A stretch of 64,000 nt of DNA from positions 744,001 through 808,000 of the forward strand of contig NZ_CAKASL010000001.1 of NCBI RefSeq assembly GCF_916858655.1. The letters run 5' to 3'. Both the position numbers and the translations under genes were made by a program. The DNA comes from Aeromicrobium sp. Leaf350 (GTDB lineage Bacteria; Actinomycetota; Actinomycetes; Propionibacteriales; Nocardioidaceae). The stretch's first letter is position 1; each line of letters opens with the position of its first letter. Shown here piece after piece: positions 1 through 64,000 of this stretch. The notes under the pieces are model-generated. The model searched no databases, had not been told where the DNA came from, and saw only the letters and a list, made by a program, of their open reading frames with translations.

Positions 1-580
1 CGGGCGTGGCGGCCGGGGCCTCCTTGCCGGCGCGCAGGAGCGCCGCCGGGGCGACGTCCTCGACGCGCAGACCACGACGAGCAGCAACCTGCTCGGGCGA
101 CTCCAGCATGCGGAGCGCCTCGACCGTGGCGTGGACGATGTTGATGGCGTTCGACGAGCCGAGCGACTTGCTCAGGACGTCGTGGATGCCGGCCGCCTCG
201 AGCACGGCGCGCACCGGACCACCGGCGATGACGCCGGTACCGGGCGATGCCGGACGCAGGAAGACCACGCCGGCCGCCTTCTCACCCTGCACGGGGTGCG
301 GGATGGTGCCCTGGATGCGCGGGACGCGGAAGAAGTTCTTCTTCGCCTCCTCGACACCCTTGGAGATCGCCGTGGGGACCTCCTTGGCCTTGCCGTAGCC
401 GACGCCGACCTGACCCTCGCCGTCACCGACGATCACCAGGGCGGTGAAGCTGAAGCGTCGACCACCCTTGACGACCTTGGCGACACGGTTGATCGTGACG
501 ACCTTCTCGATGTAGTTGGACTTCTCGCCGCGATCGCCTCGCTGGCCGCGACGATCTCCGCCGCCTCGACGCTGGCTCAT
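1..580 (-). CDS. rpsE: 30S ribosomal protein S5 (uS5), 3' end outside window
   Basis: Small-subunit protein that lines the mRNA entry side and helps decoding fidelity. The frame starts at the ATG at 578-580 and runs off the left edge after 193 codons. The product opens with an Arg/Gly-rich tail ([11 protein letters not shown]), then shows the S5 dsRNA-binding segment ([19 protein letters not shown]) and the C-terminal domain ([20 protein letters not shown]). The visible end is an Ala/Pro-rich tail, so little is missing. It follows rplR by 37 bases and is the most distal spc-operon gene seen here. Identification is certain; only the C-terminus is unseen. Confidence 0.97.
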
Positions 581-617
581 GCCACGCTCCCGATGGTGTT
601 GGTGTGAATGTGGGTCA

Positions 618-1001
618 TCAGAACTCCAGTCCGCCCTCGCGGGCGCCGTCGGCCAGGGCCGCGACGCGACCGGCGTACTTGTTGCCCGCACGGTCGAAGA
701 CGACCGTCTCGACGCCGGCAGCCTTGGCGCGGTCGGCCACGAGCTCGCCGACCTTCTTGGCCTTGGCGGTCTTGTCGCCGTCGAGCGAGCGCAGGTCGGC
801 CTCCATGGTGGAGGCCGAGGCCAGCGTGTGCCCCTCCAGGTCGTTGACGACCTGGGCGACGATGTGCTTGCTCGAGCGGGTGATCACCAGGCGCGGACGA
901 TCGGCCGAACCGGCGATCTTCTTGCGCCCACGGATCTGACGGCGCGCACGCGACGCGGCGCGGGTCGACAGGCTCTTGCGGTGCTTGATCGAGATGGCCA
1001 T
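618..1001 (-). CDS. rplR: 50S ribosomal protein L18 (uL18)
   Basis: Binds 5S rRNA with L5 and helps form the central protuberance. 127 residues from the ATG at 999-1001 ([16 protein letters not shown]), with the basic N-terminus and the 5S-binding region ([16 protein letters not shown]) followed by a typical L18 core ending in [12 protein letters not shown] one codon upstream (1002-1004) is an alternative start. The chosen ATG overlaps the rplF stop as TGATG, which argues for translational coupling. Length is normal for the family. Confidence 0.97.
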
Positions 1002-1543
1002 CACTTACCAGCCTTTCCGGCCTTGCGCAGGACGCGCTCGCCGGCGTAGCGCACGCCCTTGCCCTTGTAGGGCTCGGGCTTGCGGATCTTGCGGATGTTG
1101 GCAGCGACCTCACCGACGGCCTGCTTGTCGATGCCGATGACGCTGAACGCGGTCGGCTTCTCGACGGCGAAGGTGATGCCTTCGGGGGCCTTGACGATGA
1201 CGGGGTGGCTGAAGCCGAGCGCGAACTCGAGCTCGGTCGGGCCCTTGGAGATGACGCGGTAACCGACGCCGACGATCTCGAGCTTCTTCTCATAGCCCTC
1301 GGTGACACCGATGACCATGTTGTTGACGAGGGTGCGACTCAGGCCGTGAAGGGCCTTGCTGCGGCTCTCGTCGTTCGGACGCTCGATCGACAGCGTGCCG
1401 TCGTCGGACTTGGAGATCGTGATCGGCTCGGCGACGGTGTGCGTCAGCTCGCCCTTGGGGCCCTTGACGCGGACGTCCTGGCCGTCGATGGACACATCGA
1501 CGCCGTTCGGGACGGCGACGGGAATCTTGCCAATGCGGGACAT
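1001..1543 (-). CDS. rplF: 50S ribosomal protein L6 (uL6)
   Basis: Large-subunit protein near the factor-binding site and sarcin-ricin loop. 180 residues, starting [15 protein letters not shown] at the ATG 1541-1543, which has GGGAGGAG just upstream; an in-frame start 42 bases earlier lacks conservation and is rejected. Two L6 repeats are evident, the second carrying the signature [14 protein letters not shown] near the C-terminus. Its stop overlaps the rplR start. Standard spc-operon position between rpsH and rplR. Confidence 0.97.
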
Positions 1544-1556
1544 GGTTCTCCTCCCC

Positions 1557-1964
1557 TCACCAGACGTAGGCGAGGACTTCCCCACCCACGCCCTTGCTGT
1601 TGGCCTGACGGTCGGTCAGCAGACCCTGGCTCGTGGAGATGATCGCCACGCCGAGGCCACCGAGGACCTTGGGCAGGTTGCTGCTCTTGGCGTACACGCG
1701 CAGACCGGGCTTGCTGATGCGGCGGATGCCGGCGATCGAGCGCTCGCGGTGCGGGCCGTACTTCAGCGTGATGGTCAGCGTGCGGCCGACCTCGCCCTCG
1801 GCGGGCTCGGACACGACGAAGTCGGTGATGTAGCCCTCCTGCTTCAGCAGGGCGACGACGCCCTCCTTCAGCTTGCTGTAGGGCGCCGACACGGAGTCGT
1901 GGTACGCCTGGTTGCCGTTGCGGATCCGCGTGAGCAGATCCGCGATCGGGTCAGTCATCGTCAT
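1557..1964 (-). CDS. rpsH: 30S ribosomal protein S8 (uS8)
   Basis: Primary 16S rRNA-binding protein; in E. coli it is also the spc-operon translational repressor. 135 residues starting [19 protein letters not shown] at the ATG 1962-1964; the open frame extends 75 codons further upstream without similarity to S8. The C-terminal S8 signature [19 protein letters not shown] and the terminal GGEVLAYVW are intact. A few residues longer than the roughly 132 usual in actinobacteria, from a short insertion around SEPAEGEVG. Confidence 0.97.
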
Positions 1965-2058
1965 GAGTGGTGTTTCCGTTTCTCGCTGCGGTTTCCGTCT
2001 CGTCCTCACCGAGGTGAGTGGGAGGGGACCTCTCAGCGTGTAGGGGGTTCTTCTGGGA

Positions 2059-2244
2059 TTACCAGGAGCTCTTGGTGACGCCCGGCAGCTCGCCGCGGTG
2101 TGCCATCTCGCGAAGGCAGATGCGGCAGAGGCCGAACTTCTTGTAGACCGACTGCGAGCGGCCGCAGCGCTGGCAGCGCGTGTAGCCACGCACCGCGAAC
2201 TTGGGCTTGCGGGCGGCCTTGACCTTGAGACCAGTCTTCGCCAT
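2059..2244 (-). CDS. rpsN: 30S ribosomal protein S14 type Z, zinc-binding (uS14)
   Basis: Short 61-residue S14 of the C+ type. A CX2C-X12-CX2C zinc site (CQRCGRS ... CRIC) is visible at residues 24-43, so this is the zinc-dependent form rather than the zinc-free paralogue made under zinc starvation. Ends [17 protein letters not shown], a canonical C-terminus. It assembles late into the 30S head. It sits one base after the rplE stop region in the spc operon; 94 bases separate it from rpsH. Confidence 0.97.
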
Positions 2245-2245
2245 G

Positions 2246-2812
2246 TCAGTTCTCCTTGTACGGGAAGCCGAGCAGCTTGAGCAGCGCGCGACCCTCGTCG
2301 TCGTTCGTGGCGGTCGTGACGACCGTGATGTCCATGCCGCGCGAGCGGTCGATCTTGTCCTGGTCGATCTCGTGGAACATGACCTGCTCGGTCAGACCGA
2401 AGGTGTAGTTGCCACGGCCGTCGAACTGCTTGGGCGAGAGGCCGCGGAAGTCACGGATGCGGGGCAGCGCGAGCGTCAGCAGACGGTCGAGGAACTCCCA
2501 CATGCGGTCGCCGCGCAGCGTGACGTGCGCGCCGATCGGCATGCCCTCACGCAGCTTGAACTGCGCGATGGACTTGCGGGCCTTCGTGACCTGCGGCTTC
2601 TGACCCGTGATGGCGGTGAGGTCGCGCACGGCGCCCTCGATCAGCTTGCCGTCACGAGCCGCCTCGCCGACGCCCATGTTGACCACGATCTTGGTCAGGC
2701 CGGGCACCTGCATGACGTTCTGGTACTCGAACTGCTCGCGCAGTGCGGGGAGGATCTCCTCGCGGTACTTCAGCTTGAGACGGGGAGCGCTGGTAGCGGT
2801 GTCGGTAGCCAT
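2246..2812 (-). CDS. rplE: 50S ribosomal protein L5 (uL5)
   Basis: 5S rRNA-binding protein of the central protuberance, contacting the P-site tRNA. 188 residues from the ATG 2810-2812 ([19 protein letters not shown]). The L5 core is plain: [33 protein letters not shown] and the loop [18 protein letters not shown]. Only two bases separate it from the rplX stop, indicating coupled translation. Length and motifs are normal. Confidence 0.97.
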
Positions 2813-2814
2813 GC

Positions 2815-3174
2815 TCAGATCTCCTTTCCGGTCTTGCGCGCGATGCGGACGCTGCGCTGGGCCGCGTACGTCGAGCCGTCGGGCCGGGTCTTGGTGACGT
2901 CGTCCCGGCGGTAGCCGATGCGCGTCGTGGTCTTGCCGTCGTCGCCGTCGACGACGAGGGCCACGTTCGAGATGTGGATCGGGGCCTCGACGGTGATGAT
3001 GCCGCCGGTCTCGGCGCCACCGGTCTGAGCAGCACGCGTGTGCTTCTTGACGCGGTTGACACCCTCGACGATCACCCGATCGGCGTCGGTCAGGACCTCG
3101 ATGACCTTGCCGGTCACGCCCTTGTCGGCGCCGGCGAGGACCTTGACCTGGTCACCCTTCTTGATGCCAGCCAT
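2815..3174 (-). CDS. rplX: 50S ribosomal protein L24 (uL24)
   Basis: Assembly-initiator protein of the large subunit. 119 residues with an N-terminal KOW motif ([20 protein letters not shown]), then [13 protein letters not shown] and a C-terminal [11 protein letters not shown] segment. The ATG at 3172-3174 overlaps the rplN stop as TGATG; a GTG one codon upstream is possible. Somewhat longer C-terminus than E. coli L24, as usual in actinobacteria. Confidence 0.97.
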
Positions 3175-3542
3175 CACAGCACCTCCGGTGCGAGCGAGAT
3201 GATGCGCATGAACTTCTTGTCACGAAGCTCACGCCCGACGGGACCGAAGATGCGCGTGCCGCGCGGGTCGCCGTCGGCCTTGAGGATCACGGCCGCGTTC
3301 TCGTCGAACTTGATGTAGGAACCGTCGGGACGACGGCGCTCCTTCACCGTGCGCACGACGACGGCCTTGACGACGTCGCCCTTCTTGACGTTGCCGCCGG
3401 GGATCGCGTCCTTGACGGTGGCGACGATCGTGTCGCCGATGCCGGCATAGCGCCGGCCCGAGCCACCGAGGACACGGATGCAGAGGATCTCCTTCGCACC
3501 GGTGTTGTCGGCGACCTTGAGCCTGGACTCCTGCTGGATCAT
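3174..3542 (-). CDS. rplN: 50S ribosomal protein L14 (uL14)
   Basis: Conserved large-subunit protein at the inter-subunit bridge with 16S rRNA and the landing site for silencing factor RsfS. Exactly 122 residues, the family length, starting [19 protein letters not shown] at the ATG 3540-3542. The signature [16 protein letters not shown] and the C-terminal [20 protein letters not shown] are intact. The upstream extension of the frame is not L14-like. First gene of the classical spc segment; three bases separate it from rpsQ. Confidence 0.98.
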
Positions 3543-3546
3543 GTCG

Positions 3547-3840
3547 TCACTTCGCCTTCTCGAGGACCTCGACGAGACGCCAGCGCTTGGTGGCCGACAG
3601 CGGGCGGGTCTCCATGACCCGCACACGGTCGCCGATCCCGGCGGTGTTGACCTCGTCGTGGGCCTTCAGCTTGATGTTGCGGCGCAGCACCTTGCCGTAG
3701 AGGGGGTGCTTGAAGCGCTCCTCGACGCTCACGACGATGGTCTTGTCCATCTTGTCGCTCACGACGAGGCCCTCGCGCACCTTGCGAGCGCTGCGCTCGC
3801 TGGTCTCCTGGGTCACGGTCTTGTCGTCCTTCGTGCTCAT
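3547..3840 (-). CDS. rpsQ: 30S ribosomal protein S17 (uS17)
   Basis: 16S rRNA-binding OB-fold protein of the small-subunit body. 97 residues with an N-terminal extension of about 20 residues ([20 protein letters not shown]) before the S17 fold, where [17 protein letters not shown] and [20 protein letters not shown] are recognisable. Its ATG overlaps the rpmC stop by four bases (ATGA at 3837-3840), so the two are translationally coupled. Confidence 0.97.
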
Positions 3841-4076
3841 GCGTCCACCTCGGTGTTGTCGTCGGCGGACTCGGTGATGCCGAGCTCACGCTCGCGCAGC
3901 ACGGTGTAGATGCGGGCGATGTCCTTGCGGACGGTGCGCAGCCGCGCGGTGTTGTCGAGCTGGCCGGTCGCGTTCTGGAAGCGCAGGTTGAACAGCTCCT
4001 CCTTGGCGTCGCGCAGCTTCTCACCGAGGTCGTCGGCGTCGAGCAGACGCAGCTCAACAGCAGTCGTGTTCGCCAT
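3837..4076 (-). CDS. rpmC: 50S ribosomal protein L29 (uL29)
   Basis: Small two-helix protein at the peptide exit tunnel, part of the docking site for trigger factor and SRP. 79 residues with the family motif [18 protein letters not shown] (residues 25-42) and [16 protein letters not shown]. The acidic C-terminal tail ([13 protein letters not shown]) is typical of actinobacteria. It overlaps rpsQ by four bases and its first base coincides with the last base of rplP. Confidence 0.97.
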
Positions 4077-4498
4077 CAGATTCCTCCCTCGGTCTCACGG
4101 CTGATGAAGCGAGCCTTCATCGGCAGCTTGTGGATCGCGCGACGCATGGCCTCGCGGGCCGTGGTCTCGTCGACGCCCGAGAGCTCGAACATGACGCGAC
4201 CCGGCTTGACGTTGGCGACCCACCACTCCGGCGAGCCCTTGCCGGAACCCATGCGGGTCTCGGCGGGCTTCTTGGTGAGGGGGCGGTCCGGGTAGATGTT
4301 GATCCAGACCTTGCCGCCACGCTTGATGTGGCGCGTCATGGCGATACGAGCGGACTCGATCTGGCGGTTGGTCACGTAGTGACCCTCGACCGCCTGGATG
4401 CCGTACTCGCCGAAGGCGAGCGTCGTGCCGCCCTTGGCCATGCCACGGCGCTTCGGGTGGTGCTGCTTGCGGTACTTGACCCGTCGGGGCATCAACAT
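4076..4498 (-). CDS. rplP: 50S ribosomal protein L16 (uL16)
   Basis: Late-assembly protein at the A-site finger and peptidyl-transferase region. 140 residues starting [19 protein letters not shown]. The signatures [10 protein letters not shown] and [20 protein letters not shown] are intact. The ATG at 4496-4498 overlaps the rpsC stop (TGATG). Length is normal. Confidence 0.98.
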
Positions 4499-5325
4499 CA
4501 GGACTCGCCTCCCTCGGCGGTCGGAGCGGCGGCAGCCGCGACCGGCTCGGCGGCCTTGGGGGCCTCGGCCGACGCGGGAGCCTCGGTGGGCGCACCCTCA
4601 CGGGCGGGACGCTCGGGGCGACGTCCGCCACCCCGACCGGCGCGACGAGCGCCCGGAGCGGCAGCACGCTTGGCCGCCTCGGCCTCGCGCTCGGCGCGGG
4701 TACCCGCGACCTCGCCCTTGTAGATCCAGACCTTCACGCCGATGCGGCCGAAGGTGGTCTTGGCCTCGTAGAAGCCGTAGTCGACGTCGGCACGGAGCGT
4801 GTGCAGGGGCACGCGGCCCTCGCGGTAGAACTCCGAGCGGCTCATCTCGGCGCCGCCGAGACGACCCGAGCACTGGATCCGGATGCCCTTGGCACCCGAG
4901 CGCATCGTGGTCTGCATCGCCTTGCGCATCGCGCGACGGAACTGCACGCGGCCGCTCAGCTGCTCGGCCACGCCCTGCGCGACGAGCTGCGCGTCCATCT
5001 CGGGCTGCTTGACCTCGAGGATGTTGAGCTGCACCTGCTTGCCGGTGAGCTTCTCGAGGTCGCCGCGGATGCGGTCGGCCTCGGCGCCACGGCGGCCGAT
5101 GACGATGCCCGGACGCGCGGTGTGGATGTCGACACGGACGCGGTCACGCGTGCGCTCGATCTCCACGCGGCTGATGCCGGCGCGGTCCATGCCCTTGGTC
5201 AGCATGCGACGGATCTTGACGTCCTCGCCCACGTAGCTGCTGTACAGCTTGTCGGCGTACCAGCGGCTCTTGTGATCGGTCGAGATGCCGAGTCGGAACC
5301 CGTGCGGGTTGATCTTCTGTCCCAT
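4498..5325 (-). CDS. rpsC: 30S ribosomal protein S3 (uS3) with Ala/Arg-rich tail
   Basis: Small-subunit head protein with mRNA helicase activity at the entry tunnel. 275 residues from the ATG 5323-5325 ([19 protein letters not shown]), preceded by GGAGGGA. The N-terminal KH domain carries [20 protein letters not shown], and the C-terminal S3 domain carries [13 protein letters not shown]. Beyond about residue 210 comes a low-complexity Ala/Arg/Pro/Glu tail of some 65 residues, as in other actinobacterial S3 proteins. The start overlaps the rplV stop (TAATG). Confidence 0.97.
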
Positions 5326-5741
5326 TAGCGGGTCCCTCCCTTCGTGGTGTCGACCGGCGTCACGACGACGGTCAGGTGGCTCGTGCGCTTGAGGATGCGG
5401 TTGGCCGCACCCTTGGCGCGGGGGCGCCAACGCTTCATCGTGGGGCCCTCGTCGACCGTCACGACACTGATGACCAGGTCGGCGGCGTCGAGGCCCTCGG
5501 TGGTCTCGGCGTTCGCGACGGCGGACTCCAAGAGCTTCGAGAAGTTCTCGGCGACGGCCTGCGGGGCGAACGCGAGCGTGTTGCGGGCGTCCTCGACCGA
5601 GGCGCCGCGGATCAGGTCGCCGATGCGGCGGGCCTTCTGCGCGGTGACGCGGACGTGACGCGCGACGGCGAACGCACCGGGCTGGTCGCCCAGCAGGCGC
5701 TCGCGGCGGGCGCTGACGTTCTCACGGGTGGCGGCACTCAT
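5325..5741 (-). CDS. rplV: 50S ribosomal protein L22 (uL22)
   Basis: Lines the nascent-peptide exit tunnel beside L4; its beta-hairpin is where macrolide-resistance changes occur. 138 residues, about 20 longer at the N-terminus than the common form ([20 protein letters not shown]). The conserved [20 protein letters not shown] and the hairpin/C-terminal segment [20 protein letters not shown] are intact, with no obvious tip deletion. Overlaps rpsS by four bases (ATGA, 5738-5741). Confidence 0.97.
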
Positions 5742-6019
5742 CGACGCTTCGCCTTTCGGTCGTCCTTCTCGTGGCCACGGAAGGTGCGGGTGGGAGCGAA
5801 CTCACCCAGCTTGTGGCCGACCATGGAGTCGGTGATGAACACAGGGACGTGCTTGCGTCCGTCGTGCACGGCGACCGTGTGTCCGATGAAGGACGGCAGG
5901 ATCATCGAGCGGCGCGACCACGTCTTGATGACGGTGTGCGTACCGGCCTCGTTCTGAGCGTCCACCTTCTTCTCGAGGTGGCCGTCGACGAACGGGCCCT
6001 TCTTCAGGCTGCGGGGCAT
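5738..6019 (-). CDS. rpsS: 30S ribosomal protein S19 (uS19)
   Basis: Head protein that pairs with S13 and contacts tRNA and 23S rRNA. 93 residues starting [19 protein letters not shown], with the family signature [19 protein letters not shown] near the C-terminus. The last residues (RKAKRR) are strongly basic. Thirteen bases lie between it and rplB; its stop overlaps the rplV start. Confidence 0.98.
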
Positions 6020-6032
6020 TGTTCAGGTCCTC

Positions 6033-6860
6033 TCAGCGGCCGGACTTGCGGCGGCGGACGATCATCTGGTCACTGGCCTTGCGCTTGCGCGTACGGCCCT
6101 CGGGCTTGCCCCACGGGCTGACCGGGTGACGGCCTCCGGAGGTCTTGCCCTCGCCACCACCGTGCGGGTGGTCGATCGGGTTCATGGCGACACCGCGGAC
6201 GGTCGGGCGCTTGCCCTTCCAACGGTTGCGGCCGGCCTTGCCCCAGTTGATGTTGGACTGCTCGGCGTTGCCGACCTCGCCCAACGTCGCGCGGCAGCGG
6301 ACGTCGACGTAGCGCATCTCGCCGGAGGGCAGACGCAGCTGTGCGCGCGAGCCCTCCTTGGCGACGAGCTGGACGCGGACGCCGGCGGAGCGACCCATCT
6401 TGGCGCCGCCACCGGGGCGGAGCTCGACGGAGTGCACGACGGAGCCGACGGGGATGTTGCGGAGCGGCAGGTTGTTGCCGGTCTTGATGTCGGCACCGAC
6501 ACCGGACTCGACCGTCTGGCCCTGACGCAGGCCCTCGGGCGCGATGATGTAGCGCTTCTCGCCGTCGGCGTAGTGCAGCAGCGCGATGCGAGCGGTGCGG
6601 TTCGGGTCGTACTCGATGTGAGCGACCTTGGCCGGCACGCCGTCCTTGTCGTAACGCTTGAAGTCGATGATGCGGTAGGCACGCTTGTGTCCACCGCCCT
6701 GGTGACGAGTCGTGATGCGTCCCTGGTTGTTGCGGCCGCCCTTCTTGGGCAGCGGCTCGACCAGCGACTTCTCAGGAGTCGTGCGAGTGATCTCGGCGAA
6801 GTCGGCCACGGACGAGCCGCGACGGCCCGGGGTGGTCGGCTTGTACTTACGGATTGCCAT
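6033..6860 (-). CDS. rplB: 50S ribosomal protein L2 (uL2)
   Basis: Core large-subunit protein needed for peptidyl-transferase centre assembly and subunit joining. 275 residues with the N-terminal [18 protein letters not shown], the RNA-binding stretch [19 protein letters not shown] and the C-terminal signature [18 protein letters not shown] that includes the conserved peptidyl-transferase-proximal histidine. The tail is highly basic. Standard S10-operon position, 13 bases after rplW. Confidence 0.98.
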
Positions 6861-6873
6861 GTCTGCTCAGTCC

Positions 6874-7182
6874 TCAGCTCGGGCTCGAGAAGATGTCGAT
6901 GCTCTGACCGGCAGCGACGCTGACGATCGCCCGCTTGGTGTCCTTGCGCTTGCCGACACCGTTGCGGGTGCGGCGCGTCTTGCCCTTGCGGTTGAGCGTG
7001 TTCACCGCGGTGACCTTGACGTCGAAGATGCGCTCGACGGCGATCTTGATCTCCGTCTTGTTGGCGTCAGGGTGCACCACGAAGGTGTACTTGTTGTCGT
7101 CGATGAGGTTGTACGACTTCTCACTGACGACCGGGGACAGCACGACGTCGCGCGGGTCCTTGTCGATGGTGGTCATGGTCAC
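6874..7182 (-). CDS. rplW: 50S ribosomal protein L23 (uL23)
   Basis: Exit-tunnel rim protein and main contact for trigger factor and SRP. About 100 residues; core motifs [20 protein letters not shown] and [20 protein letters not shown] are clear. Two starts are possible: GTG at 7180-7182, whose GTGA overlaps the rplD stop, or ATG two codons later at 7174-7176. I used the GTG because overlap coupling is the rule in this operon. Confidence 0.95.
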
Positions 7183-8132
7183 TCACCAGCCTTCGTGAAT
7201 CCCGCGGCCTGGGCGGACTCCTCGGAGTCGAACCACACCTCGGCGATGGTCGAGTCGTACCACTGGCCCTCGGGCAGGTGGTACTTCTGGGAATCGGCGT
7301 TGCCCTTGATGTCGAAGCCCTTGGGAGCGTTGCCGCTCTTGAGGGGGGCCTTCGAACCCGGGCCGTACGGCTGCGTCTTGGTGACGCCGTCGTCGCTCGC
7401 CTCGACGGCCGCGGCCGGAGCGGCCTTGGCCGTGGCCTTCTTCGCGGGCGCCTTCTTCGCAGCCGGCGCAGCCGTCGCGGCGGGCGCCTCGACAGCGGCC
7501 TCGCTCAGCTTGACCGTCTCGACACCCTCGGCCGAACGGGCGGCCACGAACGCGTCGAAGGCGTCCTTGGTGAAGATCACGTCGTCGCTCTTGATGACGT
7601 CGTAGGTGTTGAGCTGGTCGAACGTCAGGATCACGAGACCCGAGTGGTTGCGCAGGCTCTTGACCGTCAGGTGGTCCTCGCGGTCGACGACCAGCAGGAC
7701 GCGGGGACGCGTCGAGATGGCGGCGAGAGCGGCGACAGCCGTCTTGGTCGAGGGGGCGTCACCCGTGACGAGCGCGTCCACGACGTGCAGGCGACCCGAG
7801 CGGGCCCGGTCCGAGAGGGCACCGCGCAGGGCGGCGGCCTTCATCTTCTTGGGCGTGCGCTGGTCGTAGCTGCGCGGCGTGGGGCCGTGCACGACGCCAC
7901 CACCGGCGTACTGGGGTGCGCGGATCGAGCCCTGACGAGCCCGGCCGGTGCCCTTCTGGCGGTACGGCTTGCGGCCACCGCCGGCGACCTCGCCGCGCGA
8001 CTTGGTGTCGTGGGTGCCCTGGCGCGCCGCGGCGAGCTGGGCGACGACGACCTGGTGGATCAACGGGATGTTGACCTGGGCGCCGAAGATGTCGACCGGC
8101 AGGTCGACGTCGATGGTCTTGGTGTCAGCCAT
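7179..8132 (-). CDS. rplD: 50S ribosomal protein L4 (uL4) with extra C-terminal domain
   Basis: Exit-tunnel protein; in proteobacteria also the S10-operon autoregulator. Residues 1-205 are a normal L4: globular domain plus the tunnel loop with [19 protein letters not shown] and [19 protein letters not shown]. The protein then continues to 317 residues, whereas L4 is usually 200-230. Residues 214-255 form an Ala/Lys/Pro linker ([20 protein letters not shown]) and residues 256-317 a compact module with [30 protein letters not shown] and a final AAGFTKAGE. Composition and codon use match the rest, so this is not a frameshift artefact. The module resembles what I remember as the actinobacterial sunset domain known from L17 variants; the name is from memory. 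Confidence 0.95.
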
Positions 8133-8134
8133 GG

Positions 8135-8791
8135 TCAGGCTCCCTTGGCGGCGGAGCGGATGACGACGAGCTGGCCCTTGGGACCGGGGACCGCACCCTT
8201 GATCAGGATGAGGCCCTTCTCGACGTCGACCGCGTGGACGGTCAGGTTCTGGGTGGTCACCGTGTCGGTGCCCATGTGCCCCGCCATGCGCAGGCCCTTG
8301 AACACGCGGCCGGGCGTGGCGCAGCCGCCGATCGAACCCGGCTTGCGGTGGTTGCGGTGGGCGCCGTGGGAGGCACCGACGCCGGCGAAGCCGTGACGCT
8401 TCATGACGCCGGCGAAGCCCTTGCCCTTGCTGGTGCCGGTCACGTCGACCGCGTCGCCCGCGGCGAAGATCTCCGGGGAGATCTCCTGGCCGAGGGTGTA
8501 GTCGGCGACCAGCTCGGTGCGGATCTCGACGACGTGACGGCGCGGCGTGACGCCGGCCTTCGCGAAGTGACCAGCCTTGGGCTTGGTGACCTTGCGGCCG
8601 TCGATCTCGCCGAAGCCGAGCTGGACGGCGCTGTAGCCGTCGGTCTCACGCGTGCGGATCTGGGTGACCACGTTGGTGTCGGCGGCGATGACCGTGACCG
8701 GGACGACGCGACCCGCGTCGTTCCAGACCTGGGTCATGCCGAGCTTGCGGCCGAGGAGGCCTCGCGCGGTGGCGGTGGAAGAGGTGCTCAT
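8135..8791 (-). CDS. rplC: 50S ribosomal protein L3 (uL3)
   Basis: Early-assembly protein whose loop reaches the peptidyl-transferase centre. 218 residues from the ATG 8789-8791 ([19 protein letters not shown]); twelve upstream codons in the frame overlap rpsJ and are rejected. Signatures [20 protein letters not shown] and [18 protein letters not shown] are intact, including the conserved glutamine-methylation region. Two bases separate its stop from the rplD start. Confidence 0.97.
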
Positions 8792-8801
8792 CACTGGCCT
8801 C

Positions 8802-9110
8802 TCAGAGCTTGATCTCGATGTCGACACCCGCGGGGAGGTCGAGGCGCATGAGCGAGTCGACCGTCTTCGGGGTGGGATCGAGGATGTCGATGAGCCGCTT
8901 GTGGGTGCGCATCTCGAAGTGCTCGCGGCTGTCCTTATACTTGTGCGGCGAACGGATCACGCAGAACACGTTCTTCTCCGTGGGGAGCGGGACCGGTCCG
9001 GCCACCTTCGCGCCCGTGCTCGTGACCGTGTCCACGATCTTGCGTGCCGAGGAGTCAATGACCTCGTGATCGTAGGCCTTGAGCCGGATACGGATCTTCT
9101 GTCCCGCCAT
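8802..9110 (-). CDS. rpsJ: 30S ribosomal protein S10 (uS10/NusE)
   Basis: Head protein of the 30S subunit and, as NusE, the partner of NusB and NusG in antitermination and transcription-translation coupling. 102 residues starting [19 protein letters not shown] at the ATG 9108-9110; the forty upstream codons are non-conserved. Signatures [20 protein letters not shown] and [16 protein letters not shown] are canonical. It is the first gene of the 19-gene ribosomal cluster seen here. Confidence 0.98.
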
Positions 9111-9543
9111 GCTCGCGTTGTCCTTTGCGTCGTCGTACATGTCACGATCTGCTCCACCTCGGAGCAGCTCGGCCGCTCCGGTCCCACGCTCCCCGAGGTC
9201 GGGCGTGTCGCGAGCACAGCGCGCGGACAAGCACAGATCTCAAGTTGGGTGGTTGGGTTCGAGGTGCTGCCTGGGACCATGACGGCCACCGAGCTTGTCT
9301 CGAGCCGGGTCGGACCTCAGGTTCGGCGCCCTCGTGAATCCCGGCGTGAGTTCCGGACGAGCGCGCCCCAGCAGTCCGGCCGGAGCAACCGCACTAGTCT
9401 GACAGAGGACGGGCGGGAAAGACAAATCCGTGGCACCGCGCGATCGGTGTGGCCTCCCCCACGGCCCACCGCCGCGTGCCTCTCGCCTGCTCCCCTGCGT
9501 GGGATGATGGGCCCGACCTTCCCCACGCCCTCCAGGAGATCGC
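9111..9543. other. Divergent intergenic region between rpsJ and an acyltransferase gene
   Basis: 433 bases without a credible gene. It must hold the promoter and leader of the S10 operon (minus) and the promoter of the acyltransferase gene (plus). A weak minus-strand candidate is TTGTCT (about 9420-9425) 18 bases from CAGACT (about 9396-9401). I see no strong consensus promoter and no clear long hairpin. An S10 leader resembling the E. coli L4-binding structure is not evident. Confidence 0.4.
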
Positions 9544-10416
9544 ATGCCCGCGTCCCCCCTGCGCCGTCTCGTCGGACGCATCCTCTGGGTGCTCCGCCCC
9601 CGTCTCGGGAGCGGATTCGCCCGGCGCCGCGCCGTGAAGGTGGCCGCGCGCCGTCAGACGCAGGCGTTCTGGCTCGACGACGCGACGGCCCAGATGCAGC
9701 ACCTGCTCGGTCCGGTCGGCCGGGGCGACGAGGTGGAGGCCCAGGCCCGCGAGTACATCGCGTTCGCGGCGCTGCAGGGTGAGCTGCGCTGGAGCCCGCG
9801 CGCCGTGACGCGTCAGCGGGTCGAGGGTGCCGAGCACCTGACCGCGGCGCACGCGACCGGACGAGGCGCGCTGGTGACCTTCGCGCACCACGGCCACTTC
9901 GACGGCCTCGTGACCTCGGTCGCCGAGGCCGCCGGCGTCCCCGCGGTCGTCGCCGCCGCGCCCAGCGTGGTCGACTCCCCCAGCCCCCGCATGATGCAGC
10001 ACAGCCGGGTCGTGGGCTACGGCCGGAAGATCGCGGTGTTCGCCGCCACCGAGGGCACCGCCGGCATGACGCGTCGCATGGCCGACGGCCAGGTCGTCTT
10101 CGTCGCGTGCGACGTGCCGGGCTCGAGCGTCGTGCAGTTCGGCGGACGCCCGGTGAAGTCGTCCTCGGGAGCCATCCGCGCCGCCCAGACCGCGGGTGTG
10201 CCCCTGCTGGTGGTCACGAGCGAGCGCGACCCCGACGGCGTCCCCTTCCTCCGGGTGTCCGAGGCCCGCGACACCACGGCAGCTCCGGTGCAGGAGATCC
10301 TGCAGTCGGTCGTGTCGACGCTCGAGCCCAGCGTGTACGCCTGGCCGTTCGCGACGTTCCTGCCGCTGTCGTGCTGGAGCCCGGCGTCCGCGGACGCCGA
10401 CGCGCCGGCGTCCTGA
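9544..10416 (+). CDS. Lysophospholipid acyltransferase (LPLAT/LpxL-like) family protein
   Basis: 290 residues, ATG preceded by AGGAG. The central segment TFAHHGHFDGLVTSVAEAAG contains an HX4D motif (HHGHFD, about residues 117-122), the catalytic motif of glycerolipid and lipid A type acyltransferases. A downstream IAVFAATEGTAGMTRRM and VFVACDVPGSS resemble the second half of LpxL/PatA-like enzymes. The N-terminus is basic with a short amphipathic stretch, suggesting peripheral membrane attachment. Actinobacteria use related enzymes to acylate PIMs or glycolipids, but substrate cannot be read here. It neighbours two hexapeptide acyltransferases, hinting at glycoconjugate decoration. Confidence 0.7.
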   Translation: MPASPLRRLVGRILWVLRPRLGSGFARRRAVKVAARRQTQAFWLDDATAQMQHLLGPVGRGDEVEAQAREYIAFAALQGELRWSPRAVTRQRVEGAEHLTAAHATGRGALVTFAHHGHFDGLVTSVAEAAGVPAVVAAAPSVVDSPSPRMMQHSRVVGYGRKIAVFAATEGTAGMTRRMADGQVVFVACDVPGSSVVQFGGRPVKSSSGAIRAAQTAGVPLLVVTSERDPDGVPFLRVSEARDTTAAPVQEILQSVVSTLEPSVYAWPFATFLPLSCWSPASADADAPAS

Positions 10417-10434
10417 CCCGGCAGGAGCCGCCGG

Positions 10435-11067
10435 TCAGGACGGCACGTGGCCGCCGGCCTGGCGGTCCCGTGCGTAGGCGATGAAGGCGTCGATGTCCTC
10501 GCTCGCGATGTAGGGCGCGGCGGCCCGGATCTCGTCGTCCGGCCAGTCCCACCACCGGATGTCGAGCAGCTCGGCGATGTGCTCCTCGCTGTGGCGGTAC
10601 TTGATGACCCGCGCCGGGTTGCCGCCGACGATCGCGTAGGGCGGGACGTCCTTGGTGACGACCGCGCCGGTCGCGATGATGGCGCCGTCACCGATCGTCA
10701 GTCCGCTGCGGATCCAGCAGCCGTAGCCGGTCCAGACGTCCGAGCCCACCACGATGTCGCCGAGCACCATCGGCACGCCGTCCTGCCCCGCGCCCTCCAT
10801 GCCCCACAGGATCCGGAGCGGGTAGGTCGTGAGGTGGTACGGGTTGTGCTGCCCGCCCAGGAGGTAGTTGCCGCCGAGGGAGCTGTAGGCGCCCACGATG
10901 AGACGGGACTCGTCGTGGATGAACGTGTGGATCGTGGGGATGCCGTAGGAGTGCTGCCCGAGAACGACCCGACCGGATCGCACCAGCCTCCGCATCGTCA
11001 TCTCGTCGCGGCCGAAGGGGAAGTCCCGCAGCAGCAGCAGGGCTCGTCGCAACCAGTTGCGCACCAT
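10435..11067 (-). CDS. CatB/Vat-related hexapeptide-repeat O-acetyltransferase
   Basis: 210 residues from the ATG 11065-11067 (GTG one codon earlier is possible). A left-handed beta-helix is indicated by repeats such as IVVGSDVWTGYGCWIRSGLT, then the family-defining TKDVPPYAIVGGNPARVIKY and the C-terminal WWDWPDDEI helix segment. This is the xenobiotic/virginiamycin acetyltransferase-like subfamily; members acetylate antibiotics or, more often, sugars of surface polysaccharides. The catalytic His is plausibly in GGQHNPYHLTTYP (about residues 108-120). Convergent with the upstream acyltransferase gene and divergent from the next one. Confidence 0.75.
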   Translation of the reverse strand: MVRNWLRRALLLLRDFPFGRDEMTMRRLVRSGRVVLGQHSYGIPTIHTFIHDESRLIVGAYSSLGGNYLLGGQHNPYHLTTYPLRILWGMEGAGQDGVPMVLGDIVVGSDVWTGYGCWIRSGLTIGDGAIIATGAVVTKDVPPYAIVGGNPARVIKYRHSEEHIAELLDIRWWDWPDDEIRAAAPYIASEDIDAFIAYARDRQAGGHVPS

Positions 11068-11225
11068 CACTCCGATCCAGACCCACCGGGCCTCGTCACG
11101 TTCTTTCGGACTCGGCGACGCTGCGCGAGCCGGGGCGATCCCAGTATGTCGCACCGTGACGTTCGGCCTGGGGCAACAAGGTCAAAAGTCCTCCGCGGCG
11201 CGCTGGGTCCTTCTACGATCGGTCC

Positions 11226-11918
11226 ATGCGTCTCGTGCTCGCCTACGCCCTGCTCCTGATGCCCGGTCGCGTGCGACGCGCGTTCGCCCGTCGGGTGCTG
11301 GGATGGGACATCCACCCCACCGCGCACCTGGGCCGCAGCAAGTTCATCGACGTCGGCCACGTGAGCATGGGGCCCGGGGCCGTGATCGGTCCTCGCAACA
11401 CCTTCCGCGGCCTCGACGAGGTCGTCCTGGGCAGCCACGCCGTCATCGCGGAGGCGAACAAGATCTCCGGCGTCCGCTCGGGCTCGGCCATGTTCCCCCA
11501 CCTGACGGATCGCCGGCCGTCGCTCGTCCTGGGCGACCACGCCGAGATGATGCTCGACCACACGATCGACTGCTGCGACCTCGTCGAGCTCGAGCACCAC
11601 GCACTCCTGGCCGGCTTCCAGACCGTGATCCTGACCCACAGCATCAGCATCGTCGAGGACACCTGGATCTCACGGCCGGTGCGCGTCGGACACCACTCGA
11701 TCGTGATGAGCGGGTGCACCCTGCTCAACGGCGTCGTGGTCGCGCCGCAGAGCGCGGTGTCCGCCGGCTCGGTGATCAGCCGCGACCTGACCGAGCCCCT
11801 CGGGCTGTACCACGGCAATCCTGCGGTCAAGGTGCGTGACCTGCCCGCCGACGCGAAGCTGCTGTCCCGCGAGGGCCGCTTCGCCTCCGGCGAGGGTGGC
11901 GCCCCGATCGTCGCCTAG
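11226..11918 (+). CDS. Hexapeptide-repeat acyltransferase
   Basis: 230 residues. After a short hydrophobic N-terminus, hexapeptide-type periodicity appears (HLGRSKFIDVGHVSMGPGAV, LGSHAVIAEANKISGV, VVVAPQSAVSAGSVISRDL) and the chain ends with the usual LYHGNPAVKVRDLPAD cap. This suggests a trimeric acyl- or acetyltransferase modifying a sugar. The acceptor is not deducible. It is divergent from the CatB-like gene with 158 bases between, so the two may share a regulatory region. Confidence 0.7.
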   Translation: MRLVLAYALLLMPGRVRRAFARRVLGWDIHPTAHLGRSKFIDVGHVSMGPGAVIGPRNTFRGLDEVVLGSHAVIAEANKISGVRSGSAMFPHLTDRRPSLVLGDHAEMMLDHTIDCCDLVELEHHALLAGFQTVILTHSISIVEDTWISRPVRVGHHSIVMSGCTLLNGVVVAPQSAVSAGSVISRDLTEPLGLYHGNPAVKVRDLPADAKLLSREGRFASGEGGAPIVA

Positions 11919-11938
11919 CCCGTCGCGGCCGGTGCGCC

Positions 11939-12862
11939 TCAGGCGTGCAGGTGGGGCTCGGAGTCAGCGTGACCGCGCGGCTCGAGCTGCAGCGTCGAGT
12001 GCGCAACGTCGAAGTGCTCCGCCAGGCAGGCTCGCAGCCCGTCGAGCACCTCGTGGGCCTGACCCATCTCCTCGATCGAGTCCTCGACGACGACGTGCGC
12101 ACTCATGACGGGCATGCCCGAGGTGATCGTCCAGACGTGGAGGTCGTGCACGTCGGCGACGCCCGGCGCCTCCAGGATGTGGCGGCGCAGCTCCTCCAGG
12201 TCGACGTCGGCCGGTGAGGACTCCATCAGCACGGCTCCGACGTCGCGCAGGAGGCTGACGGCCCGCGGGAGGATCAGCACGGCGATCGCCAGCGACGCCA
12301 CGGCGTCGGCGCGGACCCAGCCGGTCAGCAGGATCACCGCGGCCGAGACGATGACGGCGATGGAGCCGAGGGCGTCGCCCAGCACCTCCAGGTAGGCGCC
12401 ACGGACGTTGAGGCTCTCCTGCGCGCCGGACCGCAGCACCACCAGGCCGATGACGTTGACCACCAGGCCCACGGCACCGGCGGCGAGCACGGGCCACGCC
12501 TCGAGCGCCGCCGGGTCCTCCAGACGGCGCACGGCACTGAGCACGATCCAGGCGCACAGGCCGATCAGCAGGAGTCCGTTCGCCCCTGCGGCGAGGATCT
12601 CGGTGCGGTGGTAGCCGAACGTGCGGCGGGAGCCGGGCGGCGCACCGCGCTGGGCCACGGCGATGGCGGCGAGCGCCATGACCAGCCCGATCGAGTCGCT
12701 GAGCATGTGCCCGGCGTCGGCGAGCAGCGCGAGGCTGCCCGTCACCATCGCGACGACGGCCTGGACCACCAGCACCGACGCGGTCAGGGCCAGCACGATC
12801 ACGAGCTTGCGGCGGTGCAGCACCCCCGATCCCGTCGGCGCGTGGTCGTGTCCGTGTCCCAT
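11939..12862 (-). CDS. Cation diffusion facilitator (CzcD-like) metal exporter
   Basis: 307 residues from the ATG 12860-12862 (MGHGHDHAP, a metal-binding His-rich start). Six TM segments fit the CDF fold, followed by a C-terminal cytoplasmic ferredoxin-like domain (VADVHDLHVWTITSGMPVMS) ending in HADSEPHLHA. The TM2 metal site is LADAGHMLSD. The matching TM5 position reads LEVLGDALGS, with Glu where CzcD/ZnT proteins usually have His, so metal preference may differ. Likely zinc/cobalt/cadmium efflux by proton antiport. The frame is open 77 codons further upstream but without CDF similarity. Confidence 0.88.
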   Translation of the reverse strand: MGHGHDHAPTGSGVLHRRKLVIVLALTASVLVVQAVVAMVTGSLALLADAGHMLSDSIGLVMALAAIAVAQRGAPPGSRRTFGYHRTEILAAGANGLLLIGLCAWIVLSAVRRLEDPAALEAWPVLAAGAVGLVVNVIGLVVLRSGAQESLNVRGAYLEVLGDALGSIAVIVSAAVILLTGWVRADAVASLAIAVLILPRAVSLLRDVGAVLMESSPADVDLEELRRHILEAPGVADVHDLHVWTITSGMPVMSAHVVVEDSIEEMGQAHEVLDGLRACLAEHFDVAHSTLQLEPRGHADSEPHLHA

Positions 12863-13239
12863 GCCCCTGACGCTACGCACTCCCGCCCATCCCGGCGACC
12901 GCGTGTCCGCCAAAGGGACGCCCACGACAACCGTTCCCGCCGCAGCAGACCGTCCCCGTGACCGGCCCCGCGCACGCTCGCGGGCCAACAGCACGGACCA
13001 CCCAGCGGGGCGGGACCGGAGATGAGGCATTCGGGCAGCCCTGGATACCGAAATGCCTCGACGCTCCCGACGGCCGGACCAGGGGTGATGCACAAGGGTT
13101 GCCCGGGCGACCCCGATGCATCATCCCTGGTCCCAGCGGCGAGAGGACCTCGCTCCAGCACCCACCGCGTCGGTCCATGCCTGCCTGTCCCGCACGGACG
13201 CCGAGCCGAACCACTCACCTACCCCTCCCCGCGCACGAC
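12863..13239. other. Intergenic region between CDF exporter and tuf terminator
   Basis: About 380 bases with no convincing gene. Its main content is the four-copy palindromic element at 13012-13134 (listed separately). The left part must hold the promoter of the CDF gene, but no clear hexamers stand out. Confidence 0.5.
13012..13134. repeat. Nested palindromic element with four core copies (BIME-like)
   Basis: Two adjacent hairpins: 13024-13059 (GAGGCATTCGG pairing with CCGAAATGCCTC) and 13076-13133 (GGACCAGGG ... CCCTGGTCC outer stem, GGGTTGCCC/GGGCGACCC inner stem). The left hairpin is itself a degenerate inverted copy of the right one, so a core like GGGACCAGGGATGATGCAT occurs four times in the order forward, reverse, forward, reverse. 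Size and architecture match the elements at 24179-24299 and 25319-25453, though the core differs. Confidence 0.75.
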
Positions 13240-13275
13240 GAAGCCCCCCGGACCTGTGAGGGTCCGAGGGGCTTC
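13240..13275 (-). terminator. tuf terminator hairpin
   Basis: GAAGCCCC(C)CGGACC and GGTCCGAGGGGCTTC form a stem of about 15 bp around a TGTGAG loop, 22 bases after the tuf stop. It closes the str operon; the U-tract is weak (TTCGT), as usual at this GC content. Confidence 0.8.
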
Positions 13276-13297
13276 GCTTCAGCTGAGCTGCGTCAGA

Positions 13298-14491
<1,194 letters not shown>

Positions 14492-14591
14492 TGGGGCTCC
14501 TTCTGGGTTGTGATGTCTGCTGACGATGACCGTCGGTCCCGGCGTGGGAAACCTCAGGCCACCTTAGGGGATGGGTACTACCGAGTGGTGC

Positions 14592-14607
14592 AGGGGCCGA
14601 GGCCCCT
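14592..14607. other. Short hairpin in the fusA-tuf spacer
   Basis: AGGGGCC-GA-GGCCCCT gives a 7-bp stem immediately after the fusA stop region. It may stabilise the fusA 3' end or modulate read-through into tuf; no function is shown. Confidence 0.4.
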
Positions 14608-14612
14608 ACGGA

Positions 14613-16724
<2,112 letters not shown>

Positions 16725-16764
16725 TACGTGAGCTCTCTCTTGATCGTGGAACAGATGGTGGTGC

Positions 16765-16789
16765 GGGCGGGGCCCCGAGGGCCCCGCCC
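16765..16789. other. GC-only hairpin in the rpsG-fusA spacer
   Basis: GGGCGGGGCCC and GGGCCCCGCCC are perfectly complementary over 11 bp around a CGA loop. It lies inside the str operon between rpsG and fusA (76-base gap) and has no U-tract in the operon direction, so it is more likely an mRNA-stability or partial attenuation element than a true terminator. Confidence 0.6.
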
Positions 16790-16800
16790 TGCTGCGTTGA

Positions 16801-17271
16801 TTACCAGCGGTAGTGCGCGAAGGCGCGGTTGGCCTCGGCCATCTTGTGCGTGTCCTCGCGCTTCTTGACGGCTCCGCCGAGGCCGTTGCTGGCGTCGAGG
16901 ATCTCGTTCTGGAGGCGCTCGGCCATGGTCTTCTCGCGGCGCTCGCCGGCGTACTTGACGAGCCAGCGCATGGCGAGGGTCGTCTGGCGGGCCGGGCGGA
17001 CCTCGATCGGGACCTGGTAGGTCGCACCGCCGACGCGGCGGCTCTTGACCTCGAGGCTCGGGCGGACGTTGTCGAGCGCGCGCTTGAGCGTGATGACCGG
17101 ATCGGTCGCGTTCTTCTCACGGGCGCCCTCGAGCGCGGAGTAGACGATGCGCTGAGCGGTCTGCTTCTTGCCGTCGACGAGGATCTTGTTGATCAGCTGC
17201 GTGACGATCTGGCTGCTGTAGACCGGATCGGTCTCGGGGATGCGCTTGGTGGCGGGACCCTTGCGAGGCAT
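16801..17271 (-). CDS. rpsG: 30S ribosomal protein S7 (uS7)
   Basis: Head-nucleating 16S rRNA-binding protein contacting the E-site tRNA. 156 residues starting [20 protein letters not shown]. The signature [20 protein letters not shown] and the C-terminal helix [17 protein letters not shown] are canonical. The ATG overlaps the rpsL stop (TAATG). Confidence 0.98.
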
Positions 17272-17645
17272 TAGCTCTTCTCCTTCTTCGCACCGTAACG
17301 GCTGCGGGCCTGCTTGCGGCCCTTGACGCCCTGGGTGTCGAGCGAGCCACGGACGATCTTGTAGCGGACGCCGGGGAGGTCCTTCACACGACCACCGCGG
17401 ACGAGCACGATCGAGTGCTCCTGCAGGTTGTGGCCCTCGCCGGGGATGTACGCGGTGACTTCAGTGCCACTGGAGAGCTTGACTCGGGCGACCTTGCGGA
17501 GCGCGGAGTTCGGCTTCTTGGGAGTGGTCGTGTACACGCGGGTGCACACCCCACGACGCTGCGGCGACCCCTTGAGGGCCGGGGTGCTGGTCTTGACCAC
17601 CTTGGACTGGCGGCCCTTGCGGACCAGCTGATTGATCGTGGGCAC
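17271..17645 (-). CDS. rpsL: 30S ribosomal protein S12 (uS12)
   Basis: Decoding-centre protein controlling accuracy. 124 residues, the exact family length, from the GTG at 17643-17645 ([19 protein letters not shown]). The loops that carry streptomycin-resistance changes read [18 protein letters not shown] and [16 protein letters not shown], so both key lysines are wild type. The conserved Asp in VKDLPG is the beta-methylthiolation site. First gene of the str operon. Confidence 0.98.
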
Positions 17646-17780
17646 TACGCGACATCCTTCTTCTCGACTGAGCGTCTCGACTGTGTGATGCACTCGCCAT
17701 CGATCCCGTGGATTCGAAGATCCAGACGTGGGAGCGACAGGATGCGTGCATCGGCCTGGTGGATCCAGACACAGTGTTCA

Positions 17781-17809
17781 AGACTACCCGCCGCGACCAG
17801 GCGGGTCAA
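17781..17809 (-). promoter_or_regulatory. Sigma-70-like promoter of the str operon
   Basis: On the minus strand TTGACC (17804-17809), a 17-base spacer and TAGTCT (17781-17786). The start would fall near 17774, leaving an mRNA leader of about 130 bases before rpsL. This is the best consensus promoter in the window, as expected for a translation-factor operon. Confidence 0.75.
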
Positions 17810-17865
17810 AACGCGGTTCGGCCCGGACCTCCAGGCCTCGCGCCCGGTCCGCGCCCGGGCCCGGG

Positions 17866-19146
17866 TCAGGGCAGCGGGGTCGTGCTGCGGCCCCGCTCGA
17901 GCGCCGTCATGACGTGGTAGACGACGATCGCCGCGACGGTGCCGAGCGCGATGCCGTTGAACGTCAGCTCGCCGGCGCTGAAGGTGAAGTCGGCGATGCC
18001 GACGACGAGCGCGGTGGCCGCCGTGAACTGGTTGGCGGGGCGCGAGAAGTCGACGTGGTTGTCGATCCAGATCTTCACGCCGATGATGCCGATCAGGCCG
18101 TACAGCGCGGTCGTGACGCCGCCCAGGACCCCGGGCGGGATCGTGTTGACGACCGCGCCGACCTTGGGCAGGAAGCCGAGAGCGATCGCGAAGAAGCCCG
18201 CGACCCAGTAGGCCGCCGTCGAGTAGATCTTGGTCGCGGCCATGACGCCGATGTTCTCGCCGTACGTCGTCGTGCCGGAGCCGCCGCCGAGCCCCGCCAC
18301 GGTCGTGGCGACACCGTCGGCCAGCAGCGCTCGGCCGGTGCGCTCGTTCAGCGCCGGGTCGGTCAGGTGCGCGACGCTGCGCACGTGGCCCACGTTCTCG
18401 GCCACCAGCACGAGCACGACCGGGATGAAGGCGGGCAGGACCGACCACGCGACGGTGGGGCTCGTGAAGTCCGGCAGACCGATCCAGGCGGCTTTCTCGA
18501 CCTCGTCGAAGTCGACCTGCCCCGCGATCACCGCGGCGACGTAGCCGATCACGACACCGAAGAAGATCGAGAGCCGGGCGACGAGGCCCCGGAACACGAC
18601 GGTCCACAGGATGACGGCCGTCAGCGTGATCAGCGCGACCCAGGGCGCCTGCTCGAAGTTGGACTTCGCGACCGGGGCCAGGTTCAGGCCGATGAGCGCG
18701 ACGATCGCGCCGGCGACCACGGGCGGCATGAGTGCGTCGATCCACCCGGTGCCGGTGTACTGCACGAGGGCGCCGACGAGGGCGAGCAGGATGCCGATCA
18801 CGACGATGCCGAACAGCGCGCCACCGGGACCGTCCGAGGCGGTCGCCGCGGTGATGGGCGCGATGAACGCGAACGACGACCCCAGGTAGCTCGGCAGCTT
18901 GTTGCCCGTGATGACGAGGAACAGGATCGTGCCGACGCCCGAGAAGAACAGGGTGGTCGTGGGCGGGAACCCGGTCAGCAGCGGCACGAGGAAGGTGGCG
19001 CCGAACATGGCCACCACGTGCTGGAGGCCGAGGCCGATCGTCGCGGGCCAGGCGAGGCGCTCGTCGGGACGGACGATCTCGTCCTCGCCGACCGTGCGTC
19101 CGTCGCCGTGCAGCTTCCAGGTCAGCATCGTCGTCTTCCGGGCCAT
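17866..19146 (-). CDS. NCS2-family uracil/xanthine permease
   Basis: 426-residue integral membrane nucleobase:cation symporter with about 14 membrane segments (7+7 fold), from the ATG 19144-19146. NCS2 signatures are visible: VLVAENVGHVRSVAHLT holds the TM8 acidic substrate-binding residue, and GTTTYGENIGVMAATKIYS matches the family motif NXGXXXXT[RK]. The N-terminal WPATIGLGLQHVVAMFGAT is typical of UraA/RutG relatives, so uracil is the likeliest substrate. No pyrimidine genes adjoin it; pyrD lies 37 kb away. Confidence 0.85.
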   Translation of the reverse strand: MARKTTMLTWKLHGDGRTVGEDEIVRPDERLAWPATIGLGLQHVVAMFGATFLVPLLTGFPPTTTLFFSGVGTILFLVITGNKLPSYLGSSFAFIAPITAATASDGPGGALFGIVVIGILLALVGALVQYTGTGWIDALMPPVVAGAIVALIGLNLAPVAKSNFEQAPWVALITLTAVILWTVVFRGLVARLSIFFGVVIGYVAAVIAGQVDFDEVEKAAWIGLPDFTSPTVAWSVLPAFIPVVLVLVAENVGHVRSVAHLTDPALNERTGRALLADGVATTVAGLGGGSGTTTYGENIGVMAATKIYSTAAYWVAGFFAIALGFLPKVGAVVNTIPPGVLGGVTTALYGLIGIIGVKIWIDNHVDFSRPANQFTAATALVVGIADFTFSAGELTFNGIALGTVAAIVVYHVMTALERGRSTTPLP

Positions 19147-19174
19147 GCGCACATGATGGCGAAGGGCGAGGCCG

Positions 19175-19909
19175 TCAGGGCACGAGGGGTCCCGCGAGCA
19201 GCTCGCGCGCCGCGGCGCCGTCCACCGCCAGCCGCGCACGGTCCAGTCGGCCCCACAGGCCGAGGTACAGCTCGGCGGCGGTCCCCCGCACCTCGCCGTC
19301 GATGCCCGTGTACGCCCCGTCGTGCTGCAGCACGGGGGTGCGCATCGAGTCCGGCGCCTCCCCCACGACCCACCGGAGGTCGAGGTCGGTCGCGTGGAAC
19401 CTGACCCGGCCCCGCAGGTGCGGCCGCTGGCCCCGCGCGGTCATGCGGGCGAAGAAGACCGACAGGACCTCCTCGACCCCGTCGGCGGCGAGCGAGGGCG
19501 CGACCGGCCAGCCGTCCGGGCCCAGCCCGAGGGCGAGGCTCGCGTCCACGACGTGGATCGTCGTCTCGTGCATCTGCCGGCGCGGCCAGAACGCCGCCGT
19601 CTCCCGGACGCGGGCGAAGTTGGGCGTCGGCTCGTCGGCGGGAACGGCCCGCACGACCTCGAGCAGCGCGGAGGCCGTGGCGGAGTACCACTCCGACCGC
19701 GGCTCGGTCACGTGCACGCCCGCTGGGTCCTCGAGCCGCTGGCCCGACAGCAGGATCGCCGCGGCCCAGCGGTGCACCGTCCCGAGGTGCTCGGTCAGGT
19801 CGTCGACGGTCCAGCCGGGGCAGGTCGGGACCGGCTCGGTCCCGAAGGCCGCGGAGGTCAGCTCGGCGAAACGGTGCATCGCCGAGCCGAGCTCGAGCAC
19901 GTGATCCAT
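19175..19909 (-). CDS. Maleylpyruvate isomerase family, mycothiol-dependent (DinB fold)
   Basis: 244 residues from the ATG 19907-19909. The N-terminal four-helix DinB-like domain shows PVPTCPGWTVDDLTEHLGTV, HRWAAAIL and the metal-ligand segment RRQMHETTIHVVDASLALG. Family members use mycothiol, the actinobacterial thiol, as cofactor for isomerisation or transfer reactions. The specific reaction is unknown. The C-terminal part is consistent with the accompanying alpha/beta domain (VRGTAAELYLGLWGRL). Confidence 0.75.
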   Translation of the reverse strand: MDHVLELGSAMHRFAELTSAAFGTEPVPTCPGWTVDDLTEHLGTVHRWAAAILLSGQRLEDPAGVHVTEPRSEWYSATASALLEVVRAVPADEPTPNFARVRETAAFWPRRQMHETTIHVVDASLALGLGPDGWPVAPSLAADGVEEVLSVFFARMTARGQRPHLRGRVRFHATDLDLRWVVGEAPDSMRTPVLQHDGAYTGIDGEVRGTAAELYLGLWGRLDRARLAVDGAAARELLAGPLVP

Positions 19910-20001
19910 CGGCCTGGGTCCTCCAGAGGTGGGCTGCAGGCACAGTGTGCCGACCATCGCCGTGTCTGTCCGGCGATTCGGACCAGATCACACGACGGGC
20001 G

Positions 20002-21318
20002 TCACCAGAGCTCGACCGACTGCGTGAGGATCCGGGCGACCGCCTCCGCCGTGACCTCCCGCGGCGCCGTCGCGAGCAGGCGCTGCTGCTTCAGGGTGCC
20101 CTCGACCAGGCCGTCGACGTCACCCTCGCCGAAGCCGACCTCGGCGAGCCCGGACGGGATGCCGATGTCGCGCATCAGGGTCGTGAGCACCGCCGGCAGC
20201 TGCTCCTGCGGGTCGCCGACCGTCGGGGCGTCCGGAGCCAGCAGCGCGGCGGCGCGCAGGTGCCGCTCGGGCGAGGCCTCGAAGGTGAAGCGGAAGGCCG
20301 CGGGCGCCGTCAGCGAGACCGCCATGCCGTGGGGCACCAGTCCGTGGTCGGCGTGCGGGTCGGCCAGCGCGTAGCCGTCGGGCGTGAAGGGACCGACCTG
20401 CCCTGCGATCGGGTAGGCGTTCGCGTGCGGGATGTGCACGCCCGCGTTGCCGAAGCCGAGCCCGGCGAAGGTCGCCGCGAGCGACATCTGCTCGCGGGCG
20501 GCCAGGTCTCCCCCGTCGCGCACCGCCGTGCGGAAGGCCGTCGCCAGCAGCGACATCGCGCGCTCGGACCAGGCGTCGGAGATCGGGTTGGCGCCGCAGT
20601 ACGGCACCCGCTCGTCGGGCTGCTTGTGCTCGTAGGAGGTGTACGGGCGGGCGGTGTAGCTCTCGAGGGCGTGGCACAGGATGTCCATGCCCGCGGCCGC
20701 CGTGACGCCGGCCGGCTGCGACAGCGTCAGCTCCGGGTCGACGATGGCCATCGTCGGACGGAGCCGCGCGTGCGAGATGCCCGTCTTGACCTTCTGGGAG
20801 ATGACGTCGAGCACGCAGATCGTGGTCGACTCGCTGCCCGTGCCGGTCGTGGTGGGCAGGGCGATGAGCGGCAGGAGGCGGTTCGCCGGGGCTCGCCCGT
20901 GACCGACGGGCGCGTTCACGTAGTCCATGAGCTCGCCCTCGTTGGTCAGCAGCAGGTTGACCGCCTTGGCCGTGTCGATGCTGCTGCCGCCGCCGATCGC
21001 CACCACGACGTCGAAGGGGGTCGTGCCGGACGCCTCGCGGGCGAAGGCGACGGCGGCCTCGAGGCTCTCGTCGGTCGGCTCGACCCGCACGCCGTCGAAC
21101 ACGACGACCTCGACGCCCGCGGCCCGGACGCGCTCGGCGACGTCGTCGACGAGTCCCGCGGCCCGGACGCCGGGGTCGGTCACGACGAGGACGCGTCGTG
21201 CGCCCAGCGCGACCAGCTCGTGCGGCAGCTCGTGCCGGGCACCGGTGCCGAACTTCAGCGCCGGGGAGGCGTAGGTGAACACGGTCTCCGGACGAGCCGG
21301 GTCGAACGATGTGGACAC
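20002..21318 (-). CDS. Iron-containing alcohol dehydrogenase, hydroxyacid-oxoacid transhydrogenase-like
   Basis: 438 residues. N-terminal NAD-binding half has VVAIGGGSSIDTAKAVNLL, and the metal-binding half has GMDILCHALESYTARPYTS, GNAGVHIPHANAYPIAGQV and DHGLVPHGMAVSLTAPAAFR, which supply the His ligands for Fe/Zn. The length and the segments CGANPISDAWSERAM and RFTFEASPERHLRAAALL resemble ADHFE1-type hydroxyacid-oxoacid transhydrogenase (4-hydroxybutyrate plus 2-oxoglutarate) more than simple alcohol dehydrogenases. Monocistronic here; no neighbouring GHB-pathway gene is visible. Confidence 0.82.
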   Translation of the reverse strand: MSTSFDPARPETVFTYASPALKFGTGARHELPHELVALGARRVLVVTDPGVRAAGLVDDVAERVRAAGVEVVVFDGVRVEPTDESLEAAVAFAREASGTTPFDVVVAIGGGSSIDTAKAVNLLLTNEGELMDYVNAPVGHGRAPANRLLPLIALPTTTGTGSESTTICVLDVISQKVKTGISHARLRPTMAIVDPELTLSQPAGVTAAAGMDILCHALESYTARPYTSYEHKQPDERVPYCGANPISDAWSERAMSLLATAFRTAVRDGGDLAAREQMSLAATFAGLGFGNAGVHIPHANAYPIAGQVGPFTPDGYALADPHADHGLVPHGMAVSLTAPAAFRFTFEASPERHLRAAALLAPDAPTVGDPQEQLPAVLTTLMRDIGIPSGLAEVGFGEGDVDGLVEGTLKQQRLLATAPREVTAEAVARILTQSVELW

Positions 21319-21471
21319 GGACGACTCCCTTCGGTCGTCTCGAGGATACGGCCGCCGGCGGCTGCCGCACGCGCGCGACGCCAGGGGCGGGTCGATGCCA
21401 CGAGCCGGCCTGTGCGGGTCCGGCTAAGGTTGGCCCGACCTCGCAGAGGTCAGGTCGAGTGGAGGTAGGGC

Positions 21472-22608
21472 ATGAAGCGCTGGGGGCGTGTCGCAACGGC
21501 AGCACTGACGGCAGCCGTGGTCACGAGCGTGCTCGCGGGCTGCGAGATCGGGTCCGGCTCCGGCGGGTCCACCACCGGGGCGCCCAGCGCGCCGTCGGAG
21601 ATCACCGACCACGAGGGCGGCCCCGAGTCCCCCATCATCACCGGTCTGACCGTCCCCGAGGGGGCCGTCCAGCTCGGTCCGCTGGTCCGCTACCGCAGCG
21701 ACCGCGTCATCGCGGCGTACCAGCCCGACCTGGCCGTGGCCCTGACCCGCCAGGGCGTCTCCGACGCGGTCTCGGCCGCCCAGGCCAACACCGAGGGCGT
21801 CCTGCAGGACGTGCCGCCCACGATCACGAAGTCGGGCCGACCCGACGACGACACCTTCGCGCTGCTGGAGGAGCCGCCGCCGGCCGACATCACGACGGCC
21901 CTGATCCGCCTCGACACCGACGAGACGGCGGCCGTGCAGTCGATCGTCGGGCAGATCGCGACGCTGCTGCCCGACGCCGACGTCGACCCCGAGGACTTCA
22001 CGAGCTACTGCACCGTCGTCGACGACCGCGTCACGGGCTGCGAGCTCGAGGTCGAGGGCGTGACCGACGACGACCGCACCCTCGCGATCTCGATGCACGT
22101 CGACCCGGGCAACCTCGAGACCCGCATCTCGGCCCCCTCGAGCCTGACCCAGCCCGTCATGGAGCTGCAGGTCCAGGACCTCAGCGACCCGCGGGTCGAG
22201 CGCGCCGCCGCGGAGGCCGACGACGAGGACGAGCCGGCCGCCCCGGAGGTCTCCGCCGAGGCGCCCGACGACGTCATCTGGCCCGCCATGGACGCCGACG
22301 CCCCGGCCGACACCGAGCTGCTGAACGGCTGGGTCGCGCCGGAGGACGCCACGATCCTGCTGAGCTCGTTCGAGCCCGCGTTCGTCGCGCTGAACGTCTC
22401 GAGCAGCTCCGAGGCCCGCGAGATCGCGCAGTCGTACGTGACGTCGGCCGTGCCGGACGGCCTGGTCACGAGCGACTCGTACGAGGGCCTCAACGAGGTC
22501 GACGTCACGTTCACCGCCACGGCGCCCGACGGCTCGGTCGCGCAGGGAACGCACGTCATCACGGCGCGCGGCAACTACGTGATGCTGTTCTACACGCCGG
22601 CCAGCTGA
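21472..22608 (+). CDS. Lipoprotein of unknown function
   Basis: 378 residues with a lipoprotein signal peptide (basic start MKRWGR, hydrophobic core, lipobox VLAGC at residues 22-26) followed by a Gly/Ser-rich stretch. The mature protein is acidic (many DDE clusters) with an acidic linker rich in Ala/Glu/Asp at about residues 240-275. The C-terminal SYEGLNEVDVTFTATAPDGS may be a small beta-rich domain. An AGGTAGGG-type RBS precedes the ATG. I do not recognise a family. Overlaps the convergent Nudix gene by 19 bases at the 3' end. Confidence 0.65.
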   Translation: MKRWGRVATAALTAAVVTSVLAGCEIGSGSGGSTTGAPSAPSEITDHEGGPESPIITGLTVPEGAVQLGPLVRYRSDRVIAAYQPDLAVALTRQGVSDAVSAAQANTEGVLQDVPPTITKSGRPDDDTFALLEEPPPADITTALIRLDTDETAAVQSIVGQIATLLPDADVDPEDFTSYCTVVDDRVTGCELEVEGVTDDDRTLAISMHVDPGNLETRISAPSSLTQPVMELQVQDLSDPRVERAAAEADDEDEPAAPEVSAEAPDDVIWPAMDADAPADTELLNGWVAPEDATILLSSFEPAFVALNVSSSSEAREIAQSYVTSAVPDGLVTSDSYEGLNEVDVTFTATAPDGSVAQGTHVITARGNYVMLFYTPAS

Positions 22609-23063
22609 TCCAGCCGCTCGAGCACGTGCTCCACGACGGGCAGCAGCGGGCGACCGTCGGCGAGCTCCTCGACCGGCACCCAGGCCGCGAGATCGGTCGT
22701 GCCGTCGAGCTCGACGACGTGCGGGACCGCCTCGTCGTCGACCTGGCAGGCGTACAGCAGGTGGACGCCGTGGTAGTCCTCCCAGGCGTCGCCGCGACCC
22801 GGTGAGACCGTGTGCACGTCGTGGACCGCGACGAGGCGGTGCGTGACGACCTCGAGCCCGGTCTCCTCGTGCACCTCGCGGACGACGGCGTCGTCGGGCG
22901 ACTCGCCGTGGTCGACGCCGCCACCGGGGAGCGCCCACCAGCCGGCGGGGTAGCCGCGGGGCGAGACGCGGGTGATGAGCAGCTCGCGCGTGGCTCGCTG
23001 TCGCGTGATGACGCCGTAGGCCCCGAGCCTCTGCGTGCGCCGGATCTCGTCGCGCTGGTCCAC
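22590..23063 (-). CDS. Nudix hydrolase
   Basis: 157 residues from a GTG at 23061-23063, preceded by GAAGG; an ATG 13 codons upstream is the alternative. The complete Nudix box is present: GGGVDHGESPDDAVVREVHE followed by ETGLEV, matching GX5EX7REUXEEXGU. It probably hydrolyses a nucleoside diphosphate derivative; the substrate is not deducible. It is divergent from the membrane acyltransferase gene and convergent with the lipoprotein gene, overlapping the latter by 19 bases. Confidence 0.88.
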   Translation of the reverse strand: MDQRDEIRRTQRLGAYGVITRQRATRELLITRVSPRGYPAGWWALPGGGVDHGESPDDAVVREVHEETGLEVVTHRLVAVHDVHTVSPGRGDAWEDYHGVHLLYACQVDDEAVPHVVELDGTTDLAAWVPVEELADGRPLLPVVEHVLERLDQLAGV

Positions 23064-23109
23064 GCCGCTCAGGATGTCACCTTCAGCGAGCCTGGCTACC
23101 ATCGGTGCG

Positions 23110-24171
23110 GTGACTGCACTCGCCCCCCTGCCGGTCAACCCGACCGGACCGAAGGAGCGCGTGGCCTATCTCGACAACGCTCGGTACTGGGTCATGCTGC
23201 TCGTGGTCATCGGACACAGCCTCACGGAGCTCGTCGTGATGGACTCCGCGCGCGGCGTCTACACCTGGATCTACGCGTTCCACATGCCGTTCTTCATCCT
23301 GATCTCGGGCTACACGGCCCGGCACTACGTCGGCGACGTGAAGCAGATCCGGCGCATCGTCAGCACGCTGGTCGTGCCGTACCTGATCGTCGAGCTCAGC
23401 CTCCAGCTGATCAACCGCCACTACACGGGTGAGCCGGCCCAGCTCATGGTGCTCTCGCCGCAGTGGATCGGCTGGTTCATGGCGGCGCTGATCCTGTGGC
23501 GGCTCACGACGCCGATCTGGCGCGCGCTGCGCTATCCGATCACGACGTCGATCATCATCTCCCTCGGCTCGGGTCTGATCGACATCCCGAACGTGCTCGC
23601 GCTGCACAAGACCTTGGCGTTCCTGCCGTTCTACGTCATCGGGCTGCACATGACCCGCGAGCGCTTCCTGCGCCTCGGCACGATGCGCCTGCGGGCGGCC
23701 TCGGCGGTGCTGCTCGGCGGTCTCTTCGTGCTGTGCCAGCTCGTGCGCTTCCCGCAGGCGAAGGAGTGGCTGCTGTGGAAGAACAGCTACGTCGAGATGG
23801 ACGTGACGTTCGCCGAGGGGCTGCTGATCCGCAGCGGCCTGATCGCCCTCGGCCTGATCATGACGTTCGCGGCGCTGTCGCTCGTGCCGCGCGGGCGCTC
23901 GTGGACGACGGCGCAGGGTGAGCGCACGTTCTACTGCTACCTGCTGCACGGCTTCGTCATCGTCTGGCTCGACCGGCACTACCACCTGTGGGACAAGCTC
24001 GAGCCGTACGGCGCCACGGCGGTCGCCGGCCTGATCGTGGCCGCGATCGTCCTGGCCACCCTCCTCATGACCAAGCCCGTCGCCCGGACCTTCCGCCCGA
24101 TCTTCGAGCCCAAGCTCACCTGGCTGTTCCGCCCCATCGACGAGTCCCCCCAGGTCAAGATCCCCACCTGA
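23110..24171 (+). CDS. Membrane acyltransferase (acyltransferase-3 family)
   Basis: 353 residues from a GTG at 23110. The start of the fold is diagnostic: VAYLDNARYWVMLLVVIGHS (the conserved catalytic-type His), then AFHMPFFILISGYTARHY. About ten membrane segments follow. The family transfers acetyl or other acyl groups to sugars of surface glycans; closest in feel to fucose 4-O-acetylase/WcaF-type integral membrane proteins. The short cytoplasmic tail ends KLTWLFRPIDESPQVKIPT. Confidence 0.8.
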   Translation: MTALAPLPVNPTGPKERVAYLDNARYWVMLLVVIGHSLTELVVMDSARGVYTWIYAFHMPFFILISGYTARHYVGDVKQIRRIVSTLVVPYLIVELSLQLINRHYTGEPAQLMVLSPQWIGWFMAALILWRLTTPIWRALRYPITTSIIISLGSGLIDIPNVLALHKTLAFLPFYVIGLHMTRERFLRLGTMRLRAASAVLLGGLFVLCQLVRFPQAKEWLLWKNSYVEMDVTFAEGLLIRSGLIALGLIMTFAALSLVPRGRSWTTAQGERTFYCYLLHGFVIVWLDRHYHLWDKLEPYGATAVAGLIVAAIVLATLLMTKPVARTFRPIFEPKLTWLFRPIDESPQVKIPT

Positions 24172-24178
24172 CCCCACC

Positions 24179-24299
24179 GACGGAACTCACGGGGTTGTGG
24201 TTGCGATGACGACCATGGGCCCCTGACTTCGGTCGCTCGACGACGGAGGTCAGGGGCTTCGGGTAACGATGGCTACCTCGATCCCCTGAGTTCTGTCGT
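24179..24299. repeat. Nested palindromic element with four core copies, left of AbiEi-like gene
   Basis: One long imperfect palindrome centred near 24238. The core GACGGAACTCAGGGG (or its complement) occurs at 24179-24195 forward, 24219-24235 reverse, 24240-24256 forward and 24280-24299 reverse. The inner pair CCCCTGACTTCGGTCG/CGACGGAGGTCAGGGG forms a strong hairpin. It starts 7 bases after the acyltransferase stop, so it may also serve as that gene's terminator. Same core family as 25319-25453. Confidence 0.78.
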
Positions 24300-24375
24300 C
24301 ATCCACAGGGATTGCTCATCCACAGGCGTGACGGAGGGCCTGGGATCAGGGCGCGTTCAAGGATGTCCTGGAGGC

Positions 24376-25314
24376 GTGCCCGTCCTCCGCGCCGCCGAAG
24401 CCTTCGCCACCCACGGCCGCGGCGTAGTCCGCCACGCGGTCAGCTCCGGCCGGTGGCAACGCCCGGTGCGGGGTGTCTACGTGACGCACAACGGCCCGCT
24501 CAGTCCCGAGGACCGCCAGTGGGTGGCGCTGCTGGCGTGCCCCGACGGCTCAGCGCTGGCTGGGGCGACGGCGCTCCAGCTCCACGGTCTCACCGGCTTC
24601 GAGGACACGCGCGTGTTCGTCACGATCCCCGACGGCGGCGACCGCCCGCCTGCCCTGGCCCCTCCCCTGCCGGACCTCGTCGTCCACAGCAGCGTGAGGC
24701 TCGGCGACCGCGACGTTCATCCCGTCCAACGGCCGCGGCGGACGCGCATCGAGCGAAGCCTCATCGACCTCGCCTCCTGGAGCCCGTCGGACCGGTACGG
24801 GCGGGCCGCCGTCCTCGCGGCATTCCAGCAGGGGCTGGTGCGCGCACCCGACGTGCTCTCAGCGGTCGACCGGAGACCGACCGCTCGCCGCGTCGGGCTA
24901 GTCCGCGAGTCGGTCCTCGATGCCGTGGGCGGCATCCAGTCACTGCCGGAGAAGGACTTCGACGACCTCGTGCTTCTTGCTGGCCTTCCGCGGCCGACGC
25001 GCCAGCGAGTCGTGCGGGGCACCAACGGGCGCTACTACCTCGACGTCGAGTGGGCGCCGTACGGAGTCGCTGCCGAGATCCACGGGCTCCCGCACCACGG
25101 TGTCGTGCAGTGGTCGGCCGACCTGGTCCGCGCCAACGAGATCGTGATCGACGGCCCTCGCCTGTTGATCTTCACCTCGTACGTCATTCGTCACGAGCCG
25201 GCGCTCGTGCTCGACCAGCTCGCGCGAGCGCTTCGTGCTGGCGGATGGACCGGCGTGGTCCGTCCCATCCCGACGAGGGTCGACCGCTGGCCACCGCCAA
25301 CTCAGCGCCGCTGA
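24376..25314 (+). CDS. AbiEi-type winged helix plus DUF559/Vsr-like endonuclease protein
   Basis: 312 residues from a GTG at 24376 (an earlier GTG at 24328 is in frame). The N-terminal third looks like an AbiEi antitoxin-type winged helix (HAVSSGRWQRPVRGVYVTH, ALAGATALQLHGL). The C-terminal part fits the DUF559/very-short-patch-repair nuclease fold, with candidate active-site residues in LPEKDFDDLVLLAGLP, YYLDVEWAPYGVAAEIHG and NEIVIDGPRLLIFTSY. Such fusions are multicopy orphans in actinobacteria. No AbiEii-like toxin gene adjoins. It is flanked on both sides by palindromic elements of one family. Function unknown. Confidence 0.7.
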   Translation: MPVLRAAEAFATHGRGVVRHAVSSGRWQRPVRGVYVTHNGPLSPEDRQWVALLACPDGSALAGATALQLHGLTGFEDTRVFVTIPDGGDRPPALAPPLPDLVVHSSVRLGDRDVHPVQRPRRTRIERSLIDLASWSPSDRYGRAAVLAAFQQGLVRAPDVLSAVDRRPTARRVGLVRESVLDAVGGIQSLPEKDFDDLVLLAGLPRPTRQRVVRGTNGRYYLDVEWAPYGVAAEIHGLPHHGVVQWSADLVRANEIVIDGPRLLIFTSYVIRHEPALVLDQLARALRAGGWTGVVRPIPTRVDRWPPPTQRR

Positions 25315-25318
25315 CCGC

Positions 25319-25453
25319 GGACCGATGACCGAGCTCGGGGGATCGTGGCGCCCGGGACGACCAAGAGCCCCCGAGGTTCGTCGTGCCGAGTCCCGACTCG
25401 GGGGTTGGCGGTCGCCCCAGCAGCCACGATCCCCCGAATTCCGTCGTCGGTCC
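25319..25453. repeat. Nested palindromic element with four core copies, right of AbiEi-like gene
   Basis: Outer arms GACCGATGACCGAGCTCGGG (from 25319) and the complement ending at 25453 match over about 30 bp, including a shared GGGGGATCGTGGC. Inner arms are GCCCCCGAGGTTCGTCG and CGACTCGGGGG. Core copies are forward, reverse, forward, reverse, the same order as at 24179-24299 and with the same core (GACGGAATTCGGGGG). It begins four bases after the stop of the AbiEi-like gene. Confidence 0.78.
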
Positions 25454-25466
25454 CCCCGGAAAGGGC

Positions 25467-25500
25467 GAGGGCCCCGGGACCGTGTGGTCCCGGGGCCCTC
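25467..25500 (-). terminator. rpoC terminator hairpin
   Basis: GAGGGCCCCGGGACC and GGTCCCGGGGCCCTC form a perfect 15-bp stem around GTGT, 15 bases after the rpoC stop. It ends the rpoBC transcript. Confidence 0.85.
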
Positions 25501-25515
25501 GTCAGCGAGCGACGA

Positions 25516-29331
<3,816 letters not shown>

Positions 29332-29382
29332 GGTGTCTTCTTCTCTCCGTATGTCGGAAACTCAAATGATGCGGGGGTGGGG

Positions 29383-29409
29383 CGGGGCCGGCGCTGGGCG
29401 CCGACCCCG
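29383..29409. other. Hairpin in the rpoB-rpoC spacer
   Basis: CGGGGCCGGCGC and GCGCCGACCCCG pair over 12 positions with one mismatch around TGG, within the 84-base gap between rpoB and rpoC. There is no U-tract in the operon direction; a processing or mRNA-stability element is possible. Confidence 0.45.
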
Positions 29410-29415
29410 TTCACC

Positions 29416-32400
29416 TCAGAGGTCGTCGACCGAGGACGGCTCGCGACGCGACAGGTCGATGCCGAGCTCGTCGGCAGCGCGGAACAGCTCGTCCTCGGCG
29501 TCACGCATGTCGACGGCGCTGCCGTCGGCCGAGAGCACCTCGACGTTGAGGCAGAGCGACTGCATCTCCTTGACGAGCACCTTGAACGACTCCGGGATGC
29601 CCGGCTCGGGCACGTTCTCGCCCTTGACGATCGCCTCGTAGACCTTGACGCGTCCGGCGATGTCGTCGGACTTGATCGTGAGGAGCTCCTGGAGCGCGTA
29701 CGCGGCACCGTAGGCCTCGAGGGCCCAGACCTCCATCTCACCGAAGCGCTGGCCACCGAACTGGGCCTTACCGCCGAGCGGCTGCTGGGTGATCATGGAG
29801 TACGGACCGGTCGAACGGGCGTGGATCTTGTCGTCGACCAGGTGGTGCAGCTTGAGCATGTACATGTAGCCGACGCTGATCGGGTCGGGGAACGGCTCGC
29901 CGCTGCGCCCGTCGAACAGGTGGGCCTTGCCCTGGCCGTTGACCAGACGCACACCGTCACGCGTGGGCGTGGTGGAGTGCAGCAGGCCCGAGATCTCGTC
30001 CTCGCTCGCACCGTCGAACACCGGGGTGGCGACGTGGCTGTTCGGCGGGGCCTCGGTCAGGCCGATCTTCGACAGGCTCTTGGCCCACTCGGCCGTCTTC
30101 TCGTCGACCTTCCAGCCGGTCTTCGCGATCCAGCCGAGGTGCATCTCGAGCACCTGTCCGACGTTCATGCGGCCGGGGACACCGAGCGGGTTGAGCACGA
30201 TGTCGACGGGCGTGCCGTCCTCGAGGAACGGCATGTCCTCGACCGGGAGGATCTTGGAGATGACGCCCTTGTTGCCGTGGCGGCCGGCCAGCTTGTCGCC
30301 GTCGCTGATCTTGCGCTTCTGCGCGACGTAGACGCGGACGAGCTGGTTGACGCCCGGGCTGAGCTCGTCACCCTCGGACGCGTCGAAGACGCGCACGCCG
30401 ATGACGGTGCCGGACTCGCCGTGAGGCACCTTGAGCGAGGTGTCGCGCACCTCGCGCGCCTTCTCGCCGAAGATCGCGCGCAGCAGGCGCTCCTCGGGGG
30501 TCAGCTCGGTCTCGCCCTTGGGCGTGACCTTGCCGACGAGGATGTCGCCGTTGCCGACCTCGGCGCCGATGCGGATGATGCCGCGCTCGTCGAGATCGCT
30601 CAGCATCTCCTCGGAGACGTTCGGGATGTCCCGGGTGATCTCCTCCGGTCCCAGCTTGGTGTCGCGCGCGTCGACCTCGTGCTCCTCGATGTGGATCGAG
30701 GTGAGGAGGTCGTCTTGCACGACGCGCTGGGAGAGGATGATCGCGTCCTCGTAGTTGTGGCCCTGCCACGGCATGAACGCCACGAGGAGGTTCGTGCCGA
30801 GCGCCATCTCGCCCTCGTCGGTGCACGGGCCGTCGGCCAGCGGAGCGCCGACCTCGACGCGCTGCCCCGAGGCGACCAGCGGACGCTGGTTGGTGCAGGT
30901 GCCCTGGTTCGAACGACGGAACTTCGCGAGGCGGTACGTCGTGTACGTGCCCTCGTCCTCGGCGATCTCGATCGCGTCGGCCGAGACCTCCTTGACGACG
31001 CCGGCCTTCTTGGCCACGGTCACGTCACCGGCGTCGACGGCGGCACGGAACTCCATGCCGGTGCCGACGAGCGGGGCGTGGCTGCGGATCAGCGGCACGG
31101 CCTGACGCTGCATGTTCGAGCCCATGAGGGCGCGGTTCGCGTCGTCGTGCTCGAGGAACGGGATCAGGGCGGTCGCGACCGACACCATCTGGCGCGGCGA
31201 GACGTCCATGTAGTCGACCTCGGCGGCCGGGCGGAGCTCGGCCTCACCACCACGCTGGCGGACCAGGACCGCGGCGTCGACGAACGAGCCGTCCTCGGCC
31301 AGCGGCGAGTTTGCCTGGGCGATGATGAAGCGGTCCTCCTCCGTCGCGGTCAGGTAGTCGACGGTGTCGCTGACCTTGCCGTCGATGACCTTGCGGTACG
31401 GGGTCTCGACGAAGCCGAACGGGTTGATGCGTCCGAACGAGGCGAGCGAGCCGATCAGACCGATGTTCGGGCCCTCGGGGGTCTCGATCGGGCACATGCG
31501 GCCGTAGTGCGACGGGTGGACGTCGCGGACCTCGTAGCCGGCGCGCTCACGCGACAGACCGCCCGGTCCGAGGGCCGACAGACGCCGCTTGTGCGTCAGG
31601 CCCGCGAGCGGGTTGTTCTGGTCCATGAACTGCGACAGCTGGCTGGTGCCGAAGAACTCCTTCAGCGCCGCCACGACGGGACGGATGTTGATCAGGGTCT
31701 GCGGCGTGATGGCCTCGACGTCCTGGGTCGTCATCCGCTCGCGCACGACGCGCTCCATGCGGGCCAGGCCCGTGCGGAGCTGGTTCTGGATGAGCTCACC
31801 GACGGTGCGCATGCGGCGGTTGCCGAAGTGGTCGATGTCGTCCTTCTCGACCAGGGTCGGTCCGGCGGGCATCTCGATCTCGGTCTCGCCGGCGTGCAGC
31901 GCGACGACGTACTTGATCGTGGCGACGATGTCGTCGACGGTCAGCGTCTGCTGGTCGAACGCCTGGTCGGTGCCGAGCTTCTTGTTGATCTTGTAGCGAC
32001 CGACCTTGGCGGTGTCGTACCGCTTCGGGTTGAAGTAGTAGTTCTCCAGGAGGGTCTGCGCGGCCTCACGGCTCGGCGGCTCGCCCGGACGCAGCTTGCG
32101 GTACAGGTCGAGGAGCGCCTCGTCCTGCGTGTGCGCGTTGTCCTTCTCGAGGGTCGTGCGGATGGAGTCGTACTGGCCGAACTCCTCGAGGATCTGCGCC
32201 TCGGACCAGCCGAGGGCCTTGAGCAGGATCGTGACGCTCTGCTTGCGCTTGCGGTCGAGACGGACGCCGACGGTGTCGCGCTTGTCGATCTCGAACTCCA
32301 GCCACGCACCGCGCGACGGGATGACGCGCGCCGTGTAGATGTCCTTGTCGGACGTCTTGTCGGGGGTGCGCTCGAAGTACACGCCCGGCGAGCGGACGAG

Positions 32401-32901
32401 CTGGCTGACGACGACACGCTCGGTGCCGTTGATGATGAAGGTGCCCTTGTCGGTCATGAGCGGGAACTCGCCCATGAAGACGGTCTGGCTCTTGATCTCG
32501 CCGGTCTCGTTGTTCATGAACTCGGCGGTGACGAACAGCGGCGCGGCGTACGTGACGTCGCGGTCCTTGCAGTCCTCGACCGAGTACTTCGGGGGCTCGA
32601 AGCGGTGGTCGCGGAACGACAGGCTCATCGTCTCGGAGAAGTCCTCGATGGGACTGATCTCCTCGAAGATCTCCTCGAGGCCGCTCTTGGTGGACACGTC
32701 GGTGCGACCGGCCTCGAGGCTCGCGGCGACGCGGGCCTGCCAGGTGTCGTCACCGATGAGCCAGGCAAAGCTCTCGGTCTGGAGGGCCAGGAGCTCGGGA
32801 ACCTCGAGAGGCTCCGAGATCTTGGCGAAGGAGAGGCGACGGGTGTTCGCGTGGGTGGACGATGCTGTCTTCTTCTGGGCGGAAGAGCGCGTGGCGGCCA
32901 A
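29416..32901 (-). CDS. rpoB: DNA-directed RNA polymerase subunit beta
   Basis: 1161 residues from a TTG at 32899-32901 ([20 protein letters not shown]). The start is decided by GGAAGGA seven bases upstream; the frame is open further but unlike RpoB. The rifampicin region reads [20 protein letters not shown] then [20 protein letters not shown]. All usual resistance positions look sensitive, except that M. tuberculosis Ser441 (E. coli Ser522) is Ala (codon 31603-31605). The C-terminal [20 protein letters not shown] is intact. Own promoter upstream; the mce operon ends just before it. Confidence 0.98.
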
Positions 32902-33031
32902 GAGAAGTCCTTCCGAAGGCTCGCAGGCGGATGGCACTGTGGTGATGTGGTGCTCTGGGCGCACGCCAAACCAACCCCGTCAAGGGCTGCTGAAACCGGA
33001 AGCGGGCATGGCAAGGCGAGCGCGAAGATTC

Positions 33032-33061
33032 AGTGTAACTCGCAACTTCCACCCAACGCAA
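33032..33061 (-). promoter_or_regulatory. Candidate rpoB promoter
   Basis: Minus strand TTGCGT (33056-33061), 18-base spacer, TACACT (33032-33037). Transcription would start near 33025, giving a 120-base leader before the TTG of rpoB. The -35 match is weak; placement in the 302-base rpoB upstream gap supports it. The rest of the gap (32902-33203) shows no gene. Confidence 0.5.
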
Positions 33062-33203
33062 GCGGGGTGCTTGACATCCGGCGCGACTTGCAGCACTCTA
33101 TGCGCCGCATCCTGCCATTCCAACGGTTATCGCAGATCTCGGGACACCGTACCCCGACTCTCGGACCATTTCGCGCCGTACGGGCATGTGGGTCGCGGCC
33201 GGT

Positions 33204-34016
33204 TCAGGCGCCGATGTAGGTGATCGAGTCGACCAGCCAGGTGCCGTCGGTCTCGACCATGTCGACCCGCAGCCGCTGCGCGGCGACGGTCGGCTCGGCG
33301 AGGTTGGCGGTCAGCGTGACCTTGTCGACGACGACGAGCACCGACGCCTCCCCTGCCGGGCACTCGCCCCGGCAGGTCTCGGTGGCCGCGGCGTGGACCG
33401 TGACGTCGACCTGCGCCTGGCCGGCCTCGGCCTGCTCGCGCAGGGGGCCGATGATGTCGTCGAACTCGCCGTCGACGTAGTCCTCGGTCATGACGTCCCG
33501 CGCCTCGGCCTCGTAGGTGTCGAGGTCGCGGTAGTCGTAGCTCATGATCGCGACGACGCCATTGCTCGCGGCGTCGGCCGCCGCCTGGGCGTCGGCGCGG
33601 TCGAGCGGCGACTCGCGCTGCATCTGGAGGTAGCCGAGCGCCGCGGCGACCAGACCCACGACGAGGACCAGCACCGGGAGCACCCGAGCGCGGAGGCTGG
33701 GGCTCGAGGTCTTCTCGACCTCCGCGGCCTTGCGGTCCGGCGTGGTGTCGGGCTTGGTGACCGACTCCCGCTCGTCGCGAGCGGGACGGGCCGGACGCGA
33801 GGGACGACGCACCGTCGGGGTCGTGGCCGTGGCGGCGGTCTTCTCGACCTCCTGCGCCTCGCGCTCCTTGCGGGACGGGGCCGGCTTCGGGGTCGGGACG
33901 ACCGGACGGGCCGGCGTGCGCGGCGGCACGGGGCGGCGGGCCTGGGGCGCGTTCGGCTCCCCCGGCTTGCTCTCGCCCGCGATGCGGCGCCGGCGCGGCG
34001 GCTTCTGCGCGTTCAC
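33204..34016 (-). CDS. Mce-associated membrane protein (distal)
   Basis: 270 residues from a GTG whose GTGA overlaps the preceding stop. The first 110 residues are a Pro/Arg/Lys-rich cytoplasmic region (PQARRPVPPRTPARPVVPTP). One TM segment follows (VLPVLVLVVGLVAAALGYL, about 112-130), then an extracytoplasmic alpha/beta domain of the NTF2-like type seen in Mas proteins (AASNGVVAIMSYDYRDLDTY ... GTWLVDSITYIGA). Two Cys (ETCRGECPAG) could form a disulfide. Last gene of the mce operon; Mas proteins stabilise the Mce lipid-transport complex. Confidence 0.78.
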   Translation of the reverse strand: MNAQKPPRRRRIAGESKPGEPNAPQARRPVPPRTPARPVVPTPKPAPSRKEREAQEVEKTAATATTPTVRRPSRPARPARDERESVTKPDTTPDRKAAEVEKTSSPSLRARVLPVLVLVVGLVAAALGYLQMQRESPLDRADAQAAADAASNGVVAIMSYDYRDLDTYEAEARDVMTEDYVDGEFDDIIGPLREQAEAGQAQVDVTVHAAATETCRGECPAGEASVLVVVDKVTLTANLAEPTVAAQRLRVDMVETDGTWLVDSITYIGA

Positions 34017-34600
34017 GGCGTCACCTCCGGGGTCGGTACGGGTGTCGAGCCGTCGGCGGGTGCTCCGCTGCCGGCCTGGACCGACTGGATCTCGGACAGG
34101 TCGCTCACGAGCCAGGCGTCACCTGAACGGGTCAGCTCGAGGATGACGCGCCCTCCGACCGTGATCGGCTGGGTCGAGGGCGAGGTGGCCGTGAACTGAA
34201 AGACCACGACGACGTTGACCGTGTCGTCGGTGACCTGGGTGGCGCCCACCGAGGTCACGCTGACGCCGCCGAAGGAGAGCTGGGCGTCGATGATGCTTTG
34301 CTCGCTGGCGTCGAGGCTGTCGGTGAACACCTCGTCGAACTCGTCGGTGACGAGCCCGGCGATCCGCGTGCGGTAGTCGTCCAGGCTCGTGGGGTCGTAG
34401 GTGTTGTACGTCGTGACGAACTCCGAGGCGGCGGCCTCGGCGGCCTTGGCGTCCTTCGACCAGCCGTCGCCCGCAACGGCAGGCAGGACGAGCGCCATCA
34501 CGAGGCCGGCGACGAGGCCGAGCACCCCCACGACGTACGGCCAACGGGCACGCAGAAGTGCGCCCCAGCCCGTGCGCCCGGGCTCCCGGGCGTCCGTCAC
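34013..34600 (-). CDS. Mce-associated membrane protein (proximal)
   Basis: 195 residues from a GTG at 34598-34600 that forms a GTGA overlap with the MceF stop; a GTG eight codons upstream is less likely. Short cytoplasmic N-terminus, one TM segment (YVVGVLGLVAGLVMALVLP), then an NTF2-like extracytoplasmic domain (EFVTTYNTYDPTSLDDYRTR, GDAWLVSDLSEI). Pro/Ser/Thr-rich C-terminal tail. Paralogous in layout to the next gene but lacking its long Pro-rich cytoplasmic region. Confidence 0.78.
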   Translation of the reverse strand: MTDAREPGRTGWGALLRARWPYVVGVLGLVAGLVMALVLPAVAGDGWSKDAKAAEAAASEFVTTYNTYDPTSLDDYRTRIAGLVTDEFDEVFTDSLDASEQSIIDAQLSFGGVSVTSVGATQVTDDTVNVVVVFQFTATSPSTQPITVGGRVILELTRSGDAWLVSDLSEIQSVQAGSGAPADGSTPVPTPEVTP

Positions 34601-35811
34601 TGGTTCGTTCCGAGCAGCAGCCACTCCAGATCGCCCTTCCCGGTACTCGCGGTCGGGACCACGGTACGGGAGAGCTCGGACTTGCCCGAGGCGCGGGGGA
34701 CGAGGTTCGGGTCGGTGCAGCCGAGGTCGGTGCGGAAGATCTCCTGGCCGAGCGCGTCGAGGTCACCGACGTCGGACGGCAGGCGGATGTCGCGGTAGCC
34801 GTTCTCGGGCCCCTGGCAGAGCGAGAAGCCGCCCGGGAGGCCCGCCGGCAGACCGAGGATGTTGCCGAACGCGGCGTTGTAGCTGCCGTCCGCGTTGGGC
34901 ACCGCCACGGAGTACGCGCCCTGGATCAGGTACGGGTACAGCAGGAACAGCGACTGCAGGCCCGCGACGTTCTCGTCGAGGACGCGCACCGGACCCTGCA
35001 GGTTGGCGAGCACGGCGCTCAGGTCGGCGGAGTTCTCGCTGACGACCGCGTTGATGGTCTGGGCCGCGCCCGAGCCGTCGTCGATCAGCCGGCGCAGGTC
35101 GCCGTCGGACGAGACGAGGGTGTCGGTGAACAGCGCCAGGTCGCTGGCGAAGGACTGGATCTCGCTGCCCTTGTCGATCTGGGTCTGCAGCACCGTGCTG
35201 GAGGAGTTGATCAGGCTGCGCGTGACGTCGAGGTTGTCCTGCGCCTGCTGCACGAGGTTCGACGTCGAGTCGAGGATCTCGGCGAGCGCCGGACCGGCGC
35301 CGTCGAAGGCCGTGCCGAGCTCGGTGACCACGGTGTTGAGGTCGTCGGTCGGCACGGAGCCGACGAAGGCGTTGAGGTTCGTCAGCAGCGTGCGCGTGTC
35401 GATCGGCACCTGGGTGTCCTGGATGCCGATCTTGGAGCCCGCCTTCAGGTACGGCCCCCCCGAGCCCTGCGGTCGCAGGTCGAGGTACTGCTCGCCGATC
35501 GCCGACTTGTTGGCCACGACGGCCTGGGCGTCGGCCGAGATGCGCGGCGCCGACTTCTCGATGTCGAGGGTCGCCCGGACACCGCTGCTCGTGAAGGTCA
35601 GCTTGTCGACCTTGCCCACGGCGATGCCTCGGTAGGTGACCTCGGCGCCGGCGAAGATGCCGCCGGACTCGGTGAGCTCGACCGTGACGGGGAACGTCCG
35701 GTCGACGAAGAGGCGGTCGATCTGCGCGTACCGCGCCCCGACGAAGCTCGTGCCGAGCACCGTCACGATGACGAACAGGATGAGCTGGATCTTGGTCAGT
35801 CGGCTGATCAT
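34597..35811 (-). CDS. mceF: MCE family protein, MceF position
   Basis: 404 residues. N-terminal TM anchor (IQLILFVIVTVLGTSFVGA) followed by a MlaD/MCE beta-barrel domain (FPVTVELTESGGIFAGAEVT, YRGIAVGKV) at about 40-120 and a long helical region to about residue 300. Sixth MCE protein of the operon; Mce heteromers form a tunnel carrying lipids or sterols across the envelope. The start overlaps the MceE stop by one base. No lipobox. Confidence 0.88.
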   Translation of the reverse strand: MISRLTKIQLILFVIVTVLGTSFVGARYAQIDRLFVDRTFPVTVELTESGGIFAGAEVTYRGIAVGKVDKLTFTSSGVRATLDIEKSAPRISADAQAVVANKSAIGEQYLDLRPQGSGGPYLKAGSKIGIQDTQVPIDTRTLLTNLNAFVGSVPTDDLNTVVTELGTAFDGAGPALAEILDSTSNLVQQAQDNLDVTRSLINSSSTVLQTQIDKGSEIQSFASDLALFTDTLVSSDGDLRRLIDDGSGAAQTINAVVSENSADLSAVLANLQGPVRVLDENVAGLQSLFLLYPYLIQGAYSVAVPNADGSYNAAFGNILGLPAGLPGGFSLCQGPENGYRDIRLPSDVGDLDALGQEIFRTDLGCTDPNLVPRASGKSELSRTVVPTASTGKGDLEWLLLGTNQ

Positions 35812-37181
35812 CAGGATGCCTTCCCGTCGAGCAGCAGCATGGCCAGGTCGGAGTCGCCCGCCGTGGTGGGGGCGACCGTGGTGCGGCAGAGCAGACCGGG
35901 CAGGAGGCAGGTCGGCGCGGATCCTCCACCGGTGGTGCCCGGCGTGGGCGTGCCGGTTCCCGGGGTCGGGGTGGCACCGGGCGTGGCGGCCGGGGCCGGC
36001 GCCGCGCCTCCACCGCTGAGCATCTGCACGAGGTCCGTGAGCTGCTCCTGGCCGTCGACGGGGGTGGTCGACGCCTGCGTCTCGCCCGTGACCGGGGTGC
36101 CGCTCGTCGGGATGAGGGCCCGGAAGAGGTTGACGAGGCTCTCCGCGTCGAGGTTGACGTTGACGTTGAGGTTCAGGTAGTCACCGCCACATCCCGCCGG
36201 CGTCTCCGCGAGCGGCACGTTGTCGGCCGGGCGCGGGCAGTACTGCTGCGCCGCGGCCAGCGTGCCGCCGACCGCGCTGTTCGGGAACGGGAAGGTCACG
36301 AAGGTGCTGAAGTTCTCGACGATGTCCTGACCAGCCACGGCGAGGTTCGACAGCAGAGGCTGCAGGGCCTGCAGGTTGGCGACGGTGTCCTCGCGGGAGG
36401 CCTGGACGACGCCGGTCGCAGTGTCGCCGAGGTTCTTGAGCGCGGTCGTGAGGGTCACCAGGTCGTCACGCTGCTGGTCGAGCACCGTGAAGGCCTCGGG
36501 CAGGTTGTCGAGCGCCGACTCGATCGCGTCACGCTGGCCGTTGGCCGTGATGGCGAGGTTGTTGACCTTCTCGAGCGAGCTCAGCAGGGCGTCCTTGTTC
36601 TGGTCGATCTGGTCGAGGAACACGGTCGTGTTGTCGAGCAGGGCCTTGATGTCGGCCTCGTTGCCCGTGGTGGCCTTGTTGAGCTCGGTCACGATCGTGT
36701 TGACCTTGTCGAGGCCGCCGTTGTTGAACAGCAGCGACGCCGCACCGAGCACCTCCTCGACCTCCGGGTTGCGGCCCGACTGCTCGAGCGTGATCTCGTC
36801 GCCGTTGGCCAGGGTGCCGGTGCCCCCGGTGACCGGAGCGGCCAGCGAGACGAACTTCTCGCCCAGCAGGCTGCTCTGGCGGATCGTCGCCTCGGCGTTG
36901 GCCGGCAGCTTGACGTCGCCGTTGAGCTCGACGACCACCACGGCGGTCCAGCCCTCGAGCTCGACGGACTTGACGCGACCGACGGCGATGTCGTCGACCC
37001 GCACCGCGCTCTGCGGCACGAGGTCCAGGACGTCGCGGAACTCGATCGTGACCTCATAGGGGTTGTCGCCGACGTCGGCGCCGCCGGGCAGCGGCACGTC
37101 GGTGGCGCTGAACGAGCAGCCGGACGCCACGAGGGCGACCACGAGGCCGGCGAGCAGGTGACGCAGGTTCGGGCGCTTCAC
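35811..37181 (-). CDS. mceE: MCE family lipoprotein, MceE/LprN position
   Basis: 456 residues. The signal peptide ends in a lipobox (LVVALVASGCSF, Cys at residue 22), as in the lipoprotein MceE/LprN subunits. MCE domain at about 40-120 (YEVTIEFRDVLDLVPQSAVR, GEKFVSLAAPVTG), helical segment to about 300, then a Cys-containing region and a Pro/Thr/Gly-rich linker (TPTPGTGTPTPGTTGGG) before a final short CLLPGLLC module. Overlaps MceD by four bases. Confidence 0.88.
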   Translation of the reverse strand: MKRPNLRHLLAGLVVALVASGCSFSATDVPLPGGADVGDNPYEVTIEFRDVLDLVPQSAVRVDDIAVGRVKSVELEGWTAVVVVELNGDVKLPANAEATIRQSSLLGEKFVSLAAPVTGGTGTLANGDEITLEQSGRNPEVEEVLGAASLLFNNGGLDKVNTIVTELNKATTGNEADIKALLDNTTVFLDQIDQNKDALLSSLEKVNNLAITANGQRDAIESALDNLPEAFTVLDQQRDDLVTLTTALKNLGDTATGVVQASREDTVANLQALQPLLSNLAVAGQDIVENFSTFVTFPFPNSAVGGTLAAAQQYCPRPADNVPLAETPAGCGGDYLNLNVNVNLDAESLVNLFRALIPTSGTPVTGETQASTTPVDGQEQLTDLVQMLSGGGAAPAPAATPGATPTPGTGTPTPGTTGGGSAPTCLLPGLLCRTTVAPTTAGDSDLAMLLLDGKAS

Positions 37182-38410
37182 TGCTGGGCTCCCGTCAGGC
37201 TCTGGACAAGGCTCGCCAGGTCGAGCGCCGGCGCCCCGGCGGCCGCCGGGTCGGTGGCGGCGGGGTCGAGCGGCAGCATGGGCACGTCGGTGGTGGGCGC
37301 CAGCGGCGTGCCGCCGAAGATCGGGTCGAGGATGCCGGTCACGAGCTGGCAGACGCTGCCCGGCGTGTCGGGGCTCTGCGACAGGAGCGAGCAGATGGCT
37401 CGCGCCGGACCGCCCGGACCCGTCAGCAGGTTGAGCACCGTGCCCGGCAGGTCGGCGTGGGTGTCGAGCGTGCCGTAGATCGGGTTGTACGCCAGAGTCA
37501 CGTTCGACAGCACCGTCGGAGCGGTGACGGCGAAGTCGCCGAGCTCGGTCTCACGAGCCGCCAGCACCTCGGTCAGCGACTTGAGGTTCGTGACGTTGTT
37601 GCGCAGCGACGTGCGGTTCTCGCTGACGAGCGACTCGACACTGGTGAGCGCCGTGCTCAGCGTGGAGAGCGTCGCGGCCAGGTCGTCGCGCTCGGCCTCC
37701 AGGACGTCGGCCACCGCTGCGGTGTTGTCGTTGAACGCGCGCACCGTGGCGTCGTTCTCCTCCAGCATCGACACGAAGTCCTCGACCTGGCGCACCCCGG
37801 CGAAGAGCTCGTCGGAGTTGTCGCTCAGCGTCGTCGTGAACTGTCCGAAGTTCTTGAGGGTCTCGTTGAGCTGCGCGCCCTGGCCCTCGAGCTGATCGGC
37901 CGTGTTCGTCACCAGGTCGCTCAGGGCGCCGTCGGCGTTGGCGCCGTCCGGGCCGAGGGCGATCGAGAGGTCGTCGATCGACTCGTAGATCTGGTCGAGC
38001 TCGACCGGGACCGCCGTGCGGTCGGTGTCGAGGTGGGCGTTGTCAGCGACGGTCTGGCCGCCGCTGTAGGCCGGGGCCAGCTGCACGAAGCGGTCGCCCA
38101 CGATGGCGGGCGAGACGATGACGGCCTTGACGTCGGCGGGCAGCTTGACGTCGGTGTCGTACTCGATCGTGGCGCGGATGAACTCGCCCTTCGGCTCGAG
38201 CTCGGTGACGGTGCCGACCGGCACACCGAGCACGCGGACCTCCGAGCCGACGTACAGGGAGGTCGTCTGCGTGAAGTCGGCCGTGATGGTGCGGGCGTCG
38301 CTGCCGCGGTTGAACACCAGCACGACGGCGGCGAACAGGGCCACGACGACGAAGATCGCGAGGACCTTGCTGGCGCCGGCGAGGCGCTGGGCGAAGGAGA
38401 TCGAGCTCAT
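37178..38410 (-). CDS. mceD: MCE family protein, MceD position
   Basis: 410 residues. TM anchor near residues 13-33 (KVLAIFVVVALFAAVVLVF), MCE domain with TTSLYVGSEVRVLGVPVGTV and PAIVGDRFVQLAPAYSGG, then a helical region with heptad-like repeats to about 290, and an Ala/Pro/Asp-rich C-terminus containing two Cys (AICSLLSQ, SVCQLVTG). Coupled by four-base overlaps to both neighbours. Confidence 0.88.
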   Translation of the reverse strand: MSSISFAQRLAGASKVLAIFVVVALFAAVVLVFNRGSDARTITADFTQTTSLYVGSEVRVLGVPVGTVTELEPKGEFIRATIEYDTDVKLPADVKAVIVSPAIVGDRFVQLAPAYSGGQTVADNAHLDTDRTAVPVELDQIYESIDDLSIALGPDGANADGALSDLVTNTADQLEGQGAQLNETLKNFGQFTTTLSDNSDELFAGVRQVEDFVSMLEENDATVRAFNDNTAAVADVLEAERDDLAATLSTLSTALTSVESLVSENRTSLRNNVTNLKSLTEVLAARETELGDFAVTAPTVLSNVTLAYNPIYGTLDTHADLPGTVLNLLTGPGGPARAICSLLSQSPDTPGSVCQLVTGILDPIFGGTPLAPTTDVPMLPLDPAATDPAAAGAPALDLASLVQSLTGAQQ

Positions 38411-39390
38411 GGGGTGCCTCCCACCGACGGGAGCGTCAGGTCTGTGCCGATGCCGAGGAAGTTGTCGAACCAGGGTCCGGTGCCGAGCGCCTCGGAGAAC
38501 AGGCGCAGGAACGTGGGCGAGACCCGCAGCAGCTCGTCGAGCGACGCCTCGTTGCGCACGAGCGTGTCGGTGACGGACTGCAGCTGGTCGAGCGCCGGCT
38601 TCAGGTCGGCCCGCGTCGAGTCGACCAGCGCCGTCAGCTCCGTGGAGATCTCCTGGGTCGAGACCAGGAGCGTGTGGATCGCGTCGCGGCGCTGCACGAC
38701 GGCGTCGAACAGCGTCGAGGCGTCCGTGAACAGCTGGTCGATCTCGGCGTTGCGGGACGCGAGCGTGCCGGAGACGGTGTCGAGGCCGGTCAGCAGGTCG
38801 TTGATCTGCTGGTCGCGGGCCGCGAGGTTGGCCGACAGGTCGGACAGCCCGACGATCGCGTCGCCGAACTCGGTGACCGAACCGGCCGCGATGTCACCGA
38901 CCGTGGTCAGGGCCGTGGCGAGCTGCTCGGTGTCGATCGCCCCGGTGGTGGTGGCGAGGTCGGAGAAGGCCTGGACGACGTCGTACGGCGCCTTGGTGCG
39001 CGACAGCGGGATGGTCGCGTTCTCCTTCATGTCGCCCTTGCCCTCGGGCGTGAGCGCCAGGTAGCTGGCGCCGAGCAACGTGCGGATGCGGATCGCAGCT
39101 CCGGTGTCGGGGCCGAAGCTCGACCCGCCGGTGATGCGGAAGCTCACGACGACCTTGTCGCCCGCGAGCTCGATGTCGTCGACCTTGCCGACGCGCACGC
39201 CCGCGATGCGGACCTCGTCGCCGGGCCGCAGGCCGCCGATCTCGGAGAACTCGGCCTTGTAGGTGTCGCCGCCGCCGATGATCGGCAGCCGGTCGGCGCG
39301 GAAGGCACCGATCAGCATGAGGGCGATCACGGCGAAGCCCACGATCCCGATGATCGTGTGGTTGCGTTCACGGAACGGCTTCATGCTCAC
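38407..39390 (-). CDS. mceC: MCE family protein, MceC position
   Basis: 327 residues from a GTG whose GTGA overlaps the MceB stop (ATG two codons later is possible). TM anchor (HTIIGIVGFAVIALMLIGAF), MCE domain with FSEIGGLRPGDEVRIAGVRV, then a helical region rich in Thr/Ser/Asp. The shortest of the six MCE subunits, lacking the long disordered tail often present in MceC. Confidence 0.88.
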   Translation of the reverse strand: MSMKPFRERNHTIIGIVGFAVIALMLIGAFRADRLPIIGGGDTYKAEFSEIGGLRPGDEVRIAGVRVGKVDDIELAGDKVVVSFRITGGSSFGPDTGAAIRIRTLLGASYLALTPEGKGDMKENATIPLSRTKAPYDVVQAFSDLATTTGAIDTEQLATALTTVGDIAAGSVTEFGDAIVGLSDLSANLAARDQQINDLLTGLDTVSGTLASRNAEIDQLFTDASTLFDAVVQRRDAIHTLLVSTQEISTELTALVDSTRADLKPALDQLQSVTDTLVRNEASLDELLRVSPTFLRLFSEALGTGPWFDNFLGIGTDLTLPSVGGTP

Positions 39391-40433
39391 TCACCCCCCG
39401 GAACGGCTTCGCGCTGACAGCGCGGGCCACCGATGTCGGGCAGGTCGAGCGAGGTGCCCACGATGGTGAGGTTCAGGCCGCAGACGAAGAAGTTGAACTG
39501 GCTTCCCGCAGAAGCCGCGTTGCTGAGCTTCTTCATCTTGATCGGCGTGATCTGGAGCTGCCGCTCGATCTCGCCGAGGTTGTCGCCGGCGGTCAAGGTG
39601 CTCGTCAGGTCCTTGAGGGCCGTGACGTCGGCGGCCAGGGCGGGTGCGCCCTCGTCGAGGAACTTCGAGGTCTCGTCGGCCAGCAGCGAGATGGAGTCGA
39701 TGGAGCCGAGGATCGCCTCGCGGTCGCCGTTGAGCCCCGACACGAACTGCTGCAGCGTGACGATCGTCTGGTCGAGCTGGGCGTCGCGGTCGGCCACGAT
39801 GTCCAGCGTCGTCGAGAGGTTGGTGATGACGTCCCCGATCAGCTGGTCACGGTCGGCCAGGGTGTTGGTGAGGGAGGCCGTGGTCGACAGCAGGCTCTGC
39901 ACGCTGCCCGACTCCCCCTGGAGCACCTGGATGATCTCGAAGGCGAACTGGTTCGTGTCGTCGGGCGAGAGCGCCTCGAAGACCGGCTTGAAGCCGTTGA
40001 GCAGCACGTTCAGGTCGAGCGCGTCGGTGGTCTGCGAGTCCGGGATGGTCGATCCGGGCTTGAGCACCGCCGTGCTGCCGCTGGGGTCCTGCGACAGCGC
40101 GAGGTAGCGCTGCCCCACAAGGTTGCGGAACTTCAGCGTGGCCTGGGTGTTCTGGGTCAGCGGACGGTCGGCGTCGACGCCGAACGTCACGATCGCCTTG
40201 TCGCGGTCGTAGACCTCGACGCTGGTGACCTTGCCGACCGAGACGCCCGCGATGCGCACGTCGTCGCCCTTCGAGACGCCGGTGACGTCGGTGAAGACCG
40301 CCTTGTACTCGTGGTCGTCGCGGAAAAGGCCGTTGGCCAGGATCGACATCAGCAGGTACGTGACGATCCCGGTGAAGGCCAGGAACAGCCCCACCTTGAT
40401 GAGCGCGGAGAACGCCTCCCGATCGAGCCTCAT
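39387..40433 (-). CDS. mceB: MCE family protein, MceB position
   Basis: 348 residues from the ATG 40431-40433, overlapping the MceA stop as ATGA. TM anchor (IKVGLFLAFTGIVTYLLMSI), MCE domain with FTDVTGVSKGDDVRIAGVSV and FRNLVGQRYLALSQDPSG, helical region, then a C-terminal FNFFVCGLNLTIVGTSLDL with a conserved-looking Cys and a final PRCQREAVPGGE, typical for MceB. Confidence 0.88.
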   Translation of the reverse strand: MRLDREAFSALIKVGLFLAFTGIVTYLLMSILANGLFRDDHEYKAVFTDVTGVSKGDDVRIAGVSVGKVTSVEVYDRDKAIVTFGVDADRPLTQNTQATLKFRNLVGQRYLALSQDPSGSTAVLKPGSTIPDSQTTDALDLNVLLNGFKPVFEALSPDDTNQFAFEIIQVLQGESGSVQSLLSTTASLTNTLADRDQLIGDVITNLSTTLDIVADRDAQLDQTIVTLQQFVSGLNGDREAILGSIDSISLLADETSKFLDEGAPALAADVTALKDLTSTLTAGDNLGEIERQLQITPIKMKKLSNAASAGSQFNFFVCGLNLTIVGTSLDLPDIGGPRCQREAVPGGE

Positions 40434-41842
40434 CGAACTGCCACCTCCGACCCTTCGTAGACGGGGCCGAGGAGCAGCGGAGCCAGGTCCGAGCTGGAGG
40501 ACGGGTCGAGCCCGACGCTGTTGGTCACGAGCATGTCGAGCGTGTTCCACTCCGAGGTGACGGCAGTGCGGTTGAAGCTGCCGGCGGGACCTCCGCCGGC
40601 GCTGGGGGCGTTGAAGAACTTGCCGTGCGCACTCTTGACTCCGACGAGCTGGTAGAGCTCGCCAGCCCTCGGCGGCCCGGGGTAGACCGTCGGCGAGGAA
40701 CCGTCGGGGTACGTCAGCTGCTCGCCGGGCCCCAGCGCGGCGGCCTCGTCGAGCCTCAGGCAGGTCGGGGCGACCAGGCTGGCGTTGCTGGCCGAGTTGA
40801 GTTCGTCGTAGTTGATAGCTGCGTTCTCGTCGAGCGTGTACGGACCCGGCATGCCGCCCTTCGTGTCACCCAGGACGAGCGGGTTGATGATCTCGAGGTT
40901 GATGTGCACCGCGTTGTCACGCAGCACGCTGTCGAACCGCGGGATCGCGACGTCGAGCGCGTTGAAGAAGCACGGGAACGTCACCGAGTAGCGACCCGCC
41001 TGGTAAAGCCCGCGGCGACCGTTCGCGTTGAGGTCGACCAGGTCCTGGCCGCTCGTCGCGAAGAAGGTCGTGAGCGTGTTCGCCAGGGTCGTCGTGCTGG
41101 CGAGGAACGCCGACAGCTGGGCGTCCTTCTCGACGATCGTGTTGCCGGTGACGACGGAGTTCTCGAGCACGCGAGCGAGGTCGGGCAGCGCGGCGGCGTA
41201 CACGTCGGAGACCTCGCCGAGCGCGACCAGGTCGTCGACGGCCTGCGGGATCTCCGGGTTGATCTCGGTCAGGTAGGAGTTGAGCTGCACGAGGGTGTCG
41301 CCCAGCTGCTCGCCCCGACCCTCGAGCGCGGTCGAGACCGCGGTCAGGGTGGTCGAGAGCTCGGCGGGCTCGACGGCCTCCAGGAGTCCGTACAGGTTGT
41401 TGAGGACGTCCTCGAGCTCGATCGGCACGTCGGCCTTGGTGATGGTGTCGCCGGCCTTGAGCGACCGGCCGCCGTCGTTCTCCGGCGGGATCAGGGCGAC
41501 GTACTTCTCGCCGAACAGCGTCTTGGGCAGGATCTGCGCCGTGACGCCCGCGGGCACCTGGTCGATCAGGTCAGGGTTCATGCCGAGGGTCAGGATGACG
41601 CCCGTGTCGGTGACCTCCTGGCCCGTGACCTCGCCGACGATCATGCCGCGCAGCTTGACGTCGGCGTTCTGCGGCAGCTGGGAGCCGGCCTTCGACGTCT
41701 CGAGCGTGACGTCGTCGGTGTCGACGAACGTCTTGTTGAAGAAGGCGAACGTGAGCCACAGGAAGAACAGCATCAGGGCCAGGAAGCCGATGCCGAGGAC
41801 CTTGGTGACCGAGGGCCGGTCGAGAGTCGAGGTGCGAGCCAC
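40430..41842 (-). CDS. mceA: MCE family protein, MceA position
   Basis: 470 residues from a GTG. TM anchor (VLGIGFLALMLFFLWLTFAF), MCE domain with LPQNADVKLRGMIVGEVTGQ and PKTLFGEKYVALIPPENDGG, helical tunnel region (VLNNLYGLLEAVEPAELSTT), and the large MceA C-terminal domain with YSVTFPCFFNALD and VAPTCLRLDEAAAL. First of the six MCE subunits, four bases after YrbEB. Confidence 0.9.
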   Translation of the reverse strand: MARTSTLDRPSVTKVLGIGFLALMLFFLWLTFAFFNKTFVDTDDVTLETSKAGSQLPQNADVKLRGMIVGEVTGQEVTDTGVILTLGMNPDLIDQVPAGVTAQILPKTLFGEKYVALIPPENDGGRSLKAGDTITKADVPIELEDVLNNLYGLLEAVEPAELSTTLTAVSTALEGRGEQLGDTLVQLNSYLTEINPEIPQAVDDLVALGEVSDVYAAALPDLARVLENSVVTGNTIVEKDAQLSAFLASTTTLANTLTTFFATSGQDLVDLNANGRRGLYQAGRYSVTFPCFFNALDVAIPRFDSVLRDNAVHINLEIINPLVLGDTKGGMPGPYTLDENAAINYDELNSASNASLVAPTCLRLDEAAALGPGEQLTYPDGSSPTVYPGPPRAGELYQLVGVKSAHGKFFNAPSAGGGPAGSFNRTAVTSEWNTLDMLVTNSVGLDPSSSSDLAPLLLGPVYEGSEVAVR

Positions 41843-41846
41843 GTCG

Positions 41847-42692
41847 TCACCCTGCCAATCTGACGGTCACGGTCGTGCCCCAGATGGCCATCGAGGCCAG
41901 CAGGTCGACGACGTTGACGGCGACGATCGAGGTGCGCACGGCCAGGCCCACGGCCACGCCGACCCCGGCAGGTCCGCCGGAGGCGTAGTAGCCGTAGTAG
42001 CAGTGGATCAGGATGACCACGACGGCGAAGATCAGGACCTTCGCGAACGACCACAGCACGTCACCCGGTGGCAGGAACGTGTTGAAGTAGTGGTCGTACG
42101 TGCCCGTGCTCTGCCCGTAGATCTGGGTCACGGTGAGCCTGGTCGCGAAGTAGGACGACAGCAGGCCGACCATGTAGAGCGGCACGACGGCGATGAGGCC
42201 GGCGATGACGCGGGTCGTGACCAGGTAGGGCAGCGACGGCACGGCCATGACCTCGAGCGCGTCGACCTCCTCGGAGATCCGCATGGCGCCCAGCTGTGCC
42301 GTGAAGCCGCAGCCGACCGTGGCCGCGAGCGCGATGCCCGCCACGATCGGGGCGATCTCACGAGTGTTGAAGTAGGCCGAGACGAAGCCCGAGAGCGCCG
42401 AGGTGCCGAGCTGGTCGAGGGCCGCGTAGCCCTGGATGCCGACCTCGGTGCCCGTGAAGAAGCACATCGCGGTGATGACGCCGACCGTGCCGCCGACGAG
42501 GGCGAGCGAGCCGGAGCCGAAGGTGACCTCGGCGAGCAGCCGGAAGATCTCCTTGGAGTAGTTCTTGATGGCCCGCGGGACGTTCGCGATGACGCGCACG
42601 TAGAACGCCATCTGACGACCCATGTCGTCCAGGGCGTTCGTCGGCTTGGAGGCCAGGTGCGAGACGCGTGAGCCGATGGTCTTGTTCGCCAT
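41847..42692 (-). CDS. yrbEB: YrbE/MlaE permease, second subunit (YrbEB)
   Basis: 281 residues from the ATG 42690-42692 (TGATG overlap with YrbEA). About five TM segments. The MlaE-family segment is GFTAQLGAMRISEEVDALEV followed by MAVPSLPYLVTTRVIAG, the coupling-helix region that contacts the ATPase. With YrbEA it forms the inner-membrane permease of the Mce ABC importer. Confidence 0.92.
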   Translation of the reverse strand: MANKTIGSRVSHLASKPTNALDDMGRQMAFYVRVIANVPRAIKNYSKEIFRLLAEVTFGSGSLALVGGTVGVITAMCFFTGTEVGIQGYAALDQLGTSALSGFVSAYFNTREIAPIVAGIALAATVGCGFTAQLGAMRISEEVDALEVMAVPSLPYLVTTRVIAGLIAVVPLYMVGLLSSYFATRLTVTQIYGQSTGTYDHYFNTFLPPGDVLWSFAKVLIFAVVVILIHCYYGYYASGGPAGVGVAVGLAVRTSIVAVNVVDLLASMAIWGTTVTVRLAG

Positions 42693-43468
42693 CACAACCC
42701 CTTCGGCGGGACGAGCTGCAGGTACAGCGCGGAGATGACGAAGTTGACCACGAACAGCAGGGTGAAGGTGATGACCACGGCCTCGTTGACCGCGTCACCG
42801 ACGCCCTTGGGTCCGCCCTTGGCGTTCATGCCCTTGTACGAGGCGACGATCGCGGCCAGGAAGCCGAACACGACGGCCTTGACCATGCCTTGGTAGATGT
42901 CGGGTAGCTGCGCCAACGCCGTGAAGGACGAGACGTAGGCACCTGGTGTGCCGTCCTGCAGGATCACGTTGAACACGTAGCCGCCGGCGACGCCCACGAG
43001 GCTGACGAGGCTGTTGAGCAGCAGGGCGATCAGCATGCAGGCGAGGACGCGCGGGACGACGAGGCGCTGGATCGGGTCGATGCCGAGCACCATCATCGCG
43101 TCGAGCTCCTCGCGGATCTTGCGCGAGCCGAAGTCGGCCGCGATGGCCGATCCGGCGGCGCCCGCGATCAGCAGCGCGGTGGCGATGGGTCCGGCCTCAC
43201 GGATGACGGCGAGGACCGCCGCCGAGCCCGTGAACGACTGGGCGCCGAACTGCTTGATGAGTCCGCCGACCTGCAGCGCGATGACGGCGCCGAAGGGGAT
43301 GGCGACGAGCGCGGTGGGCACGATCGTGACCCGGATGATGAACCATGCCTGCAGGATGAACTCCCGCATCTGGAACGGGCGGCGGAACAGGGCCACCACC
43401 ACGTCCAGCATGAACGCGAACAGACCTCCGGCGACGCGCGCCGGGCCTGCGACGGCCGAGAGGCTCAC
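42692..43468 (-). CDS. yrbEA: YrbE/MlaE permease, first subunit (YrbEA)
   Basis: 258 residues from a GTG at 43466-43468 whose GTGA overlaps the ATPase stop. MlaE signature AADFGSRKIREELDAMMVLG then IDPIQRLVVPRVLA. About five TM helices; the N-terminal RRPFQMREFILQAWFI is typical of YrbEA. Forms a heterodimeric permease with YrbEB. Confidence 0.92.
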   Translation of the reverse strand: MSLSAVAGPARVAGGLFAFMLDVVVALFRRPFQMREFILQAWFIIRVTIVPTALVAIPFGAVIALQVGGLIKQFGAQSFTGSAAVLAVIREAGPIATALLIAGAAGSAIAADFGSRKIREELDAMMVLGIDPIQRLVVPRVLACMLIALLLNSLVSLVGVAGGYVFNVILQDGTPGAYVSSFTALAQLPDIYQGMVKAVVFGFLAAIVASYKGMNAKGGPKGVGDAVNEAVVITFTLLFVVNFVISALYLQLVPPKGL

Positions 43469-44424
43469 GCACCGCCACCTGTCGGGACGGCAGCCGTGTC
43501 CTCGAAGGAGCCGGGGGGCGGGGTGATGCCGTTCTCGCGGCACCACTCGCCGGGCTCGCGCTGGGCGCGGCGCGGACGGCCGTCGCTGGGGTCGAGCTGC
43601 ATCGGGATCGGGGGCAGCGGCGGCATCTCGATGCCGGACTCCGACGCGAGCTCGTCGGCGTCCTTCTCCTCGGACATGCCGATCGGACCGACGCGCTGGG
43701 CGTTGAGGAACTGCGCCACGACCGGCTCGGTCGAGCTCAGCAGCATCTCGCGCGGACCGAACATCGCCAGGTGCTTGTGGTAGAGCAGGCCGATGTTGTC
43801 CGGCACCGTGCGGGCGGTGTTGATGTCGTGGGTCACGATCAGGAACGTCGCGTCGATCTGCGCGTTCAGGTCGATGAACAGCTGGTTGATGTACGCGGTG
43901 CGGACCGGGTCGAGGCCCGAGTCGGGCTCGTCGATCAGCAGGATCTCCGGGTCGAGCACCAGCGCACGGGCCAGGCCGGCGCGCTTGCGCATGCCGCCCG
44001 AGATCTCACCGGGGAGCTTGTTCTCCGCGCCGGTCAGACCGACGAGCTCCATCTTGTCCATGACGACCTGACGGATCTCGGACTCGGACTTCTTGGTGTG
44101 CTCGCGCAGCGGGAAGGCCACGTTGTCGTAGAGGTCCATCGAGCCGAACATCGCGCCGTCCTGGAACAGCACGCCGAACAGCTTGCGCACCTCGTACAGC
44201 TCCTTCTCGGAGCAGTTCGCGATGTCGGTGCCCTCGATCCACACATGACCCTTGTCGGGCTTGAGCAGACCGATGAGGGTCTTGAGGAACACCGACTTGC
44301 CGGTGCCCGACGGGCCCAGCATGACGGAGATCTCCCCCGCGGGAAGCGAGAGCGTGACGTCGTTCCAGATCATCTGCGACCCGAACTTCTTCGTCAGACC
44401 CTCGACCTTGACCTCAACTCCCAC
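43465..44424 (-). CDS. mceG: Mce-system ATP-binding protein (Mkl/MceG)
   Basis: 319 residues from a GTG with GAGGAGGG upstream. Complete ABC ATPase: Walker A GPSGTGKS (about 38-45), signature EISGGMRKRAGLARAL, Walker B EILLIDEPDSGLD and H-loop VTHDINTART. The SGGMRKR form of the signature is characteristic of Mce/Mla ATPases. A C-terminal extension of about 75 residues beyond the ATPase core (GMSEEKDADELASESGIEMP onward) is Pro/Asp-rich and, by analogy with MceG, may stabilise the dimer. First gene of the operon. Confidence 0.95.
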   Translation of the reverse strand: MGVEVKVEGLTKKFGSQMIWNDVTLSLPAGEISVMLGPSGTGKSVFLKTLIGLLKPDKGHVWIEGTDIANCSEKELYEVRKLFGVLFQDGAMFGSMDLYDNVAFPLREHTKKSESEIRQVVMDKMELVGLTGAENKLPGEISGGMRKRAGLARALVLDPEILLIDEPDSGLDPVRTAYINQLFIDLNAQIDATFLIVTHDINTARTVPDNIGLLYHKHLAMFGPREMLLSSTEPVVAQFLNAQRVGPIGMSEEKDADELASESGIEMPPLPPIPMQLDPSDGRPRRAQREPGEWCRENGITPPPGSFEDTAAVPTGGGA

Positions 44425-44520
44425 GGAGCCCTCCTCGTCTCACCGGCATCCCCCCGCCGGATGGTGGATCTGCGCCATCGTAGTGCAGTGTGACCGGGCG
44501 CACAGACCTAACGAGACGCC

Positions 44521-44586
44521 TCAACCGAAGTTACGTTCGCCGTTTCGTCACTGAGAGTTACCGATCGCGATGTGACTGTAACCGAG
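44521..44586 (-). promoter_or_regulatory. Candidate regulatory region upstream of the mce operon
   Basis: Three similar plus-strand motifs, CAACCGA (44522), GTTACCGA (44557) and GTAACCGA (44578), the last two 21 bases apart, with an ATCGCGAT palindrome between. GTNACC-type half-sites are used by response regulators such as MtrA and GlnR. No clear -10/-35 pair was found in the 223-base gap between mceG and the rplL terminator. Speculative. Confidence 0.3.
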
Positions 44587-44647
44587 GACACACGTCTTCA
44601 CCAAAAGCGGCGACAGCCAGCGAGACGTGGACGTCTCAGAACGCGGC

Positions 44648-44683
44648 GAAGGCGCCCCTCCCCGAGTGGGGAGGAGCGCCTTC
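44648..44683 (-). terminator. rplJL terminator hairpin
   Basis: GAAGGCGC(C)CCTCCCC and GGGGAGGAGCGCCTTC pair around GAGT, 21 bases after the rplL stop. It separates rplJL from the mce operon, so the latter needs its own promoter. Confidence 0.8.
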
Positions 44684-44704
44684 GGACGTGCTGGTGTCAG
44701 CTGG

Positions 44705-45097
44705 TCACTTGAGGGTGACGGTGGCGCCGGCGGCCTCGAGGGCCTCCTTGGCCTTCTCGCCGGTCTCCTTGTTGACCTTCTCCAGGACGGGCTTGGGGGC
44801 GCCCTCCACGAGATCCTTGGCCTCCTTCAGGCCGAGGCTCGTGAGCGTGCGCACCTCCTTGATGACCTGGATCTTCTTGTCGCCGGCCGACTCGAGGACG
44901 ACGTCGAACTCGTCCTGCTCGGCGGCGTCATCGCCGCCGGCGGCAGCGCCACCGGCCGCGGGGGCGGCGGCGACGGCGACCGGGGCAGCCGCGGTGACCT
45001 CGAAGGTCTCCTCGAAGGCCTTCACGAACTCGGAGAGCTCGATGAGGGTCAGTTCCTTGAATGCATCCAACAGCTCGTCAGTGCTGAGCTTCGCCAT
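44705..45097 (-). CDS. rplL: 50S ribosomal protein L7/L12 (bL12)
   Basis: Stalk protein that recruits translation GTPases. 130 residues: N-terminal dimerisation helices ([20 protein letters not shown]), an Ala/Gly hinge ([18 protein letters not shown], about 41-60) and the C-terminal factor-binding domain ([20 protein letters not shown]). Canonical length. 55 bases downstream of rplJ. Confidence 0.98.
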
Positions 45098-45152
45098 GGT
45101 GGCGTCCTTTCGTGTGAGACCCCGAGGGGGTCCCGATGGGTGATCGGGCGGT

Positions 45153-45782
45153 TCAGCCCTCGGTGGTCGCGGCCTCGGTCTCGGCCTCGGGGGCCGCGTC
45201 CTCGGTCGCAGGGGTGGTGTCGTCGGCGGTGTCGTCGCTGGGAGCGGCGACAGCCTCGGCGGGGCTCTCCTCGGCCTTCTTCGCCTCGAGGGCAGCCACG
45301 AGGCGTGCCGTCTGGGCGAGGGGCGCGGCGAACAGCGAGACTGCGTTCTGCAGGCTGCCCTTCATCGCACCGGCCATCTTCGCGAGGAGGACCTCGCGCG
45401 ACTCGAGGTCGGCCAACTTCTTGATCTCGTCAGCGCTGAGCTGCTTCCCGTCGAGGAAGCCGCCCTTGATGACGAGAGGGGTGTTCACCTTCGCGAAGTC
45501 ACGCAGACCCTTGGCCGCCTCGACCGGATCGCCCGAGATGAAGGCGATGGCGGTCGGACCGGTGAGGAGGGCGTCATCGAGCTCGACGCCGGCCTCCTTG
45601 GCCGCGATCTTGGTCAGCGTGTTCTTGGCGACGGCATAGCTCGCCGTCTCACCGAGGATGCGCCGCAGTTCCTGCAGCTGCTTGACGGTGAGACCGCGGT
45701 ACTCGGTGAGCACAGCGCCGTTGGACTCACGGAAGTTCTCCGCGAGCTCAGCGACCGCTGCAGCCTTGTCCGGGCGTGCCAT
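45153..45782 (-). CDS. rplJ: 50S ribosomal protein L10 (uL10)
   Basis: Stalk base protein that carries L7/L12 dimers. 209 residues from the ATG 45780-45782 ([20 protein letters not shown]) with AAGGAG upstream; the frame extends 27 codons into the leader without similarity. The core [18 protein letters not shown] is clear. After about residue 170 there is an acidic Ala/Glu/Thr tail longer than in E. coli L10 (about 165 residues), common in actinobacteria. Confidence 0.97.
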
Positions 45783-45799
45783 GGGTCTCCTTCCAGCAC

Positions 45800-45978
45800 A
45801 TGTCAGTACCGATGACCACGTGAGGAGCCCCAGGGACAGAAACAGGAAATGCGCCCCGCGCAAGGCACGGAGCGCATGAAGTCACGAGCTCTGAACCTGC
45901 GTGGGCCGCCTCCGGATTGCTCCTGAGGCACTTCGGGCGATCCGGGTGGATCACCGACCGACGGTCTTCGGTAGGCAC
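45800..45978 (-). ncRNA. L10 leader (ribosomal protein L10 mRNA autoregulatory structure)
   Basis: The minus-strand transcript would begin GGTGCCTACCGAAGACCGTC, which resembles the conserved start of bacterial L10 leaders that bind the L10-(L12)4 complex. The extent downstream is estimated from the 251-base gap before rplJ. Assignment rests on position plus that motif recalled from memory; the complete fold was not computed. Confidence 0.55.
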
Positions 45979-45979
45979 C

Positions 45980-46009
45980 ACTGTACGCAGAGCCGGGCGT
46001 TCCGGCCAA
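45980..46009 (-). promoter_or_regulatory. Candidate rplJ promoter
   Basis: Minus strand TTGGCC (46004-46009), 18-base spacer, TACAGT (45980-45985). The predicted start near 45974 coincides with the beginning of the L10-leader-like sequence, which supports both calls. Confidence 0.6.
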
Positions 46010-46033
46010 ATCGTGGTGGAACGGCCGTGGGCC

Positions 46034-46816
46034 TCAGAGGCCGAAGGGTCCGCCGTCGGTGACCTGGTCGGCGGGCGGTGCGGCGATGTCGACCGGCTCG
46101 CCCCAGGCGGTGTAGTCGATCGCGACCTCGGCGCCGGCGATCGTGGTGGTGACGCGACGCGGCAGGTCGTCGGGGCCCAGGAGCATCGTCACCTCCACCG
46201 ACGCCGGCAGGTCGCCGCCGGCGAGCGACAGCTGCTCGGGAGTCAGGACCTTGGTCGGGTCGAGGGTCAGGACGTACGGGGTGGTCTTCACACCGTCGAC
46301 CTCGTCGCTGGCGTCACCCACCTCGAACCCCGTCAGCGCCGACTCGAAGAGGCGCAGCTGCGTGGCGGGGTTGGCCTGGTCGAGGAGCCCCCCGAAGGTC
46401 TCGCCGAACGTGCCGCCGCTCTCGGGGTCGACCTGCAGGAACATGCCGCCGGAGAACTGGCCCAGGTTCACGTAGTAGACGTTGTCGACCAGGATGATCT
46501 CGTTGCCGTTGACGGAGACCGCGAGCGACGTGCTCGCGGCGTCGGCACCGACGACGACGTCGCCCTCCCCGCTCGTGCCCGACGTGCCCAGGTCGAGATC
46601 GACGTGCACGGACCCGGCTTCGAGCATCGCGGCCGCGACGGTCGAGACGAACTCGTCCTGCGCCAGGGGGTCGCCAGCCGGCTCGTCCGACGCGTCGCTG
46701 CTGCTCGCCGACGGCTCGCCCGACGCGTCGTCGTCGCCGCTGCATGCGGTCAGGGCGAGTCCTGCGGTGAGCACGAGCGCCGCGGCAGCTGCCCAGCGTC
46801 GGAGTCGGGTCGTCAT
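46034..46816 (-). CDS. LppX/LprG-like lipoprotein
   Basis: 260 residues with a lipoprotein signal (lipobox ALTACSG, Cys at residue 25), a Ser/Asp-rich linker and a mature domain with the LppX_LprAFG pattern (GDVVVGADAASTSLAVSV, IILVDNVYYVNLGQFS, VTMLLGPDDLPRRVTTTIAG). Mycobacterial LprG and LppX carry triacylated lipids across the periplasm. Its position in the same neighbourhood as the mce operon fits an envelope-lipid role. Family assignment from pattern only. Confidence 0.72.
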   Translation of the reverse strand: MTTRLRRWAAAAALVLTAGLALTACSGDDDASGEPSASSSDASDEPAGDPLAQDEFVSTVAAAMLEAGSVHVDLDLGTSGTSGEGDVVVGADAASTSLAVSVNGNEIILVDNVYYVNLGQFSGGMFLQVDPESGGTFGETFGGLLDQANPATQLRLFESALTGFEVGDASDEVDGVKTTPYVLTLDPTKVLTPEQLSLAGGDLPASVEVTMLLGPDDLPRRVTTTIAGAEVAIDYTAWGEPVDIAAPPADQVTDGGPFGL

Positions 46817-46885
46817 GGCGCCAGCATAGGAGCGCTCCCGCCAGGGCGGTGGTCCGCTCCCTCACCGACATCGGGCCCCGGGCCA

Positions 46886-47024
46886 GCGGGCGGTGGATCC
46901 ACCACGTTCTGAGCTGCCTTCCGGGGTGGGCGGTGGATCCGCCACCGTATGACGCCTCATTCGGTGGTCGATCCACCGCCCACCCGCGTGGCGAGGTCAT
47001 TCGGTGGTCGATCCACCGCCCACC
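46886..47024. repeat. Palindromic array, four units at 40-bp period
   Basis: A core GGGCGGTGGATC recurs forward at 46888 and 46928 and inverted (GATCCACCGCCCACC) at 46970 and 47010, spaced exactly 40 bases. The last two units share a 28-base direct repeat (46957-46984 and 46997-47024). Each unit contains a small hairpin such as GGTGGATCCACC. The order forward, forward, reverse, reverse makes the whole a nested palindrome. It fills most of the gap between the lipoprotein gene and the rplA terminator. Confidence 0.8.
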
Positions 47025-47038
47025 TGCGGGCACGACGA

Positions 47039-47066
47039 AGCCCCCGGTCCTGGTGGACCGGGGGCT
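47039..47066 (-). terminator. rplA terminator hairpin
   Basis: AGCCCCCGGTCC and GGACCGGGGGCT form a perfect 12-bp stem around TGGT, 20 bases after the rplA stop. It ends the secE-nusG-rplKA transcript. Confidence 0.8.
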
Positions 47067-47085
47067 CCGCTGGAGGTGCTGAGGC

Positions 47086-47802
47086 TCAGGCCTCGGTGTC
47101 GCTCGCGAAGTTGCGCGTGCGCGACGGGTCGACGCCGATGCCGGGGCCGTTCGTCGTGGAGACGGTGACCTTCTTGACGTAGCGGCCCTTCGAGCTCGAC
47201 GGCTTCAGACGCAGGATCTCCTCGAGCGCGGCGCCGTAGTTCTCGGCGAGCTGCTCGGCGGAGAACGACGCCTTGCCGATCACGAAGTGCAGGTTGGCGT
47301 GACGATCGACGCGGAACTCGATCTTGCCGCCCTTGATGTCGCCGACGGCCTTGGCGACGTCGGTCGTGACCGTGCCGGTCTTCGGGTTCGGCATCAGGTT
47401 GCGCGGGCCGAGGACGCGGCCGAGACGACCGACCTTGCCCATCATGTCGGGCGTGGCGACGACGGCGTCGAAGTCGAGCCAGCCGCCGTTGATCTTGTCG
47501 ACGAGCTCGTCGGCGCCGACGTGGTCGGCCCCGGCCTCACGAGCGGCGTCGGCGTTGGCGCCGGTGGCGAAGACCAGGACCCGGGAGGTCTTGCCAGTGC
47601 CGTGCGGGAGGTTGACGGTGCCGCGCACCATCTGGTCGGCCTTGCGCGGGTCGACACCGAGGCGGACGGCGACGTCCACGGTCGAGTCGTACTTCGTGCT
47701 GCCGGACTCCTTGGCGAGGGTGGTCGCCTGCAGAGGGGTGTGGAGCGCGTCCTTGTCGAACTTCTCGGCGACGGCGCGGTACGCCTTGCTGTGTTGTGCC
47801 AT
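47086..47802 (-). CDS. rplA: 50S ribosomal protein L1 (uL1)
   Basis: L1-stalk protein moving with the E-site tRNA; in many bacteria it represses its own rplKA mRNA. 238 residues starting [20 protein letters not shown]. The signature [19 protein letters not shown] is intact, as is the C-terminal domain ending [12 protein letters not shown]. 79 bases after rplK, with a GGGCCC-AGC-GGGCCC hairpin (47835-47849) in the gap. Confidence 0.98.
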
Positions 47803-47881
47803 GGCTACTTTCCTTTGGTTGCCAGGTGTGGTGCGGGCCCAGCGGGCCCTCCCACGGATTGCTGGATGAGGGGGTGGAGCG

Positions 47882-48313
47882 TCAGCTCTCGACCGTGATG
47901 CCCATGGAGCGGGCGGTGCCCTCGACGATCTTGGCCGCGGCCTCGAGGTCGTTGGCGTTCAGGTCGGGGAGCTTGGTCGTGGCGATCTCACGGACCTGGG
48001 CGGCGGAGATCTTGCCGACCTTGTCGGTGTGAGGGGTCGCGGAGCCCTTGGCGAGACCCGCGGCCTTCTTGATCAGCTCGGCCGCCGGAGGCGTCTTCGT
48101 GACGAAGGTGAACGAGCGGTCCTCGTAGATCGTGATCTCGACGGGGATGACGTTTCCACGCATGGACTCCGTCGCGGCGTTGTACGCCTTGCAGAACTCC
48201 ATGATGTTGACGCCGGTCGGGCCGAGCGCGGTGCCGACGGGCGGCGCCGGGTTGGCCTGGCCGGCCTGCAGCTGCACCTTGACGACAGCTGTGACTTTCT
48301 TCTTGGGAGGCAT
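47882..48313 (-). CDS. rplK: 50S ribosomal protein L11 (uL11)
   Basis: GTPase-centre protein required for RelA activation and thiopeptide binding. 143 residues: [40 protein letters not shown] (target of thiostrepton-resistance changes) and the C-terminal signature [20 protein letters not shown]. All canonical. 91 bases after nusG with a small GACCAC/GTGGTC hairpin in the spacer. Confidence 0.98.
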
Positions 48314-48404
48314 TTCGGGTCCTTGTTGATCGGGGTGTTGCAGGAGCTGGCGAACCAGCCTTCGACCACCGTGTGGTCAAACTTGGGCGGTCGGACCGGG
48401 AGGG

Positions 48405-49262
48405 TCAGACCTTCTGGATCTGGGTGAAGCTGAGCTCCACCGGGGTCTCGCGGCCGAAGATCTCCACGAGCGCCTTGACGCGCTGGGCGTCGACGTTGAT
48501 CTCGGTGATCGTGGCGTGCAGCGTGGCGAACGGGCCGTCGACGACCATGACCGAGTCGGCCACGGAGAAGTCCGCGAACTCGACCTTGGGGGTCTTGGCC
48601 GGCTGTGACTCCGAGGAGTCGTCGGACGCCGTGGCGGCGACCTCCGCCTCGACCGCGGGAGCGAGCATCTTCTCGACCTCGGCCAGGCTCAGCGGCACGG
48701 GCTGGTGGGCGTTGCCCACGAAGCCGGTGACCGACGGCGTGTGGCGCACGACGCCCCACGACTCGTCGGTGAGGTCCATGCGGACCAGCACGTAGCCGGG
48801 CAGCACCGTGCGCTTGACCAGCTTGCGCTGACCGTTCTTGATCTCGGCGACCTCCTCGGTCGGCACGACGATCTCGAAGATGTAGTCCTCGGCGTTGAGC
48901 GAGGTGATGCGGTTCTCGATGTTGGCCTTGACCCGCTTCTCCATGCCCGAGTACGTGTGCACCACGTACCAGTCGCCGATCTGGCTGTAGAGCCGGTCGC
49001 GGAACTCCTGGAGCGGGTCGGCCGGGGGCGCGTCCTCGAGGACGGCCTCGTCGTCGGCGACGTCGCCCTCGGCAGACTCGTCGTCGTCGGCGGACTCGTC
49101 GTCGACCGCGGACTCGTCATCGACCGCGGGGGCCTCGTCGGTCACCTCGGCGTCGTCGGCCGCAGCGCCCTCGAGCGTGGCGTCGTCGGCCTCGACCTCA
49201 GGGGTCTCGTCGACGTCGTGCTCCTGCACGTCGCCCGTCGTGTCGTCGTAGCTTTCGCTCAC
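48405..49262 (-). CDS. nusG: Transcription termination/antitermination protein NusG with acidic N-terminal extension
   Basis: Links RNA polymerase with ribosome or Rho. 285 residues from a GTG. Residues 1-90 are a strongly acidic Asp/Glu/Ala tract ([20 protein letters not shown]). The NGN domain follows ([40 protein letters not shown], about 96-200), then an insertion rich in Ala/Ser and the C-terminal KOW domain ([20 protein letters not shown]). Acidic extensions are usual in actinobacterial NusG. 12 bases after secE. Confidence 0.96.
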
Positions 49263-49274
49263 CGTGAACTCGTC

Positions 49275-49487
49275 CTAACCGAAGATCTTGAACATCAGCT
49301 GACCGAACCCGAAGTCCAGGCCGGCCACGATCGCCATCATGACCAGCACGAACACGAGGACGACCACGAAGTACTGGGCCACCATCGGGCGCGTGGGCCA
49401 GACGACCTTGCGCAGCTCGGCGATGACCTGGCGGATGAAGGTGACCGGCGGCGTGCGGGTCGCCGCGCTCTTGTCGCGATCGCTCAC
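49275..49487 (-). CDS. secE: Preprotein translocase subunit SecE
   Basis: 70-residue single-TM subunit of the SecYEG channel. GTG start with AAGGAG eight bases upstream. The cytoplasmic amphipathic helix (FIRQVIAELRKVVWPTRPMV) is the SecE signature, followed by one TM helix (YFVVVLVFVLVMMAIVAGL). Located between tRNA-Trp and nusG as in most actinobacteria. Confidence 0.95.
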   Translation of the reverse strand: MSDRDKSAATRTPPVTFIRQVIAELRKVVWPTRPMVAQYFVVVLVFVLVMMAIVAGLDFGFGQLMFKIFG

Positions 49488-49596
49488 GATGCTCCTTCGT
49501 CAGTGCTTCGTTTCTGGGGGTTCCGGCGGCACCGGCGGTGCTGCCGGGGCGGATCAGGCTCCGCCGCTTGTCGTGCATGGGGTCGTACGTCCTGGG

Positions 49597-49669
49597 CACG
49601 GCACGAGGGACTTGAACCCCCAACCTTCGGTTTTGGAGACCGATGCTCTGCCAGTTGAGCTAGTGCCGT
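49597..49669 (-). tRNA. tRNA-Trp (CCA anticodon)
   Basis: 73-nt cloverleaf with acceptor ACGGCAC/GTGCCGT, D-arm GCTC/GAGC, anticodon loop CTCCAAA and T-arm GGGGGTTCAAGTCCCTC. The 3' CCA is not encoded. It lies 109 bases upstream of secE and is probably cotranscribed with it. Confidence 0.96.
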
Positions 49670-49741
49670 TCGGCGTGGTTCCGCCCCGCGACGCCTGCGC
49701 GCGGGCATGACGAAACGATGTGAAATCTCACCGGAGCGACC

Positions 49742-49771
49742 AGTGTACGGGGTGCCTTCGCCCTGGGTCGA
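49742..49771 (-). promoter_or_regulatory. Candidate promoter of tRNA-Trp-secE-nusG
   Basis: Minus strand TCGACC (49766-49771), 18-base spacer, TACACT (49742-49747). The start near 49735 lies 66 bases upstream of mature tRNA-Trp. Confidence 0.55.
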
Positions 49772-49785
49772 ATCGGCCGGGACGG

Positions 49786-49820
49786 ACCTCGGGCCCGGTC
49801 GTGACGACCGGGCCCGAGGT
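49786..49820. terminator. Perfect 16-bp hairpin terminator
   Basis: ACCTCGGGCCCGGTCG and its exact complement flank TGA. It lies 39 bases after the stop of the GYF/TM2 gene and just upstream of the tRNA-Trp promoter, so it isolates the two transcripts. Confidence 0.8.
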
Positions 49821-49858
49821 GTGCGTCCTGGCGTGTCGGCGCTCGCCGACCGCGGGGA

Positions 49859-50356
49859 TCAGCGCGCGAGCGGGCGACCCTGCGAGTCACCGAGCTTGCC
49901 GGTGGCGATCAGGATCAGGTCGATGATCGACCAGATGCCACAGCCGCCGAGCGTCAGCAGCTTCGCGATGCCGAGGCCCGTGTAGCCGAGGTAGAAGCGG
50001 TCGATGCCGAGGCCGCCGAGCAGCACCGAGAGCAGCAGCGCGGTGATGAACTGCTTGTCGCTGACGGGACCGTTGTAGACCTGACCGGCCGGGGCGTAGG
50101 CCTGCTGGCCGGGGGCCGCGTAGCCCTGGCCCGGCGCACCGTAGGCAGGAGCAGCGGCCGGCGGGAACGCGCCGCCGAGCTCGGGCAGGGCCGAGGCCAG
50201 CACCCACTCGCCGCCGTCCGAGCGGACGTGGCTGTTCTGGGTGATGTTGCCGCTGCCGGCGAACTGCTTGAGCTGGTCGAGCGTGTACGGGCCGTACTCG
50301 GTGCCGTTCACGTAGGTGAAGTACTGGGTGGGCGAGGTGCCCGGATCGGTGGTCAT
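49859..50356 (-). CDS. GYF-like plus TM2-domain membrane protein
   Basis: 165 residues. N-terminal GYF_2-like domain ([20 protein letters not shown], residues 12-60), an Ala/Pro/Gly/Gln-rich linker, then a TM2 domain with two membrane helices ([39 protein letters not shown]) and the DRF-type motif GIDRFYLGY. Ends in the polar [10 protein letters not shown]. Function unknown; the GYF-like part may bind proline-rich partners. Confidence 0.82.
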
Positions 50357-50521
50357 GTGAAGTTCTCCTCGGGATGACGCGGTGTGGGCCGGACAGCACT
50401 CTAGGTCAGAAGTGGTCCCTTGCGGGTCCGTCCCGCTCCAGGACCTCGGGTGCGTCCGTGGCTCCGATGCGGCGAGCGGTCACTTTGTTCCCGCGGCGCC
50501 GCACCCGCTTAGGGTCGACCC

Positions 50522-51028
50522 ATGACCGTTCCCCCGCCGCTCGGTGGTGCTCCTGACGGAGCCGCCGCCGCCCGCGCCCACCGGATCCTCGCGTTCGCCC
50601 TGCTGAGCGCACCGCTCTACATCCTGGTCGCGCTCGTGTTCGCGGCCCCGCCCGCCGAGGAGGACCTGCCCACCTGGGTCGCCGCTGCCGCCATCGCCCT
50701 CGTGGCCGCCGGCTGGCTGCTCGCGCAGACCATCGGCTACCGGGTGGCACCCCTGACCTCCACCGACGGTCCCGCGGTGGCGGTGCAGCGGTTCCAGCAG
50801 TCCGCACTCCTGCGGTTCGTGCTGACCGAGGTGCCGATCATCATCGGCATCGCCTCCGTGTTCGTCCTCCCGTACGGGATCTGGTCGTTCGTCGTGGCGC
50901 TCGTCGTGGGCCTGCCGGCGATGGCCCTGCACGTCTGGCCGAGCCGCCGGGTCGTCGACAAGGTGGCCACGGCGCTGGAGTCCGGAGGCGTCCCCTCGGC
51001 CCTGCGCGAGACCTTCGGACACCGCTGA
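50522..51028 (+). CDS. Four-TM membrane protein of unknown function
   Basis: 168 residues. Four predicted membrane helices: ILAFALLSAPLYILVALVFA, WVAAAAIALVAAGWLLAQTI, VPIIIGIASVFVLPYGIW and FVVALVVGLPAMALHVW. No catalytic motif. The 165-base gap to the divergent GYF/TM2 gene holds both promoters but no consensus pair I would stand by. Not recognised further. Confidence 0.6.
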   Translation: MTVPPPLGGAPDGAAAARAHRILAFALLSAPLYILVALVFAAPPAEEDLPTWVAAAAIALVAAGWLLAQTIGYRVAPLTSTDGPAVAVQRFQQSALLRFVLTEVPIIIGIASVFVLPYGIWSFVVALVVGLPAMALHVWPSRRVVDKVATALESGGVPSALRETFGHR

Positions 51029-51072
51029 CCGCCGCCCCGCGTCGCGCCGGACCCGGGTGGCAGGATGGGCCG

Positions 51073-52092
51073 ATGCGTCCGCTCCACGACCTCCCCAAGG
51101 CGCATCTGCACCTGCACTTCACGGGCTCGATGCGGCACTCGACGCTGCTCGAGCTGGCCGAGCGTGACGGCATCAACCTGCCCGCGGCCCTGCAGGAGGA
51201 CTGGCCGCCGGAGCTCAGCGGTGCCGACGAGAAGGGCTGGTTCCGCTTCCAGCGCCTGTACGACGTCGCCCGCTCCGTGCTGCGCACCGAGGACGACGTG
51301 CGGCGACTCGTCCGCGAGGCGGCCGAGGACGACGTCGCCGACGGCGCGCGCTGGACCGAGATCCAGGTCGACCCGTCGGGCTACGGCGCCCGCTTCGGCG
51401 GCATCACGGCCTTCACCGACCTCGTGATCGACGCGGTGCGCGAGGCCGAGCGGTCGACCGGCCTCGGCATGGGTGTCGTCATCGCCGCGAACCGGACGCG
51501 TCACCCCATGGACGCCCGCACCCTTGCGCGGCTCGCCACGCAGTACGTCGACCGTGGTGTCGTGGGATTCGGCCTGTCCAACGACGAGCGACGCGGCGAG
51601 ACCACCGACTTCGCCCGGGCGTTCCGCATCGCGGCCGACGCCGGCCTGGCCTCCGTGCCCCACGGCGGCGAGCTGCGCGGCCCCGAGCACGTCACCACGT
51701 GCCTGGACCACCTCCGCCCGCAACGGCTCGGTCACGGCGTGCGCGCAGCCGAGGACCCCCGCGTGCTCGAGCGGGTCGTCGCCGAGGGGGTGGCGCTCGA
51801 GGTGTGCCCGGCGTCGAACGTCTCTCTCGGCGTCTACGCCACGGTCGAGGAGGTGCCGGTGCGTGAGCTCATGGCGGCCGGCGCCACCGTCGCTCTCGGC
51901 GCCGACGACCCCCTGCTGTTCGGCACCCGGCTCGCCGGGCAGTACGCGCTGCTGCGGGCGGCCCAGGACTTCTCCGACGCAGAGCTCGCCGAGCTCGCCC
52001 TGGGCTCGTGGCGCGCCTCCCGCGCCCCCCAGGACGTGGTCGACGCCGCCGCCGACGACGTGCAGGCCTGGCTCTCGTCGCCCGACGTCTGA
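51073..52092 (+). CDS. Adenosine deaminase family protein
   Basis: 339 residues. Zinc site segments of the amidohydrolase barrel: KAHLHLHFTGSMR (His ligands, residues 9-21), SVPHGGELRGPEH (zinc His and catalytic Glu), RLGHGVRAAEDP and GADDPLLFGT. Canonical adenosine deaminases read ELHXHLDG at the first site; here it is HLHLHFTG, so the substrate-binding Asp is Thr. Substrate could therefore be adenosine or another 6-aminopurine compound. Monocistronic. Confidence 0.82.
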   Translation: MRPLHDLPKAHLHLHFTGSMRHSTLLELAERDGINLPAALQEDWPPELSGADEKGWFRFQRLYDVARSVLRTEDDVRRLVREAAEDDVADGARWTEIQVDPSGYGARFGGITAFTDLVIDAVREAERSTGLGMGVVIAANRTRHPMDARTLARLATQYVDRGVVGFGLSNDERRGETTDFARAFRIAADAGLASVPHGGELRGPEHVTTCLDHLRPQRLGHGVRAAEDPRVLERVVAEGVALEVCPASNVSLGVYATVEEVPVRELMAAGATVALGADDPLLFGTRLAGQYALLRAAQDFSDAELAELALGSWRASRAPQDVVDAAADDVQAWLSSPDV

Positions 52093-52151
52093 ACCGAGCA
52101 CGCCCCGAGATCTCCACGCCGGGTCAGTCCCGCTGTGCCAGAGTGGACGCG

Positions 52152-52538
52152 ATGACCTCGACGCCCCCTCCGCCTCCCCCGCCGGCACCCCTGGGCCCGG
52201 CCTGGGGTCAACCGTGGGCTCCTGCCCCGGCGTGGATGCCGGCGCCGCAGCCGCCCCAGGCGCCGGGAGCGGGCGCCGCTCTGGTCCTCGGCATCGTCGC
52301 CCTGGCCGGCGGGTTCGTGCTGATGCTCCCCCTCGTGGTGGCTCCGGTCGCCTGGTACCTCGGCGCGAGCGCGCAGCGCCTCGCCGAGCGGGAGCCCGAG
52401 CGGTGGCGCGCCGGCTCGGCCCGCGCCGGGATGATCCTGGGCATCATCGGCACCGCGTTCCTCGCCGTCGCCACGCTCGTCGCGATCGTCTTCTCCACGC
52501 TCGCGTGGGTCGCCGTCGCGACGCCGTCGCCCTACTGA
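52152..52538 (+). CDS. Proline-rich two-TM protein (DUF4190-like), copy 1
   Basis: 128 residues. Pro/Ala-rich cytoplasmic N-terminus (PPPPPPPAPLGPAWGQPWAP), two TM helices (AALVLGIVALAGGFVLMLPL and ILGIIGTAFLAVATLVAIVF) separated by a polar loop with Arg/Glu. Same topology as the next two genes, suggesting duplication, but more diverged: the shared loop motif EIDAS is absent. Function unknown. Confidence 0.65.
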   Translation: MTSTPPPPPPPAPLGPAWGQPWAPAPAWMPAPQPPQAPGAGAALVLGIVALAGGFVLMLPLVVAPVAWYLGASAQRLAEREPERWRAGSARAGMILGIIGTAFLAVATLVAIVFSTLAWVAVATPSPY

Positions 52539-52592
52539 CCTGGGGAGCGGTCCCCAGGTCCTGCGCACCGTGCCCGTGGGATGCTTCTTCCC

Positions 52593-53147
52593 ATGAGTGA
52601 CCCGACGCCGCCGTCCTCGGACCCGTACCGTCCGCAGGAGCCGTACCAGCCCCAGGCGCCCTACCAGGGCCCCGACGCGTCGGGCGGCACGCCGCCGCCG
52701 CAGGGCCCGCCGGCCAACCCGTACGGACAGCAGCCCCCCGGACCGCAGCCGCAGTTCGGCGGCGGTCCCTACCCGCCGTACGGCGCACCGCAGCCGATGT
52801 TCAACGAGCCGCTCAAGCCGAACCACCCGCAGGCCACGACCTCGATGGTGCTCGGCATCATCTCCATCGTGGGCGGCTTCATGTGCCTGCTTCCGCTGTT
52901 CCTCGCGCCCGCGGCCTGGATCATGGGGCGCAAGGCCGTGCGCGAGATCGACGCCTCCGGCGGTCAGCTCGGCGGACGGGGCGAGGCGCAGACCGGATTC
53001 GTGACCGGCATCATCGGCACGATCCTGCTGGTCCTGGGCATCCTCGCCGTCATCGCCGTGATCGTCATCATCATCGTCGCGGCCGACTCCAGCGACTCGG
53101 ACTACTACTACGACTCGCTCTCGCTCGTGGTGCAGCAGCTCGGATGA
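52593..53147 (+). CDS. Proline-rich two-TM protein (DUF4190-like), copy 2
   Basis: 184 residues from the ATG 52593. An 85-residue Pro/Gln/Tyr-rich tail precedes KPNHPQATTSMVLGIISIVG, TM helices and the loop RKAVREIDASGGQLGGRGEA, then a second helix (IIGTILLVLGILAVIAVIVI) and an acidic Tyr-rich end (SSDSDYYYD). Its stop overlaps the start of copy 3 (ATGA), so the two are coupled. Confidence 0.7.
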   Translation: MSDPTPPSSDPYRPQEPYQPQAPYQGPDASGGTPPPQGPPANPYGQQPPGPQPQFGGGPYPPYGAPQPMFNEPLKPNHPQATTSMVLGIISIVGGFMCLLPLFLAPAAWIMGRKAVREIDASGGQLGGRGEAQTGFVTGIIGTILLVLGILAVIAVIVIIIVAADSSDSDYYYDSLSLVVQQLG

Positions 53148-53497
53148 CCTACCCCGCAGGACCCTGGACGCCGCCGCCACCGAAGCACCCGCAGGCGATG
53201 ACCTCGCTGATCGTCGGCGCGATCGGTCTCGGGAGCCTGCTGGTGTGCTGCGGGGTCCTGCTGTTCGTCTCTCCCTACGCCCGGGTCGTGGGTTCGCGCG
53301 CCGTGCGCGAGATCGACGCCTCCGAGGGTCGTCTCGGCGGACGCGCCGACGCCAACGCGGGTCGAATCATGGGCATCGTCGGGACGATCCTGATCCCGTT
53401 CGCGCTGGTGGCCGTCGTGGCCTACGTGTTCCTGTCGGGCTACGACCTGTTCTGGACGATCGAGGACGGCGACATCCGGTGGGGCTGGACCGACTGA
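53144..53497 (+). CDS. Proline-rich two-TM protein (DUF4190-like), copy 3
   Basis: 117 residues from the ATG 53144. Short version of copy 2: PPPPKHPQAMTSLIVGAIGL, loop SRAVREIDASEGRLGGRADA and second helix GTILIPFALVAVVAYVFLSG. The loop is nearly identical to copy 2 (AVREIDAS-G-LGGR), marking a recent tandem duplication, while the N-terminal Pro-rich tail is almost gone. Confidence 0.7.
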   Translation: MTYPAGPWTPPPPKHPQAMTSLIVGAIGLGSLLVCCGVLLFVSPYARVVGSRAVREIDASEGRLGGRADANAGRIMGIVGTILIPFALVAVVAYVFLSGYDLFWTIEDGDIRWGWTD

Positions 53498-53513
53498 GCG
53501 CAGCTGGCAGCCG

Positions 53514-54533
53514 TCAGAGCGAGCAGCCGACGAGATTCGGCTCGGGCTCGAGCTGCACGCCGTAGGCCGCGGCCACCCCGTCGCGCACCTCGCGCGCGAG
53601 CTCGAGCAGCTGCGTCGTGCGCGCCGAGCCGCGGTTCGTGAGGGCGAGGGCGTGCTTGGTCGACAGGCTCACGGCCTCACCGCCGTGCCCGCGCTCGAAG
53701 CCGGCGTGGCTGATGAGCCAGGCCGCGCTGGTCTTCACGGACCCGTCGGGCTGGTCGAATCGCGGGGCTCCCTCGGGCAGCCGGTCGGCCTGCTCAGGAG
53801 CCAGCACCGGATTGGTGAAGAACGACCCGGCGCTCCAGGTGTCGTGGTCGTCCGGGTCGAGCACCATGCCCTTGCCGCGGCGCAGGGCGAGGACGGCCTC
53901 GCGGACCCGCTCGGCCGGGGCCCGCTCCCCCACCTCGACGCCGAGGGTGCGGGCCAGCTCGGCGTAGGCCACGGGGGCTCCGAGGGAGCCGAGACGCAGC
54001 TGGAAGGCGACGTCGAGCACGACGTGGCGGCCGGGCTCGGCCTTGAAGCGGCTCGTGCGGTAGCCGAAGCCGCACTGGTCGGCCGTGAGGGTGCGGATCG
54101 CGCCCTCGTGCCGGTCCCACGTGCGCACGCGGACGATCGTCTGGGCGACCTCCTGGCCGTACGCGCCGACGTTCTGGATCGGGGTGGCGCCGACGGAGCC
54201 GGGGATGCCGGCCAGCGCCTCCACGCCGATCCACTCGCGGGCGACCGCGGTCGCGACGAACGCGTCCCACGACTCGCCGGCCGCGACCGTGACGGTCGCG
54301 CCGCTGCACATGTCCTGGTCGACCTCGACGCCCTGGGTGCGCACCAGCACGACCCGGCCGTCGAAGCCTTCGTCGGCCACGACGAGGTTGCTGCCTCCGG
54401 CCACGAGGAGCACGGCGGTGCCGGCCTCGTCGGCCTCGCGGACGGCAGCGACCAGCTCGTCGGTGCTGGTGGCCTCCACGACCTCGCGGGCCGGGCCGCC
54501 GAGCCGCAGCGTGGTCACGTCCGACAAGAGCAT
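53514..54533 (-). CDS. murB: UDP-N-acetylenolpyruvoylglucosamine reductase
   Basis: FAD enzyme completing UDP-MurNAc for peptidoglycan. 339 residues. FAD-binding segment VLLVAGGSNLVVADEGFDG, substrate site IGVEALAGIPGSVGATPIQN, GAYGQEV, YRTSRFK, and the catalytic Ser segment TWSAGSFFTNPVL. The length and these motifs indicate a type I MurB. Just downstream of rpmG, as in several actinobacteria, but ending convergently with the two-TM cluster. Confidence 0.93.
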   Translation of the reverse strand: MLLSDVTTLRLGGPAREVVEATSTDELVAAVREADEAGTAVLLVAGGSNLVVADEGFDGRVVLVRTQGVEVDQDMCSGATVTVAAGESWDAFVATAVAREWIGVEALAGIPGSVGATPIQNVGAYGQEVAQTIVRVRTWDRHEGAIRTLTADQCGFGYRTSRFKAEPGRHVVLDVAFQLRLGSLGAPVAYAELARTLGVEVGERAPAERVREAVLALRRGKGMVLDPDDHDTWSAGSFFTNPVLAPEQADRLPEGAPRFDQPDGSVKTSAAWLISHAGFERGHGGEAVSLSTKHALALTNRGSARTTQLLELAREVRDGVAAAYGVQLEPEPNLVGCSL

Positions 54534-54552
54534 GCAAGGACCCTAACGAGAA

Positions 54553-54582
54553 AGGCCCTCACCGCTGGCGCGGGGAGGGCCT
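54553..54582 (-). terminator. rpmG terminator hairpin
   Basis: AGGCCCTC and GAGGGCCT pair, with an inner CCG/CGG extension around CTGGCG, in the 70-base gap between rpmG and murB. It probably separates rpmG from murB. Confidence 0.6.
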
Positions 54583-54603
54583 GAGTCGTGATCGAACCGG
54601 CGA

Positions 54604-54774
54604 TCAGCGGGTCTCGCGGTGCACCTGGTGCGTCTTGCAGCGCGGGCAGAACTTCTTGATGTCGAGACGATCGGGATCGTTGCGACGGTTCTTCTTGGTG
54701 ATGTAGTTCCGCTCCTTGCACTCGGTGCAGGCAAGGGTGATCTTCGGGCGGACGTCGGAGCTCTTGCTGGCCAC
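54604..54774 (-). CDS. rpmG: 50S ribosomal protein L33, zinc-binding type (bL33)
   Basis: 56 residues from a GTG at 54772-54774 ([20 protein letters not shown]). Two CX2C pairs, C16/C19 (CTEC) and C43/C46 (CPRC), make this the zinc-binding C+ form. [20 protein letters not shown] is the L33 core. It follows tRNA-Thr and tRNA-Met on the same strand, and that arrangement suggests one transcript. Confidence 0.95.
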
Positions 54775-54836
54775 GGGAGTGCCTCAGTTCTGATGGATCG
54801 GGCGGTGCTGAATTCAGGGGCTTGCTGGGTGAAGCT

Positions 54837-54913
54837 TGGTAGCGGAGGCGGGGCTCGAACCCGCGACCTCACGATTATGAGTCGTGCGCTCTGACCAACT
54901 GAGCTACCCCGCC
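54837..54913 (-). tRNA. tRNA-Met, CAT anticodon, elongator-like
   Basis: Cloverleaf GGCGGGG ... CTCCGCT acceptor with two G-U pairs, anticodon loop CTCATAA (CAT), T-arm GCGGGTTCGAGCCCCGC. Includes an encoded 3' CCA (54837-54839), unlike the other three tRNAs here. The first acceptor pair is G-U rather than the unpaired base of an initiator, so I call it elongator Met. An Ile-CAT (lysidine) tRNA cannot be fully excluded. Confidence 0.9.
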
Positions 54914-54966
54914 GGAGTTCGCGAGTCACCTCGCGAGGGGAACCCCGGTCGTGACCAGTGTTCCAG

Positions 54967-55039
54967 AGCCCCTTTACGGAATCGAACCGTAGACCTTTTC
55001 CTTACCATGGAAACGCTCTGCCGACTGAGCTAAAGGGGC
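54967..55039 (-). tRNA. tRNA-Thr (GGT anticodon)
   Basis: 73-nt cloverleaf with acceptor GCCCCTT/AAGGGGC, anticodon loop ATGGTAA (GGT) and T-arm TACGGTTCGATTCCGTA. CCA not encoded. First of the tRNA-Thr, tRNA-Met, rpmG series. Confidence 0.95.
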
Positions 55040-55052
55040 AAGCCGACGACCC

Positions 55053-55081
55053 ACCCTACAAGGTCCGGGCCCGTCTCCCAA
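55053..55081 (-). promoter_or_regulatory. Candidate promoter of tRNA-Thr-tRNA-Met-rpmG
   Basis: Minus strand TTGGGA (55076-55081), 17-base spacer, TAGGGT (55053-55058). Start near 55046, a few bases before tRNA-Thr. Confidence 0.5.
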
Positions 55082-55109
55082 ATCGGGGGGTGGAGCCCTT
55101 CGGCACGGA

Positions 55110-56153
55110 TCAGGCCCGGGGTCGCGAACCGCTCGCGGCACGGGCCAGACGCGCGGGCCAGGCGGGTCCCCCGTAGATGAAACCGGTGTAGGCCTGCACC
55201 AGGTCGGCCCCCGCCGCCAGGCGCGCGGCGACGTCCTCCGGGGTCGTCACGCCGCCCACGCCGATCAGGGCCAGACGCTCCCCGACGCGCTCCCTCAGGC
55301 GCACCAGCACCTCGGTCGAGCGGTCGGCCAGGACCGGGCCGGAGAGTCCCCCGGCACCCGCCGCGTCGACCTCCGTGCGCGCGGTGCGCAGGGAGTCGGG
55401 GCGGGCGATCGTGGTGTTGGTCGCGCTGATGCCGTCGAGACCGAGCGCCAGGGCGAGGTCGGCGACCGCGTCGACGTCGGCGTCGGCGAGGTCCGGGGCG
55501 ATCTTGACGACGAGCGGCACCCGTCGGCCGAGGTTCGTCTCCGTGACCTCCCGGACGGCCGAGAGGATCGGCTCGAGCTGCTCCACGGCCTGGAGGTCGC
55601 GCAGGCCCGGGGTGTTGGGGCTCGAGACGTTGACCACCAGGTAGTCGGCGAACGGGGTGAGCAGGCGAGCGCTGTCGACGTAGTCGTCGACGGCGCGCTC
55701 CGGCTCGACGACCTTCGTCTTGCCGATGTTGACACCGATGACGGCCTTGCGGCCGGTCGCCGTCCGGCGCAGACGGTGCAGCCGGGAGGCGACGACGGCA
55801 GCGCCGTCGTTGTTGAACCCCATGCGGTTCACGACGGCGCGGTCGTCGACGAGCCGCACGAGCCGCGGCCGCGGGTTGCCGGGCTGGGCCTGGGCCGTCA
55901 CGGTGCCGATCTCGACGTGACCGAAGCCGAGGGCGAGCAGACCGAGGACGCCGCGAGCGTTCTTGTCGAAGCCGGCCGCCAGGCCGAACGCGTGGGGGAA
56001 GCGGACGCCCATGACGGTGCGGGGCGACTCGGGCACGCGCACCAGCGGAGTGACGAGCCGGCCACCGGAGCGGATGGCGAGGAACGCCTGCTCGTGCGCG
56101 ACCTCCGGGTCCATGCGGGCGAACACCTGTCGGAAGAGCGCGTCGTAGACCAC
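55110..56153 (-). CDS. pyrD: Dihydroorotate dehydrogenase (quinone), class 2
   Basis: Membrane-associated FMN enzyme of UMP synthesis. 347 residues from a GTG. N-terminal amphipathic helical region ([20 protein letters not shown]) that docks to the membrane marks class 2. FMN/orotate motifs: [33 protein letters not shown], the catalytic Ser in [15 protein letters not shown], and [20 protein letters not shown]. No other pyr gene adjoins. Confidence 0.95.
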
Positions 56154-56162
56154 GGCCTCAGG

Positions 56163-57206
56163 CTAGCGGTGGCCCGACCAGCGAGATCCGTCGATGCGAT
56201 ACACCCACCGACGGTCCGGCCACTCGGTCAGCGACCACAGCTGGTCGGACCCGGGCCAGGACGTCACGTCCTCCGGCCCGGTCGGCAGGACGCCGCGGTG
56301 CCGCTCCAACGCCCCGGGACGCCCGACCCACAGGTCGCCCGGGTTGCCCTCCCCCGAGCTCGCCGTGACGAACCACGTCCCGTCGACGACGGTCGCCCCC
56401 TGCATGCGAGGGACGCCCTCACCCACCTCGGCCGGCCGCGCGATCCCGTCGGCGTCGACCTTCAACAGCCCGGTGGACCGGTCGAGCGGAAATCGCAGCA
56501 GGCGGTGCCGGCCCGATCCCTTGCGGCCGTACTCCCCCGCCACGAGGTGGTCGGTCTCGCCACCACGCTCGAGCGAGAGGAAGGAGTAGACCATCCCGCG
56601 CAGGTCCGCGTCCGCCTCCGCCTCGTACGCCCCGACCTGCGGCAGCACGTGACGTGCCCCGCGGCCTCGCAGCCGGGAGCGGAGGCGCTGCACGTCGGCC
56701 GGTCGGAAGACGCGCAGACCCCCGCCGCTGGCGGCCACGAACAGGTGGTCGCCGTACCAGGCGAGGCCGCCGGCGTGCACCGGTACGCGCCGCAGCCCGG
56801 GCAGGCCGCCGATGCGTCGCTCCTCGACCAGTCGCACGTGGGCGTAACGCGGGGCCGGGCCCGGCCCGACGTCGACGACCGAGATCCGGGAGCCGAGCAG
56901 CAGGTACCCGAGTCCGCCGTGGCCGTACCAGCTCGTGAGGAGGACGGGACGCCCCGTCCACGTGCCGTCACCGGCCGAGTCGACCGGGTCGAGGCGGGCC
57001 GTGACGCCCTGCGGGTACCACCAGCGGGTGCCGACGTCGCGGTCGTCCCACCGGAAGCCGTCCTCGGCAGCGTCACCGGGCACGTCGGTCCAGGTGCAGG
57101 CGCGGTCGAGTCGGCCGAGCACGCCGTCGAGCCCCACACGGCGCGGGCGGGTGCGCAGGGGCCGGCCGGGGCGGTGGACGAGCCGCAGGGCGGTCGGATC
57201 GGTCAT
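56163..57206 (-). CDS. Uncharacterised protein, possible beta-propeller
   Basis: 347 residues from the ATG 57204-57206 (GTG one codon upstream also possible). No signal peptide or TM segment. Several repeats of the type W/F-YGDHLFVAASGGGLRVFR, VDGTWFVTASSGEGNPGDLW and SDQLWSLTEWPDRRWVYRID suggest a WD/kelch-like propeller. Trp-rich N-terminal part (WWYPQGVTARLDP, LLTSWYGHGGLGYLLLG). Family not recognised. Nine bases from pyrD, same strand. Confidence 0.6.
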   Translation of the reverse strand: MTDPTALRLVHRPGRPLRTRPRRVGLDGVLGRLDRACTWTDVPGDAAEDGFRWDDRDVGTRWWYPQGVTARLDPVDSAGDGTWTGRPVLLTSWYGHGGLGYLLLGSRISVVDVGPGPAPRYAHVRLVEERRIGGLPGLRRVPVHAGGLAWYGDHLFVAASGGGLRVFRPADVQRLRSRLRGRGARHVLPQVGAYEAEADADLRGMVYSFLSLERGGETDHLVAGEYGRKGSGRHRLLRFPLDRSTGLLKVDADGIARPAEVGEGVPRMQGATVVDGTWFVTASSGEGNPGDLWVGRPGALERHRGVLPTGPEDVTSWPGSDQLWSLTEWPDRRWVYRIDGSRWSGHR

Positions 57207-57330
57207 CACGGCTCCCCCGGTCGTCGGACGTCTCGAACGCCGACGACGCTAACGGTCGCGGTGGGAGACCGCCCGCCGGCACCGCTCGTGGTCGTGGAAT
57301 GACCACGACCGGGCAGCCGTTGACCCCGTC

Positions 57331-58023
57331 ATGACCACACTCGGACTCATTGGCAGCGGCAACATCGGCAGCACCCTCGCACGCCTGGCGGTCGACGCCG
57401 GGATCGACGTGGTGCTGAGCAACAGTCGAGGGCCGGAGACGTTGAGCGAGCTCGTCGACGAGCTCGGTCCGCACGCCCGGGCCGCGACGGCCGAGCAGGC
57501 CGCCGAGGAGGGCGACGTCGTGGTGGTGACCGTGCCGCTCAAGGCCTACCGGGAGGTGCCGGTCGAGCCGCTGCGGGGGAAGGTCGTCATCGACACGAAC
57601 AACTACTACCCCGAGCGCGACGGCTCCATCGCCGAGCTCGACGACGAGTCGACCACGACCAGCGAGCTCCTCCAGGCGCACCTGCCCGAGTCGCACGTCG
57701 TGAAGGCGTTCAACAACATCTACTTCAAGCACCTCGGGACGCTCGCGCGGCCGTCGGGCGCCCCGGACCGCTCGGTGCTGGCCATCGCCGGCGACGACGC
57801 CTCCGCGAAGGCCGACGCGAGCGCGCTGCTGGATCGGCTCGGGTACGACGCCCACGACGTGGGCCCGCTCGCCGAGGGCTGGCGCTACCAGCGCGACACC
57901 GCCGCGTACGCGAGCCTCTACGCCGACCCCAGCCCGGACAACGCGGACTGGGCGCCGCGCACCGTCACGGCCGACCTCCTCCAGGAGAAGCTCGACGCCG
58001 CCGTGCGGTACCGCGACGAGTAG
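57331..58023 (+). CDS. NAD(P)-binding protein, F420-dependent NADP reductase-like
   Basis: 230 residues with an N-terminal Rossmann motif (LGLIGSGNIGSTLARLAVDA, GXGXXG at 8-13) and the NADP-reductase/6PGDH-like segment VVVVTVPLKAYREVP, then KVVIDTNNYYPERDGS and SHVVKAFNNIYFKHLG, which resemble F420H2:NADP+ oxidoreductase relatives. Substrate unknown; many actinobacterial homologues lack demonstrated F420 use. Confidence 0.8.
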   Translation: MTTLGLIGSGNIGSTLARLAVDAGIDVVLSNSRGPETLSELVDELGPHARAATAEQAAEEGDVVVVTVPLKAYREVPVEPLRGKVVIDTNNYYPERDGSIAELDDESTTTSELLQAHLPESHVVKAFNNIYFKHLGTLARPSGAPDRSVLAIAGDDASAKADASALLDRLGYDAHDVGPLAEGWRYQRDTAAYASLYADPSPDNADWAPRTVTADLLQEKLDAAVRYRDE

Positions 58024-58054
58024 GCGACTGGATCCCGCAGTGCTCGGGAACGCA

Positions 58055-58089
58055 CCAGGGCCCCCAGCAGTGAGTGCTGGGGGCCCTGG
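58055..58089. terminator. Bidirectional hairpin terminator
   Basis: CCAGGGCCCCCAGCA and TGCTGGGGGCCCTGG form a perfect 15-bp stem around GTGAG between the reductase-like gene (plus) and tRNA-Tyr (minus), serving both. Confidence 0.8.
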
Positions 58090-58097
58090 CCCGTACG

Positions 58098-58179
58098 TGG
58101 CAGGTGAAGGATTCGAACCTTCGAAGGCAATGCCGGCTGATTTACAGTCAGCTCCCTTTGGCCGCTCGGGCAACCTGCC
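58098..58179 (-). tRNA. tRNA-Tyr (GTA anticodon)
   Basis: 82-nt class II tRNA with long variable arm. Acceptor GGCAGGT/ACCTGCC, anticodon stem-loop CTGACTGTAAATCAG (GTA), T-arm AAGGTTCGAATCCTT. CCA not encoded. Confidence 0.95.
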
Positions 58180-58274
58180 TCGCGTGCCGCTCGCAGTGCG
58201 GGCGACGGAGAGAGAGCCTACCCCACGCCGTTAGGCTGATCGAATCCAGATCCACCCCCTCGGAGGAGACGCAG

Positions 58275-58766
58275 ATGGCCGACTCGTCGTTCGACATCGT
58301 CAGCAAGTTCGACCGCCAGGAGGCCGACAACGCCCTCAACCAGGCGGTCAAGGAGATCAACCAGCGCTACGACTTCAAGGGCACCGGCGCCACGATCGAG
58401 TGGAAGGGCGAGCAGGGCATCGAGATCACCGCGAACGCCGACGAGCGCGCCCTCGCCGTGCTCGAGGTCTTCAAGGAGAAGCTCATCAAGCGCGGCATCA
58501 GCCTCAAGGCGCTCGAGACCGACGACCCTCGCCAGAGCGGCAAGGAGACCAAGCTCAACGGCACCTTCAGCGACGGCATCACGACCGAGCAGGCCAAGAA
58601 GGTCTCCAAGATCATCCGCGACGAGGGCCCCAAGGGCGCCAAGGTGCAGATCCAGGGCGACGAGCTGCGGGTCACGAGCAAGAAGCGCGACGACCTCCAG
58701 GAGATCATCGCGCTGGTCAAGGCCGCCGACCTCGACTTCCCGGTGCAGTTCACGAACTACCGCTAG
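58275..58766 (+). CDS. YajQ family nucleotide-binding protein
   Basis: 163 residues from the ATG 58275 with GGAGGAGA upstream. Complete YajQ pattern: [52 protein letters not shown], and the end [12 protein letters not shown]. Two RRM-like folds that bind RNA or nucleotides; some homologues act as cyclic-di-GMP effectors, which cannot be judged here. Confidence 0.93.
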
Positions 58767-58790
58767 CTGGTCGTCGGGCACACTGCAGAG

Positions 58791-61313
58791 GTGTCCGACC
58801 CGCTGCGCAGGCTGCTCGACGCGCCGCCCGACCTCCCGGTCACCGCGGGCCTGGCCGCCCTCGAGGAGGCGCTCCGCACCCGCGGGGTCGCGGTGGTGCA
58901 GGCCCCACCCGGCACCGGCAAGACGACCCTGGTCCCGCCGGCGGTCGCCGACGCCGTCGACGGGCGGGTCGTCGTCACGCAGCCCAGCCGCATCGCGGCC
59001 CGCGCTGCGGCCCGCCGCTTGGCACACCTGCTGGGCGAACCGGTGGGCGAGACCGTCGGGTACGCCGTGCGCGGGGACCGCCGCACCAGTCGGCGCACCC
59101 GCATCGAGGTCGTCACGACCGGACTGCTGCTGCGCCGGGTGCAGCACGACCCGGAGCTGGCCGGCGTCGGCGCGGTCGTGCTCGACGAGGTGCACGAGCG
59201 CCACCTGGACGCCGACCTGACCCTGGCCCTGCTGCTCGACATCCGGGCCAACCTGCGCGAGGACCTGCTGCTGGTGGCGATGTCGGCCACGATCGAGGCC
59301 GAGCGGACGGCCGCGCTGCTCGGCGCGCACGACGGGGGCGCTCCGGTCATCCGCGTTCCCGGTGCGCTGCACCCGGTGGAGGTCGTCTGGTGCCCGCTGC
59401 CGGCCGGGTCACGCCGCACCGACGACCGCGGCATCACCCCGGCCTTCCACGACCACGTCGCCGCGACCGTGCGGCGTGGGCTGGCCGAGCACGAGGGTGA
59501 CGTGCTGGTCTTCGTGCCAGGCGTCGCCGAGGTCGAGGCGACCATCCGCCGCCTGGCCGGCGTGGACGCCGCCGTGCACGCCCTGCACGGCCGGCTGACC
59601 GGAGCCGAGCAGGACCGTGCGCTCAGCGAGGGTCCCCGCCGCCGGGTGATCGTCTCGACCGCGATCGCCGAGTCGTCGCTCACGGTCCCCGGCGTGCGCG
59701 TCGTCGTGGACGCCGGCTTCTCGCGCGAGCCGCGCACCGACCACCGTCGCGGACTGGCCTCGTTGGTGACGGTCGCGGTCAGCCGGGCCGCGGCCGAGCA
59801 ACGAGCGGGACGGGCCGGGCGTCTGGGGCCGGGCGCCGTGCTGCGGTGCTGGTCCGAGGCGGAGCAGGCCCACCTGGCGGCCCACCCCGAGCCCGAGATC
59901 GCCACCGCCGACCTGACGGCCTTCACGCTGGAGGTGGCGCGCTGGGGTCATCGCGACGCACGAGACCTGGCCCTGCTCGACCAGCCACCCGCGCACGCCG
60001 CGGCGGCCGCCCGACAGGTGCTGTTGGACCTGGGGGCGATCACCGAGGACGGGCTGGCCACCCCGCGCGGGCGGGTGATCGCCGACGTGCCGGTCGACCC
60101 CCGGCTGGCGCGGGCCCTCATCGACGGCGCCGGGCTCGTCGGAGCCAGGCGGGCCGCCGAGGTGGTCGCGATGCTCGGCGAGGACGTCCGCGCTCCCGGC
60201 GGCGACCTGGTGGCCGCGCTCCGGTCGCTGCGCTCCGACCGGCGGGCCGGCGCGTGGCGCAGCCAGGTCACCCGGCTGGAGTCGATCGCGAAGGACCAGG
60301 AGGCCTCGCCCGACGCGCGACCGCTGACCGACGACGTGGCGGTGGGCCTCGTGGTGGCGCTGGCCCACCCGGACCGGATCGCGCGCAAGCGCCCCGGCGG
60401 CTCGACCTACCTGATGACCTCCGGCACGGGTGCCGCACTCGACCGTCGCGACCCGGGCGCCCTGGCCGGCCTCGAGTGGCTCGCGGTCGGCGACGCGGAC
60501 CGTCGCCCCGGGGAGCGCGAGGCCCGGATCCGTGCGGCGGCACCGCTCACCGAGGACCTGGCCCTGGAGGCGGCGGGCTCCCTCTGGACCGAGGTGGACG
60601 AGGTCAGCTGGACCGGCGGGCGCGTGCTGGCCCGCCGACGCACTCTGCTGGGCGCGATCGAGCTCGGCTCCGTCCCGCTCGGCGACCCCCCGGTGGAGGC
60701 CGTGACCGCGGCGATCCGGGGAGCGGTGGAGAGCGAGGGCATCGCCCTGTTCACCTGGACGGAGGCGGCCACCGCGTTGCGCGCTCGCCTCGACTTCCTG
60801 CACCGGGCGCTCGGCGATCCCTGGCCCGACGTGAGCGACGAGGCACTGACGCGGAACCTCTCCTCGTGGGTGGGACCGCAGCTCATGCGGGTGCGCTCGG
60901 CCCAGGACCTGCGCCGCATCGACGTCACGGCCGCCCTGAGGGCGCTGCTGCCGTGGCCGCAGGCCGGCCGGCTCGACGAGCTGGCGCCGGAACGGGTGGA
61001 GGTGCCCAGCGGGTCGACCGTGCGGATCGACTACGCCGCGGAGCAGCCGACGCTCGCCGTCAGGCTGCAGGAGGTGTTCGGCTGGTCGGCGGTGCCGGTG
61101 CTGGCGGACGGGAGGGTCCCGCTCCTGCTGCAGCTGCTCTCCCCCGCGCGGCGACCGGCAGCCATCACGGCCGACCTGGAGTCCTTCTGGGACAACGGCT
61201 ACCCGGGGGTGCGGGCCGACCTCCGCGGGCGGTACCCCAAGCACGCCTGGCCGGACGATCCCCGCAGCGCGCCCGCCACGCGACGCACGAACACGCCCCG
61301 CGGCCCACGCTGA
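58791..61313 (+). CDS. hrpB: ATP-dependent helicase HrpB
   Basis: 840-residue DEAH/RHA-family helicase from a GTG. Motif I QAPPGTGKTTLVPPAVAD (about 40-57), Ia TQPSRIAARAAARRLA, II LDEVHERHLDADL (DEVH), III MSATIEAERTA, V IVSTAIAESSLTVPGVRVVV, VI EQRAGRAGRLGPG. The helicase-associated and HrpB C-terminal domains run to DLRGRYPKHAWPDDP. Cellular role of HrpB in actinobacteria is unclear. 24 bases after yajQ; may be cotranscribed with it. Confidence 0.93.
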   Translation: MSDPLRRLLDAPPDLPVTAGLAALEEALRTRGVAVVQAPPGTGKTTLVPPAVADAVDGRVVVTQPSRIAARAAARRLAHLLGEPVGETVGYAVRGDRRTSRRTRIEVVTTGLLLRRVQHDPELAGVGAVVLDEVHERHLDADLTLALLLDIRANLREDLLLVAMSATIEAERTAALLGAHDGGAPVIRVPGALHPVEVVWCPLPAGSRRTDDRGITPAFHDHVAATVRRGLAEHEGDVLVFVPGVAEVEATIRRLAGVDAAVHALHGRLTGAEQDRALSEGPRRRVIVSTAIAESSLTVPGVRVVVDAGFSREPRTDHRRGLASLVTVAVSRAAAEQRAGRAGRLGPGAVLRCWSEAEQAHLAAHPEPEIATADLTAFTLEVARWGHRDARDLALLDQPPAHAAAAARQVLLDLGAITEDGLATPRGRVIADVPVDPRLARALIDGAGLVGARRAAEVVAMLGEDVRAPGGDLVAALRSLRSDRRAGAWRSQVTRLESIAKDQEASPDARPLTDDVAVGLVVALAHPDRIARKRPGGSTYLMTSGTGAALDRRDPGALAGLEWLAVGDADRRPGEREARIRAAAPLTEDLALEAAGSLWTEVDEVSWTGGRVLARRRTLLGAIELGSVPLGDPPVEAVTAAIRGAVESEGIALFTWTEAATALRARLDFLHRALGDPWPDVSDEALTRNLSSWVGPQLMRVRSAQDLRRIDVTAALRALLPWPQAGRLDELAPERVEVPSGSTVRIDYAAEQPTLAVRLQEVFGWSAVPVLADGRVPLLLQLLSPARRPAAITADLESFWDNGYPGVRADLRGRYPKHAWPDDPRSAPATRRTNTPRGPR

Positions 61314-61343
61314 AGGGCCCCGACCGCGTGCGGTCGGGGCCCT
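61314..61343. terminator. Bidirectional hairpin terminator between hrpB and the MFS gene
   Basis: AGGGCCCCGACCG and CGGTCGGGGCCCT pair perfectly around CGTG directly after the hrpB stop, facing the convergent efflux gene. Confidence 0.8.
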
Positions 61344-61364
61344 CGTCGTGCTGCGTCAGACGAT

Positions 61365-61424
61365 CAGTGCAGCAGGATCGCTCCGCTCAGTGCAGCAGGA
61401 TCGCTCCGCTCAGTGCAGCAGGAT
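61365..61424. repeat. 23-bp tandem repeat across the 3' end of the MFS gene
   Basis: Two full units (61365-61387, 61388-61410) and a 14-base third unit (61411-61424), identical where they overlap. On the minus strand the unit holds the last codons of the exporter (Ile-Leu-Leu-His-stop) plus GCGGAGCG. Extra copies lie beyond the stop and shift frame. Confidence 0.9.
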
Positions 61425-62993
61425 GGGTGCTGCCGTGGCGTCCTCGTCGTCGAGGAGGTGCGACTCCTCCTTCTTCCGGGGCAGGAAGAGCGCCGGGACG
61501 ATCGCGACCAGCACGAGCGCCAGCGCGACCATGAAGGTCGAGGAGAACGCGTCGGCCGCGAACGACAGACCTCGCTGGATCACGTCGCCGGGCAGGCCGA
61601 GCTGGTCGAGCAGGCCCGGCTGCATCTGCGTGGCGATCGCGACGCCCGCCTCGGTGAGCGGCTCGCCGTTCTCGTCGACCGCGCCCTGGATGGTCGGCGA
61701 CGCCTGGATGCTGTTGGTCAGGATGACCGAGAGCACCGCCGCACCGACCGAGCTGCCGACCTGCTGCACGATGTTGACCAGCGTCGAGCCGCGGGCCACC
61801 TCGTGGTTGGTCAGCGTCTTGAGCGCCGAGGTCATGATCGGCATCATCGTGCCGCCCATACCGAGACCCATCACGAACAGCGCGCCGCCGAGGAGCCAGT
61901 ACGAGGTGTCGGCACTGAGCATCGTGAACGGGACGAACCCGGCCGCGATGAGCAGCATGAAGAACGGCACCGTGCGGCCGACCGGGATCTTGTCGGCCAT
62001 GAAGCCGGCGACCGGCATCATGATCATCGCGCCGAGACCCTGCGGGGCGATCAGCAGACCGGCCATGAGCGTCGTCTCGCCTCGCACCTGCAGGAAGTAG
62101 CTCGGGAACAGCAGGCCCGCGCCCATGAAGGCCACGATGAAGACGAACATCGTGACGACCGCGACCGTGAGGCGACGGTTCTTGAACAGGCGCAGGTCGA
62201 TCAGCGGGTGCTCCGGACGGAACGCGTGGAACACGAAGGCCGTGATCAGCAGCAGGCCGATCGTCACCGAGACCCACACGCGCGGGCCGAGGTGCACGCC
62301 GTTGCCACCCTCGGCGATCGAGGAGACGCCGAACAGGAACGCCGCGAGACCGGGCGACAGCAGCAGCATGCCCATGAGGTCGAACGACTCCGAGTTGGAC
62401 TCGGTGTCCTTCGGCAGGACGCGCCACGCGACGGCGATCGCGATGATGCCGATCGGCAGGTTGATCAGGAAGATCCAGTGCCAGCTGAACTGGTCGATGA
62501 GCCAGCCGCCGAGGATCGGGCCACTGATGGGGCCGAGCAGCATCGGCACGCCGAGCACGGCCATGAGGCGACCGATGCGCTCCGGGCCGGCGGCCCGCGT
62601 CAGGATCGTCATGCCGAGCGGCATGAGCATGCCGCCACCGAGACCCTGCAGCACGCGGAACGCGATGAGCATCTCGATCGAGTCGGCTGCGGCGCACAGC
62701 ACGGAGCCGGCGGTGAACAGCACCAGCGCGGCGATGTAGAGCCGCTTGGTGCCGAAGCGGTCAGCCGCCCAGCCGGTCAACGGGATGACCGTGGCCAGGG
62801 CCAGCGTGTAGCCGGTCATGGTCCAGGCGACGGTCGCGAGCGTCGTGTCGAACACGTTCGCGAAGGTCGGCAGCGCGACGCTGACGACGGTGATGTCGAG
62901 GATCGACATGATCGCGCCGAGCACGACGACGCCGGCGACCTTCAGCACCGGCCCGTCGAGCTTGTCGGTCGCTGCGGGTGCGGATGCACTCAT
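61410..62993 (-). CDS. DHA2-family MFS multidrug efflux transporter
   Basis: 527 residues from the ATG 62991-62993; the frame's upstream extension overlaps the regulator and is rejected. About 14 TM segments. The antiporter motif is in GLGGGMLMPLGMTILTRAAG (motif C in VLGVPMLLGPISGPILGGWL), and motif A in GWAADRFGTKRLYIAALVLF. An extracytoplasmic loop before TM14 (QGAVDENGEPLTEAGVAIAT) and a polar tail (KKEESHLLDDEDATAAPILLH) follow. EmrB/QacA type proton-driven drug export. Five bases after the MarR gene, which probably represses it. Confidence 0.92.
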   Translation of the reverse strand: MSASAPAATDKLDGPVLKVAGVVVLGAIMSILDITVVSVALPTFANVFDTTLATVAWTMTGYTLALATVIPLTGWAADRFGTKRLYIAALVLFTAGSVLCAAADSIEMLIAFRVLQGLGGGMLMPLGMTILTRAAGPERIGRLMAVLGVPMLLGPISGPILGGWLIDQFSWHWIFLINLPIGIIAIAVAWRVLPKDTESNSESFDLMGMLLLSPGLAAFLFGVSSIAEGGNGVHLGPRVWVSVTIGLLLITAFVFHAFRPEHPLIDLRLFKNRRLTVAVVTMFVFIVAFMGAGLLFPSYFLQVRGETTLMAGLLIAPQGLGAMIMMPVAGFMADKIPVGRTVPFFMLLIAAGFVPFTMLSADTSYWLLGGALFVMGLGMGGTMMPIMTSALKTLTNHEVARGSTLVNIVQQVGSSVGAAVLSVILTNSIQASPTIQGAVDENGEPLTEAGVAIATQMQPGLLDQLGLPGDVIQRGLSFAADAFSSTFMVALALVLVAIVPALFLPRKKEESHLLDDEDATAAPILLH

Positions 62994-62997
62994 GCAG

Positions 62998-63459
62998 TCA
63001 CTTCTTTCTGGAGGTCGGACGCAGGTGGTCGCCTGCGAGAATCGGTTCGAGTGCCGCGGAGAGCCGGGCACACAGGTCGGAGGGGATCTGGTCGACGACG
63101 TCGCGCAGGGCCTGGGCCTTCTGCTCGCCGTGGGCGTCGGCCAGCTCCAGGCCACGCGGGGCCAGCGAGACGAGCTTGACCCGACGGTCGGCCTCGCTCT
63201 CGCGCCGCTCGACGATCGAGAGCTTCACGAGCCGGTCGATGACGCGCCCCTGGGCCGCCACCGAGATGCCGACCTCCTCGGCGATCGCCGAGATGGGCAG
63301 CGGCTCCGTGGCACAGGCCAGCAGGAACACCGTCTTGGCCTGGTTGAGCGTGAGATCGAGGTCGGCCGCAGCGTCGTTGGTGCGGGAGTGCATGACGCCC
63401 ATGACCCGCTGCAGGAAGTCCTGCAGCTGGTCGTAGAGGACGACGGAGGAGGTGGACAC
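62998..63459 (-). CDS. MarR-family transcriptional regulator
   Basis: 153 residues from a GTG at 63457-63459. Winged helix with TLNQAKTVFLLACATEPLPI, SAIAEEVGISVAAQGRVIDR (recognition helix) and the wing RRESEADRRVKLVSLAPRG. C-terminal dimerisation helix. The GTG has no Shine-Dalgarno but lies eight bases after TAGCAT, so the mRNA may be leaderless; the alternative ATG at 63489 would place the palindrome inside the gene. Cotranscribed with the efflux pump. Confidence 0.88.
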   Translation of the reverse strand: MSTSSVVLYDQLQDFLQRVMGVMHSRTNDAAADLDLTLNQAKTVFLLACATEPLPISAIAEEVGISVAAQGRVIDRLVKLSIVERRESEADRRVKLVSLAPRGLELADAHGEQKAQALRDVVDQIPSDLCARLSAALEPILAGDHLRPTSRKK

Positions 63460-63464
63460 GAAGA

Positions 63465-63487
63465 GAAATGCTAACCGATCGGCAACC
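63465..63487 (-). promoter_or_regulatory. Candidate marR operator and -10 box
   Basis: GCTAACCGATCGGCAACC (63470-63487) is an imperfect palindrome around CCGATCGG. It overlaps TAGCAT (63466-63471), a possible -10 box for a leaderless GTG start at 63459. Position fits autorepression by the MarR protein. Confidence 0.45.
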
Positions 63488-63639
63488 ATTGCAGGTCGGC
63501 AGGTGATGTGACATGGCTCGCACCTCCTCGGGGGAATACCGCGCTCCGTCACGCCTGCGCACCCCCATCGTCGCGGCCACCACCGACAGGACGCATCGGC
63601 CGAAGGTCTGGGTGTGCCAGATCACACGAGGCCAGGCCG

Positions 63640-63645
63640 TAGAAT
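63640..63645 (+). promoter_or_regulatory. Candidate -10 box of typA
   Basis: TAGAAT lies 69 bases before the typA ATG, with no convincing -35 hexamer upstream. The 254 bases between marR and typA hold no gene. Confidence 0.35.
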
Positions 63646-63713
63646 CAAGGCGGCGCCTCTGCGCCGTCACCCCGGCCGCCGCGCCGCCCCCTTCTCCAGA
63701 CTCGGATTTCTGC

Positions 63714-64000
<287 letters not shown>

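Follow-up and report, generated by a model that had tools for sequence, protein, structure and literature searches.

The ribosomal protein L4 encoded in the window (the whole 64,000-nucleotide stretch of Aeromicrobium sp. Leaf350 DNA analyzed here) ends in an additional domain, the sunset module, which relatives also carry on other ribosomal proteins, NusA, complex I subunits and membrane proteins. We propose that this tail is a docking module for a putative cytosolic partner common to its carriers; it is the most likely reading of our data, and we give it an even chance of being right. A flexible linker would display the folded module off the ribosome surface. The putative partner would recognize the same module on both ribosomal subunits, on NusA, on complex I and on envelope-linked membrane proteins, and would thereby be brought to these large complexes or hold them together. 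That seven ribosomal proteins, NusA and complex I all bear the module suggests that its function requires no more than display on large cytosolic machines, and identification of the partner would reveal a new mode of organizing translation in actinobacteria. In a few searches of the open-licence literature, none of them naming the NusA or complex I fusions, the papers listed revealed nothing on the function of the sunset domain and no account of how widely ribosomal proteins, NusA, complex I and membrane proteins share it.

The L4 gene of Aeromicrobium and its C-terminal module

The rplD gene (7179–8132, minus strand) lies within an operon of ribosomal protein genes and encodes, from an ATG start, a 50S ribosomal protein L4 of 317 aa with a C-terminal sunset module. 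The Pfam family Ribosomal_L4 (PF00573) spans residues 9–195 with 215.9 bits (gathering score 25.8). As this match stops at residue 195, the boundary of the L4 core was chosen at residue 205 (residues 1–205; 7518–8132, minus strand). The core is followed by a linker rich in alanine, lysine and proline, recognized by its low-complexity sequence and its dN/dS (residues 206–251; 7380–7517, minus strand), and then by the cytosolic sunset module, delimited by AlphaFold2, dN/dS and the module alignment (residues 252–317; 7182–7379, minus strand). Within the module, the sunset core (residues 275–316; 7185–7310, minus strand) matches NCBIfam NF051437 with 74.3 bits for a cut-off of 27. Chance is therefore excluded (E 5.6e-21), and a genome-wide profile search, with the same cut-off, scored the core at 78.5 bits. 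The full-length protein scores 465.6 bits (cut-off 385) over positions 1–285 of NF051449, the model of the sunset domain variant of L4. The L4-sunset form is already catalogued in NCBIfam, and the window protein is a member of that family: model and protein share the same L4, linker and sunset, and the name of the model is silent on the function of the domain.

The original prediction, made from the sequence alone, had described an L4 with an extra domain after a linker and had tentatively named it the sunset domain. The open reading frame and the Pfam and NCBIfam matches bear this out, and the three motifs that it quoted from the module are all in the translation. It placed the module at residues 256–317, where there is indeed a domain, but AlphaFold2 and conservation make it slightly longer, at about 252–317. 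It was also correct that similar modules are found on L17 (NF051448) and at the end of secreted proteins resembling nucleases (the 518-aa protein described below).

A single L4 match was found in the genome of the window (3.5 Mb, 3 contigs), so the module is expected on every ribosome of this strain unless the tail is removed. Only one other sunset match in this genome lies above the cut-off, a secreted nuclease-like protein of 518 aa (L003 1492–3048, minus strand) with a cysteine-pair sunset at its C-terminus; its signal-peptide-like start and nuclease-like body were judged by eye. A third, sub-threshold match of 14.6 bits coincides in part with another gene, and we attribute it to chance. 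The profile search detected neither a membrane carrier nor a NuoJ with sunset in this genome. The nearest named relatives of the L4 module are from Aeromicrobium (the first eight of the best 80 among at least 562).

AlphaFold2 predicts with confidence that the L4 module folds as a small domain (pLDDT 92.8, pTM 0.80). To compare the constraint on the three parts of the protein, we used 20 L4-sunset genes of the genus, among which three pairs look by their coordinates like one genome under two names. The dN/dS was 0.26 for the module (residues 253–317), 0.39 for the core and 0.80 for the linker (residues 206–252, 51% mean identity among the 20 L4s); these are plain pairwise counts with no codon-bias model, and the ratios serve as a ranking. 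The module is thus under tighter constraint than L4 itself, while the linker is loose. With its confident fold and its loose linker, the L4 tail looks like a tethered surface module, as had been suggested.

In the genus, the module is present on 30 of 39 L4s (42 genomes sampled, 39 with an L4 match), so the tail is not a sequencing artefact, a concern that the original prediction had raised. Its other concern, that the L4s of close relatives might stop at about residue 210, applies to only a few of the congeners. Eight of the nine sunset-less L4s were inspected: five are 303–333 aa long and end in long PAKKA-type repeats, one (L274) has 266 aa and a shorter lysine-rich tail, and two are short (216 and 225 aa). 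Lysine-rich tails thus stand in place of sunset in L270 to L274 (shorter in L274) and L276, and given these alternative tails, the C-terminus of L4 looks like a hot spot for tails. In the family sample (159 genomes, with L4 model matches in 142), the sunset part is reached by 54 of the 142 L4 matches, 53 of them directly and one split in two pieces. The statement that the module is not a standard part of L4 was therefore partly right, yet the L4 form has its own NCBIfam model and prevails in the genus. This patchy spread in the family would suit a functionless C-terminal extension that hitch-hikes by recombination. We regard such neutrality as extremely unlikely, since purifying selection is stronger on the module than on L4 itself and since polar residues are invariant over unrelated carriers (see below). 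Conservation of the module shows function, not binding.

Carrier proteins and display of the module

Besides membrane proteins, the carriers of the cytosolic module are L4, L17, L22, L20, S2, S16, S17, NusA, NuoJ and NuoC; at least six ribosomal proteins other than L4 thus carry it in relatives. NCBIfam has sister models with the same module for L17 (NF051448), L20 (NF051450), S2 (NF051451), ArfC (NF051433) and the domain itself (NF051437). Beyond this catalogue, we observed the module fused to L22, S16, S17 (at the N-terminus), NusA, NuoJ and NuoC, and none of the NCBIfam matches of these six proteins is a dedicated fusion model. The identity of the carriers was confirmed by NCBIfam models for NusA, L22, S16, NuoJ and S17 and by the plain L20 model, while the NuoC models on the NuoC fusion and the L20-sunset model on the L20 fusion remained below their cut-offs. 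The L20 fusion and the divergent NuoC fusion are both in one genome (G097), and NusA, L4 and L22 fusions are found together in a single-contig genome (G113).

The S17 fusion (L232 1983–2618, plus strand) comes from one metagenome-assembled genome and is the only N-terminal fusion seen. On the same piece, the gene before rpsC, cut by the contig end, is also sunset-terminated and is probably L22. In the scan of named genomes, the best 80 of at least 562 relatives, which are those most like the query, comprise 33 L17, 32 L4, 7 L22, 4 S2, 2 S16, 1 NusA and 1 S17. Microbacterium, Rothia, Nocardioides, Knoellia, Kribbella, Nakamurella and Acidimicrobiales are among these 80. A match from a Tsukamurella “plasmid” belongs to an rpoA-rplQ operon that includes further ribosomal genes, so this sequence is probably chromosomal.

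In the family sample, 83 of 159 genomes have matches above the cut-off and 67 have a ribosomal carrier, which is L4 in 54, L17 in 13, S2 in 12 and S16 in 1. The other carriers are single-span membrane proteins (17 genomes), NuoJ (3) and secreted or cysteine-type proteins (21); these classes were assigned partly by eye, and they exclude the module fragments of two genomes that are truncated where the contig ends. No ribosomal carrier was detected in the remaining 92 genomes, some of whose assemblies are incomplete, which suggests that the function is dispensable or replaceable. The original prediction had asked whether other ribosomal proteins of this genome are decorated: none is here, but among its relatives a single genome can bear the module on as many as three different ribosomal proteins. 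Such combinations of two or three kinds occur in 9 of the 67 ribosomal-carrier genomes and rule out a mutual exclusion that would leave one module per ribosome.

The linkers vary widely, from a median of 33 aa in L17 to 98 aa in L22, and one L20 linker has 101 aa. As the module occurs on either subunit, at either protein end and on linkers of very varied length, it needs no single ribosomal site. The long linkers and the N-terminal module of S17 imply that display matters more than exact position. We infer from its presence on so many machines that the module may bind a partner shared by all of them, which could affect where or how ribosomes work.

The use of both ends and both subunits could also mean that the ribosome is incidental and that abundant carriers simply offer many sites to sequester a ligand, ribosomal proteins being among the most abundant proteins. 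We find this quite unlikely, because ArfC-like membrane proteins are not expected to be abundant and some membrane carriers lie near envelope genes. The membrane carriers include ArfC-like proteins and, each with one span as judged by eye, LGFP-repeat proteins and others rich in coiled coil or helix; we assume the membrane topology of NuoJ and ArfC, in part from sequence. From 14 regions fetched, six upstream neighbours of membrane sunset genes were scanned: five have an OmpA domain above the gathering score and the sixth has sub-threshold BON matches only. A small gene separates the OmpA-domain gene from the membrane sunset gene in one case (L298). No OmpA-like neighbour was seen by eye in three membrane-carrier regions from the class of G113. 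In three Nocardioidaceae genomes (L296, L297 and L298), the membrane sunset gene lies just before rimO-like and pgsA-like genes, the rimO identity having been checked with Pfam in L297. In L306 and L313 (family f96), a helix-rich protein that seems to cross the membrane once carries the module.

The main rival to docking is self-association, in which modules bind each other and ribosomes cluster together or with sunset-bearing NusA, complex I or membrane proteins. It would fit that carriers from the ribosome, transcription, respiration and the membrane share one module, that some genomes have several carriers and that natural tandems of two or three modules exist. We nevertheless judge self-association unlikely: in 45 of the 67 genomes with a ribosomal carrier, L4 is the only such carrier, and AlphaFold2 gave no indication of a docked pair in a natural L17 tandem (G335; pTM 0.46, disordered linker with pLDDT about 43), although this run is weak evidence with its alignment of 6 rows and no inter-domain error. 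A bridge between ribosome and membrane through two sunset modules is not general either, as a membrane carrier or NuoJ was also detected in only 12 of the 67 genomes and none was detected in the genome of the window. Docking to a common partner could be extended to the idea that sunset serves throughout the actinobacterial cytosol as an address tag, which either ribosomal subunit, RNA polymerase bearing NusA, complex I and membrane proteins linked to the cell wall would all display. One cytosolic receptor would then gather transcription-translation-membrane assemblies, and the tagged subunit would differ by lineage; we consider this wider idea rather improbable.

The sunset domain is uncommon across the phylum: of 326 genomes sampled, 32 have a match at E 0.001, and in 28 the match exceeds the cut-off. 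It was found in 47 of 296 genomes of the class of the window at 1e-12 and in 31 of 148 genomes of the class of G113 at 1e-8, there mostly on short single-span proteins with a cysteine pair. Outside the phylum, 1 of 14 control genomes is above the cut-off, that of Bacillus subtilis. Among viral contigs, 1 of 14 pattern matches encodes a relative, a 381-aa protein with a C-terminal sunset (L244 2026–3171, plus strand) that is possibly a tail protein and is preceded by a collagen-like gene. This protein and the L4 tail of the window both match phrog_28030, and gp605 of Bacillus phage G is a further relative. One viral-contig relative and gp605 are too little to speak of a viral origin.

Classes and history of the module

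In an alignment of 22 varied cytosolic modules, the length was 62–66 aa, the mean column identity 60% and the number of invariant positions 11, including the polar residues K25, N27, S30, H34 and T44. Polar residues that are invariant across unrelated carriers suggest that the module binds something common to all of them. Cysteine was found in none of 134 distinct ribosomal or NusA modules, while all 58 modules of the cysteine class have at least two; since a cysteine close to the beginning of the module was the criterion for this class, only the second is news. These sequences suggest that the cysteine form may be disulphide-bonded for use outside the cell and the cysteine-free form adapted to the reducing cytosol.

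We then examined the history of the fusions with a FastTree tree of 243 modules, a weak tree given its about 65 columns. The boundary between modules with and without cysteine needs 4 changes, compared to about 52 in shuffles, and the 134 ribosomal and NusA modules need 26 carrier changes, where 7 is the minimum and shuffles average 64. We also compared modules on different carriers of the same genome in 41 pairs. In 37 of these, both modules have a closer match on the same carrier in another genome than they have in each other; the other four are three exceptions in G335 and one tie within rounding in G113. Each fusion thus seems to have been kept over time, and frequent copying between carriers inside a genome is unsupported in these 37 pairs.

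Comparison with the Ada domain and the Cutibacterium acnes ribosome

The nearest solved fold for the L4 module is the N-terminal zinc domain of Ada (PF02805; PDB 1U8B), a weak match. Pfam gave no match of PF02805 to the L4 tail at E ≤ 1, and the gathering score was not reached. Two zinc-type modules match PF02805, one of them also above the sunset cut-off, and so form sequence intermediates to Ada. The Ada-type cysteines are present in these zinc-type modules, which presumably bind zinc, but are missing from the L4 module. A module related to Ada might bind RNA or DNA near the ribosome. This is very unlikely in our view: the structural similarity to Ada is weak, the L4 module lacks the Ada-type cysteines, and the acidic charge of the ribosomal and NusA modules (mean net charge −6.1, n = 134, about 65 aa) argues against RNA binding, compared to +0.4 in the cysteine class (n = 58). 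The 48 other non-cysteine modules, 3 of which have one cysteine, have a mean net charge of −3.0. The L4 tail is thus best described as a small, cysteine-free, acidic module, predicted to be folded and to stand off the ribosome surface on a flexible linker.

A sequence search of the PDB returned one relative (E 8e-22, six entries), the L4 of the C. acnes 70S ribosome. This uL4 (PDB 8CRX, 8CVM, 9C4G and 9PJ7–9PJ9) has 301 aa, and the module profile matches its residues 241–290. The module is therefore in the deposited sequence of a ribosome, and the tail may be intact in the particles. According to the published description, this uL4 has a C-terminal extension that is exposed to solvent, is 100 aa longer than in E. 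coli, and is without density “because it is likely disordered” (PMC10085706; NAR 2023). The missing density might instead suggest a tag for folding, assembly or turnover that is removed, or that has no role on the mature ribosome. We give this only a slim chance, because a flexible tether accounts for the missing density equally well and because the linker varies freely. Docking remains our preferred reading. Whereas the C. acnes tail is described as likely disordered (PMC10085706), our prediction for the L4 in the window is a folded module that a flexible linker tethers; such an arrangement would explain the missing density equally well, so that the C. acnes tail gains another reading.
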